Source: Myxocyprinus asiaticus (taxonomy: Eukaryota > Chordata > Actinopteri > Cypriniformes > Catostomidae). Taken from it: a stretch of DNA of 64,000 nt. The position numbers were made by a program, and so were the translations under genes. Positions 1 to 64,000 of this stretch are shown piece by piece (the first letter of the stretch is position 1; each line of letters starts with the position of its first letter). The notes beneath the pieces were generated by a model that worked only from the letters and a program-made list of their open reading frames with translations, had not been told where the DNA came from and did not search any database. The stretch spans positions 27,494,880-27,558,879 of the forward strand of contig NC_059379.1 of the NCBI RefSeq assembly GCF_019703515.2. The letters run 5' to 3'.

Positions 1-490
1 ATGTTGACTGCATCATCCACAGACCTATTTGCTCGAAAAGCAAATTGAAGGGGATCCAGAAAGGGTCCAGTGATGTCCTTCAGGTGGGTCAACACCAGTC
101 TCTCAAATGACTTCATGACCACAGACGTCAGAGCAACGGGTCTGTAGTCATTAAGTCCTGTGATTTTGGGTTTCTTTGGGACAGGGATGATAGTGGAGCA
201 TTTGAAGCAGCAGGGAACTTCACACTGCTCCAGTGATCTTTTGAAGATCTGTGTGAAGATGGGGGCCAGCTTGTCAGCACATGACTTTAGACAAGTGGGT
301 GAAACACCATCTGGGCCCTGTGCTTTTCTTGTCTTTTGTTTCCGGAAGACCCGGCACATATCCTCTTCACAGATCTTTAGTGCAGGTTGAGTAGCAGGAG
401 GGGGAGGAGGGTGGTTGCAGGAGGTGTTGATGTGTGTGAAGTGAAGGTCAGAGCGGGTGTGGGGTGTAAGACTGGGCTTTTCAAATCTAC
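1..490 (-). mobile_element. L2-type LINE fragment, reverse transcriptase part
   Basis: Read on the minus strand, this stretch gives broken reverse-transcriptase protein with the recognisable string GPDGVSPTCLKS, then a CFKCSTIIPVPKKPKITG-like segment and an ALTSVVMKSFERL-like segment. The plus-strand LINE at 33931-34210 encodes the same order of motifs, so both belong to one family. The element runs off the left window edge and is interrupted, so it is a dead fragment within a spag9 intron. The L2 clade is assigned from recall of fish L2 (Maui-like) proteins, not from a search. Confidence 0.8.
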
Positions 491-1190
491 AGTAAAACAC
501 ATTCATGTCACAATATAATACAGGCTTAGCAAAGAGATTGTTACTGAAGGATGGGGCAGCGCAAACTATATTGGACTCCACAGCAAACTACCAGCCTTTA
601 AGTAAGAGTTGATCCTCATTTCACAGGAGAAGAGGCCGTTGAAATAGAAGTCGTAAAGGGTCATAGAGAGGGTGGAAATGGCCGTGAAATATCCTATGAC
701 CCTTTTAAAGAAACCAAAAGAATGTATGAAATCCATCTCTAATATGATGACAGATATTTCTGCATGGAGGACTGACAGTGTGCAGATGTCAGCATAAAAG
801 ATAAAACACAAACAACATGGTTAAATGATTACTTTCCTGTGATTAATTGAAGAATAAATTAAGTTATCATATATCTTAAGAGATATAAACTGCATTCCTG
901 TGGCAACTGAATGGCCAAGTAGGTCAAATCTCAACATAAAAAGCACAGTCAAGAATATGCAGTGAACATGTATTTAAATATTTAATGAAAACTGCAGAAG
1001 GAAAACATGTAACACATAAGATATGCAAAAGTGGATCGGATATTGGATAATTGGATTTGTAAATTGGAACAGATCGAAGTATAGGGGAGAGAAACATAAT
1101 CACAAAATATATAAAACTGTGGAAAAGTGCCAAAAGTAGAAAAGTAGAAGATGAAGTCTTCATCATCAGAGGAAGAGACAATATGAGATA
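491..1190. other. Intronic sequence, no supported gene
   Basis: AT-rich sequence without a recognised repeat. A minus-strand open block at 566-811 encodes a hydrophobic peptide and has a plausible acceptor near 737, but I do not recognise it (see findings). Confidence 0.5.
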
Positions 1191-1722
1191 TAGTACTGTG
1201 CAAAAGTCTTAAGCACATAAGATGTTTCACACAAACATTTGTCTTAAGATGGTTATTTATATCTTCAGCTTTAGTGTGTCAATAGGAAATAAAAATGTTA
1301 GACTCCCAAACGTTCCTTTTGCAAATAGAAATGATTAGAACAGAAGAACAGGGAGCCCTGCAACAGATGTCATGGCCCCCACAAAGCCCCCCACTGAACA
1401 TCGTGTCAGTCTGAGATTATATAAAGAGACAGAAGCAATTGAGACAGCCTAAATTGATAGAACAACTGTGGCGAATTCTCCATGAAGCTTGGAACATCCT
1501 ATCTGCCAACAACCAAAAAAAACTGTGTCCAGGTGTACCTAGGAGAATTGGTGCTGTTTTAAAGGCAAAGGTGGTGACACCGAATATTGATTTAGCTTTT
1601 TTATGTTTACTGGACTTTGTATGACATTAAGTGACAAATGAAAACTATTTGTCATTATTTTTGTAGACATCCTCACTATGCAACACTTTTCAAAAGTGCC
1701 TAAAACTTTTGCATAGTACTGT
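1191..1722 (+). mobile_element. Short Tc1-like element with transposase C-terminal remnant
   Basis: The left end begins TAGTACTGTGCAAAAGTCTT and the right end is its near reverse complement (ACTTTTGCATAGTACTGTA). Near 1440-1600 the plus strand encodes a remnant resembling a Tc1 transposase C-terminus, PGVPRRIGAVLKAK. At about 530 bp the element has lost most of the transposase and could not move itself. A related fragment lies at 6306-6535 in the opposite orientation. Confidence 0.7.
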
Positions 1723-2787
1723 AGTATAGAAGTAAACAAGGATGTTTGAAAGCAGCAAAGCTCCAGTAGGTATTACCATGGCTTCTGTAACCTATACAAC
1801 CATCAAACACAATCAGACTCCAGTAAGCATTCTGTCCTGCCCTGCTTCTGAGAGCTAAAAAATAATCTCCACCCTTCAGAAACCCCTGCCTGCATCAGAC
1901 TCTAGGGATACTCTGAGAATGAGACAGCCTTCAAGGACAGTCTATTCCAGGATGTGAGAGATCGACAACGCCACCCTTGCTGGCAAAATCAATGCAGTTT
2001 GTGAAGTCTGATTCAGATCACGCAGGTCTTCAGTACCACTGTGAACCAGAGCCACAAAAACCATTGACAATGCCCATGTTACACACATCATCATTTCATG
2101 ATTAAGGTCCATATTCTGATTAAGTCTATCTTCTAAAAAAACAAAAACAATCACATGCTCCACAGTTGTTGGAATATTCCTGTAAACATGTAATCAGCAT
2201 AATCTGAATAAACTTAGACATGCATCTTTCTGTTGTCCTTTTATAGAAATACTAAAGATGATCACTCGTCATTTAATATGCTGCATTTTAGTAATTTTGG
2301 ACAGTAATTTAATCAACTCATTTACTTATGTCCTTAACAATAAAACATAAGAGCAAAATAAATTGCAAAATGACATGACATTTCTTTTTATGTTTGAAAA
2401 AAGTTAGTAAAAAAATACATAATTTTCCTCACTCTAAAAATGTCTTTCTTCAAAGCTGGACTGTCCGAAACTGTCTATTTCTAATATCACCCACCGTTTT
2501 CATGACTCATTATTCTGATTAAACTGGTAATTTGCCAGCTCCAGCTTCCTTATTCAGTTTTATAGAAAGCAGAATATTGGATAAATTTGATTATGGCAAT
2601 AAGTTAAGTGTTTACATGACACTTACATATTCAGAAAATGATCATATTCTGATTAATATCAGAATGTTTTTGTGCAAGTAAGCACAGTCGTCGAGAGGGA
2701 CAAGTGGTTGATCAAGGTTTTCATATGACAGATTCTTTAAATTTTACTTCTGATCCCTCCAATTTTGAACAAGTGGGTATATCCTTG
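1723..2787. other. Intronic sequence, nothing recognised
   Basis: No gene, RNA or clear repeat boundary was found. Short open frames (for example minus 1942-2163) show no family resemblance. Confidence 0.5.
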
Positions 2788-2795
2788 CTGTGAAC

Positions 2796-5373
2796 TAGGG
2801 CTACCTATAGATGATTTTCGATATATCTCGATAATTATGTTTTTGCTCTGAATTATTATTAGTATTTTTCAGAGGAACCATCATTTCATCCAAAAAGCCA
2901 TTGTAGCCAAGCAGATTCAATATTTTAAAGACATTAAATGAAAATCTATTCAGAAATAATTACCTTTTAAATAAACAAAAGGGAAAATGAAATTCAATCA
3001 TTTTCACTGATATGCCCTTTATATTTAGATTTCATATATAATGATTCATAGTAGCTTAATAAAAAGCATTATTTACCTTCAAATGTTTTTACTAATACAT
3101 TTTTGTGAATGAACAAGGTGTGCAAAGCTACTTCACTGACTTATTTTTGAAACCCAGTTGAACACTGCTTAATACTAAATTATTACTGTGAGGCACGTCA
3201 GGTTGATTATTATAATATAATGCTGAATTATTCATATTATTCTGATTATTAGATTTGTGTTATAGACACAGACACTGAGGAAGGCCATGAGGCCAAAACG
3301 TCTGTGTTCTCTTGTTCTGTGAGATATAAAATAAAATGAACTGAGAAAAAGGATTGTGGATAATTTAGTTTTTAAGACTGTTTAAGGTTTATGGATCTAT
3401 GCACTCTGAACTAGTAGAATGCAATGATTCCATTCCTTTGATTAGATTTGCATTATACAAAAAATATATTTCTGTCCTGTTTACTTCACTTTCACCTGGG
3501 GCTTTTATTTTGACACTGAAAGTGCTGTTGTATTTACTTCATCTTCACAAGGAGCTTTTATTTAGACACAGAAAAGGCAATATGTATTTGACAGTTTAAA
3601 ATGTTCCGCATTTCCTGAAACGCTGTAATCTCCTCCTTTTCTGTTATTCTGTGCAATGTTTGTAAACTTGTATAATAATTTGTAGCGGTTACTATTGTTT
3701 AGAACTGCGGAATCCTTGAACCTGCATTACTTTGTTTCCACAATGCACGTGAACTGATCTGAGAGCGCTGCCATGCGTGTGCACACAGGTCAGCACGTCA
3801 CCGGTTCGTTCTGAATTGTTTATCTGTCTTTAAATCGCAGCCTTTTGTGGATTAATAATCACATATGAACAACTCGCCATTTTGATGTTATTTTGATTAG
3901 TGGTTGACCGATATATTGCCGAGGCTGATAAATCTGCTGATATTCTGACTTTTTTTTATTACCGCATCGGCCGATAAATTTTCCCATTTGGCCGATTTGT
4001 TTCTTGAGGGCGCCGAGAATCGCCTGCTTGCATGTGAAGCAACTGAGACATGTAAACGACCAGTCATGGTTCGTTTTGTTGTTACGTGCCATCGTGTTAC
4101 TACAATAATAGACCGGAGTGCAACACAGTGTCATTTAAACGGTCTGCATATCAGAGTTGCGGCAGGCGCGTTTGAGCTCATATTGTTAAAATGCTCACCT
4201 GTTTCATTTTCTCTCTCTCTCTCTCCCCTCAACAGTTCCCTGTAACTTAACTGTCTTGTCTAATGCTAAAAAGGTAATTATCAATAAAACTAATATCATA
4301 TACTGTCTGCAAATATGCACATATCTCATTTAAACAGATGTAGCCTAATAAACCAACCTCACAAAACTTGAGCAGATCCAGCATCCTGAGTAGCGCTCAT
4401 TTATTTACCTCTAAAGCACGTATTCAATCAGTCTCTCCTCAGTAGTTCCCTGTAACATTTTACTTTCTTTTCTAATGATAAAAGGCAAATACTAATAAAA
4501 CTTCTATTATATACCATCTGCAAATATGCAGATATCTCGTTTGAATAGATGTAATTCACAAACCTCAAGTTTTCTTTCTGTCGAGCACTCATCTAATATC
4601 TTCCTCTGAAGCGCATATTCTATCAGCCAGAATCAAAATTCAGGATCAGAATAAAAAGTTCCTCTGATTCACAAATCATAAAGGTCAGTCCATGATAATC
4701 CAAGCAGGCGATCCAGGTTGTTTAAACTGTCAGGATATTGCTGCTTGCGCTGGATCCGCACGAGCATGTGAGTGCAACTTCAAAGTAAAAACGCTTCAAG
4801 TGTGCGATAAGTAAATGTAATTTTCACAATTCATTGTATGTACAATTGGTTTGATTGGGTCTTTTAGGAGAAAATACAATTGCTAATGTGGACATGTCAT
4901 CCATGGTTGCTGGACTACTGTGTGTACTGTTATTTTCTCCTTCCTAATATATTAAAAATGTCTTCATGTGCAAATAATTAAAAAAAAATTTATGACTAAA
5001 AAGTAATCAGAAGAAACTGTTATCTAGTTAAAGTTTTGTGTGAAACGGAGTAAATATAGTGCTAAATAAGAGTTTATAATTTTATGTTTATGTTACACTA
5101 TTTCCTATATTAAATTGTGTGATATATCGGCATTGTATCGGCCAATCTGCACTCTGGATAACACAATTAAAAAAACATATCTGTCAACCACTAATTTTGA
5201 TTAATCGTGCAGCCCTGAAGGATTGTGAAATTACTGATGCTCTCGTTAGGAAACTTAATGGCCAAATAAAAGCACGTTAAATAATTGCTATATTCACGAT
5301 ATTGGTCAATTTTACATTGTCAGCAAAATAATCGCAATAATATAGTTCATATTCAATATATCGCTCAGCCCTA
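2796..5373. mobile_element. Non-autonomous hAT-like element (outer of a nested pair)
   Basis: The ends read TAGGGCT... and ...AGCCCTA and are flanked by the exact direct repeat CTGTGAAC (2788-2795 and 5374-5381), an 8-bp target duplication as expected for hAT transposons. Without the inner insertion the element is about 1.27 kb and has no transposase frame. An internal string near 3275-3310 (GAGGCCAAAACGTCTGT) resembles a motif seen in other vertebrate repeats. The hAT class is inferred from duplication length and end sequence. Confidence 0.72.
3898..5193. mobile_element. Non-autonomous hAT-like element (inner of a nested pair)
   Basis: The ends are TAGTGGTTGACCGATAT and, inverted, TAGTGGTTGACAGATAT (16 of 17 identical). 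The 8-bp sequence ATTTTGAT directly repeats on both sides (3890-3897 and 5194-5201). The element sits inside the outer hAT-like copy, so it inserted later. It contains an internal tandem duplication of about 210 bp, starting near 4230 and again near 4441 at TTCCCTGTAAC. There is no transposase frame. Confidence 0.8.
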
Positions 5374-5381
5374 CTGTGAAC

Positions 5382-5897
5382 TGGTGATACTCAGACCCAA
5401 TAAGGTAGCACACAAATTTTGTGGATTGTTTATCCTGAGCTTTGAGTTTAGATGCTTCTGAACATAAACCTGGCAAGAGGTTGATGACGAATTATTACTT
5501 CATAAGCATGAATATGTATGAAGGGGCCTAGTGACGTGGGTCTCTATGGGAGATGGAAGGTTTCAGAGCAGGGGGTGTTTTGTAGTGTGGCTGCCTGTTC
5601 CACAGTAGACAATTGACCCAGGATCAGCAGTGGCTTGTTTGTCTGCCTCTTGGCCCCAGTGAAGCTCTGTTTAAGCATACAGGGCACAGCGGGCACAGCG
5701 TTCCTCTCAGAAAGAGCTTCCTCCCTGTTGGCAGTGCCCAGCTCTGGCATAATACAAGGGGGAAGCTCTCTTAATACAAACTAACCATGTTGTCTTCGCC
5801 TTTATTCCCCCAAACCCATGTTCTCTTTCTGGGAATTGGGGAACAGCCTGCACTGAGTGTTGTTGAAGGGACAGGGATTGGTTTATGTTGCTCTCAC
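5382..5897. other. Intron immediately after spag9 exon 5
   Basis: GC content rises near 5540-5760 and a minus-strand frame is open there, but it has no splice sites in a matching phase and no resemblance to the next JIP4 segment, so no exon is called. Confidence 0.4.
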
Positions 5898-6048
5898 CTT
5901 GAGGCTGGTTTTGGAGCGTGGGTGGCTGAGGTTGTTGTATCTCCATGTGTCCGTTCCTGGAGTCTCCACGGCTTCTCTTTGCAATTCGGGGGTCATCACA
6001 TCACTTCCGGCCAATGAAAAAATCCCCAGAGAGACAGGGCGCTCCTTC
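5898..6048 (-). CDS. spag9: spag9 exon 5
   Basis: This 151-bp exon starts with one base completing a split codon (AA from exon 4 plus G), then encodes KERPVSLGIFSLAG, an MTPELQREAVETPG stretch, and ends HPRSKTSLK in phase 0. The acceptor follows ACCCAG and the donor is GTGAGAG. The segment matches the JIP4 region after the N-terminal coiled coil, a low-complexity linker rich in Ser and Pro. The same exon accepts splicing from exon 4 or from the alternative first exon at 12701-12861, since both donors are phase 2. No further spag9 exon is recognised to its left within the window. Confidence 0.93.
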
Positions 6049-6305
6049 CTGGGTACACACAGTAAGTATACCATTGCAAACTTTATGAATTGAGTAAGAC
6101 CCATTATGGGTTGTAACTGCATTAAATACTCAATTAAAATTTTCTTGGTATATGAATTAAGCAAGAAGGTATGAGAGGCTGTGATATATTGTGAATATAA
6201 TCATGGTTAAAAGGCGTTATTAGGCAGGAAGTGCAGTGGGATAAATTCACAATATACAGCAGCACAACCTTGAGTGCCTTACTGCAATTATAAAATGTGA
6301 ATATA

Positions 6306-6535
6306 CGTACAGTACTGTGCAAAAGTTTTAGGCACTTGGGAAAAATGTTGCATAGTGAGGATGTCTTCAAAAACAATGCCATAAATAGTTTTAATTTATC
6401 AATTAACGTCATACAAAGTCCAGTAAACATAAAAAAAAGTGAAATCAATATTTGGTGTGAGCACCTTTGCTTTCAAAACAGCACAAATTCTCCTAGGTAC
6501 ACCTGGTTATGTGTGGTTGGAGAAGAGATGGTTGG
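6306..6535 (-). mobile_element. Tc1-like element fragment
   Basis: It begins with the same terminal string as the copy at 1191 (ACAGTACTGTGCAAAAGTTTT). It carries internal sequence matching the reverse complement of 1540-1720, including the minus-strand version of the PRRI remnant (TCTCCTAGGTACACCTGG). The second inverted end is missing. Confidence 0.6.
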
Positions 6536-8538
6536 TGGACTTCAGGGTGCCCGCTTGTTAAATCTGCCCCTGCTGATGGTCTGCTGTTGATGAATTGACC
6601 CTTCGCTAAGCCCTGCCTTAAAAGCATTTTTGACCAATCCTGTCTTAGCAACTGTTGCCCTGCCGCCATTACTCTGACAAGCGTTTGCCTTTTTACAATG
6701 AGAGCCTATGGGAGTAATGTGTGTTTGAGTCGTTTTAAGCAGGATTTTATCAAAATGATCCAAAAATTTAAAAAACTTTGTTGCTGGGTCACTTGTAACA
6801 GTGACACGAGGTTCCTAAACAGGGTACATGCAGTGTTTTTTTCTTTCTTTTTAATTAAAAAAAAATATTGAGAAGAGCATGCTATGGATTAAACTGTGTC
6901 ATACCTCATTCCCAAATGAGCATGTAAAACATCAGTGAGGACACCTACATTTCCTCCAAGGTAAATTAAAGGTAACAACTTACCATTAATTCATTTACAT
7001 ACTGATTAAGTAAAGGTGATAGTAAATAAACCGTTCACAGCATCAAAATGAGTGTATTATGAGACATTATAAGCAGTTCTTTTCACTTACACTAATGTTA
7101 TGAGATTTGTAATCGCTATCAAGTGACCCTTTTCTCTTTTTATGAGACTGATGATCGTTTGCCTCAATTCTGATACACAGTCTGCACAATTTTCAAATTA
7201 CTGTGTACAGTAATTTTCTTTTACAAAAAAGTAAATATGCTTTACAATATTACTCTTCATTCCATCCCACATAATAATATTATCCATTCCGTTTATGAGA
7301 ATATTTTGCCAAAAACCACGGCGTTCACACCCATTTCCTATTCATATGGGAAGTTCTACAAAGCTAGTGACCATAACCAAGGGGGGCGAAGCTTAGCAAA
7401 GGATCAATTACTGCTCATTTTGTTATATGAAAATGTTCACTACTGTTTAAATTGTAATACATTGTAAATGACTGTAAGAGTGCATATTTTGTTTCTCTTA
7501 TCTGCAATTCTGTAATTTGGCAACTAAAAACTAAATGTTTCATTTTAGGAACCAATGGCTCCGTAGACATTTTTTTAATCTGGAGCCCTGTCATGACAGA
7601 AAAAGTACACCAGAACTAATAACTGAGCTCCTCTTGGAGAGCAGAGGAGAGTTTGAGGGGACTTTGTCTTCGCCGACTGTCCCTCTTCCTGTCCTCTGGT
7701 TGCCATTGTGCTGCAGTAGCAGTATTCAGAATCCTGAACCTGCTGACTGCACATTATGTAGGGAGTGACCAGACCTGCTCACATGACTCCATTCAGCTAA
7801 AACTGTACAGTAAGGAAAGGGCTCAAATTGGTAAAATACTGGTAGGAAACAAAAATTTGAGAAGTGAGAATACAATGCCAGACAGTTACTTTCACAAGCA
7901 AACATGATAATGTAGCCAACAGAAGTGGCTTGCCTCTATCGAGGGACAAGCATTCCTTGTGCACAAGTCAAATGCACTTCAGTGACTTTAAAATTAAATG
8001 GAAATGAATGCAAATAGGTCTACATGGTAAACTGAAGCAGAAAATTCTGAGCAAAATGAACAATGATGCATGGTCATGGGTTTGTTTGGACCACAGAGTC
8101 ATTAACAATGCTCCGCAAACAGACAGTGAGCTCTATCTGATGTTTACATCAAAATCTGTGCTGGGGCCAAAACCTTGTGTAATTACACACAACCAGAGTA
8201 CATATACTGTCAATCACACGTCAGTCAGCAAAGGTCATGGTTTAACAAAGGGGTGGAACTTCGAGTCCAGAGTTCAATAACCTTTCCAGTGCAGTCAGTG
8301 TCTGTTCCTGCACGTAGTAGTGGCCAGTATGACAGAAGCAAAGTCCCTTTCAAGGCAAGTCAGTCCACTCGGCGGCCATCTTTGGAATGCTCCCGGGCAG
8401 GCTGGGCAGCTATTTTCAAAGTAAACAAGCAGCATAAATGTACAGCTCCTATCGGCTTGAATGGGCAAAGACCGAAATCTCCAAAATAGTTGGTAAAGAT
8501 TACGATCAAAGAACATATTTAAAACAGGCAGTAAAATC

Positions 8539-8576
8539 TGTGTGTGTGTGTTTGTGTGTGTATGTGTGTGTGGGGG
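8539..8576. repeat. (TG)n microsatellite ending in a G run
   Basis: Imperfect TG repeats followed by an eight-base G tract. Confidence 0.9.
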
Positions 8577-8757
8577 GGGTCAGGTTTAAGTGGTTTACGA
8601 GGACTTTTTTTAGGTTACAATCTGTTAATTACAAGGGTATTATGCCATAAATGTGGTTTATAAGGACATTTCTAGTGTCCCCATAATTTAAATTGCTTAA
8701 AAAAAAAAAAATATATATATATATACAGTAAATGAACATACTTTCCAGAAGGCCAAC

Positions 8758-8993
8758 AATTCACTAAAAATGTTTTTTTTATTGGTCTTATGATGTATTC
8801 TAATTTTTTGAGATAGTGAATTGGTGGGTTTTTGTTAAATGTGAGCCAAAATCATCACAATTAAAAGAACCAAAGACTTAAACTACTTCAGTCTGTGTGC
8901 ACTGAATTTATTTAATACACGAGTTTCACAATTTGAGTTGAATTACTGAAATAAATGAACTTTTCCACGACATTCTAATTTATTGAGATGCAC

Positions 8994-8998
<5 letters not shown>
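8758..8998. repeat. Interspersed fish repeat ending at a TA microsatellite
   Basis: The segment ending CTAATTTATTGAGATGCACC is one I recognise as a common fish interspersed repeat. Its class is not assigned. It runs directly into the TA repeat at 8997. Confidence 0.45.

Positions 8999-9062
<64 letters not shown>
8997..9062. repeat. (TA)n microsatellite
   Basis: About 32 uninterrupted TA units. Confidence 0.97.
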
Positions 9063-9065
<3 letters not shown>

Positions 9066-9206
9066 TAAACGATGTTTTATTGAAAATGTAAAAATGCAGA
9101 AAGTTTTTTGTGAGGGTTAGGTTTAGGGGTAGGAGATAGAATCTATAGTTAGTACAGTATAAAAATTATTATGTCTATGGAGAGTCCTCATAATGACAGC
9201 TGCACC

Positions 9207-9210
<4 letters not shown>

Positions 9211-9248
<38 letters not shown>

Positions 9249-9249
9249 C
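9211..9249. repeat. (GT)n microsatellite
   Basis: GT repeats grading into GTAT/GCAT units. Confidence 0.9.
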
Positions 9250-9586
9250 ATGCGTATGATCAGAGTTGACTGACAAACAATATCTGTATCTAAAAGGTGA
9301 CCGGATTTTTACCTGTAAGGCTTGACTTCCTTTTCTACATCTGATGGCCTTTGGCCGTTCCAATTTCTCCCATTTATTTTAATACCAGTGGTCCATCTCT
9401 GCTAAATGGTCTCTTGAGTGTACAGATCAAGCTTCCCTTCTGTCAATCTCAGAACATTTAGAAAACAAAACTAAAACTAGTCTTGGGTGAATTTGGTCAA
9501 AAACAGGTAATGTGCTCTTTAAATGGAAAGCTACGTTCAGTTGCCTTGATCTATATTATACAAAAGCTGGATGAATGAAAATCCCC

Positions 9587-9761
9587 TTAAAGGAATATTC
9601 TGGGTTCGATACAAGTTAAGCTCAATTGTCAGCATTTGTGGCTGACATGTTGATTACCACAAAAAATTATCCAGAATTGTCCCTTCTTTTCTTTAAAAAA
9701 GCAAAATCTGGGTTGCAGTGAAGCACTTACAAGGGAAGTGAATGTGGCCAATCCGTAAATG
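9587..9761. mobile_element. Left part of a TTAA-flanked MITE
   Basis: It starts TTAAAGGAATATTCTGGGTT and matches the left portion of the copies at 39906 and 14194. It is cut where the complete copy at 9762 begins, at a TTAA present in the family's own internal sequence (compare GTAAATGTTAAAATAC at 40069). Confidence 0.75.
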
Positions 9762-10262
9762 TTAAAGGAATATTCCGGGTTCAATACAAGTTAAGTTAAA
9801 ATGACAGCATTTCTGGCCACAAAATTTATTTTGACTCATCCCATTTTTTTTTTTTTTTTTTTAAGAGCAAAAATCTGGGCACTTACAATGAAAGTGAATG
9901 GGGGACAATTTTTGAAAGTTAAAACACTTTTTCAAAAGTATAGCCACAAGACAAAGGATATGCATGTTAACATGATTTTTGTGAGATAAAATCACTTACT
10001 AATCTTTTCTGTGTAAAGTTATAACCAATTTTACAACTATGTTACCATGACAATGTCAACAAACCCTAAAATGGCTGTAAAAATGACAATTGAAACAAAT
10101 TTACAGCTAAAATAATACACAAGTTTTAACATTTATAAAATTATAAGCTTCACATTTCTGTGTTCTGTGACGAGTCTAGATAAATTTTTGTGGTAATCAC
10201 CAGTATGCCACAAATGCTGTCGATTTAGCTTAACCTGTATTGAACCCAGAATACTCCTTTAA
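9762..10262. mobile_element. TTAA-flanked MITE, complete copy
   Basis: Its ends are inverted: TTAAAGGAATATTCCGGGTT at the left and ACCCAGAATACTCCTTTAA at the right. The inverted repeat extends some 70 bp inwards through a CATTTGTGGC-like core. TTAA at both borders is the signature of piggyBac-type insertion. No protein is encoded. Similar copies lie at 14194, 39906 and 61052. Confidence 0.8.
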
Positions 10263-10771
10263 GCCGGCGTCACACTAGATGATTTTTCCAGCGATTTTCA
10301 GGTGGTAGCTTCATTAATAATCGCCGGGTAGTAGGTGAGAGACGGAGCTAAAACCCTTCTAATAGGAGAGCATACAAACTTAGCCTAAAATAGCATAACG
10401 CGGCGCTCCCATAGACATTCTATGGTGGTACACTGGCGAGGAGACCATTCTTTTTGAATGGATGTCTATGGAGGATATGCTTCAGTGTGCGGAATAAACT
10501 GCTTTTGTTAACTGACTGCCTTTCAGCTAATCTTCAACATGTTTTACACTAAATAATCCTTTTGGAATGAACTATGTGTGAAGTTTATTACGATAAATTG
10601 CTGTTTAATAAGAGAAGTCACAGACGATTTTGCGACAGGTAGGTGTCACTTCACGGCTCTCCTCACTCATTTATATGGTATCCGCAAACAATGACTTACT
10701 GTCGTAACATGCTAGTTGACCGTTAAGCTCTCTCCTATGATAGAACCGCGGAGGTTGTTATCTCCATACAT

Positions 10772-10853
<82 letters not shown>

Positions 10854-12700
10854 AGAGTATCTCTGAAGAAGCGTTCATTGCGTTAATTCCTTCACTGTCG
10901 GGTCTCCCTGCTGAGATTTAATGGCTTCACAAGATCAAGTTACTCCATGAATCGCATCCTAAATCACTATTACAATTGTTTATGCTCACGCGGTACTCCT
11001 GTTGTTATTTCGGCAAGCTCCTCGTGACAGCCAGGGATTAAGAGAGAGAGTGTTGTGGTGAGTTGGTATGTCTGTCACCCCTCCAACATTTTGTATCAGC
11101 AAATGTGCCATACCTCCTACTGAAGAGAGCGAGATCTCAGCAAAACAGTCAACAAGTGTCACAAATTTACTAAGTAAAATGTTACAGATCTACTGTTAAC
11201 TTTCCCTAATCCTTGCAAACTCAAGAAGTACATAATTAATAACTGTACATTTAACTAAGAGAGAGATGTGTGTGAAATTACCTGTGTTTAAAGTGGCTCT
11301 CGTCAGGAATAATATCGCTTCAAATTGCCAAGATGTAAGTTTAAGTATATTTCTCAGCACTGCTAAACAACAGAGTTTGTGTGAGAGCGAAGGGGGAGGG
11401 GTAACACTACAGTGCTTTCCATTATAGCTATGTGAGGCTGATTAGGGCGAACTGCACTGAAACATTAAAAGTTGCACATATTAAAAGTTATTTCGGATAA
11501 TAGAAACTGTTGTATTGATCAAGTCACGGGGATGTGACTCTGTTTGTTGGTTGCGACTCGAGTCTCTATGTGAGTGTGCATGTGTGCGCGTGCGTTTGTA
11601 TGTTTGTGAGCGTGTAAGTGAAGGTGACGCTTTTCAACCGAAATTGAAATATATGTAGTATCTTATAGACATTGTTTGACATTCTTAACCGATTTACTTT
11701 AACCAATGTCTTTGATTTATATGGTTATTTTGCTGTGGAAGCCTGTACAGCTCTTTGAAATAACTGAAATAATTTGGCAAAGTGATATGGAACTGTTATG
11801 CCGTCAAGGCCTGGAACTACTTCATAGTCCTGCGTTTACTAGAAAAGAATTCCACACATTAGAACATCCGTCAACCAATCAGAATCAAGCATTCAACAGA
11901 CCCGTGGTATAAATTAGCATAAATATTAGTTTGTAAAGGTGAACAGCTCAAGTTCAGATGAAGACTCCTATTTTTTGATTACTGTTTACTTTGAAATATA
12001 AATTACTTGATTAAACAACACTACAGCTCTGAGACCAGTTTTAAATCACCTGAAATGTACAGAAAGCTCTTCGAAAGCAGCAAACAATATCAGGTGTTCA
12101 GTTGCATCTAGATGCAACTCCAGTGCAGTTTCAGTGTGGACTCAAACCTAGAGAATGAACTAACTGAAAGCCATAAAGGAAGAAAAATAAATCTGTTGGC
12201 ATTGTAAACATATTTAAAAGTGAGATGTCGGTAGTGTTTTATGAAAGAATCTGAAAGACAGTTAAGAAGTGACATCTTTGTTGTGTCTCTCTGTGTCATG
12301 CTGGTTCTTGCCGCATAACCCCCTGCCTCAACACTCAGCTCTTGTTTACTACACCTCTGAGACTACAGTCCATAGAGTAAGACACATGGTGGTAAGAATA
12401 GACTGATATCTGGGTGGAGACTGGAAAGACTAGGGAAAACCATGCATGTCATCAGTAGAGTAAAACGAGAGATTGATGGAAACGTAGGGAAAATTAAGGC
12501 TTAACATTCAGAAGATCAAAGCTCAGATATACAATTCAAGATATAAGAGGGGTGGATGCAGCCTGTAAACAAACAACCTGTGATGATGATAACACTACAA
12601 AGGGTTTCAAACTCAGCACAGTAGCAGCAAAGACTGGTCTAAGTAAACGTATAGCAAGAAACTAGGTTAACACATCCACAAACACACTCTCCATGCATAC
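10263..12700. other. spag9 intron, no gene recognised
   Basis: Contains a TA microsatellite at about 10773-10850 and a GT/GC-rich purine-pyrimidine run near 11573-11615. The segment starting AGCCGGCGTCACACTAGATG at 10262 looks like the end of another fish DNA repeat but no partner end was found. Confidence 0.5.
10773..10850. repeat. (TA)n microsatellite
   Basis: About 35 TA units, preceded by TACATA repeats. Confidence 0.95.
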
Positions 12701-12861
12701 CTGCTGCTGATCCGAGGCAGGGAGTGTGTGATGGCGGGCAGGCCATTGGAGATAGAATAATGCACCAGCAGCAGCACCGAGAGAGAGACCAGAATGGCAG
12801 AGTTAACCACCGCTCCTCCCACGAAGCCAAAGACAAACAGCAGCATGCATCCTGGACTCAT
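12701..12861 (-). CDS. spag9: Alternative first coding exon of spag9
   Basis: The frame opens at ATG 12861 (a further in-frame ATG lies at 12873) and gives 53 codons beginning MSPGCMLLFVFGF. A long apolar run follows (residues about 5-36, including SAILVSLSVLLLV), then HSLPRISS. It ends with AG before donor GTATGC, a phase 2 donor. Joined to exon 5 it reads ISSRKERPVSLG. I recall the human testis-type SPAG9 isoform starting with nearly the same residues and joining the same KERP segment. The product would lack the RH1 domain and first coiled coil and could be a signal-anchored membrane form. The start at 12861 is chosen by that similarity. Transcription from here is inferred. Confidence 0.88.
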
Positions 12862-12873
12862 GGCTGCCACCAC

Positions 12874-14193
12874 ATGCTATGGTCTGCCAGGACCCCCCAC
12901 GCCCCCCAACACTCAAAAACAATCCCATACACACCGGCACAGCACGAGAATCTGTGTCTATGTGTGTATGTGTGGCTCTGCAGCCTCTCAGTGCTGTGAC
13001 ATCATCCACTCCGTTGAGCAGCGCATGCACTCACGCAGCATAGTACGAGGACCGGCTTTGCAGCAGCAGTTTTTTTCCCCCTGAGTGTTGTTTTCAGTGC
13101 TCACCCACTGTCTTCTGTAACTCGCTTGGCTGTTTAATGAACAGCTCTGTCACTTCTGCACAATACTGGGACCTCTCTCAACCTCTCTCTCTCTCCAACA
13201 TTAGAATTAAAAGCTAATTTGCATGCCTTTTCTTGTACAGCTGATTGGTTGTGGGAGAGAAGAGAGAGAGAAAAAAAAAACAAGGAGTAGGATGCATGCA
13301 GATCATGGAGGACAATAAAGGGAACCTACATTAAAAACACACACTGTAGCTCCTCTTCTGGGATCACAAAAGTCCAATCCAACTGCAGTCAGGTGAATGG
13401 AGTCCTGACTTTGAAGTACTTGAAAGGAAGTGGCCATTGTATTTATGCATTTTAAAATATAAAGAAAACAACATGTTGTCTGGCATCATAAATATGAAAA
13501 ACTGCTAGATGCAATGCCACACAATAGACAGGATTCAGGAATAAAACCAGGGTCCAAAATTAACTTATCATCTGTATTTTGCATTATTTAAAAACAAAAT
13601 CATTTATTTTTTTGTCCTTATGACAATGGAATTTAGTCGTTTTTTTCTTTGCATATTAGTGATTAACAGCGCAGGTCACTGTGACACTTGAGATAAATCA
13701 GTCTACAGCTCTGGACTGAAAATGAAGTATTTCTAAGCTACTATGTTGAGTATTTTCTTATAAAATGTTTATCAGGAGTGCGCAATTGATAAGCTGTACA
13801 AACCTGATGATCTTGAAATCGTATTTAATTGATGCTGGTGTAACCTAATGTAGTAGAATTAGTTTATGAAGTGGCAGCCAACAAAATAAGCTCTGATCCT
13901 TACAAATATCATCATCCAGTGGAGAAACTAGGTTTGTACATGAGGGTGAGGGCGACGAGCCTTTGAATGTTGTTTTGCACATGACATGATCACTCAGTTT
14001 GGATCTAACACTCGGATGTATCATCAGAAATAAAGTTATTATATACAACCATTGAATAGAGATATCTTTGTTCAAACATCAGCCAAAACTTTTAAGTGTT
14101 CATAAGAATAAGGACGCATTTCCAAAGAAAACAATGTTAACTCACCATCTGCACCAACAGCCAAAGCAATTACATCCCATGCCTTTTCCTTTG
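12874..14193. other. Presumed alternative promoter region, then intron
   Basis: The 12874-13150 part would hold the promoter and 5' leader of the alternative exon and contains CTCTCT and GCATGC motifs. The rest shows no gene or clear repeat boundary. Confidence 0.4.
12997..13004 (-). promoter_or_regulatory. CRE-like site upstream of the alternative first exon
   Basis: TGATGTCA on the minus strand differs by one base from the cAMP-response consensus TGACGTCA. It lies about 140 bp upstream of the alternative spag9 start. One eight-base match is weak evidence by itself. Confidence 0.3.
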
Positions 14194-14834
14194 TTAAAGG
14201 AATACTCCGGGTTTAATACAAGTGAAGCTCAATCGACGGCATTTGTGGCATAATGTTGATTACCACAAAAATTAATTTAGACTCATCCCTCCTTTTATTT
14301 AAAAAAAAAAAAAAAAAAAGCAAACATCGAGGTTACAGTGATGCAATTACAATGAAAGTGAATGGGGCCAATTTTTGGAGGGTTTAAACAGAAATGTGAA
14401 GCTTATAATTTTATAAAAGCACTAACATTTATTATTCTGTTAAAACTCATGTCTTATTTAAGCTGTAAATTTGTTTAAATCGTAATTTTTACAGTTGTTT
14501 TAGGGTTTGTTGACATTATATCTTCATGTTGTAAAATTGGCCCTAACTTTACACAGAAAAGGTTTGTAGGTGATATCACACTAAAATCATGTTTACACAC
14601 ATATTGTTTATGTCTTGAGGCTAAACTTTTGAAACAGTGAGTATTTTAACGTTAAAAATTGGCCCCCATTCACTTCCATTGTAAGTGCCTCACTGTAATA
14701 CTGATTTTTGCTTTTATTTATTTATTTTTTAAAAAGGAGGGGCAAGTCAAAATTATTTTTTGTGGTAATCAATATTATGCCACAAATGCTGTCAATTGAA
14801 CTTAACTTGTATTGAACCTGGAATATTCCTTCAA
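14194..14834. mobile_element. TTAA-flanked MITE
   Basis: It starts TTAAAGGAATACTCCGGGTT and ends GGAATATTCCTTCAA, so the right target site has drifted from TTAA to TCAA. The internal A-rich tract at 14299-14319 and the near-palindromic arms match the copies at 9762, 39906 and 61052. Confidence 0.78.
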
Positions 14835-15042
14835 TTAATCCTTATTACACGGTTCTCTGGAATACTCGATTCTGATTAGTCAATGGCGCCATCCAGTGGT
14901 CAGATATTGCTCTGTAACAACCGCACATCCGGGGGATTTAGACCTATCAGACTGCTCATCCGGGTTCTGCAAGCCATCTCTCCTGCTTCTTGGATCACTG
15001 TGCGATCTCTACAAGTAAACTAATAAAATAATTTCACTCAAA

Positions 15043-15410
15043 ACAATGTTTCATGTGCATTTATTTATTTATTTAGCAAGTAGTCTTGTAATAGGCTGAA
15101 TAATGAGGAGTCAGACGGTCATTTTTACAAAGTAAACACCAACAGAACTCTGACGCAAACCGGAGGTGGATTTCAGCTGTTCAGCGATTTATTTCTTCTC
15201 ACATAATTACAGAATTTCAGTGCAAATCAATGTTTCATGTTCATTTATTTATTTATTTGGCAAACAGTCTTGTTATAGGCTGAATATTGAGGAGTCAGAT
15301 GGTCATTTTCACAAAACAAACAACAACAGAACTCTGATGCAAACCAGGTGATCCAGCTGTTCAGTGATTTATTTCTTCTCAAATGACATAATTTAAATGA
15401 AAACAGTGTA
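15043..15410. repeat. Tandem duplication, unit about 186 bp
   Basis: CAATGTTTCATGTGCATTTA at 15043 recurs as CAATGTTTCATGTTCATTTA at 15229. Matching blocks follow in the same order (GGCTGAATA, GAGGAGTCAGA, CAGCTGTTCAG, GATTTATTTCTTCTCA). The second copy differs by scattered substitutions and has a longer AAC tract. Confidence 0.85.
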
Positions 15411-15728
15411 ACAAATGTTTTTTTTTTTTTTTTTTTGGTTCCTGGGTAGTAAGTGTTATTTCCTAATTGCTTATGCCTCAAAAGTATAGAAAATGGCTAT
15501 TATTCCCCACAAACTTTGCTTTTGTGGCTAAGACAATGATATTTTGAAATTTACCTATTTTCCAGAACATTCCAGATAGATTCAGTGCTGAGTAAACTTG
15601 GAGTAACTTCTAGAACTTCCTAGAACTTTCCAGTAATATAAATAGTAGTATAAATATAGGGGCCTTAAGCCCACCAGTTCAGTTTAGTTCCAGCTGCCTA
15701 AGTGGATACATATCTCCATTTTTCTGAG

Positions 15729-16313
15729 ATGGCATCAAGAGGCTGCAAGCATCTGGCAGACTCATTTTGCTATGTCTGTGGCCAATTTATCAAGACAAGA
15801 GCAAAAAAATACTCCGTGGAAACATCTGCTAAGATATGTGAGGCCTACAAGGCATATTTCGGCATGCCTGTCGGGGATCAAGACAAACCCTGGGCATCTC
15901 ATTTCAGCTGCGAGCACTACAAAAAACTCTGGAAGGTAAAATGGACAATTGTTGCTTGGAATTTTGTTATAAAATTTGTTAATTTTTAAAATTTTAAAAG
16001 TTTTTAATTTTAAAATGTTTTACAATTTTCAATGTTATTTAATCATATCATATATGAAAAATGTTGTGAGAATCTCTTACACATTAGTCATGGGTGAAAT
16101 AAATTTATTTTTGTAGGATGGTACAGATGGGAAAAGAGAGCCATGAAGTTCGCTATCCCAAGAATTTGGCGGGAACCCACTGACCACTCAAGCAACTTCT
16201 ACTTCTGCATGGTGGACCCTTCCAAACGCTGGACTGGCAAGAATAACCCCTCCGCTTCGTGTCAGGGTCCTGATCACCTTGTCGGGGTTTATTGTGCAAT
16301 AATAACTTGCTGA
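15729..16313 (+). pseudogene. Two-exon Cys-rich repeat-type gene copy, frameshifted
   Basis: Exon 1 (15729-15935) encodes 69 residues starting MASRGCKHLADSFCYVCGQF, with a CxxC pair, the string KAYFGMPVGDQDKPW and a C-E-H motif. A GTAAAAT donor at 15936 and a TTTTTGTAG acceptor ending 16116 define an intron. Exon 2 (16117-16313) encodes WEKRAMKFAIPRIW and NFYFCMVDPSKRWTGK and ends at TGA. Joined as written the frame breaks at once. One extra A in the A run near 15921 would restore agreement, so a one-base loss is likely. I recall many cyprinid proteins with this MASRGCKH start, so it looks like a multicopy, perhaps transposon-derived family of unknown function. Confidence 0.65.
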
Positions 16314-17530
16314 CCATACAATAACCATTACTTATAAAATGTAAGTTGAGGGTCATGTAGCACTTTGGCTCTCCACAATATGTCTTGTGTCATCCAAGAA
16401 AGGTAAGTTTTAACCATACGAGCTGTCACGTGTATTTGTTTACTTTTGGCAGCACATTCGGCTGTGGATGGGTGTTGCTGTTAAACCTTTAGACCAGCTC
16501 TATATATAATAGTCTATCCTAGCCAGTTTTATTTTGTTTGTTTAAGCCTACAACTTGTATCCTGCAGTTTTAAATGAAAAAAACATTCTTCTGCCTAAGC
16601 TATATAATTAAAATTATTTCATTCATTTTTATTTTACATTACATCCGACAATAGTGCATTTTTTCCAACATGCTCTAAATCATATAAAAACGCACTAGAC
16701 TACAAATATACATATGCTTATTCTCTGCAATGTGTACTTGTGTCATAAAAAAAAGCCTTGGTGCTAAAACCCCCGCTACACTGCAGCTCACTCAACGCTT
16801 TGACATGCTGCTGACGCTTCCGATGTGAATGCTATATCCAGTTATAATGGATGTGGAAAAAAATACACACTGCTCACGCATTGCTCATGCTTGTGATGTG
16901 AAAAGGGCCTTACAGTTTGACTTTATGTTGCAGTTCTTTATAAAGTAACCGGTCACTGATGAGTAACTCAATTTATTTCAATTTCATTTTTTTTTTTTTT
17001 CAAAAGTAAATTATTACTCGCATTTGGAGTAAGAAGCCATGGAGTATGGCGGCACATCTAATTCAGCCGAACCCTCCCCACTCTTGTCCTGGCTGTGCGA
17101 GGATGCCAGTGTGTGCATACGTGGAGATTTGAAGCTGAGAAGAGGTGCGCTCTGGCTGAAGGACGGCCCTCAGAGCCAAGGTGACGATGACGAGAGGGAG
17201 GGGCGGGTCGTTCCGCCACAATGATGTTCGGTCCCCATTTGCACACTGTCAATCTATCACAGAATGACTGTGATCTGTCTCACTGCTTTTGTTAATTAAC
17301 AAAAGCCAGACAGATTCTCTCTCTCTCCATCCATCAACATCACACTCAGCTGAGAGACACACTACTGACCAATATTAACAGATACTTACAGCAGCTGTAT
17401 GTGTTAGAGCTTAAAGAGGCTGTTAGTATATAATGCCCGCAGAATGATTCATACCAGCAATTGCTCACTAAACTGCATCAATATTACAGCAAAAGCAATG
17501 AACTAAGACTTGCTTTATATCAGCAGAAAC
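16314..17530. other. spag9 intron, no gene supported
   Basis: A GC-richer plus-strand open frame at 17039-17224 (starting MEYGGTSNSAEPSP) has no splice context or recognised family. The remainder is AT-rich and featureless. Confidence 0.45.
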
Positions 17531-18289
17531 TAGGGCTGGGCGATATGTAAAAAATATTTTATCGATAATCACCTTAAAAATATCACGATATACGATTAGA
17601 TCGTCAACCCCCCTGCCGAGGGTTGGTGAATATTTTTGCTTTCTTGATTTTGCTTTAAAAATTTTATTCATTTATTGAAACCCAAAAAACATAAAAGGTC
17701 AAAATGCACTTTCAACAAAAAAAGCAATAAAATAACTAAGTGATCAAAATATCTTATTTAACCACCTCCCCAAAGCCAAACATTTACCATCTCCAACAGT
17801 TCCATTTGCCATCACACAAGCATCCGTCAACGACAACAGGTGGAAAATTACTAATATCCTACAGATTAAGAACTAAAGACAATTATAAACGTAAAGATAA
17901 TAATAATCATAATAATAAAACCTAATAGATCCCCTTGTGTTCCCAAAATAAAGCTGCCAAATCTGTGTTCTTACCGAATTTGTGTTTGCATTGCGTTTTG
18001 GTAATACAGTTAATGCTGCCTAAAGAAAATAAAATAAAACTCAATTGTAGGTTCAAGGTGAACGTGTCTTGTATTATTTTATGATTTCATCACTTTCGTC
18101 TTTGTTTCTTTAATACAAATATTATATTTTACTGAACCAGAGTTGCGTTCACAATGCATGTTAACCGTAAAACTGGTCCGTGGAAATAAAGCACACGACA
18201 GCACCTCCTGACATGATTGGAGATCATTTGCAACATTCTCATAGACTACATTATTCTTGCAAAAAGTTTTCAGATGAATGAAACAGAGG

Positions 18290-18321
<32 letters not shown>

Positions 18322-18732
18322 GAAAACTGTTTACGTGCGCTTGTTCCACGAGACAATCGTTTCTGATTCTTTGCACACCTCTGAACAATCAGCGAATATG
18401 TCAGTTCTTTAAAATATAATAAAGTGTGTTTCTTCAAGTGCATGTCATTTCTTGTCATGTGTCACTCCGAGATGTTAAATTACTCGCACATGAAATACAT
18501 TTTGACGAGGAAGTGAGACACTCGCAAACTGGATTCAGCCTCTTCGCATTTGGCGGGTGCTAGTTTCACACCCTGGCCTCTGTTTAATATATTTGCCGAC
18601 TTCCCAGATCCACGGTTTTGCCATTTCCCGATATTGTCGATCATCGTCTGTCAACTGAGTGTCACAATCGGCATCGGGATCTTTGTGTGATATTGTCGAT
18701 ATCTGATAACATTTTCCTATCGCCCAGCCCTA
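17531..18732. mobile_element. Non-autonomous hAT-like element, copy A
   Basis: Ends TAGGGCTGGGCGATAT and ATCGCCCAGCCCTA are inverted. Flanks GCAGAAAC and GCAGTAAC form an 8-bp duplication with one difference. A reverse-oriented copy of the same family lies at 31459-32695. They share AACCCCCCTGCCGAGGGT-like sequence near the left end here and the translated string YRLRTKDNYKRKDNNNHNNK in matching positions. No transposase is encoded. Confidence 0.8.
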
Positions 18733-18890
18733 GCAGTAACTGATTAACATGTATAGTATTTATAGTCTTATTGTCAATATTATTCATGTTAATATTGATT
18801 AATAATGTTTCTAATTGTGTTGGTGGATGAAATACACTTTAGTATTTATGAGTGGCACAGAAAATTCACCATCAGGGAAAAGAATCTCAC
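18733..18890. other. Intron 4, between the hAT-like copy and spag9 exon 4
   Basis: Nothing recognised apart from the target-site repeat at 18733-18740. Confidence 0.5.
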
Positions 18891-18982
18891 TTCATTCTGC
18901 CCAGGGTCCCGGAGTCTGCAGTTTCCCCCGTCAGCTGCTGGTATTTGGTACGTTCCAAGTGCTCCATGTAACTGTGGATCAT
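18891..18982 (-). CDS. spag9: spag9 exon 4
   Basis: This 92-bp exon encodes MIHSYMEHLERTKYQQLTG followed by ETADSGTLGRM and two bases of a Lys codon. The acceptor is CATACAG and the donor GTGAGA, phase 2. The MIHxYMEHLERTK block is a hallmark of the JIP3/JIP4 N-terminal coiled coil, with YMEHLERTK closer to JIP4 as I recall it. It continues the helix from exons 2 and 3. Confidence 0.95.
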
Positions 18983-19192
18983 CTGTATGTCAAAATAGGG
19001 GCAGAGATACACAGTCAGTGTGATATCAGGCAGTTTGTTTGAACAGTCTGTCATGGGACACCCACACTGTTGTTTGGTGAAAGCTGCAAAAGACAGCTTT
19101 ACACATGCAAAACATCTTTCACACTGGCACTTACACAACATAAAGAGAAAAACACTTTAATCACTGGGGATGTTAAATACAGTGGTTCTCAC

Positions 19193-19263
19193 CTCAGTGT
19201 GTCTTTGATGCAGGGCATTGTACTCTTTCTTCAGCTCAGCTTCACGCTCTTCTAATCTTCCAA
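19193..19263 (-). CDS. spag9: spag9 exon 3
   Basis: A 71-bp exon whose first two bases complete an Ile codon, then [20 protein letters not shown] and HTE, ending in phase 0 before GTGAGAA. The acceptor is TTATTAG. Heptad-like Leu/Glu/Lys spacing fits the N-terminal coiled coil conserved in JIP3/JIP4. It lies only about 210 bp from exon 4, the one short intron here. Confidence 0.95.
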
Positions 19264-19751
19264 CTAATAACAAAAGAATAGCATCATCTTAAAATCTTTA
19301 TGTATCTTTATTTTACGTAAACTATCTTCAACAATTTATTTACCAGCCCATACCTTTACTTACAAGGTAATCTAAATATATAACACAGGTCTACTGTGAT
19401 TGTATTTATCCTCTGAGGTAAAGGCATTGGTAAGGGAATAGCCTCCTGAGACAGTGGTTTCATGCTATAGTAACAACATGCAGCCACAAGGGGTCGGTAA
19501 TGCCACAGAAATCAATCTTATGCCAGCACAAATCCTGAGAAAACTTTTTGGGCTTAGGGAAACGCTCCAAATGGCCATCAGGTGTCAGGCTAGGTTTACA
19601 CACCATAATTCTTTCAGGAAAAGGCAGCTTTAAATCAAACTTGTAGTTTTGTGGCTGTGAGCTTTGATGCCAAATTTGCAAATGTACTGTATGTGCATAA
19701 AGCCCCGTACACAGGTTCAAATTTCTCACAGTTCGGTTTGTATCACAGTTT
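19264..19751. other. Intron 2, left part
   Basis: No gene. The plus strand near 19690-19720 may be the edge of a DNA repeat, but boundaries are unclear. Confidence 0.4.
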
Positions 19752-20669
19752 TAGGGGTCACGGTTTCGGTATGGTTCGGTATTTGCCATGTTCAGAAAAA
19801 ATATATATTTCTGCCAAATCCAAACTAAGAATACTCTATTTGGTAACAAACACTTCAACAGGTTTGCCCTTAATAAAAATCATTGTTTTACAGTAACCAC
19901 AGTTTAACTATGGTATTTGTGGTAAAAACAGAGTAACAACAAAATCAACATGGTTACTGTCATGTTTACAATATATAGTATAATCATGGTTAATATATGG
20001 AAACTACAGTATTACTGTTATAAAACCATGGTTAACTATCAAAACCATGATTTCTGCAAAGAAAACCATGGTGACAGCAGTCATGGTTACTACAATACTG
20101 CTATAGTAAAACCATGGTTACGTTTCGTTAGGGCCTTTAACTAAAAAAAACTATTTTCTCTAACCACTAAATCGACATTTTAACTTAATACCCGCACTAT
20201 TACGCTACTAGCATCGACAAAAAATGCATTTCAAACTCTACTGCACATATATTCAATATTCTGAAGCTGTATATCACTATAGAAGGAACTTTGCTATTAA
20301 AATGGATACGAGGCATGTTGTGATGCAGCTCGAGTGTTTTAATCACACGCGGAAATCACACATCTCCATAAGCGGAGTAGGGAAACATCTCTATCAGCGG
20401 CTCGTTTTCTCTGCTTGGCACTTGCCATTTTCAACTACACACAACATGCAACTGTGATGTCATTAAGCTGACTCATGTGAAACACAGGTGGAGCATATCC
20501 ATTTACAGATCCATTCAGGTGCATAAGCAGAGGTTGTAACTGTGCGTGTCTATTTGACGCTATTATCTTTGCAAAAACTTGTGATCCAGATGCGTCAATA
20601 AACTTGGTGAACTGCGGTGCCAGTGCTTACCGAATTGTGGGTGGCCAACTGTACCGTTACACCCCTAGT
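19752..20669. mobile_element. hAT-like element with AACCATGG-rich interior
   Basis: The left end reads TAGGGGTCACGGTTTCGGTA and the right end is inverted, ACTGTACCGTTACACCCCTA. The interior around 19890-20120 repeatedly uses AACCATGGTTA-like palindromes in both orientations. No convincing target duplication was found, so the borders are approximate. Confidence 0.55.
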
Positions 20670-20799
20670 ACACACATGCAACAATTTTATCGCTTGATGT
20701 CGCTAGTCTCTGTACTATGAAGTCGCTCCTGGATATTCCTACTGCTGTCGCTCTAACATTATTGGTGGACTGCATATGATATGATATCACATATGACTC

Positions 20800-23250
20800 A
20801 AGATGGCGCCGAGTATGGCTGCTGCGTTGCGAGCTCCGACACAACATTGCAGTTTTTTGTTTGTTTTGTTTACAGTTCTTATGTTTTTGTCTTGGATGTT
20901 GTCTGCCTTATTCTCTACGATAGACAAACACTTTTGGACATTGGTTCTGCAATTACACACCGAAAACCGAACTTAAAATTCCTCAGTGCCGACCCGCTGT
21001 TTACAAACACGCCAGCGGAGCCCTTTGTTTGGGCTGCCCAGCTGCGGAAACGCAGAAGGAAAAGGGGAAACAGAGCCGGCATTCTCATCAGAGTAAGACG
21101 TCGCCCAGTATTCTACTGGCAAATGTTCAGTCTCTGAGTAACAAGCTCAGCGAGATGAGAGCACGGATCTCTTTCCAACAAGAGACGAGGGACTGCTGCA
21201 TTATCTGCCTTACAGAAACTTGGACATCTGCGGAGATTCCAGACTCAGCCATTGAACACATGGGGTTCTCCATGCACTGAGCGGATAGAGCGAAAGAGCT
21301 CTCAGGTAAAAGCAGAGGTGGTGGTGTATGTTTTATGATCAACAAATCCTGGTGTGATCAGAGGAACGAAAGTCTTTCTGCGCTCCTGATCTGGAATTTC
21401 TTATGCTTCTGTGTCGACCATTCTGGCTACTGAGGGAATTCACAACGGTCATTATCACAGCTGTGTACATCCCCCCACAAGCCAACACAGACCGGGCACT
21501 CAAGGAACTGTATGGGAGTATAATTGAGCAGGGAACCGCGCACCCTGAGGCTGCGTTCATTGTGACCGGGGACTTTAACAAAGCCAATTTCAAATCAATC
21601 GCACCAAAATACCACCAACATATCATTTTCATCACACGAGGGGACCGGGTTTTGGACCATTGCTACTCTCCCTTCCGGGATGTCTACAAATCCCTCCTCC
21701 ATTTTGGCAAATAAGACCACTCTTCCGTTCTACTTCTGCCTGCTTACAGGCAGAAACTGAAACAGGAAGCATCCACCCTCAGAATGATCCAGTGCTGGTC
21801 AGACCAATCAGAATCTACGCTACAAGACTGTTTTGATCACGCGGACTGGGAGATGTTCCGGTCCGCCTCTGATGACGACATCGAGGTGTACGCTGATAGC
21901 GTAACGTGATTCATCAGAAAGTGCGTAAAGGATGTTGTTCCGACCAAAAAAAAATACGGATCTATCCGAACCAGAAGCCATGGATAAATAGTGATGTTCG
22001 CGCTGCACAATGATGCGCGGACCTCCGCTTTTAATTCCGGGAATGCAGAGGAGCATAAACAAGCCAGTTATGCACTCCGCAAATCTATCAGAGCAGCCAA
22101 ACGCCAGTACAGGGACAAGATTGAAGGACAGTTTAACACCACCAACTCTAGAAGCATGTGGCAGGGAATTAATATCATCACGGACTACAAAGGGAATAAA
22201 AACTCCACCATGAACACCGCTGCCTCTCTCCCGGATGAGCTAAACACTTTTTATAACACTGCCCTCGCAGAGAGAGCTCTCGCGGCCGAAGCTACAGAGG
22301 TTAGTTCACTCTCCGTCTCTGTAGCGGATGTAACCCGATCCTTCCGATGGGTGAATATCCGTAAAACCGCGGGTCCAGACGGCATTCCGGGACGCGTCAT
22401 CAGAGCGTGCGTGAACCAACTGGCTAGTGTTTTTAACTGACATTTTCAACCTTTCCCTCTCCTTGTCTGTAGTCCCCAAATGCTTCAAAATGTCCACCAT
22501 TGTGCCTGTACCAAAGCAATCAAAAATCACTTAAATGACTGGCATCCTGTTGCTCTGACACCCATCATCAGCAAATGCTTTGAGAGACTAATCAGAGATT
22601 ACATCTGCTCTGTGCTGCCTGCCTCACTGGACCCATTGCAGTTTGCTTAGCGCAACAACCGCTCCACTGATGATGCCATTGCATCTACAATACACACTGC
22701 TCTCTCCCACCTGGAAAAAAAGAACACTTATGTGAGAATGCTGTTTGTAGACTACAGCTCAGCATTCAGCACCATAGTGCCCTCAAAGCTTGATGTGAAA
22801 CTCCAGGCTCTGAGCTTAAACAGCTCGCTGTGCAGCTGGAACCTGGACTTCCTGTCAAGCAGATGCCAAGTGGTTAGAATAGGCAGCAACATCTCCTCAT
22901 CACTGACCCTCAACACTGGAGCCCCGCAGGGCTGTGTTCTCAGCCCACTCTTGTATTCCTTGTACACACATGACAGTGTGGCAACACACAGCTCCAATGC
23001 CATCATTAAGTTTGCTGATGATACGATGGTGGTAGGTCTGATCACTGACAATGATGAAACAGCCTACAGAGAGGAGGTGCACACACTCTGACACGCTGGT
23101 GTCAGGAGTACAATCTCTCCCTCAACGTCAGCAAGACCAAGGAGCTTGTGGTGGACTTCAGGAGAAAAGACCACAGAACACAGCCCCATCACCATCAATG
23201 GAGCACTGGTGGAGAGTCAGCAGCTTCAAGTTCTTCTGTGTCCACATCAA
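20800..23250 (+). mobile_element. L2/CR1-superfamily LINE, decayed ORF2
   Basis: It opens with AGATGGCGCCGAGTATGGC, a typical LINE 5' start. It then encodes fragments of an endonuclease (LLANVQSLSNKLSEMRARI, ICLTETWTSAEIPDSAIEH, VTGDFNKAN) and a reverse transcriptase ([67 protein letters not shown]). Frames shift at least four times and stops interrupt it, so it is dead. The 3' end is replaced by a SINE at 23252. The FADDT-type active site and VDFR motif are shared with the LINE at 33931. Confidence 0.85.
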
Positions 23251-23251
23251 A

Positions 23252-23562
23252 GTGGAACTCATGGTCGCTATAATATGGTTTGTTCTCGGTGGGACACGTG
23301 GTGAGTTGAGCGTGGTTGCCACGGTGGATGGCGTGAAGCCTCCACACGTGCTATGTCTCCGTGGCAACGCGCTAAACAACCCACGTGATAAGGCGTACGG
23401 GTTGAAGGTCTCAGACGCGGAGGCAACTGGGATTCATCCTCCACCACCCGGACTGAGGTGAATCACTACGCGACCACGAGGACTTAAAAGCACATTGGGA
23501 ATTGGGCATTCCAAATTGGGAGAAGAAGGGGAAAAAAACCTTCCCCCCCAAAAAAAAACAAC
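23252..23562 (+). mobile_element. tRNA-derived SINE, 5'-truncated
   Basis: It lacks the Pol III head but matches the body of the full copy at 62727. Shared blocks include CATGGTCGCTATAAT, CCTCCACACGTGCTATG and CACGTGATAAGG, and it ends CATTGGGAATTGGGCATTCC followed by an A-rich tail. It sits at the junction between two LINEs. Confidence 0.8.
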
Positions 23563-25078
23563 CTTCACAACAACAAACAAACAACTGCGGTAAGTCATAG
23601 CATCCGCTCATGTTTTTTCTTCCTGTATTGCATGCCATATGTTTGCTATAGCTTCTTCCGTCAGCAGTGAGGGATTCACATGTGATAAATGTAAGGAATT
23701 TATCAGGCTGACGGAGAAGGTTAATGACTTAAAGACACGCATCCAAATGCTAGTGGAGGTCAGTGAGAAAGAGAAGCTGGTAGACACTGTTTTGGGTGCA
23801 GATAGTACAGCGAGCAACACACATACACTTTGGTTCCGGCTGTAGAGCCCCCACAGCAGGGCATTTGAGTGACGTCACGGTGGCAGACTCGCTCAGTAAA
23901 GCGACACTACTCTCCCGTTCCTGTCGATTCTCCCCACTCAGTGATGCACCCACTGAGAATCATGTTGAAAGAGCCCTAATAATTGATGATTTTATTGTAA
24001 GAAATTCCAGCTACCATTGTTAAATGCATTTCCGGGGCTCGGGAGTCTGACATCAGATAAAATTTACAAGTGCTGGCTAATGCTAAATGTAGATTTTCTC
24101 AAATTGTTATTCATGACGGCACTAACAATGTCCGGCTTTGGCAGTCGGAGATCACTAAAGATAATGTTAAAAAGGTGTGTATACTTGCAAAAACAATGTC
24201 AGACACTGTAACATGCTCTGGCCACCTCCCTGCTCATCGTGGTGACGAGTTTATAGTAGATTAGCGTCACTGAATGGCTGGATGTCTGAGTGGTGTCACA
24301 GAGAATAGCATAGGATTTACAGACAATTGGAAGAGTTTTTGGGGTATACTTGACTTGCTAAAGAGAGACGGACTCCATCCCTCCTGGGAAGGTGCTGCTC
24401 TCCTCTCTAGTAATTTGGCTCATAGTCTTAATAGTGATAGTATTTGACTAACTGGGGCCCAGGTCAGGAAGCAGACAAACTGGTTAATCCGAATGTCTGC
24501 TAGATGCCTTGAGACATCACACAGATCACATAAACTACAACACAGAGACTGTATCGCCTAGATATCATATAGAAACTGTGTCTGTTCCCCAAACTACCAA
24601 ACACAAACCCCTCACTAAATCATTTAGAAAAAATGTGATTAAGATCAAACTTTAAAAAAAAAACAAGATAAACATCATATAAAAGGTTGGGCTACTCAAC
24701 ATTAGATCTCTTTCTACCAAAACTAACTGTAAATGAAATTATTACAGATTATAGTTTGGATGTGCTCTGTTTGACTGAAACCTGGCTTAAACCAGATGAA
24801 TATATTAGTTTAAATGAATTTACTCACATAAGCCTCATCTGAAGGGTCGAGGAAGAGGTGTTGCTACAATTTACAGTGAAGTTTTTGGTGTTACTCAGTG
24901 GTCAGGATATAAGTTTAAGTCTTTTGAACTAATATTGCTTAATGTGACACCGTCAGATATAAATAAAAAATCTCTGTCGTCTTTTGCCCTTGCTACAGTA
25001 TATAGATCACCTGGGCGGTACTCAGATTTCCTTGGTGAATTTGCAAATTTTCTATCAGATCTAGTAGTTAATGTAGAT

Positions 25079-26315
25079 TAGGGCTGAAATGATTAGTCGA
25101 CGTTATCGACAACGTAGACAACAAAGAATTGTCAACAAAAATTTTTGTTGGCAAATAGTCATTTGATCTCATTTAATGTAACATGAGATCCCATTAAACT
25201 CTAATGATGGCGCACAAAAGCAGCACTGCAGCTCGCGCCTGACTGAGGAGAGGAAGAATTACACAGCTCACAGTCCAGGTGCACTCTAAACTTTCCAAAC
25301 AGCTTCTGGTGATGTAGATCACAAAGTATGTGGGAATTATAATGCAAAAATACAAAATAAGTAAATACAGAAGCACTCTCGTTATGGAATAAGTGGAGCT
25401 GGAGCTCTTTAAAGGAAACACCCCGGTGTTGCATCTTAAATGCAGTTATATTTAATGCGTTATAGCTTTAATAAAGTTCAAATAATACGGAAGCAGATTA
25501 TGTAAATAACTACAAACTCCGAAACTGGCATTTCTCTGTGCAGTCAACGCCTCTTCTATGAGTTGCGCGAATGTCTCGATCTAAGGGGGAGAGATTGAAA
25601 CTGCACCCGGCTGAGGCACACTCTGTCACAGGGATGCTCATCCCTTGAGCATGCGCGCTTAATGCAGCTAGATTATAACATGATGGCCCACGACTTATTG
25701 AATCATAATATATGTCACTGTGCATTTCTTATCGTGAAGTACATTGGCAATACGCAGCTTTCTTAATACGAAAGAGTTTGTTTTTTTGTGAGTTAAAGAT
25801 GGATTGAAGTGAAAAGAAAGGTGAGAGAGGTAGTCTTCGCCTCATTATACACTGCAACAAAATAAGTTTTTGATTGTTTTTGTTTTGGCTTGTTTTCAAA
25901 TATAAATATCTAAAACTCCTTTAAAACAAGGTACATTTTCTTTAGCAGCTATGCTGCAGAAGAAAATATTGTTATCTGAAAATGTTGAATATAATATAAA
26001 AAATACAAATATTTTAAAATATCTAAAAATCCTTTAAAAAAGAAGCATTCACCTGAGAAGCAGCATATAAGATATTTAGACTTGCTTTTAGAGAATAGAT
26101 CTTGAATACAAGTATATTTTGTCTTTACTGCACTCGCAGAAGTATAACCAAGTGAAAAAATACACTTTTATTTAAGATGTTTAAAAGATGATTAAGTCGG
26201 TGCACAAGCTGAATAATCGGTTAAGAGCTAATGATTAATCGTTGCAACAATAGCAGAATACTCTAATAATCATTAGAGTAATCGATTATCAAAATAATCG
26301 TTAGTTGCAGCCCTA
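25079..26315. mobile_element. Non-autonomous hAT-like element inside the CR1-like LINE
   Basis: Ends are TAGGGCTGAAATGATTAG and GTTAGTTGCAGCCCTA. Flanks ATGTAGAT (25071-25078) and ATGTATAT (26316-26323) are a near-perfect 8-bp duplication. It splits the LINE endonuclease frame between a DLVVNVD segment and ALIVGDFNIH, which become contiguous if it is removed. Its termini resemble the TAGGGCT ends of the copies at 2796, 17531 and 31459. Confidence 0.85.
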
Positions 26316-27185
26316 ATGTATATAGAGCTTTAATTGTTGGTGACTTCAACATTCACATAGATAATGAAAATGACACATTGGGATTAGCATTTATCAATAT
26401 TCTCAACTCTCTTGGAGTCAGACAAAATGACCAAATCATCACCATAATCATATGCTAGATTTAATTCTGTCATATGGAGTTGATGTTGATACTATAGAAA
26501 TTCTACTGCAGAGCAATGACATCTCAGATCATTACCTCGTCTCTTGTTTGCTGCGATCAGCTAATGTCACAATCTACACCACGCTATCGTTCAGGTAGAA
26601 CTTTTCTTTCAACCACTAAAGTTAGCTTCACTAATAATCTTCCAGAATTGTCTCACATACTCAGTAAGCCAAAAAGTCTAGTAGAACTTGATGTAATAAC
26701 AGAAAATATAAATACAGCCTTCTCTAGCACTTTTAATAGTGTCACCACACTTCGATTAAAGAAAATACTCATGCTCTCATGAGAGCAGCTCAGAAAATGG
26801 AGTGCAAGTGGAAGAATACAAAATTAGAGGTATTTGGCGGTGCATGGAAGGATAGTGTCTGTAGCTACGGACAGGCACTAAAAGCTGCCAGGTCAGCATA
26901 TTTTAACAAACTCATAGAAAATAACCACAACAATCCAAGGTGTTTATTCAGTACTGTGGCTAAATTGGTTAGGAATAAAGCATCGACTGAACCAGATATT
27001 CCAATGCAGCACAATAGTAATGACTTCATGAATTTCTTTGCTGATCAAATTGAAATAATCAGAAATAAAATTGGAACTATGCAATCAACTGTCACAGCAC
27101 CTCAGAAAACAGTGTCTCATAATTTTCCTCACGAGTAACTTCAATCCTTCGCTGTCATATGTCATGAAGAGCTAACAAAACTTAA

Positions 27186-27640
27186 CAAAAAATCTGGTAG
27201 CTCAGCGAGTATTGACACTGACTACCACCCCTGGAGTCATGAGTTCAAATCCAGAGTGTGCTGAGTGACTCCAGCCAGGTCTCTTAAGCAAATAAATTGG
27301 CCCGGTTGCTAGGGAGGGTAGAGTCACATAGGGTAACCCCCTCGTGGTCACTATAATGTGTGGTTCTCGCTCTCGGTGGGGCACGTGGTGAGTTGTGTGT
27401 GGATGCCGCGGAGAATAGCATGGGCCTCCACACGCGCTACGTTTCCGTGGTAATGTGCTCAACAAGCCACGTGATACGATGCGCAGACTGATGGTCTCAG
27501 ATGCGGAGGCAACTGAGATTTGTCCTCCACCACCCGGATTGAGGCGAGTCACTACGCAACCACGAGGACTTAGAGCGTATTGGGAATTGGGCATTCCAAA
27601 TTGGGGAGAAAAGGGGAGAGAAAAGAAAAAAAAAAAATCG
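27186..27640 (+). mobile_element. tRNA-derived SINE inside the CR1-like LINE
   Basis: The head TAGCTCAGCGAGTATTGACA resembles a Pol III A box and GAGTTCAAATCC a B box. The body follows the copy at 62727 and it ends GGGCATTCCAAATTGGGGAG plus an A-rich tail. It interrupts ORF2 between LTKLNKKSGSS and the TKLLKEVFPAISEPL segment. Confidence 0.85.
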
Positions 27641-29359
27641 AAAGCCACAACATGTACCAATACCAACTAAGCTCTTAAAAGAGGTATTCCCTGCAATCTC
27701 AGAACCTCTTCCTTTTTCTTTTTTTTCTCCCCTCCCCTTTTTCATGATCAGGAATCATGGAATAAGTTTCCACTGTTATGCCAACGATATCCAACTTTAC
27801 ATTTCTTCTATACCCAATGAAAATTCACAATTCTCCAAATTAGCAGAGTGTATCAATGAAATCAAAGATTGGATGGCCAGAAATTTCCTTCTACTCAATT
27901 CTGACAAAACAGAGGTACTAATTATTGGATCAACAACCTCTAAAAATAAGCAGCTAAAATATAATTCGACTCTCGATGGATGTACTGTTACGTCGTCTTC
28001 TACAGCCAAGAACATGGGTGTTATATTTGTACCAATCTGTCCTTTGAAAATCAAATTTCCAATGTTTGTAGAACAGCATTCTTCCACCTCAGAAATAACG
28101 CTGAGTTACGACACATGCTCTCTGTTGCTGTTGCCGAAAAATGAATTCATGCATTCATGACCTCAAGACTAGATTATTGTAATGCATTCCTGGGAGGATG
28201 TCCTGCAAGTTCAATAAATAAACTTCAATTGGCTCAAAATGCAGCTGCCAGAGTGCTGACTAGAACCAAGAAATATGATCATCTTAGCCCCATTTTATCA
28301 TTGTTACATTGGCTACCTGTTAAATTTCATATTAATTTAAAAATTCTGTTAACTACATACAAAGGTTTGAATGGTCCAGCTCCACAGTCTTAAGTGACCT
28401 TCTGACACGCTATATTCCATCACGTTCATTACGATCACAAAATTCTGGCTTGTTAATAGTTCCTAGAATATCAAAATCCACAATCTAAGTCTAGACTAAA
28501 GACTCGTCTATCTAGCCAGGCATACACCTAATTTATCCTTCAACTCACAATTAGGCTGCTTTAGTTAGGTCTGCCGGAACCAGAAATCTATCATGATCTA
28601 TAACTCTGCATAAAATTGAATAGCATCTATGCTAATATTATTTTATTTGTTTCTGTGTCTCAACCTCGGGATTCACTGCAACGCACCTCATTGATCTCTG
28701 TCTGCATCACCTTTGTCTATTGATGGACTACACTCATATAATGGAATACATAGATTATCATTTAACTACCAACAAAAGCCTTTATCAGCCAGCTAACAAA
28801 GGACAATGCATCTATGTGAACTTCTGCAGCTAATCCAGGATGGACTTCAAAAGACATTAGTCATTAATCTTACAGTTCATACATTTATTTTATTTATTTT
28901 TAAACACTGGACCTTAACACTTACTTAGTTTACTCATTTTAAACCATGACCTGCACTGCACATAAATAACTAATATTGGTATTATAATCATGCTGGTTAG
29001 CCAAAGGGGAACTGGCCCCCACAGTGAGCCTAGATTCTCCCAAGGTTATTCTTCTCCATTAACCAACATCTTATGGAGTTTTGTGTTCCTTGCCTCAGTC
29101 ACCTTCAGTTTGCTCACAGGGGTTCTAAATAGTGATGGTGACCTTACCAACAAGCTTACGTCATCCCTCTCATGAGCACACATCACAGAGATGTACGGAA
29201 GTGAACATTTGTAGTTAAAAAGTATATAAGTATCGTTTTGTTTCTAAAAATAATCAGTCGTTTGCGTTCAGAACTTTATTTGTCGACTGGAGTCGTGTGG
29301 ATTATTTTGATGCACCCTAAATATGCATTTTGGACCATCAAAAATTCTGTTTAGATGAA

Positions 29360-29433
29360 GAAAGAAACTCTTGGATGGCCTGAGGGTGAGTAAATTATCA
29401 GCAAATTTTCACTTTTGGGTGAACTATTCGTTT
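29360..29433. repeat. End fragment of a common cyprinid repeat
   Basis: GAGGGTGAGTAAATTATCAG followed by TTTTGGGTGAACTATTCGTT is a widespread cyprinid repeat terminus, recognised from recall. The matching opposite end was not found. Confidence 0.45.
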
Positions 29434-30455
29434 AAAGGTGTTATATGTAAGATTGACAACAAGCTTTTGAAATGGGTACTGTAGTCCAAATTCAAAATAT
29501 TGGAGATTTGTCTGCCCCGCCCCAGACTCGAAGTTCATGCGAGTTGCCACATTCATTGATTCAGTCACAAAATACAATAAACTCTCCTAAAAATGATGCA
29601 AGGTTTACATTAGATTAGATAGATAAAAACTGTAGCAAGTAGCTAGGGATGGGCATGAGTAACATTACTCGCTTTGGACGTCAGTATTCATTAAACGTAT
29701 AGAGCAATCACATTCGTAAATTGATTCGATTTTGAGTCAAGCTTGTGGTCGTATTTTTCTGTCACGCTGGTTGTTGCCGAGGTAGTAAATGGCCGTGGCC
29801 CGTCCGCTCCGTCGCATTAGTTGGGATCACTTTACCGGCTGCATTGAAACCAGGCTGCACATGAAACACAGAGGATGAATGAGAGTACTCAAATGTTGAA
29901 TTTACTCAAAATGTCCATCCACACTAGCAGCCAAGATAAATTAGATAGCTAATTTTAGGTGACGCTCAATGCTTACCTGTTAAGGAGAAAATTAGCCAAC
30001 TCAGCATCCGTTTTAAAGGATTTCTGGGCTTTAAGCTGTCTCCATCTTCCAAAGGTATCTCCAATATTCATCCTTGTTTTACTATTACTCACAGTGGTAT
30101 TTAGATGGATGGCGAGGCTTTTTAGGTCAGGTGGAATTTGTTATCTCTGATCCAGTTCGTTTGCTGGCTTCCATGGCTGCAGCACGCAGTGTTATTTGCC
30201 TGCAAACTTGTTCAAATCTGGAAACCCGGCAGTGTCGAAATAAAATAGGTGAGTGTGCAGTGGGCGGGATCACACAGGCCAAAACATAAACAAAAATTCC
30301 AGTCTGGAATGGAAATTTCAAAGTAGAATATACTAGCTGTAGCATTGTTATCGGAGAAGCCAGTATTTCAACTTAGCATGTTTCCTAATTCTCTAATGAC
30401 ATATTATGGTCATTTAATGATTTAGTACAGTAAACATATTAAATATAGCACCTTT
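29434..30455. mobile_element. MITE-like element with AAAGGTGCTATAT ends
   Basis: The left end AAAGGTGTTATATGTAAG and the right end, inverted, AAAGGTGCTATATTTAAT are about 80% identical. There is no coding content. Borders are approximate and the target duplication was not resolved. Confidence 0.5.
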
Positions 30456-31458
30456 ATTTTTGTATTAAAACATTTTGCCTCAGACAATGCAAGTAAACTT
30501 TGGTAAGATTAAAATAGTAAACCTACAATAAAACTGTAAACTAAAAACACAAATGTAGATCTGCAATGATAATTTCATCGCTGACTGCGATCATCTGATC
30601 TAACCACAATTATTTGAGATAAACGTGATTATTTTCCACTTTAAGATGTAATCACATTTTACTTTCCGAATAAAGAATTTTTAGCGACTATAGATATGCC
30701 ATGAACCCCATGGTTTATAAATGTTTCATTTTCCATTGCATTACGTGAGCACTCCAAATAAACTCATTACGACACGCACCGTGGACCGCACTCAGGGTAG
30801 CTCCTGAAGAGGGCGTGAAGATTATGCAATGAACATGTGCTGTGTGCAGTCCCGCAAAAGTTTAGACAAGATTTTAGTGAACGCAAAGCACTCTGCTCCA
30901 CTAATTTAACATTCGTGTAATGGTAAATGGTCTTGGTCATGTGGGTTCAGACACGCAGTGTTAATGACATGCAGTAACACAGAGGAGGAGACACCCACTT
31001 ACTCTTTTTACTGTGAAGATGTTAGAATGGCAGCTGTGCAGCTGGATATGCCTCGACTGCATAAAGCTTTTGGAGCATTCATTTGCTGCTGTCCATCATG
31101 GAGAAGAGCGATCAGATTACCCTTAGATTCATGTTTTTTTGTGAAAAAATTTAGTTAACTATACAAATTTGCAAGTACCGCAAATAATGTGGAGAGTGAG
31201 TGAGTGAGTGAACAAGCAGGTGTAAGGGCAAGGTCAGCGTGTATCAGTCCATGACAGCAGTCCATCATATCAAACAGTTCTCCAATATAAAAACTGTACA
31301 ATCAGACAATCAGATACAGACAACCATTTCTATTAACTACAAAATGGAAAGTCACTGCACAAACCCAACCAATGGAATCACTTCAGTTATGCCAGATTGT
31401 TGAAATACTGGGAACACAATTTTTTAATCCTCAGGACACTAAATAAACTGATGGCATT
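30456..31458. other. Intron 2, no gene recognised
   Basis: AT-rich, with a short GAGT repeat at about 31196-31212. No exon or complete repeat was identified. Confidence 0.45.
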
Positions 31459-32695
31459 TAGGGCTGGGAGATAGGACGATTTTATCGATATCAACGATGT
31501 CTTACAAAGATCCCGATGTCGATTGCGACACTCATTGACAGATAATGATCGACAACATAGGGAAATGGCAAAACCATGGATATGGGAAGTCAGCAAATAT
31601 ATTAAATAGTAGCCCAGGGTGTGAAATTAACACCCACCAAATGCAACAAGGCTGAATCCAGTTCAAATGTATTTCATGCATGGGTAATTTTTCTCATCTA
31701 ACCGCAACAGGCGGGTGACCTATAAGACGTTTCAGAGTGACACATGACAAGAAATGCTGTTAGACACAAAGATATGTGCTTGAAGAAACACACTTTATTA
31801 TATTTTTAAGACCAGACAAAATAAAAGCCATCAATGCCCGTGTCTGATTCATTGTTTGTTCAGAGGCGTGCAGCGTGAGCCTGTCTCATGGAACAATGAA
31901 ACATGGAACAGTTTTCACTCTTTTTCTCTGTTTCATTTATCTGAAAACTGTTTGCAAGAATAATGTCATCTATGAGAATGCTGCAAATTATCTCCGATAA
32001 TCTCAGGAGGTGCTGTGAGTTTAGTTTTCTTTATTTCCACGTGGTTAGCATGCATTGTGAACGCAACTCTGCAGGTTCAGTAATATAAATCTTTGTATTA
32101 AAGAAACAAAGATGAAAGTGATTAAATCAAAGTAACGCAAGACACGTTCACCTTGAACCTACAATTGAGTTTTATTTTCTTTTCTTTAGGCAGCATTAAC
32201 AGTATTACCAAAACGCAATACAAACACAAATTCGATAAGAACACAGATTTGGCAGCTTTATTTTGGGAACACAAGGGGATCTATTAGGTTTTATTATTAT
32301 GATTATTATTATCTTTACGTTTATAATTGTCTTTAGTTCTTAATCTGTAGGATATTAGTAATTTTCCACCTGTTGTTGTTGACGGATGCTTGCATGATGG
32401 CAAATGGAGCCGTTGGAGATGGTAAATATTTGGCTTTAGGGAGGTGGTTAAATAAGATATTTTGATAACCATTATTTTATTGCTTTTTTCGTTATTTTGC
32501 AATTTGCAATTTGAATTTAGAAATGTCTTTTGTTTGTTAGTCGTGTTTCAATAAATTAATAAAATTTTTAAAGCAAAATCAAGAAAGCAAAAAAATTCAC
32601 CGACCCTCAGCAGGGGGGTTGACGATATAATCGTATATCATGATATTTTTAAGGCTATTATCGATAAAATTATTTTTACATATTGCCTAGCCCTA
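31459..32695. mobile_element. Non-autonomous hAT-like element, copy B (inverted relative to copy A)
   Basis: Begins TAGGGCTGGGAGATAGGACG and ends ATTGCCTAGCCCTA. Flanks ATGGCATT and AAGGCATT differ at one of eight bases. Read in reverse complement it aligns with 17531-18732 over its whole length; for example it carries the same TAATCTGTAGGATATTAGTA block. About 1.2 kb, no transposase. Confidence 0.8.
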
Positions 32696-33061
32696 AAGGC
32701 ATTGACTAGATATACACATTTGCCTGGAGCATTTACGTAATGTGCCGCCCACCTGAAGTGGAATTTGTCAGTAAACACAGTCATCCACCTATCATGTGGG
32801 GGAGTTCAGCAGCCCTTAAACTGTAATCCAGTTCAGCCCCATTCTCAGTAAAACACCCAGAGATCAACAGACTCGCTAACCATTGACTGAGTGACTCTCT
32901 GGCTGGATGAAGTGTTGAACCATGGGAGAAAGTGACCCGGTGTTCAAGAGAATGAAGAGTCTGCCTCTTTTATAGGAAAGGCTTGACCTCCTAAAGACAA
33001 TAACCATTATCAAAGGAAAATGAGAGGGGTTTTTAGGTGTCAAAGCAAAGTGATGACTTAC
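32696..33061. other. Intron 2 adjoining spag9 exon 2
   Basis: Nothing recognised; probably unique intronic sequence. Confidence 0.4.
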
Positions 33062-33182
33062 TTTGGTCTGCATAGTTCTTGGACTTCAGCTCCATCTGTC
33101 TGGTCTGGGCCTCCAGTAGCAGCACACGGTTCTGCAGATCTTTCTTATCCTGCTCTTGAGAGTCCTCATACTCAATATATCT
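33062..33182 (-). CDS. spag9: spag9 exon 2
   Basis: This 121-bp exon encodes [40 protein letters not shown] and one base of the next codon (phase 1). The acceptor is TTCTAG and the donor GTAAGT. The EYEDSQEQ...KKDLQ pattern and KNYADQ ending are typical of JIP3/JIP4, just after the RH1 domain, where the helix continues as a coiled coil. It is isolated by introns of about 14 and 20 kb. Confidence 0.95.
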
Positions 33183-33581
33183 CTAGAAGATACAGATAGA
33201 GAAGTTTTACACTGCTACACATAATTGAAAAACCATACATCTGAATAAAAATAGTATGGCAGGGCTATTTTTAATATCCATTTAATATGTATTCATAATT
33301 GTGTTTAATTTTGGGTATGCAACCACTGTTATGGCACAAAGCCAATTAACTCACTCTGATGGTAGCAAAGACAGCTTAAATAAGGCTGATCCTAACAGAC
33401 ATGCAGCATGGCGGTTGTATATGCTGGTTGAGGTTTAGAATACGAACAGCTGCCTGAGAGTTAAAACACATCTGATCGGAGAGCCAGTGACTCCGTGCAG
33501 GCGTTTGACAGGCTTACTTATTTCTGCTTTACTCTCTCATATGCCAAAGATGAACAGGCTGGTAGTGGTAGTGTGTGTGTG

Positions 33582-33622
<41 letters not shown>

Positions 33623-33930
33623 GTGTAGGGGAGGGCTAGCAAGCCACAGAGCAGCTGAAAGGATTTCCCCTCCTTCCAGACTTCAAACACACACCGTGCC
33701 CTCACCTCTATTGTTAGATGTTACCCAAGCCCTCCAGCTACATGGGTGCCAAAAATACTGATAGCTGCAGCAAATGCCATTGTTTGTTTGTGCCCGTGTG
33801 TTTGTGAATTGACGGACAAGCCAGGAGTATTAAAGGTGCAGCAAGTGGTTTTACAGCTAAAGAAATTAATAGCACTTTTGACAAATATATGATGTTCAAA
33901 ATATATTTTATATATATGATACAGCATTTC
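33183..33930. other. Intron 1, left edge, with a TG microsatellite
   Basis: No gene; the (TG)n tract is at about 33569-33622. Confidence 0.5.
33569..33622. repeat. (TG)n microsatellite
   Basis: About 25 TG units with one TTG interruption. Confidence 0.95.
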
Positions 33931-35537
33931 ACCTGCATGTCTTAAATCATGTGCTAACCAGCTGGCCCCCATCTTCACACAGATCTTCAATAGATCACTG
34001 GAGCAATGTGAAGCCCCATGCTGCTTCAAACGCTCCACTATCATCCCATCCCAAAGAAACCAAAAATCACAGGATTTAATGACTACAGACCTGTCACCCT
34101 GACGTCTGTGGTCATGAAGTCATTTGAGAGACTGGTGTTGGCCCACCTGAAGGACATCACTGGACCCTTTCTAGATCCCCTTCAATTTGCTTTGAGCAAA
34201 CAGGTCTGTGGATGATGCAGTCAACTTGGGATTGCATCATATCCTGCAACATCTGGACAGACCAGGGACATATGCAAGGATCCTTTTTGTGGACTTCAGT
34301 TCGGCTTTCAACACCATCATCCCAGCTATACTCCAGACTAAATTAACCCAACTCTCTGTTCTCACGTCTATCTGTCAGTGGATTACCAGCTTTCTGACAG
34401 ACAGGCAGCAGCTTGTGAGACAGGGGAAATTCACTTCCAGCACCTGTAAAATCAGCACTGCTGCCCCCCAGGGATGCTCCCCACTACTCTTCTCCCTCTG
34501 CACCAATGACTGCATCGCCAAGGACCCCTCTGTCAAGCTCCTGAAGTTTGCAGATGACACCACTGTCATCAACCTCATCCGAGATGACGATGAGTCTGCA
34601 TACAGAAGGGAGGTTAAACAGCTGGCTGTCTGGTGCAGTCAAAACAATCTGGAGCTGAACACGCTCAAAACGGTGGAGATGACTGTGGACTTTAGGAGGA
34701 ACACCCCAACACTGTCCCCCCTCACCATTCTAAACAGCACTGTGGCAGCAGTGGAGTCATTCAGATTTCTGGGCACTACCATCTCAGAGGCCCTGAAGTG
34801 GGAGACCCACATTGACTCCATTGTGAAAAAGGCCCAGCAGAGGTTGTACTTCCTTCGCCAGTTGAGGAAGTTCAACCTGCCACAGGCACTGCTGATACAG
34901 TTCTACTCAGCAGTCATTGAGTATGTCCTCTGCACTTCAATAACTGTCTGGTTTGGTTCAGCTATGAAATCGGATATCAGAAGACTACAAAAGGACAGTT
35001 CGGACTGCTGAGAGGATTATTGGTTGCCCCCTGCCCTCCAGAATGAGGATAAAGGCTGGAAAAATCACTCTGGACCCCACTCACCCTGCCCACTACCTTT
35101 TTGTACTGTTGCCTTCTGGCCAACACTTCAGAGCTCTGAGCACCAGAACCGTTAGGCACAGGAACAGTTTTTTCCCTCAGGCTATCCATCTCATGAACAG
35201 TTAAAACTGCCCCATTGAGCAATAATTAATGTGCAATACACAGCTTAGACTTTTTATATTATCCAACACATCCAACCTCTTCTGCCATTACATTCCCTTA
35301 CACTGTATATAACAGATTTGTATTTAGATTTGAACTACGTATGTGCATGTATGTATGTATATGTATATGTATATATGTGTGTGTGTATGTAATATATATA
35401 TATATATATTTATTTATTAGTCTATTGTGTATTCTATATATACTTATTTTCTTATATACTGGAAGCTCCTGTCACCAAGACAAATTCCTTGTATGTGTAA
35501 GCATACTTGGCAATAAAGCTCATTCTGATTCTGATGT
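33931..35537 (+). mobile_element. L2-type LINE, 5'-truncated, with 3' tail
   Basis: A partly open reverse transcriptase extends over 34018-35011. Motifs in order are CCFKRSTIIPSQRNQ-like sequence shifted in frame, YRPVTLTSVVMKSFERL, ARILFVDFSSAFNTIIPAIL, AAPQGCSPLLFSL, KLLKFADDTTVINL and VEMTVDFRRNTPTLSPLTI. The FADD active site is intact in a 267-codon frame (34208-35011), but an upstream frameshift near 34200 kills it. The 3' end GGCAATAAAGCTCATTCTGA is the typical L2 tail with a TTCTGAT repeat. A CT/AT microsatellite lies in the 3' UTR. Confidence 0.88.
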
Positions 35538-36107
35538 AGCCTACACTTACATAAGATGAAGAATCCATTAATATCGGTGTCCTGGAAAAAGCTGTTTAAT
35601 ATGGGAATGTCCATGTTGGAAACTTTCAGCACAATAAATATATCTTTAGTATCAATGCCTGTGAATAGGATCTATTTCTACAATTGTACTGTTAACTAAA
35701 ACTCCTCAACTGAGCAGATTTAAATTATATTTAAGACATTTGAGACACTTAAAAACATATTAGCCACACAAAGGTGTCCCATTACCAAAGAAATGAACCC
35801 AAGAATTCTGACATCATCCAACCCTGCCACTTGAGTCACGGTAATCATAGCACTATCTGCCCTGAATACATGACAAAGCACATACACTTAATCAGCTCAA
35901 GACTGTGCTGCATCAAAGAAAACTCTTCTACCATACTTTATCAATATCAAACCCCTGAGGCTGCCCTCTTTTGGAAGCGCACTACGTGGGTCTGCAGTTC
36001 TGAATCCCACCCTCACATGAGAGTTATACCTGATGATATTATCAAGCACAATCCCCCTTAAACTTCACACAGAAATAATAAGTGGATTCTGCCATCTGTT
36101 TAGTGTA
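35538..36107. other. Intron 1, nothing recognised
   Basis: No gene or repeat boundary was identified before the Tc1 insertion at 36108. Confidence 0.45.
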
Positions 36108-37710
36108 CAGTAGTGGCCAAAAGTGATGAGTGACGTCTTTGGCCTTTATTCAAACATATTATAAAAAATGTATTAACATGTTGTAGTTGTGCTTGGAGTG
36201 TAAAACTAATGTACACTCTCCACATTTCAATTATTTTATTTGTCATGAAGCAATGAAACATGCCAAATTGCGCAGACATCATTTTTGGCCAATCTGTCAT
36301 ACAAAGTTTGCACTCACTATTCCCCTATAATTGCTACAGGTGTGTCAATTAAGGTGTTGGCTATATAATTAGATGTACATTTGTGGGTTTTGGTGTCAAT
36401 AGCAAAGAGGAAGGAGCTGTCCTCTGCAACCAAAGAGGCTATTGTCAAAATGGCTAAATCTGGTCAATCAGCTTCGGATATTGTCTGTGTGCTGGATTTG
36501 AATGGTCGCACTGTCCGCAGAATTATTGCAAAGCACCATGAGGCCGGTACCATGCAGATTGTAAAGCGATGTGGCTGGCCAAGAAAGACTAGTGAGCGTT
36601 TTGACAGGAGAATGAAAATCACCTCAATGTGTGACCGCTTCAAAACAGCTTCCAAAGTTCTATAAGAGACGTGCAATGGTGAGGAACCTCCAATTTCATC
36701 TCGCACTGCAAAGCGACTGCTACAAGAGGCTGGATTGAGAGGTTGTGTAGCAGTAAAGAAACCATTTATTAGTTCTGTCAACCGCAAAAAACGTCTTGCC
36801 TCTCCCAAAGAACATAAGTATGTGGAATGTGGAAGACTGGAGCCGTGTTCTGTGGTCCAACGAGTCAAAATTCAACACGATGGCATCTGATGGTGTCAAG
36901 TATGTTCGTAGGAGACGAGGGGAGTATTTTGATACCAAATTCATGTGTGGCACCGTTAAGCACGGCGGGGGAAACATAATGGTATGGGGATGCATGTCTG
37001 CAGCAGGTGTTGGAAGGATCTACAAAGTTGTTGGTACTTTGAAAATAGACCAATACTTGGACATCTTGCAGAACACAATGTTGCCAAGTATAGAGGATAT
37101 GTTTGGAGATCGAACGTGTATTTTCCAACACGATAACGATCCAAAGCACACTGCATGCGCAACGAAGGCATTCCTTGCTGCCCAGCATTTTGAAGTCCTC
37201 AAGTGGCCTCCTCAGTCCCCTGACCTTAATCCCATTGAAAACCTTTGGGAAATTCTAAACCTGAATCATGAAAAGTCATGCAGGTCTTCCAGTGAAGCTC
37301 AGTTTTGTGAAGAATTTAAGGAGGCTTGGAAAAAAATTACGCACAACACACACGCAAAGCTTATTGAGTCAATGCCCAGGAGAACGGCTGCTGTAATCAA
37401 AAACAAGGGAGGACCAACAAAATATTAATAACTGATTACATTGTAGTCAACGTATGCTTTATTTCCTGTGAGCTTTTTGTTTTTCTATGCATTTTTTGCA
37501 TATTAGAATAAAACTCATTCCATGATACGCTGTAGTTTGCCTTTTTTGCCAAATAATTTTGTCAATTAAATACCTTAACCAACATTAGTGTTTTCTTCTT
37601 CCCAATATTACATACTCCTCATATTTTGATGGTTTAATCGAACCTGTACGGTCATTAAAAGCAAATATTGTGGAAATATCCCCTCCGGACATCACTTTTG
37701 GCCACTACTG
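36108..37710 (+). mobile_element. Tc1/mariner transposon, ends intact, transposase dead
   Basis: It is flanked by TA on both sides. Terminal repeats CAGTAGTGGCCAAAAGTGAT and, inverted at the right, ATCACTTTTGGCCACTACTG are identical over about 20 bp. At 1603 bp it is the usual full length. The transposase begins near 36390 with a helix-turn-helix region (KELSSATKEAIVKMAKSGQS; DLNGRTVRRIIAKHHEAGT). A stop codon at 36663 and a frameshift near 36818 break it. The catalytic part then reads on to PRRTAAVIKNKGGPTKY at 37428. The DDE triad is incomplete: the first position is WSNESKF, where the family has WSDES. The second (HDNDPKH) and third (NPIENLW) are present. Confidence 0.93.
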
Positions 37711-37712
37711 TA

Positions 37713-39905
37713 TCTGCTGAAAAAAGGATTTCTTTGCTATGGGCTATGAGACATCAGAGTCCTGACGCATGAGGAGCATCTGTGTGAGGAGTCTTATGAA
37801 GTTAGAGCAGCAGGTCAACACGTCTTCAAGAGTAGAGTCCTCTATTTTACTGCATAACCTCTAACATACCTCTGTCTGAACCAGGGTCAGAAATTAAGGG
37901 GTGCTTAGGCAAAAATGCCACCAAGTGACAAAAATGCCCTTGAAATTCAAAAGGTGGGGACAAAAAATGCCCACGTAATGATTTTTTCTTTTTTTTCTTC
38001 TTTTAATAATTGATATGTTCTTAATATTCTATTCTATTCTAATCCTAGTTATACACGTTATTACATAAAATATGATTTGACATTGATTTAATTTTATGGG
38101 TAGGAGGTAATATATTATCAATCCAATTATTCAGATTAAGAATTTATGTAAATGGGTTAATTAAATTCAAGTATTTCTGTAACAGAGTGACAGTACATTT
38201 TTTATATTTTAGAAAACAATGGCCTCATAAATGTAAACAATTACCCTGAAAATCTAATCCAGGTGGCAAATGTTACCCAATTTTGGAAATGTTTCCGACA
38301 CTGTTCTGAACTATGAGCACACACAAATGTAGGCCTAAATGTGAACACATGTAGCACATATTTTACTATATCCATAAATACAGAACATTTGTAATACTGA
38401 AAAATCCATATTTAATTGCATCAGGCAAGACTACACATGACCTCAAATCACTGCTGTCAAATATTCCATCTGAAAATCCCCTGGTCATACACAAGTGAAC
38501 CAACAAACCAATTTCATCTAAATCTAGGTGAAAAGCCATAGCATGTGGATGTTTTAATAAAATAGAACTGTATTATACCTATTTTGTAGCAGAGGGCCTT
38601 TAACAGTTAAAGTTTAACAAGAACTCATTGAAGGCTGAATGCCATGATGGATTACTCAGGTCAGAAAATAAATGCAAAGATCTGTGGGGGGACAGGCACA
38701 TACAAGTAATTAACAGGAGAAAAATTTAATAAGAGTGTTAAGCCTAGTGTACACTACAGGACTCAAGCTGGTCTGCTTTGATGTTTTGAGTCTGCAATGA
38801 GAAGTCTCAGATCTCACGATGAAAGGTTGTGTATTGCACACACTAGACGTCTTGTCGTCAGATGTGCACGCTGTCCCGATGAGCAAGAGACCGACAAGGA
38901 GCCACAGCCTATGAAATATAAAGCGAGTGCAAGAACTGAGCAAGGTATTGGTCTCGCTTGTACACTTGTGATCAGACCACCAAAACACTTTAACAGCAGG
39001 TACACAGGGTCTCATTTGAGGATGAATGGTCGTGTTGTTTATACATCCAGTCTGCGATCAGTAGTGTAGTGTGCGCACCAGCACAACGGAAAACAAGACT
39101 GTGACACAGCTTAGATTTACAAACACAGAATTCAGTGGCAGCATAAAAGATTTTCGCTTCAAAACCTGGCAGCTTTGTCAGCCAAAACACACACACAGGC
39201 ATGTCTTGTGAACATATATGCATTCTCTCTCTCTCATATGATACGAAGGACAGTACTTATATGACAGCTCAGCAGAGGAAGAGTGTCTGGCTGCATACAG
39301 ACTCCGGGCTCTCTGCTCCACATAATATCCCCATTGTGCCCCACAGATAGAGGCTGCTGTGTACCGCCACTCTATTGATAGAGCTCTCTTTAAGTCAACT
39401 GCACCTTCACTGGACATCCTCAGGGACTCAACTGCCAAGGCATGGGCACAAGACACGCTCTTCTTGCAAGATCTGACTCTCATCTTGGGTGCTCTGATCT
39501 GAGTGGTGTGCATGGATTCAGTTGCTCTGATCAGGATTAGACAGAGTCACATGAGGTCAGGCATCAACAGTTTGCTTAATCTTGGAAACATGCAATAAGA
39601 GGAAGGTTAGAAGAGGGATAAATGCTCAATGATCTGGAACTAAAAGCTTCCTATCAATTTGACCAATTGTTTTAATTTACCTTGCCACTCACATTTTACC
39701 AAAGTTGTGTTGAGAAATATTATGTTTGAAAAGACTACTGTACAACGAGCAGCTCTGTTTATATCTGAAATAAATCTGATAATCATCTGGAAATGTTCTT
39801 ATGATAAATGCATGAAAAAGGCACTGATCCCAGATACCACCAGGGTGAATGAACAGCATCAAAATCCACAGAATATTTAAACGAGTGGTAGCAATGTCCT
39901 GTTTC
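37713..39905. other. Intron 1, mostly unassigned
   Basis: Contains the small MITE at 38744 and a minus-strand 111-codon open frame (39178-39513) without recognisable features or splice context. The rest is AT-rich. Confidence 0.45.
38744..39075. mobile_element. Small MITE with TAGTGTACACTAC ends
   Basis: The left end CTAGTGTACACTACAGGACT is mirrored at the right by AGTAGTGTAGTGTGCGC. About 330 bp, no coding. Borders are approximate. Confidence 0.5.
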
Positions 39906-40683
39906 TTAAAGGAATATTCTGGGTTCAATACAATCTAAGTTTAATCGACAGCATATGTGGCATAATGTTGATCACAACAAAAATTAATTTCAACTTGTCC
40001 CTCCTTTTCTTTTAAAAAAATCTGGGTTACAGTGAGGCACTTACTATGGAAGTGAATAGGGCCAATCTGTAAATGTTAAAATACTCACTGTTTCAAAAGT
40101 ATAGCCACAAGACGTAAAATATTTTTGTTTTAATGCGACTAATGTGATCAAAAATTCATGCTATTCTCCACGGCATCCATGCACAACTCACCATGTGCCC
40201 CACAGAGAGCGAGAACCACATTATAGTGACCACAAGGAGGTTAACCCAACGTGACTCTACCCACCCTAGCAACCATGCCAATTGGTTGCTTAGGAAGCCT
40301 GAATGGAGTCACTCAGCACGCCCTGCATTCGAACTCGTGACTCCAGGTGTGGTAGTCAGTGTCTTTACTTGCTGAGCTACCTAGGCCCCCCCACTAAAAT
40401 GATGATTTAAACAACTTTACAGCTCAAATAATACACAATTTTTAACAAGAAGAATTCATGTAAATACTTCTATAAAATTATAAGCTTCACATTTCTGCCA
40501 TTAAACCCTCCAAAAATTGGCCAAATTTACTTCCAATATAGGTGCCTCTCTGTGACCTCGATTTTTGCTTTTCTTTCTCTAAAAGGAGGGATGAGTCTAA
40601 ATAATTTTTTGTGGTAATCAAAATTATGTCACTAATGCTGTAGATTAAGCTCAACTTGTTTTGAACCCATAATATTCCTTTAA
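39906..40683. mobile_element. TTAA-flanked MITE carrying a SINE
   Basis: Starts TTAAAGGAATATTCTGGGTT and ends ACCCATAATATTCCTTTAA, so TTAA is preserved at both borders. A SINE fragment at 40158-40390 accounts for its extra length over the 500-bp copy at 9762. Confidence 0.82.
40158..40390 (-). mobile_element. tRNA-derived SINE, 3'-truncated, inside the TTAA MITE
   Basis: On the minus strand it starts with GGCCTAGGTAGCTCAGCAAG and has a B-box-like GAGTTCGAATGC. It follows the full SINE to GGATGCCGTGGAGAATAGCA and lacks the A-tail half. Confidence 0.8.
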
Positions 40684-41140
40684 TATTAAGCTTGTACCAG
40701 GAAACATGGATTTTGTGTGAAATGGGCACAATAAAGGTTTTTTGATCAAGCTTACTGTAAAGGACACAAGGTTGACAGAGTGAAGCTTTATTTGTTAAAC
40801 TTCCTTGTGAAAGAAGCAGGATTGAAAGAGCGGTGCATGTTGATCACTCCGAAGTCTGAACCGCTGTGACATAACTTCATGAACTGAGAAGAAAAGAGCA
40901 GGAGCCTCAGAAATATCCTGACTGGAGAAAGGAACTCAGGAAGCTCTTTTCCTGGTACATTGTAAGCCCTTCTCTGACATTTCCTTCCAGAGTCTAGAAA
41001 TGCAAATGCAAACTGCAACACTTAGTCTGACTGTGTTGTAAACACTTTTGTGTGCAGGTGTTCTAAACATACATATAGCTTATTCACTAAATTCTGCTAG
41101 CAGCCACATGATTTGCCGCAGGAAGAAAATGACATTTTTA
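40684..41140. other. Intron 1, nothing recognised
   Basis: No gene or repeat identified. Confidence 0.45.
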
Positions 41141-41310
41141 GAATCAGAAGAATCAGAATGAGCTTTATTGCAAGGTATGCTTACACATACAAGGAATTTG
41201 TCTTGGTGATAGGAGCTTCCAGTGCACAACAATACAATATAGCAACATGTAAATAAATAAAAATAGAATAAAATAAATATTGAACAGAATATAAAGTATA
41301 TATAGAATAC
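41141..41310 (-). mobile_element. L2-type LINE 3' tail
   Basis: The minus strand reads GGAAGCTCCTATCACCAAGA and ends TTGCAATAAAGCTCATTCTG plus TTCTGATTC repeats, matching the plus-strand L2 tail at 35459-35537. Strongly 5'-truncated. Confidence 0.88.
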
Positions 41311-41318
41311 ACAAGACA

Positions 41319-42229
<911 letters not shown>

Positions 42230-42382
42230 AGTTCAGTTTCAGGGAGGTCACGTGACGCCATGCAAGAAGCAGACGTGTGAACGACGAGCTCTGCGCACAT
42301 TGCTAAATTTTTTATTATTTTCATGTTACAATCTGGTGAAATTCGATACACCCAGTTACACATTTGCTCTTTGAGGTAAAAC

Positions 42383-43223
42383 ATGGCAAAGAAGTCAAAA
42401 TCATCGGGCTCTGGAGACATTAAAAGACACTTACGTGTTCAGGATGAAAGCCCCAACAGGCCTACAGACCAGAGACTCGATTTGGATGGCGCAGCGGAAG
42501 AAAAGATCCAGCATCAGTTGTCCAACATATCGGTGATGATGACGAAGGTTCTTGCTGACTTGGAGGATCTCGCTGTAATACGATCGATCGATTACGGCGA
42601 TGGAAATAAAATTCTCTGAGTTAGTTACAAGAGTGGCTGAGAAACGAATCGATTATTTGGAGTCTTCCGAGAGGGAATTCTCCGCTAATCCGCCTGCGAC
42701 CAAAGTTGATCTGGAACGTATTCTTGAAAAGCTTGAAGATCTTGAGAATAGAAGCCGCAGGAATAATGTCAGAATTGTTGGAATTCCTGAGCATGAAGAG
42801 GGCAGAGATATGGTGAAATTCCTAGACGAGCTCTTCCCGAGTCTGCTCGACATAACAGGCCACAAACTGGCAATCGAGCGAGATCACAGAGTCCCTGCTC
42901 AGAGATCTGCTGAGGGAGACAGGCCCCGATCGATCCTGGCCAAATTTCTGAGGTCATCCGATAAAGATCTCGTGTTGCGCCAGGCGAGGAGCAAAGGAAA
43001 GCTTTCTTGGAGGAATCATAATATTTTCTTGTTCCCGGACTTTGCGAGTTCAGCAAGAGAGAAACGTGATCGGTTCAGGGAACGCAAGAAACTCTTGCAC
43101 CAGCGTAAGATCACTTTTACTTTGATGTTCCCGACCAAACCGAGAATAGAAACGAAGGACGGTCGCAAAGTATTTACATGTCCCAATCAGGCAATGTCTT
43201 TTATAGAATCGATGGGTGAGTAA
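42383..43223 (+). pseudogene. ORF1 (RNA-binding protein) of the Tx1-like LINE, one frameshift
   Basis: The first frame starts MAKKSKSSGSGDIKRHLRVQ and runs through LADLEDLAVIRSID. A one-base slip in the CGATCGATCGATT run near 42588 moves the frame to the one continuing EIKFSELVTRVAEKR. A coiled-coil stretch (LERILEKLEDLENRSRRNN) precedes an RRM-like core (NVRIVGIPEHEEGRDMVKFL) and a basic C-terminal domain (KITFTLMFPTKPRIETKDG). This is the architecture of L1-type ORF1 proteins, which coat the element RNA. It ends at 43223. Confidence 0.85.
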
Positions 43224-43612
43224 ACCATTGGATGTTTCTCATGTGAGTGGGTCAAATCGCTATACTTACTCTGGCTTTTGAGGAAGCTGGGCGTCATTTT
43301 GGTTTCTTTTTGCGTTGGGTCCGCCTAGCGGCTGGAGTTTTTTTGTGAATAACATTTTTTCTTAAAGAAACTTTTGCATTGACGGAAGATTACTTTTGCA
43401 TGGAAGTTCCCGGCCAGTTTGAGAGTGGACACTACAGAGGACCGCAAAATATCTACATGCTCACACAAAGGATGTCTTTTATAAAGTTCACGGATTGAGT
43501 AAGTCATGGTATATACTTTTATGCAGCCTCCGAGTGAATTGACTCGACCATCCGGGGAACCGGAATGTCGGTTTTGTTTCTTTTTGTGTTGGCTCCGCCT
43601 AGCGGCTGGAGC
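43106..43612 (+). repeat. Diverged tandem duplication of the ORF1 3' end within the LINE
   Basis: AAGATCACTTTTACTTTGAT at 43106 is echoed by AAGATTACTTTTGCATGGAA at 43387. CCGCCTAGCGGCTGGAG occurs near 43321 and again near 43594. The unit is about 275 bp and covers the ORF1 C-terminal domain plus the inter-ORF spacer. The second copy has no open frame. Confidence 0.75.
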
Positions 43613-44109
43613 TTGTTCCATTTACGGGACACTGGAATGATTACGTCATCCGCTGAACTCATAATGGCTGGCTAACTGAACATTTGTCTATCCGTGAAAC
43701 TGAATGGTTTTATATCAGCTGAAATTTGTTTTGTGGAGGATCACACCTTTAGTGTGTGAATTAACTGAATTAGAGTGTGAATTAATCTACATGTTCTTTG
43801 TGTTCATTCTTTCTTTTGGCTGGGGGTTATTTTACAAAGTATTTTCTGTTATGTAATTTTGCTTCACAAATTTGTGAGGCAAAATTGTGCAATCCGATGG
43901 CAAAGTTGTCGTGGGGGCTCATGGGCGTTCATGGACCTTTTGAGTTTGAGGGACTGTTGCCGGTTGGCGCTCTCATGCGTGGAGTTAAAGCGCACGTTTT
44001 TTCTGTTTGTTTTGTTCGGGGGGGAAGTTCGGGGTTTGATTGTTTCACTAATGGGGAATGTGGTCTGTATAATTTTGTTTTTGACACACAGTTTATTTTT
44101 TTATTATAT

Positions 44110-47100
44110 CAATATGTCAGTTGTTAATATGAGTGTACTATCTCTCTCCACATGGAATGTAAATGGGTTGGGGCACCCCATAAAAAGAAGGAAGGTTATT
44201 AATTTTCTTAAACGTAAGAAATATGATATAGTGTTTCTTCAAGAAACACACCTTTCTCCGCAGGAAGTGGAAAAATTTGGGAAGATATGGGGGGTGGGCA
44301 TGTTTTCTTTAGTGCTGGCTCAAGTAAGAGCAGGGGAGTCATTATATTGGTTAATAAACATCTACAATTCAAATGTCTCAAACAGATTAAAGATAAATTA
44401 GGAAGAGTCATTATTGTTTTAGCTGAAATTCAGGGGCAAATGTTGATTTTGGCTAATATTTACGCACCTAATGCTGATGATCAGGGCTTTTTTATAGATC
44501 TTGAAGGGATGTTGCAAGCCGCTGGCACCCCTCATGATATAATATTAGGAGGAGACTTTAATCTTTTGATGGATTTAGTCCTTGATCATAGTGAAGCAAA
44601 AGTGTGTAAGCCCCCTAGAGCAACATTGACGCTTCACAGGATGTGTAAAAATCTTGGTCTTACAGATATATGGAGACTTTTGAACCCATCTGGTAGGGAC
44701 TATAAATTTTTTTTCTTCAGTCCATAAGATTTATTCTAGAATAGATTTTTTTTTTTATATATACCCAAGTCCCTCATTTCATCTGTTGTGGACTGCTCAA
44801 TTGGAAACATTTTAGTCTCAGATCACGCCCTGGTGAGTTGAGGTGGTGCCACATAGGGAGAAAAAGAAATCATATAGTTGCCGCCTTAATGTGTCCCTTT
44901 TGCAAAATCCTGAATTCCAACAAATGTTAAAGACTGAATCAATGTTTATATAGAAACCAACTGGTCCTCAGTATCCACTGTGGGCGTGGCTTGGGAGGCA
45001 CTTAAGGCGGTTCTTAGGGGCCGGATCATACAGTATGCCTCATTCACCAAAAAATCCAAAGCACGAGAACTTGTGGAGTTGGAAGGAAATATCAAAAATG
45101 CCGAAGCAGAGCTGAAGCGCCATTTGTCATCCGATGGCCTCAGAGAATTGACTCGATTGAAATACAGATATAATACTAGTTTGTTGCGGAAAGTGGAGTT
45201 TGGGCTATTCAGGGCAAGACAGTCATACTTTGAGTCGGGAGACAAAGCAGGAAAACTTTTGGCTAGATATATAAAGTAGAGAGAGTATTTTTCTACCATT
45301 CTACTTTGATCTCTATAGTTCCACATCTTCGTCTACTGATGGAGATATTAGAAACTTTGTGGAACCATTAGATCTCCCTAAACTGACGACTGAGTTAAAG
45401 AATTCTCTTGATTCTGAGATAAACTTGGAGGAGCTTGGCGAGGTTATTAAGGCCTTACCTACAGGCAAGACTCCAGGGCCTGATGGCTTTGCCGCTGAGT
45501 TTTTCAAATCTTATGCTACAGAACTGGCTCCACTTTTGCTAGAAGTTTATACTGAATCATTAAAGAATGGAAAGCTTCCGCCAACCATGACACAAGCCCG
45601 GATCAGTCTGATTCTTAAAAAGGACAAAGATCCAAGCGAGTGTAAAAGTTACCGTCCAATTTCCCTAATCCAGTTAGATGTAAAAATGTTGTCAAAAATA
45701 CTGGCTAATTGATTAAGTTATGACATCTCTTATACATATAGATCAGGTGGGGTTTATTCGAGGCCATAGCTCTTCTGATAACATTAGGTGTCTCATCAAT
45801 ATCATATGGTCATTAGCGAATGAACAATCTCCGGTCGCTGCCTTCTCACTTGATGCCAAAAAGGCATTTGATATGGTAGAATGGGATTATCTTTTTAAGG
45901 TTTTGGAAATATAAGGGTTCGGGAGTACATTTACTGGATGGATTAAGTTACTTTATAGACACCCAGTAGCGGCGGTACAAACAAATGGATTAATTTCAGA
46001 TTATTTTACTCTGTATAGGGGCACCCAGCAGGGTTGCCCTCTTTCCCCATTATTGTTCTGTCTTGCCCTGGAACCATTAGCAACTGCGATAAGAAAGGAG
46101 GAGGATTTTCCATGGGTGGTGGCGGGAGGTATGGCGCATAAACTCTTGCTTTACGCAGATGATATTTTATTATTTGTCTCTGACCCCAGTAGATCTATGC
46201 CTTGCCTCTACAGAATTATTAATTCCTTTTCTAAGTTTTCAGGATATAGAGTCAATTGGTCTAAATCCAAAGCTTTGGCTCTTACAGCATACTGCCCAGA
46301 AACGGCTTTCCAGCCGGGTGCTTTCCAGTGGCCCAAACAGGGCATTAAGTATTTGGGTATTTTAATTTTGACCCCTTAATAAAACGGTTTTCAAGCGATG
46401 TGGGCAGGTGGGCTTCATTACATTTATCTACGATTGGGAAGGTTAATGTTATTCAAATTAATTGTATTCCAAAATTCAATTACTTACTGCAGTCTCTCCC
46501 TGTAGATGTCCCCCTCTCTTGTTTCAAGCAATTTGATAGCATAGCAAAGTCCTTCATTTGGAATGGTAAGCGTCCCAAATTACATTTCAATAAGTTACAT
46601 AGGCCGATTGACAAAGGTGGGCTAAGCCTACCCAAGATTTTATTTTATTATTATGCATTCGGTCTCAGACATTTGGCTCATTGGTCGCTTCCACCTGAGA
46701 GAGCCCCTCCCTGGTTCTGTATAGAACAGGAAGTTCTTGCCCCTATTTCGCCACTGCAGAGCCTATCAAATTAATCGGAGAAGCTAAGTTACATCCCGTT
46801 ATCTCACACTTGAACTCGGTATGCACAAAAGTGTCCATTCTGACATTTTTTTAAATGTTGCCTCGAGCATATGGCTGAACCCCAAATTATGCATCTCCAA
46901 GTCCCCTTTTTGCTAGTCAGAGTGGATTGGGAGGGGGGTTACTACACTCGGCGACCTATATGAGAATGAAGTGTTGAGATCCTTTCAAAATTTGGTTCAA
47001 CTTTTTGGGATTCCTAGATCTCAGTTCTATAAGTATTTACAGCTGCGCCACCTGCTCTGTACTGTTTTTGGGAGTAGTTTACACCCTCCTAAAGTGGCAG

Positions 47101-47805
47101 ATACTCTGGGAGTGGTGATTACTGCTTTTGGAAAAGGTCATGAGGCATCGGTGTATTACTCCCTACTAATTCAGAGTCTGGGGGATGGAACTTCAACTTC
47201 TCTTAAGAGATTATGGGAGAAAGATCTAAATTTGGTATTGGAGGAGGGAGAGTGGGCTGGGATTCTAAAAAACGTCAAATCTAGAGACGCAAGGGTTCGC
47301 CTCATGCAATTTAAGATTTTACATAGAGTCTATTGGACCCCCTCTAGATTGCATAGGCTTGGTCTTAAAGACACACCCACCTACCTATTGGCGATGTCAA
47401 TCAGAAGATGGAGACACAACCCATGTCTTTTGGGGATGTATTAAGATGCAAGAATTTTGGATGAGGATTCAGTGTTTTATGTGCAAGGTTTTGGCCTCTC
47501 AGATTGTATTTTGCCCCAGACTCTGTATCTTAGGAGATGGGGCAGTCATTAATTTGGAGAATAAGCACATGAAAAACTGGGTCCTAACTAGTATTATGAT
47601 CGCCAGACAGATCACTTTGAGGAGTTGGAAGTCGGCTGGAGCGTCCCCGTTTCAGGAGTGGTGTTCAGAGATGGCCAGAGTGGCAGCTCTTGAGGAGGGG
47701 GTATCCAGAAGACTGGGGAATCTAGACATGTTTGTGAAGAAGTGGGGCAGATATCTGTCTTTTTTGGAGGGCTCTCAGGGAGGGACAGTGGAGAGAGAGG
47801 TGTAG
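44110..47805 (+). pseudogene. ORF2 (endonuclease, reverse transcriptase) of the Tx1-like LINE
   Basis: Order of domains: APE-type endonuclease with LSTWNVNGLGHPIKRRKV, DIVFLQETHLS, LANIYAPNADDQGF and LGGDFNLLMD (44140-44720); then reverse transcriptase with PTGKTPGPDGFAAEFFK, YRPISLIQLDVKMLSKILA, AAFSLDAKKAFDMVEWDYLF, GTQQGCPLSPLLFCLALEP and YADDILLF (45400-46200). The C-terminal region with TPTYLLAMSIRRWR and HVFWGCIKMQEFW follows. The YADD catalytic motif is intact, but at least eight frame changes and several stops occur. As recalled, the length equals an ordinary Tx1/L1-type ORF2. Confidence 0.88.
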
Positions 47806-48031
47806 GGGTTTTATGTGTGTGATTGTTTTATTTATTTTATTTTTTACATTTATTTATGTATTTTGTTGTGTGTCTATGGTTGTGTGACCACTGGGGTGTT
47901 GTCGGGGGGGGGGTATTGGGGGGATAGTGGGGATTGGATAGTGATTCTGTATATGTGTGTTCTCCTATTTATATTTAATGGTTGAATCAATAAAAAAATT
48001 ATTTAAAAAAAAAAAAAAGTTCAGTTTCAGG

Positions 48032-49891
48032 CTGCAGATTATGTTTGGACCACTCAACATGTTTGGCGTACATGGGACAATGGTAATCTGTACTTAGATT
48101 CAGAATGTATAATGATAAATATTATTTTATCATGGATGGCAGTGAATGGACGATGCTGGCCATTACTTGTATTTAATTAATTATGCTAATTTCTAATTGG
48201 TAAAATACTTCAGCACTGGCTACCATTTGTTTGTCTGACAGTGCAAAAGAGAACATTGAGATTTTATTGCCAAAGTAGAAAAATATTGTAATTCAAAACA
48301 AGTCAAACTAAATAAATAAAAATTGTGCTTTCTCAATACACATTGTTCCAAAGCAGCTTTACAGAAAATCAGCTGTAATGTCTGTAACATCTTAAAAACA
48401 TGAATAAGCAACACTCCTGGAAACATAATAAATAATATGATTTTTTTTAAAAAAAAGCTGACTTTCAATAGCTTGGTATTATTTAAAATTTCAGAACTTA
48501 GTCCTGCTGTCCCCATATGAGGACTTCAAGTTTTAGGAAAACTATTTGCTCTAAAAAAATAATAATAAAATTCCTGTTGTGTTCCGCAGAAGGAGAATAA
48601 ATGATGACTACAGTATCTCACACAGTAGATGGATCATGTGAGCTCCACTGTCTTAACTCCCATTGGTAGTCACCATTTCACATCGCTGCTCATTTGCATG
48701 AATATAACTCACAGAGTCACTGGATAGTGGACACCCCATATTGCGCCACCAAAGGACGCAGTCACTCATGTAGCTGGAAATCACAAACTCTCAATGAAAA
48801 TGAATGGCTTCTAGTCATTTTGTTGCTGCAAGCCGCTATCAGTGTGCCCGGGGCTTAAGACTGTCAAAATGACAAGAAATCAGGCATCTGGAACAGAAGT
48901 GTAATTTTTTTAATAGAAGGGAACTTTCAATCAGAAAAGTGTAGGTTTCATTTCAACAGTTACCATACTAAAGGCGTGGTCACACATACATTCTCATGGC
49001 GAGGGCGGACGTTGAGCATGCATGAAACCAGCACAAATATAATTGTCAAACAGCCTTTTTTAATGCTGCACTTTATATTCACTGAGACTTAAGTTAAAGA
49101 GTTCAGTTAAAAACTCACCACTAAAATGATATCCTTGTCCATTGTGAATATTCAGTATAGCGTTTATGAAGCACCGCCAACACAGAGGTCACCGCCAAAC
49201 CAAGAAACATCCTATTGGTCAACGTGGCTATTTCACCTGTCAAAATTCAACAAACTTGAACTCAAGGTTGAAATCAGCATGAGGAAATTCTTCGCCACAG
49301 GAAGTCCATCGTGCAAAATTCAAGTTTGTGCGGATTCCCATTGAGACGACTGTATTTTGCCTGCGGAATTTCGCCGTGCAAAGGTATGTGTTTCTTCCTT
49401 GGACATATGATATGTGTATCATTCCTGTTTGAGCAACTAGTTATATCAAAGCTCTTCATTCATGTGTTTGATATATGTCACGGTCCCAAATAAAACACAA
49501 AAGGAGTGCAGTCTGTTGCTAGTGACAACCCAGATGACTCGTGGGGAGCATTATGGAGCAGCAGGCAAAGAGAAGCAATACAAAGGCCAGGAGTTTAAAG
49601 CAAAGCACACGCTCATATGCCAGGCTCTTCACTTCACTTGCTCCCAACAAAGAGTCACATGACCTGAAAGTTAACCCACCTCAGAGGGGTGTGCTTTCAT
49701 AGGCCATCATTTTCTCACAAAAGGACAAGCATATAAAAGGAGGACAGAGAGGAGAGTAAGGTTGGCCATTTTTTTTTTTTTTTACAAAGAACAGGAACCA
49801 AGTGATTTTCATGACTTTAGGTTCTGTTAACGGTTCTCAAATGTGCATTCTTCCTCTGATGCAGACAGAAAACTGTGCCTAAATACTGACA
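48032..49891. other. Intron 1, no gene supported
   Basis: The segment from 48972 (AGGCGTGGTCACACATACAT) to about 49400 may be a DNA repeat with weak inverted ends. Nothing else was recognised. Confidence 0.4.
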
Positions 49892-50063
49892 CTGACTACG
49901 TTTACATGGACACCAGAAAGTGGCTTATTATGAGAAAGCGGGTTATTGCGATTCCTGTTTACATGCACTGTATAACCGTTTATACAGTGCATGTAAACAG
50001 GAATCGCAATAACCCGCTTTCTCGTAATAAGCCACTTTCTGGTGTCCATGTAAACGTAGTCAG
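49892..50063. repeat. Near-perfect 84-bp-arm palindrome (foldback hairpin)
   Basis: The left arm runs CTGACTACGTTTACATGGAC ... GTTTACATGCACTGTATAA and the right arm is its reverse complement, with a CCGT loop at the centre (about 49976-49979) and one mismatch noticed (TATGAG versus TACGAG). A transcript would fold into a long hairpin. The ends CATGTAAACGTAGTC resemble GCATGTAAATGTGGTCA at 51718-51734. Confidence 0.92.
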
Positions 50064-53000
50064 TAGGCAGTAGGCAACATAGGCTACGTTCACACCGCAG
50101 CTGAATGTGTCCCAGATCAGATTTTTTTGCTCAAATCAGATTTTTTTGTTAGGTTGTTCACATGACATTTTAAATGTAGCCCATATCAGACACTGGTCTG
50201 AACAGCCGACACTCCTAAACTGACCCACATGCGTGTAGCACTCCTTGAGCATGCGTATAACAAACTCCAACATGTTCAACATTATAGTGTGAATAATGAA
50301 TTAAATTATAATTAAAAATGTAATTATACATTTTTAATGCAGATAGGACACATGCCTATACGATAATAGGTGCGCTAGTGATGGAGAAAGACCGTTGATG
50401 GAGAAAGTATTTTTATGTAGTCATTTGTCTTCGTATGGTGGAATTTAAATAATCAAAGCTCAAGTGTAATATTACCTTCGAGCAAAAAACACCATAAAAT
50501 CGAAAAACAGTAGGAAAAATGGCATTACATACAGTATATGTAAGTTAAGAAGAGTTATCTTTATTTCATATTTCCATTGAATGACTTGCATTTGTATTTT
50601 GATACAGTTTGAGAAATATAGAAACTGTGTTTTCGAAGTGAGTGAAACAAGCAAAGAGCGCCGTTATACAAATCTACACCTGTATCTTTTCATACGCATA
50701 TTTAAAGTGCAAGCCAAACGAATCGTTGAACCCAACTGTTGAAGCCTATACTTTTATTTTCTTTCCTTAAAAAGAACTAGACAGATATGCACTTAAAAGT
50801 TTTAAAATATGACAGGTGTATATACGCTGGAAATCAAGCATGCAAATTAAGTTTGAAGTAGAGTCATGTAAAAATCACATTAAATCTGACCTGCCTGTTC
50901 ACACCGTAGACACACTGGAAAAAAATCCGATACGTATCTGATTTATTTCCACATATGAAAGTGGCCCAGATCGGATTTGAAAATGTCAGATTCAAAGCAC
51001 TTTTGGCTGTTCACACAATCATCCAATTAACAGATCTGTGTCACATGTGAGTTAAAAGCTCTTTACTCCTGTATACATGTGTCAGTAAGCAGCTTTCTCC
51101 ACAGCAACGTAATTTTCCCGCAACACTTGTGTAAATAACACACATGGCATCTGAGGAAGACTTCACAATTTTACTCTCTGTTTACTTGCTTTATTTCCAG
51201 ATAATCCAGAGTTGTTGCTGTGTTTTTTTCTTTAACTTTCTATCAACCTGCAGCTGAATTGATGCAGTAGTGGGAGCTTCCCTCTTACATAAAACTCTGG
51301 GATTCCCCCAAAGTAGGAGCGCATGTATGCAGACTTTAGGGACAGTCGAATTTTATATTTGTGTGTACAAATGGGTACATACCTGGGTATAAATAGGTTT
51401 ACAGCATATGTGATTTTCCCACTGTACTCCCAGAAATGTTGAATTTGTTCCGCTGTATTGACATGTTGTTGGGCTCCATCCTATGACGTTCGTTTTCCCG
51501 GTCTGTTCATCGCACGCGCACTCTTTAAACACCCATCAGAACGCCGTTTATGTGTTTACATTACAACAGGAAGCTGCGTTCTCCGAGAGAAACCTAGGTG
51601 TGTTAAACCGCTTTCTCTTAATCCCTTAAACAGCATAAAGAAATCAGCATTCTTGTTTACATGAAGTTTCAGAATGCTGCTTTCTGCTAAAACCCTGGAA
51701 TAAACCGTTTTCTTAAGTGCATGTAAATGTGGTCATTGTTTCCTGCACTACCTTTCAGTTGCACTGTAACACCACTACTAAATCGGCAGCGCAAAACACA
51801 CAGCGTGACCAGTATAGTCTGATTCCCAAACAAATGTCATTCATTTCATCATGTCCGACTCCAAATGAAGAAACATGAACTAATCCTGTTATTTGTATTG
51901 CGTTAAACCTAGATAATAAATATCTCAAGTTCACACATAACTTTGGCAGCCCTAAAAATACATATTGTAAAATATTTTTTACCTCTCTCAAATTTTCTGT
52001 GGACCCCCTAGCACCCCCCTGAGGTTCCATGGACCCCAGTTTGAAAAGCCCTAACGTTAAGGCATTGTCAAAAAAATAAAAAATACATGTGCATCATTGC
52101 ATAAATTAATGGTAATTTAAAACCGAGGCCACTAATGACTGCTTTCGGCCTATGACTATTCCCAGTAAAAGACGATAATTGTCTGATCTTGTCTGAAGCA
52201 TTTCGATTTTGGCAAACGCCTAAACACAGGGGACAGAGCACTTTCAGAATGCATGGTGATTCACTGACAGCCATAAACAAACCTGAATCTACACTGTGTT
52301 CTTGGTGGCATTTTAAAACTTGACATAAATAGTTTTAAATATGTCATAAAAGACTAGAATGTTATATTTAGAGTTGAATTTAATATGTTAAATCTAGCTC
52401 AAGTAGCCATAACTTGTTTGCTGGATGTAAAACATCCATTAGCGTTTGAATGCCAACTCTCTAAATGGGACATTTTTCAAATTCCTTTATTCCCCTAAAC
52501 GCATGGCACAGAAACCCAAACATTTTTGCATTCGTTTTTGCACATGCCATCCTGTGAATTTCTGAATGACCCTTGACTTAAACATCATGTCATGCATGTA
52601 GAGAAAAGCAAAAGTATTTTTCATTTATGCATTCAAATTACAAGACATGGCTTGTCTTGATGGCATTCCTGTATGCTTCGGGTGTGCCTTCTCTAACTCA
52701 GTGGGTGTATTAGAGCAAGATATGCAATAGACACCTGCCAGCATGAGATGAGACAGTTCCCTTCTTACATGTGATGACTTGACACATCCAAATGGAAACA
52801 CGCAGAACTCTGAAGTAATGTGACCACTGGAAACTTTCTGCATGAGTCTGTCCAAACAGTAAGGTTATTTTTGACTTAATCATAGTTTGGTCAGCTATAC
52901 TTAGACTTCTTGGGTTTTGTGCTTTTGCACTGAGTGCTTTATACCTTCGTGCAAAGCTTACATGTGACCCTGCTCTAACTCACCAGCCTGTAATTTTCAG

Positions 53001-53451
53001 ATGAACCCAAACACCTTAATGGACTGGTTCAGGTGCGTTTGAATGCAGTTGGATAGAGCTCACAGTAGTTTGAATGAGTTGAAGTAGACCTCCAGGTGCA
53101 GAATTCAGCACTAGTCACATATCAGGGTTCCGGACATTTAAAAAAAAAATTAGGTTTATGAGCTTTATGATTCTGAGTCATTTTGGCAAGCATATGCAGT
53201 AAACCATACAGCTTACGTTTATTCAACAGCTGACTTCCTTCTATAACACATCCTGCTCTGAAACTGAGATTCATTGTTGTTGATCTACATTCTAAATGCA
53301 TAGAGATCTGTTCACAAGTGCCTAACTTTGACACACACAGCTTCAGCATCCACGTATACGTGATGTTATCAACTTTCAAAGCCCGCAGAACTCCATGAAG
53401 TGGCCTAGATTGCCTCATGTTGTCAAATATTCATCTCTCTATCAATCTCAC
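50064..53451. other. Intron 1, right part, no gene supported
   Basis: Segments beginning GGCTACGTTCACACCGCAG at 50081 and ending near 51020 (GGCTGTTCACACAATC) and around 51030-51735 look like fish DNA-repeat termini, but I could not close either element. 51960-52060 also carries a familiar repeat end (GGACCCCAGTTTGAAAAGCC). No exon was found. Confidence 0.4.
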
Positions 53452-53751
53452 CTCTTCTGCGCTCTTCCTCAGCGCTTTCTCGCGTTCATACTGCGTGATG
53501 ATCTGCTCGTTGTCCTCCTTCAGCAGTTCCAACTCCACCTCGTGCTCCTGGTTCTCCGCGAACACCGAGTCCAAGTTCTCCAGCACCGCCACGACAAGCG
53601 GCATAAGTTCCTTGACCACGTCCTCGTCGTATTTGAGTATCATCCGCTCGAACTCGCGGTAGATGGAACTCGCCAAGCCGGACACCCGCTCGGACATCAT
53701 CGCCGAGGTTCCCGGGTCCTCCTGGTAAAGGACGCCGTCCTCTAACTCCAT
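53452..53751 (-). CDS. spag9: spag9 exon 1 (start codon, RH1 domain)
   Basis: Exactly 100 codons from ATG at 53751 to the donor GAG/GTGAG. The protein opens [20 protein letters not shown] and contains [38 protein letters not shown] and [20 protein letters not shown], then [15 protein letters not shown]. This is the RH1 (RILP-homology 1) domain and the start of the coiled coil, which in JIP3/JIP4 bind motor proteins. The start is fixed by the conserved MELEDG opening. The exon lies in a CpG-rich stretch, fitting a ubiquitous promoter. The phase 0 donor joins exon 2 at AGATATATTGAG. Confidence 0.97.
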
Positions 53752-53793
53752 GTTTACTTCGTTTTTTTCCGTTGCTCGGCTCGTCTCGAGCTC

Positions 53794-53801
53794 TTTATAA
53801 A
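53794..53801 (-). promoter_or_regulatory. TATA-like box upstream of spag9
   Basis: TTTATAAA on the minus strand sits 43-50 bp upstream of the start codon in GC-rich surroundings. If used, the 5' leader would be under 25 bases. A chance match or an upstream start is equally possible. Confidence 0.3.
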
Positions 53802-54076
53802 GCGCGCACGCTGGCTGTCTTTACTTTAAGAAGCTCGCGCGCTAGCCCACAGTCAGGCAACTGTCGAGATCACTATTTACCTCGCGACGTTTAGTGTTGG
53901 ACTACATTTACGAGTAAATTTGAACAAATAACTTAAAATGAAAGCAAATCTGTTAAACTGCCGAGTTACCCCGTCCCGGTTCTCGGGGGATAGTCATTTG
54001 ACAGGGAAAATCTACTCCAAACAGCAGTTGTTGTGAAGTACAGTCCCGACAGCAGGAGAGAGTTGTGGATCTGACC

Positions 54077-54093
54077 GTCACGTGATGACGTCA
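54077..54093 (-). promoter_or_regulatory. Overlapping CLEAR/E-box and CRE sites upstream of spag9
   Basis: GTCACGTGAT matches nine of ten bases of the CLEAR consensus GTCACGTGAC bound by TFEB/TFE3. It overlaps by one base the full CRE/ATF palindrome TGACGTCA at 54086-54093. The pair lies about 330 bp upstream of the start codon within the CpG-rich block. Confidence 0.5.
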
Positions 54094-54332
54094 CGCTCTA
54101 AAAGCAAGATGGGCGGGAACAGTAGTCCTGATTATTGACGCCTACTTACTGTCCTGTATGCTTTTGGTTTGATATTATGGCATTTGCTTTTCTCGCTGCT
54201 GGCGTTTAAATATATGCATATGACATTTGCCATTATACCATAATTAACGTAATCCTTTCTGCCAGGAGTCAACAAGTGATCAGTTCCTACTTTTTTATTT
54301 TTTTTACATGAACAACTGCTTTATATGTAGTG

Positions 54333-54407
<75 letters not shown>

Positions 54408-54516
54408 AATATTTAAAATTATTATATTTTTATTATATTTAATCATATAATTTATTTTTATTGGTGTGTATAAATTTCTCTATGCTAAACATCTACAGTG
54501 GGATCAATAAATTTAA
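54094..54516. other. spag9 distal promoter and TA microsatellite
   Basis: GC content drops sharply after about 54130. The (TA)n tract at 54338-54405 has about 34 units. No gene. Confidence 0.5.
54338..54405. repeat. (AT)n microsatellite
   Basis: About 34 AT units. Confidence 0.96.
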
Positions 54517-54920
54517 AGGTGCTGTAAGCAATTTTTTTCATGGAAAAGTATGAACAAAAATTTCACACTCCCTTAAATATATTAATGAAAAAAGAGATAT
54601 CTCTTGAGATGCCCTGAGATATCTCACCGGTATCTGTGACAGCTGTAGACTTTGTAAACAGCAAACAAAAATGTGTCAGCATTTTTTCTCCTACTTGAAG
54701 TGGATTATTGAGGCTATGATTCATAATGTTTGTCGGTTGAGGGCGCTATTGTGCCACTGTTGAATTTGACAGCCACAGGAACAAACAATGTTGCTCTTTT
54801 GCTTGGTTTTGGTCTCAAAATTATCTTTGGCGGGCGGAGTTTTGGAATGAAGGGGCGTGGCTAATTCAAGGTCTCAATCATGTAAAAGCTTAAGAACGCT
54901 AAAATCGCTTACAGCAGCAT
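54517..54920. mobile_element. MITE with GGTGCTGTAAGC ends
   Basis: The left end GGTGCTGTAAGCAATTTTT and the right end AAAATCGCTTACAGCAGC are inverted with three or so differences. About 400 bp, no coding. It lies between daglb and spag9. Confidence 0.65.
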
Positions 54921-55759
54921 TTCTCAACTGGTGGGTCGTGCCCCAAAAGTGGGTCACAGATCTATTCGGACTGGGTCATGGACAGCAGGGAAAGAATAAT
55001 GCCATGGTTCTCCCTTGAAGATTTTTCGGTGGCCGCCCAAGTGGTAGCCTATTTAGGACTGCCGAGGCAAATTTAATGATAATCTCTCATTCAGATAATG
55101 TCTTCTCATCTGCATTGCGATATTTTTGCGGCGCGATTAGAGTTCTCGTGCGAGTGTAATGAAACCAGCTCGCACTTTGCAGGAGAAGCAATCTATCTAC
55201 AAGAGTCTGCAGTTGCGTGTAATTGTGTTTATTCCATTGTTTTACTTTGTTGTAGAGTAGTATTCGTTGCTAGACTTGTGCTGTTTGTTTACTGTCTTGA
55301 ACTCGCGTCACATTAAACGTGTGCATGTGCTACATTGTTTTGACTTGTCCCAGGGTATTCACTGCTAGATTTAGAGTTGGTTGTCCAGTGTGTAAAACTA
55401 TCTTTGTTTTTAATGTCTATAAACAGTGCTTCACTTGTTTTAGAGTACTATTTATTGCTAAAGTGTAGCATAATTTATTTGCGATGTACTGAAGTGGCGT
55501 TTGTTCCCCCTTAGTTTCGGTTGCCCACGTGACTAGCTTTGTTGCGCTAAGTAGCATTAAGGCGTGTCCTGCTTTTATCACTGTACGGCTCATTAGCAGT
55601 GTGTATATATTTGACATGAATGCTTACGCGGAAGTGGTAGCCCTCATGTGAAGACCTACTTGTGTAAAGACCAGCGAGTCTACCTGTGTGAGTCCACTGA
55701 GCAAGGACATGACAAGGCGCCACTCACCATAGCACTTAAGTATCTTTTAATTGTATCTA
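54921..55759. other. Intergenic, repeat-like
   Basis: The first 100 bases (CAACTGGTGGGTCGTGCCCC...) resemble the start of a hAT-type fish repeat, but no end was found. No gene. Confidence 0.4.
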
Positions 55760-58245
55760 TTTTCTTATTTTCCTTCTACATACTAACTTGTCTACTTCAC
55801 GAATAACACATGCCTTCAAGCACATCCCTGTTATCTGTTACAGACAGTTTACACAATATAAACGCAAGACAAAACGCAACCCACACAACCTACGGCCACT
55901 TTGCACTTCAGCACCTGCTCCGCTCTCTTTCTCAGTGGGATTCTGGAATTGCCAGTCAGCTGTGAACAAAGCTGACTTCATTCCAGCCTTTGCCACGCAG
56001 TCCACCCTCAGCATCCTGGCACTGACAGAAACATGGAAATGTCCAGAGGATACAGCAACACCTGCTGCTCTCTCCAACAACTTCTCCTTCTCTCACACCC
56101 CTCCACACACTGGTAGAGGACTTTTTCAACATACTCTTCTCTATGTAACAATACTTCTTTTGAAGTCCATGCTATTACTACAATGCAACCCACAAAAATA
56201 CATGTTGTTGTCATCTATCACCCTCCAGGTCAGCTGGCAAACTTTCTCGAGGAGTTGGATGTCCTACTGTCCTCCTTCCCGTAGGATGGTAGGCCACTTG
56301 TGGTTCTTGATGATTTCAGCATACACCAAGACAAGCCTCAGGCCACTGAACTTCATGCTCTTCTGGCCTCATTTGACTTGGAAAGACTAAGCACTACAGC
56401 AACTCACAGATCGGGCAACCAGCTGGACCTCATTTTTACACGTAACTGTACCAACTCAAATATTCTTGTTACTCCTTTACATGTCTCTGATCACTACTCC
56501 GTTCAATTGAACATGACTCTCCCATTTACATTAAAACAGACTCCGCCTTTGGTTTCCTTTCGCCGTAACCTCCGTTCACTTTCATCCTCAGTCTTCCCAC
56601 ACAAAATGTATTTTCCACCCTGGATGTAAACACTACCACAGACACACTAAGCTCTGCTTTAACAACCTGCCTAGACAGCATCTGTCCTCTCTCCTCTAGG
56701 TCAGCACGTACTACACCACCCAGCCCCTGGCACTCTGACGTCCTTCATGAACATTGGACTGACCTCAGGGCAGCTGAGAAGAGGTGGCGGAAATCTAAAG
56801 ATCCAGCAGATCTAGGTAAATATCAGTCTCTGCTTGCAACTGTTTCAGATAATGTTAAATCTGCAAAAACTTCCTATTACCAGAACAAGATCAACAGCAC
56901 CACAGACACTCGCAGCTTGTTTAGAACATTCAACACACTTCTCTGTCCTCCACCTCCAACACCTGACACATCACTGACAGCAGATGTCTTCGCCACATTT
57001 TTACTAATAAGGTTACAACCATCAGCAATACATTCTCAGCACCACACCCTGTCAAACACCCGTCTCCTGTATGCAACACTTCTGTCTCTCTGTTCTCTCC
57101 TCTGACACTGAGGTCTCTAAACTCCTCCTCTCCAACCAACCCACCACCTGTTCCCTTGATCCCATTCCTTCTCACCTTCTCCAGGCCATCTCTCCGTCCA
57201 TCCTACCTGCACTCACACACATAATTAACACACCTCTACTTACAGGCACTTTTCCCACTACATTTAACTGGCTCAAGTAACCCCGCTGCTGAAAAAACCT
57301 GCACTTAATCTCACACAAATAGAACACTTCAGACCAGTCTCTCTCATCCCATTCATGGCAAAAACACTTGAAAGGGCAATTTTCAATCAAATCTCTGCCT
57401 ATCTCTCACAGAACAAGCTGCTAGATGACAATTAGTCAGGCTTCAAAAGTGGACACTGCACTGAGACTGCCCTGCTGTCTGTCACTGAGTCACTGAGATG
57501 GGCAAAAGCTGAATCCAGATCATCCGTCCTGATTCTGCTGGACCTTTCTCCAGCCTTTGACACAGTCAACCATCAGATCTTACTCCCCACCCTCTCTTCG
57601 TTGGGCATCACAGGAACTGTGCTTTGACTGGTTTAATTCCTATCTCTCAGGTAGGTCCTTCAAGGTAGCCTGGAGAGGTGAGGTGTCCAAGCCACATCAG
57701 CTACTTACTGGGGTACCTCAGGGTTCAGTGCTCAGGCCACTTCTCTTCCCTATATACACAACATCACTGGGACTTATCATTCAGGCACATGGTTTCTCTT
57801 ACCACTGCTATGCCGATGACATGCAGCTCTACTTGTCTTTCTAGCTCAATGACACCACAGTGACTGCTCGAATCTCTGCCTATTTGGCAGACATCTCGGC
57901 CTGGATGAAGGAACACCACCTGCAACTTAACCTAGCCAAGACCAAACTCATCTTTCCAGCCAACCCTGCTGTTGAACACAACATCACCATAGAGTTGGGT
58001 TCAACTACAGTAACGCCTTCCAAAACGGTCAGAAATCTAGGGGTAACTATCGATAACAAACTAAATTTCACAGACCACATCTCAAAGACCGCAAGATCAT
58101 GTAGATTTACACTCTACAATATCAGGAAGACCCTTCCTCTCTGAACATGCCACACAACATCTTGTTCAGTCACTTTTCATAACTAGACTAGACTACTGTA
58201 ACTCTCTCATTGCAGGCCTCCCTGCATGTGCAATTAAACCAAATG
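55760..58245 (+). mobile_element. CR1-like LINE, ORF2 only, decayed
   Basis: Endonuclease remnants include SVGFWNCQSAVNKADFIPAF, STLSILALTETWKC and LVVLDDFSIHQD. Reverse-transcriptase remnants include [69 protein letters not shown] and the thumb-side block HHLQLNLAKTKLIF. The catalytic YADD is present but the frame changes at least five times. The 3' end stops after [12 protein letters not shown] without a UTR, so both ends are truncated. Confidence 0.83.
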
Positions 58246-58765
58246 ATAGATTTGATTTGTTCTTAAAATGCTTAAAACCTCTAATAAAATCTCTTTGTAG
58301 GTCTGTAGACATAAACATTTTAGAGGATTAAAATGTTCTTTTGATAGTTGATTCAGTGACTAACTCATTTCACACAAGGCACTCATTTGTCACCAACTTC
58401 TGGCATTACCAGAAATGGTCACTGAATGAATAATTAAATGGATCGGAAGGAATTTTGGTGAATGTACTCAAAACACTCGAGCCACTTGTATAAATTTAAA
58501 TCCCATATTGCACAAACACAGAGTAAAAAATAAAATTGTGCACATGCACAATTGTCATTATTGTAATTGATTAAATAATTTATTGAGGACCAGCTTGTGC
58601 TCAGTCTTTTATTGTCATGTGTGAAACAGAAGCAAGTGCTCCACAAGATGCCCTTTATTTTTGCAGCTAATTTAGCAAAATTTTGCAATTAATTTTAAAT
58701 ACTTGAATCTTTAAAATACTACACATACAAGTATATAATACTTGTATATTAATATAACATACTTA
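58246..58765. other. Intergenic, nothing recognised
   Basis: AT-rich, no gene or repeat boundary. Confidence 0.5.
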
Positions 58766-59679
58766 CACCGATCAGCCACAACATTAAAACCACCTGCCTA
58801 AAATTGTGTAGGTCCCCCTCGTGCCGCCAAAACAGCGCCCGCATCTCAGAATAGCATTCTTAGATGATATTCTTCTCACCACAATTGTACAAATTGGTTA
58901 TCTGAGTTACCGTAGACTTTGTCAGTTCGATCCAGTCTGGCCATTCTCTGTTGACCTCTCTCATCATCATGGCGTTTCCACCCACTGGATGTTTTTTGTT
59001 TTTGGCACCATTCTAAGTAAATTCTAGAGACTGTTGTGTGTGAAAATCCCAGGAGATCAGCAGTTACAGAAATACTCAAACCATTGTTGGTGCCAGATGG
59101 GCTGGTTTGAGTATTTCTGTAACTGCTGATCTACTGGGATTTTCACACACAGCGGCGGTTCTGTGGACAGAAATGCCTTTTTTTTTTTTTTCTTCTCCCC
59201 TTTTCTCCACAATTTGGAATGCACAATTCCCAGTGCGCTCCAAGTCCTCATGGTAGTGTAGTGACTTGCCTCAATCCGGATGGCGGAGGACGAATCTCAG
59301 TTGCCTCTGCGTCTGAGACCGTCAATCCACACATCTTATCACATGGCTTGTTGAGCACATTACCACGGAGACGTAGCATGTGTGGAGGCCCACGCTATTC
59401 TCTGGCATCCATGCACAACTCACCACGCGCCCCACCGCGTCTTTACTCACTGAGCTACCCAGGCCCCAGAAATGCCTTGTTGATGAGAGAGGTCAACGGA
59501 GAATGGCCAGACTGGTTCGAACTGACAAAGTCTACTGTAACTCAGATAACCAATTTATGGTGAGAAAAAAATAGCATCTCAGAATGCTATTCCGAGATAC
59601 GAGTTGGCGCTGTTTTGGCAGCACGAGGGGTACCTACACAATATTAGGCAGGTGATTTTAATGTTGTGGCTGATCGGTG
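58766..59679. mobile_element. TA-flanked MITE (mariner-type) carrying a SINE
   Basis: The left end CACCGATCAGCCACAACATT and right end AATGTTGTGGCTGATCGGTG are inverted and flanked by TA. The inverted repeat extends about 60 bp each side to GTAGGTCCCCCTCGTGCCGC-like sequence. A second inverted pair (GAAAATCCCAGGAGATCAGC and GCTGATCTACTGGGATTTTC) surrounds a centre near 59100. A SINE at 59180-59466 is inserted. The Tc1/mariner class is inferred from the TA target. Confidence 0.85.
59180..59466 (-). mobile_element. tRNA-derived SINE inside the TA-flanked MITE
   Basis: Flanked by the 12-bp repeat CAGAAATGCCTT (59168-59179 and 59467-59478). On the minus strand it begins GGGGCCTGGGTAGCTCAGTG and ends in a long A tail. 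An internal deletion near 59440 removes the B-box region and following 100-odd bases seen in the copy at 62727. Confidence 0.88.
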
Positions 59680-60551
59680 TATATACTGTAATATATTATT
59701 GTTGCACTGTAAGTGTTGGGTCTGTGAAAAATTTACACATATTATAAGTGAACCTCAAAAAAAATATTTAAAAAAGGCATATCTTGACCCCTTTAATTAT
59801 TATGCTGCTAATATAATTTGTAGAGAAAATGTCTGTATTAAAAGAATGCAAAATAGATGCATTCTCACAAGTGATCTCAGACCTTTGGACCCCACTGTAA
59901 ATTGAAGCAAGTTACATTAAATTGATTAACAGTAGTGAGTTAATTGAAAATTAGTTGAGTCAATAGATTTTCTAAAATGTCTCCCCTTTTTTAATGACTA
60001 GAACAAGTAAATAATTGGCATGCACTCAATGTAATTTCATTGTGTCACTTGTTGCAACATGTAACGGAGCAGACCTATTTCTCGTCAGCATATTTATTTT
60101 TTTTAAATGCATATGTTACCTGAAACAAACTGAAAAGGGTGTAATGGAGTAAATGAACAGACACACTTGAAGCTCTTGAAATGTTTTCATGCGTTTGAAG
60201 CCATGCATCCAAATCTTATACTAAGGATGTCTTTTACTGATCTATAATCAGTCTGTATCATCTTTAATCACTTTTGGCTAGGCACTGTTCACTCTGATAT
60301 TCTTATTACATGTCGCTGACATACATCACAAAACAGCACACCACCATTGCAAAGCTAATACTGATTACTTTCCTCTTTGTCCATCTTGAACAAATTACAA
60401 AACAAAAATAAAAAATATTCACATTACAATACAGAAATAAATAGGTAAGAGCTGAACCGCTCTAAGTTAAATGACTGAGGGGAGTCCAGTACAGTCGCGC
60501 TCCTTGCAGTCTGCTTGTGCATGTAAAGATAAGGCTCAAGGCATCCACTGC
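59680..60551. other. daglb 3' UTR and intergenic
   Basis: The 3' UTR probably extends left from 60552. A minus-strand AATAAA lies at 60093-60098, about 455 bases past the stop, and may be the poly-A signal. Confidence 0.45.
60093..60098 (-). terminator. Possible poly-A signal of daglb
   Basis: First AATAAA found downstream of the daglb stop on the minus strand. No supporting cleavage motif was assessed. Confidence 0.3.
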
Positions 60552-60747
60552 TCAAATGACGTTCAGGTGGCTGCTGCTCATGGAAGAGGGGCAGAGAGCA
60601 AATGGACGGTCATGGGTGAGACTGCGCAGGGCCCGGAGAACCACATCAGGCATGTGATCAGCAATCATCCTCGGGCTGATCAGAACATTACGGAACGCCG
60701 TCTCACTAGACCACTCAGCACGGTACCTCACCTGGGAGAAACAGTGT
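60552..60747 (-). CDS. daglb: daglb last coding exon
   Basis: The first base completes an Arg codon; the frame then reads HCFSQVRYRAEWSSETAFR, NVLISPRMIADHMPDVVLRA, LRSLTHDRPFALCPSSMS and SSHLNVI before TGA at 60552-60554. The acceptor is TACATAG. The WSSETAF...ISPRMIADHMPD block matches the conserved end of DAGLB as I recall it (WSHEAEF...IGPKMLTDHMPD). Confidence 0.94.
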
Positions 60748-61051
60748 CTATGTAGAGAGACAGAGACCGTCAGAACTGCAGAATTCCCCTTTTCGACTAT
60801 TTCAGAACTAACAGCAAGAATCTGATTAACATGCAATGTGATGCATAAAATAAAATAAGCTAGAAGTAAACATGTACATGCTCATTTGTGGTAATATTAC
60901 TAGTGGTTTACATGGTATGGTTCTATAACTTTTCGAAGCAATTGGACACTTGATTTTCACATGGCAGAAATATCCCATAGACTTACATTAAAAAATGTAC
61001 TGACAGAATAAAGTGTGCGTTTATGCTTCAATAAGTTAATAGTCTCTTAAG
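60748..61051. other. daglb last intron, left part
   Basis: Nothing recognised before the TTAA MITE. Confidence 0.5.
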
Positions 61052-61475
61052 TTAAAGGAATTTTCCAGGTTCAGTACAAGCCAAATGAAAAAGCTTATTT
61101 TATAAAAGCACTTGCATTAATTCTTCTGTTAAAACTCATGTATTATTTGAGCTGTAAAGTTGTTTAAATCATAATTTTTACAGTCATTTTAGGGTTTGTT
61201 GACATTACATCATCATGGTAACAAAGTTGTAAAATTGGCCCTAACTTTACACAGAAAAGGTTAGTAAGTTAAAAATAATGTAAACAGGCAAATTGTTTAC
61301 ATCTTGTTGCTATACTTTTGAAACTGAGTATTTTAACATTTACGTATTGGCCCCCACTGTAACCCTGATTTTGCTTTTTTAAAGGACGGACAAATCCCCA
61401 TAAATTTTTGTGGTAATCAACATTGTCACAAATGCTGTCGATTAAGCTTGTACTGAACCTGGAACATTCTTTTAA
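61052..61475. mobile_element. TTAA-flanked MITE in the last daglb intron
   Basis: Starts TTAAAGGAATTTTCCAGGTT and ends ACCTGGAACATTCTTTTAA, with TTAA at both borders. Shorter than the other copies because part of its left arm (after CAGTACAAGCCAAATG) is missing. Confidence 0.78.
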
Positions 61476-61720
61476 GTTTGTTAACTCATTAAGATTATAC
61501 TCCAAATAGTATTGATATATGATTAAAGAGTTATAGAATAGCAACAGTTGTAAACTGGCATGGTGTATCACCAATGTATGTCTTGCAGGATGCAATCAGA
61601 CAAGCTAATACTGCTAAGTGCACCTTATGCTGCTTTGTATTGCATGCTGAAGCTAAGGCAGAATGTCTTGATCTTTGAAACACTTTTGAGTCTTGCTCTA
61701 GGGACCTTGGGTATACTGAC

Positions 61721-61971
61721 CTGCGTGTGGGTCCCTCCTCTGTGATGTGCATGATACGACCGGGCAGGTATAGGGGTAAGTGGGTGGGGTGTGTGGGCGA
61801 GTCATCAGATGACAAGCTCTGATAAGTGGATGAACGCTGAACCAACAGGCTCTCCTCGCCTAGCAACGGCTGATTTAGCTCCTCCTCCCGCCGGTTCTCC
61901 ATCTCCGTTGGGAAATCGTCAGGGGTTCCTCCAAACACCTCGTACCAGCAGCCATGCATTAATATCTTGTA
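61721..61971 (-). CDS. daglb: daglb penultimate exon in the window (catalytic His segment)
   Basis: A 251-bp exon beginning [19 protein letters not shown]. It continues with [20 protein letters not shown], a Ser-rich stretch ([16 protein letters not shown]) and [19 protein letters not shown], and ends in phase 2 before GTCAGT. The PGRIMH sequence aligns with PGRIIH of mammalian DAGLs, where I place the catalytic His. [10 protein letters not shown] and NQPLLGE are typical of DAGLB. The acceptor is TCTCAG. Confidence 0.94.
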
Positions 61972-62726
61972 CTGAGAGAAAGAGAAGAAAACAAATTCTT
62001 GATACTATTACGAATTGTTTAGACTAAACTGATACATAAACCAAAAATGGTCATGATGGTTGACAAGATGATGGTTTTTAGTGAGGTTGAGTCATTTATT
62101 TATCTAGATTTTCTGATATTTTTAATGGCCGTTGCATTGCATCTTGGGCTGTTTTTAGAGAATCCCAGCATAAATATAGAATTTTTAGGACAGCATTTGA
62201 AATTAAAACGTGTCTTAAGACCCCTGCATTCTGTTCCATTCCGTTACACTCCATCTAGCGGTTTTTGAACGCAAGAACACGCTTCAAAAGGTAGAAGAGA
62301 ACTTCTCCGTGAGCACTTATCCCTACACTAAAAAAACTAAAAAAACGTTGTATTGCAGCACTTATGTTACTGTCTGTAGCAAGTTTTATAATAAAAAAAG
62401 GACTTAAATATTGATCTGTTTCACACCCACACCTACCATATCGCTTCTGAAGACACTCTACCTCGGCTCACATTTGCTGAGCTGCTTCAATTGCAAATGT
62501 AAATCACACAAATTACAGCACTAAAATATATTTTAGATGGCTATCAATTAAAGTCAAACTACGCAATATTAACAAATTGATATGTTCAGTTGCCGTTTTT
62601 GATCATTAAAAGTTCGATACCATTTAATCTGGGATATAATACAGCTGAGATGGCGATGCCAGTTTAATATCAGAAATTCCATCTTTCCTTCATGCCAATA
62701 GTGTTTAACACTGCTTAACACATGCG
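61972..62726. other. daglb intron
   Basis: AT-rich, no gene or repeat recognised. Confidence 0.5.
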
Positions 62727-63163
62727 GTCTGCGTAGCTCAGCGAGTAAAGACGCTGACTACCACACCTGGAGTCGCAAGTTCGAATCCAGGGCCTGCTGA
62801 GTGACTCCAGCCAGGTCTCCTAAGCAACCAAATTGGCCCAGTTGCTAGGAAGGGTAGAGTCACGTTGGGTTAACCTCCTCATGGTCGCTATAATGTGTGG
62901 TTCTTGCTCTCAGTGGGGTCCGTGGTGTGTTGTGTGTGGATGCCGTGGAGAGTAGCGTGAAGCCTCCACACATGCTACGTCTCCAAAGGTAACACGCTCA
63001 ACAAGCCACGTGATAAGATGCACGGATTGACGGTCGCAGACACGGAGGCAACTGAGATTTGTCCTCCGCCACCCGGATTGAGGCGACTCACTACGCCACC
63101 GCGAAGGACTTAGAGCGCATTGGGAATTGGACATTCCAAATTAAAAAAAAAAAAAAAAAAAAA
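62727..63163 (+). mobile_element. tRNA-derived SINE, most complete copy
   Basis: About 435 bp with a Pol III head: A-box-like GTAGCTCAGCGAG near 62732 and B-box-like GTTCGAATCC at 62779-62788. The body contains GAGTGACTCCAGCCAGGTCT, CTCCACACATGCTACGTCTC and CACGTGATAAGATGC, and it ends GGACATTCCAAATT plus a 20-base A tail. It lies antisense to daglb in an intron. Four other copies in the window are truncated or deleted. Confidence 0.88.
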
Positions 63164-63504
63164 ACACTTGGTGAATTCTTGCTGCATTATGCACCATTAA
63201 CAGGTGTTATGCTGGTGGTGGAGCGCTCTTTGAGCGAAAGAAAACAATGATGCTCCAAATTTCAAAAGACCCGTTCCTTGCTCCAGGCAGCTCATGCCAC
63301 TCTGCTTCCACTCCACACTGCTCACATACTCTGATCTAATCTAAACTAGCCTAATTAAACAGGCTTCTGTAGACCGTTTAGTCAACTAGTCGCTTAGGCA
63401 ACCCACTGACAAATCGATTTTGAAAATGTGTAATTTTGCACATGCCTACCAAAAAGTCTAATTTACGATTACTGGATTACCAACAAATAATTAAATAAAC
63501 GTAC
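63164..63504. other. daglb intron
   Basis: No gene or repeat recognised. Confidence 0.5.
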
Positions 63505-63577
63505 CTTGGGTTTACTGCAATTAGATACCATTTTTAAAATTCTTCTTTTTAAGTCTTCCATGTTTGGAATACTCAAT
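63505..63577 (-). CDS. daglb: daglb internal exon
   Basis: A 73-bp exon. One base completes an Arg codon, then [20 protein letters not shown] and SKPK follow in phase 0, with acceptor CTGTAG and donor GTACGT. It matches the DAGLB stretch between the catalytic Asp loop and the [10 protein letters not shown] segment ([10 protein letters not shown] in mammals, as recalled). Confidence 0.94.
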
Positions 63578-63801
63578 CTACAGTGGGGAAGAGAAAAAAC
63601 AACAACTTGTAAGGCCACTCAGTATGAGGAAGTGATACCAAACATTCTGTACAAATAGAAGTCTGAAAAAAGTAAGCAGTACCACTCAAGAGATGCAGCA
63701 CTAGAAACAGGCATTCTAAATATAGCCATACTTTTATATATGCAAATGAAATCATGCAAGCATCTGCCTGACTGCAGTGTAACAATTCAACTAAATCTCA
63801 C

Positions 63802-63870
63802 CTGGGCACAAGGTCTTTTCCAAGCACCACTGAGATGACAAACTGCTTTGAGTAATCAGCCAGTGCTTTA
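63802..63870 (-). CDS. daglb: daglb internal exon (catalytic Asp segment)
   Basis: A 69-bp exon reading KALADYSKQFVISVVLGKDL then VPR split across the junction. The acceptor is TCCTCAG and the donor GTGAGAT, phase 2. In mammalian DAGLs the Asp in VLGKD is a catalytic-triad residue (recalled), and here it is present. The remaining sequence to 64000 is intron. Confidence 0.93.
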
Positions 63871-64000
63871 CTGAGGAGAAACGTTAGGCGCGAAGTTAGA
63901 TATGCAATAATAAGCCATTATTTTTTAATACTGCTTGGTTATGCATGTTCTTTTTACCATCGAACGCTAAGCCAGTGATCAAAACTGCAGTGGTCTGCAG

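Follow-up and report, generated by a model that had tools for sequence, protein, structure and literature searches.

An exon on the minus strand of the 64-kb window (the whole stretch of DNA analysed here), from 12861 to 12701, corresponds, on sequence evidence, in this fish to the alternative first coding exon already known in vertebrate SPAG9. That it is a real SPAG9 first exon is close to certain. As judged from the species that carry it, the exon is older than the divergence between cartilaginous and bony vertebrates. The proposal as a whole, in which this exon, a separate promoter and splicing to exon 5 would yield an anchored JIP4 without RH1 and LZI, is considered likely.

The 5' part of spag9, which encodes JIP4, lies on the minus strand of the window, where five coding exons and the alternative exon were read. 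Coding exons were placed with a human probe sequence, together with splice-site reading. The features are as follows.

53452..53751, minus strand: spag9 exon 1, coding part (300 nt), with the ATG and the RH1 domain, in CpG-rich surroundings; not in the short form
33062..33182, minus strand: spag9 exon 2 (121 nt), which contributes to the LZI region and is left out of the short form
19193..19263, minus strand: spag9 exon 3 (71 nt), which contributes to the LZI region and is left out of the short form
18891..18982, minus strand: spag9 exon 4 (92 nt), with phase 2 donor AATGAA/gtgaga; skipped by the short form
12862..13361, minus strand: presumed 5' UTR and promoter of the alternative exon, with low CpG (observed/expected 0.31) and one CCAAT at 13248
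12701..12861, minus strand: spag9 alternative first coding exon, with ATG at 12861, 53 codons plus 2 nt, donor CAG/gtatgc and N-terminus MSPGCMLLFVFGF..
5898..6048, minus strand: spag9 exon 5 (151 nt), the common exon, which exon 4 or the alternative exon joins in frame (KERPVSLGIF..)

Exons 1-5, when joined, are stop-free and read as the N-terminus of JIP4. The alternative exon contributes 161 coding nt, from the ATG at 12861 (context gcagccATGa) to a phase 2 donor at 12701/12700, and the exon 5 acceptor at 6048 reads ..cccag/GAAGG. In-silico joins of exon 4 and of the alternative exon to exon 5 both continue in frame into KERPVSLGIF.., and the same alternative-exon/exon 5 junction (RKERP..) is found in a Myxocyprinus asiaticus isoform, P0002. 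The initial annotation had described an exon between exons 4 and 5 with its own start codon and a phase 2 donor interchangeable with that of exon 4, replacing 190-odd residues that carry RH1 and the first coiled coil by a 53-residue segment. Its coordinates (ATG 12861, donor 12701) proved exact and the two donors are interchangeable; exons 1-4 total 584 coding nt, or 194 codons plus 2 nt, with RH1 on exon 1, and the LZI region would be lost as exons 2 and 3 are skipped. The frame is closed by a TAG 6 codons 5' of the alternative ATG, which fits a first exon; an internal cassette exon, read in this frame, was rejected. The residues ahead of the Met also differ among 10 over-extended predicted proteins, a further point against an internal cassette.

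Hydrophobicity alone is unconvincing as evidence for the exon. Its best Kyte-Doolittle 21-mer scores 2.30, and 4 of the 164 ATG-initiated ORFs of at least 53 aa in the window score 2.4 or more. The possibility of a chance hydrophobic ORF was therefore judged by conservation in homologues instead, and the exon is taken as real because the segment is conserved there. In the homologue search, with matches scored on residues 1-105 of the predicted short isoform, E up to 10 and limited lengths, 202 proteins matched, and the best 120 were inspected. All 120 have the hydrophobic segment, which begins at residue 1 in 110 of them; the pattern used for counting, M[SN]P..LL.VFGF.GG.VV(I/V)NSA.LVSLSVLLLVH.S, was composed after the sequences had been viewed, so that these counts are descriptive and not a test. 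The window exon follows this pattern except for a missing residue 20. The best match is "JIP4-like isoform X4" of Myxocyprinus asiaticus (P0002), with 100% identity over the 105 residues. Solved structures gave no match to the 53 residues of the exon, and a Pfam scan of them gave no match above threshold and two far below the cut-off. A phage collection gave no match to the exon, and its first letters had no match in the literature text searched.

Carriers of the segment among the matches listed include a ray and sharks (P0024, P0060, P0065), sturgeon and many teleosts. Tetrapod carriers among these matches are frogs, turtles, lizards, an alligator, birds, a marsupial and placentals, with the monkey protein P0076 one of the mammalian examples. 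No cyclostome or invertebrate name occurs among the matches listed, either in the best 120 of 202 or in a search with the ray exon. The initial annotation had held the exon to be ancient and shared by fish and mammals, and had asked for purifying selection as a check. Its great age is borne out by its presence in sharks, a ray and bony vertebrates, and both the match between fish and mammals and the purifying selection are seen at the protein level. The ray-exon search (E up to 10) returned 14 proteins named SPAG9/JIP4, hypothetical or unnamed, and an origin outside SPAG9 was rejected on this result; it also matched one protein named JIP3 (Bagarius, P0021), which carries the SPAG9 segment. The paralogue JIP3 (MAPK8IP3) has the corresponding RKERP exon. 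Sharing of the alternative exon by JIP3 was rejected as far as annotated proteins show, the segment being present in 0 of 29 JIP3-type proteins within the first 110 residues, in a search that favoured shortened forms; about half of the 29 begin with the usual RH1 region.

Automatic gene prediction seems to be the source of most of the matching proteins. At least 6 of the 120 (P0011, P0015, P0102-P0105) do not continue directly into exon 5; in P0102-P0105, from Sceloporus undulatus, extra sequence SPSPMPTVVRTLN.. lies between the alternative exon and exon 5 and is possibly a lizard cassette exon. An unnamed contig product, P0154, reads from the alternative exon into unspliced sequence and is therefore no evidence of expression. 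RH1 and the alternative exon occur together in P0009, P0036, P0068, P0097, P0110 and P0115, with dissimilar residues ahead of the Met; in these, annotation has probably fused two alternative first exons by mistake.

Database SPAG9/JIP4 isoforms starting with MSPGCMLLFVFGF.. (such as P0002, P0017, P0060 and P0089) have the same N-terminus and exon 5 junction, lack RH1, and keep LZII and WD40. The long form of JIP4 (JLP), a product of the same gene, shares exon 5 onward with the short form but starts at exon 1 with RH1 and LZI and has no hydrophobic N-terminus. We take the human JIP4 (1142 aa) and SPAG9 (766 aa) variants to bear this very N-terminus, in agreement with the mammalian matches. Because of that agreement, and because human variants are published, the exon is already known; it is not new but an annotated, deeply conserved isoform N-terminus in many species. 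Jagadish 2005 and Kelkar 2005 are reportedly the primary papers on the human SPAG9 splice variants. Human SPAG9 N-terminal variants are in print (PMC5341948, PMC2211295), and the gene is described as giving three variants, JLP of 1307 aa, JIP4 of 1142 aa and SPAG9 of 766 aa (PMC5341948). A "transmembrane binding site" in JIP4 is mentioned (PMC11773325), and no study of membrane insertion of this isoform was found in those portions of the SPAG9/JIP4 literature that were searched.

The strength of conservation was compared with that of the rest of the protein. Between ray and marmot, the first 39 residues are 97% identical. Windows of 39 residues along the protein average 73% for this pair, and 92 of 1130 such windows equal or exceed the N-terminal segment. 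Between P0002 and marmot the segment shows 92.5% identity, against a window mean of 71%, with 99 of 1124 windows as good or better. The segment falls in the best tenth of windows for 4 of the 7 species pairs examined; in the other three, 192 of 1147, 264 of 1137 and 176 of 1119 windows equal or better it, so parts of the remaining JIP4 are equally conserved. In an alignment of 19 species (the 20-species set minus Oryzias), 30 of the 39 columns for residues 1-38 are invariant, compared with 493 of 1081 in the rest of the protein (Fisher p 1.2e-4). Among Ile/Leu/Val-majority columns, 14 of 17 are invariant in the segment and 105 of 216 outside it (p 0.010). These p-values flatter the segment, because columns are not independent and the proteins were chosen for likeness to it. 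The tail of the segment, residues 40-53, is variable in sequence and length. By this alignment, the invariance of the first 38 residues is stricter than a generic anchor needs. Residue 20, which follows GGAVV and is Ile, or Val in a few fish, is absent from the window's copy; P0016, P0106 and P0120 have Val. It is present in 118 of the best 120 of 202 homologues and missing there only in P0002 and in Sinocyclocheilus grahami P0003.

The structure predicted for the 53 residues, from a 24-sequence alignment, is a single helix from 3 to 38 (36 residues) with mean pLDDT 76.2 and pTM of only 0.41. A signal anchor calls for a hydrophobic helix near the N-terminus that is at least some 20 residues long, and the predicted helix, with its Kyte-Doolittle score of 2.30 over 21 residues, has this character, as had been supposed when the segment was first called signal-anchor-like. 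Insertion scores summed over 21 residues, on a scale used without position weights, are 0.34 for the window form and -0.13 for the form with Ile20. The hydropathy of the segment is that of a modest transmembrane segment. Residues 1-5 of the predicted isoform are free of K, R, D and E, and residues 36-60 contain 4 K/R and 1 D/E. Under the positive-inside rule, positive charges after a helix favour a cytosolic C-terminus, and that orientation is favoured here because the charges lie after the helix and not before it. The segment would probably act as a signal anchor, with the scaffold in the cytosol.

The hydrophobic segment might instead be a cleaved signal peptide, or might place the scaffold in the lumen or on the outside, so that the product is secreted or displayed at the surface. 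Its N-terminal position would suit such a product, as would the first naming of the gene as a sperm antigen, a name that appears in paper titles. The order of charges around the helix points the other way, the hydrophobic stretch is long (the helix predicted for it spans 36 residues), and the LZII and WD40 domains kept in the isoform are described as having cytosolic partners (PMC6831827); a secreted or surface form is unlikely. The conservation, for its part, could reflect a DNA or RNA element (promoter, enhancer or splice control) as much as the protein, with the peptide mattering little. Across the proteins there is an Ile/Val exchange at one position and a Tyr/Phe exchange at another, the tail varies, also in length, and the window copy lost one residue with its frame kept, all of which speaks for constraint on the peptide and makes this account quite improbable, even though residues 7-34 are kept near letter-for-letter, including Ile/Leu/Val positions that would be exchangeable in a plain anchor.

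The missing residue could also mean that the exon is decaying, or is under relaxed constraint, in this genome copy after gene duplication and has little function here. Both Myxocyprinus asiaticus and Sinocyclocheilus grahami come from polyploid fish lineages, and only their two proteins, P0002 and P0003, among the 120 listed lack the residue. However, the loss is in frame, the start, donor, phase and remaining core are intact, and the isoform is annotated, so that decay is very unlikely. Under the preferred reading of a conserved signal anchor, the interesting point remaining is why a membrane helix has been kept nearly letter for letter. A tentative possibility is that the first exon encodes not a generic anchor but a sequence-specific membrane helix that has hardly changed since sharks and bony vertebrates diverged. 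Such a helix would pair with one fixed partner, either a second copy of itself or a different membrane protein, perhaps in sperm or secretory organelles; JIP4 might then be permanently attached to its organelle, with no need of phospho-Rab, TMEM55B or Phafin2 to recruit it, and limited to LZII-bound motors.

RH1 (PF09744) is found on exon 1 with an E value of 6.9e-17. In P0002, from which the domains of the short isoform were read, there is no RH1 match, so that the N-terminal RH1 of the JIP3/4 long forms is absent; JIP_LZII is present at 246-316 and WD40_2 at 800-1019, and RH2 is indicated only by the names of several homologues. Human JIP4 is described as having RH1 at residues 17-68 and LZI at residues 69-172, with RH1-LZI binding kinesin heavy chain (KHC) and dynein light intermediate chain (DLIC), and LZII binding kinesin-1 KLC and dynactin p150glued (PMC6831827). 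The initial annotation had expected RH1-based motor binding to be lost. RH1 is indeed missing, but motor binding is predicted to be lost only in part, because LZII, which binds KLC and p150glued, is retained in P0002. By its domain content the short isoform would lose one of two motor-binding sites.

We propose that transcription would start at a separate, CpG-poor and probably tissue-restricted promoter within intron 4, and that the mRNA would be spliced from 12701 to 6048 to encode a protein without RH1 and LZI. The CpG observed/expected ratio of the 500 nt upstream of the alternative ATG compares with 1.22 upstream of the exon 1 ATG and 0.49 for the whole window, and those 500 nt contain no TATAAA or GC box. 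As far as base composition goes, the contrast would agree with the long form having a CpG-island promoter and the short form a restricted one. The N-terminus of the protein would form one long hydrophobic helix that spans the membrane as a signal anchor; its very short uncharged end would lie on the far side, and the scaffold with LZII, RH2 and WD40 would face the cytosol. Such a JIP4 would be fixed to a membrane and would be able to meet KLC and p150glued through LZII but not KHC and DLIC through RH1-LZI. In the sources consulted, JIP4 is treated as an adaptor that partners bring to lysosomes, endosomes and macropinosomes, the long form being recruited to membranes by phospho-RAB10, TMEM55B and Phafin2 (PMC8325962). 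If the proposal is true, a JIP4 built into the membrane without the RH1 motor site would behave unlike a recruited adaptor, and pan-SPAG9 antibodies or a long cDNA would not distinguish the membrane-type form. The strict conservation of the N-terminus across jawed vertebrates suggests that the short form matters.

Several further features occur in the window. A 157-codon open frame on the minus strand at 61534-62004, upstream of spag9, has no Pfam match and resembles an exon of another gene. Transposable-element remains lie in spag9 introns on the plus strand at 22651-23088, 34196-35008 and 36757-37425; they comprise two reverse-transcriptase pieces (RVT_1) and one DDE_3 transposase piece. At 12858-12875 on the minus strand is an upstream ORF of five codons (MWWQP); its TGA shares letters with the main start in the sequence ATGA, an arrangement that might permit termination-reinitiation. 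Another upstream ORF, longer and overlapping, opens at 12928 on the minus strand.
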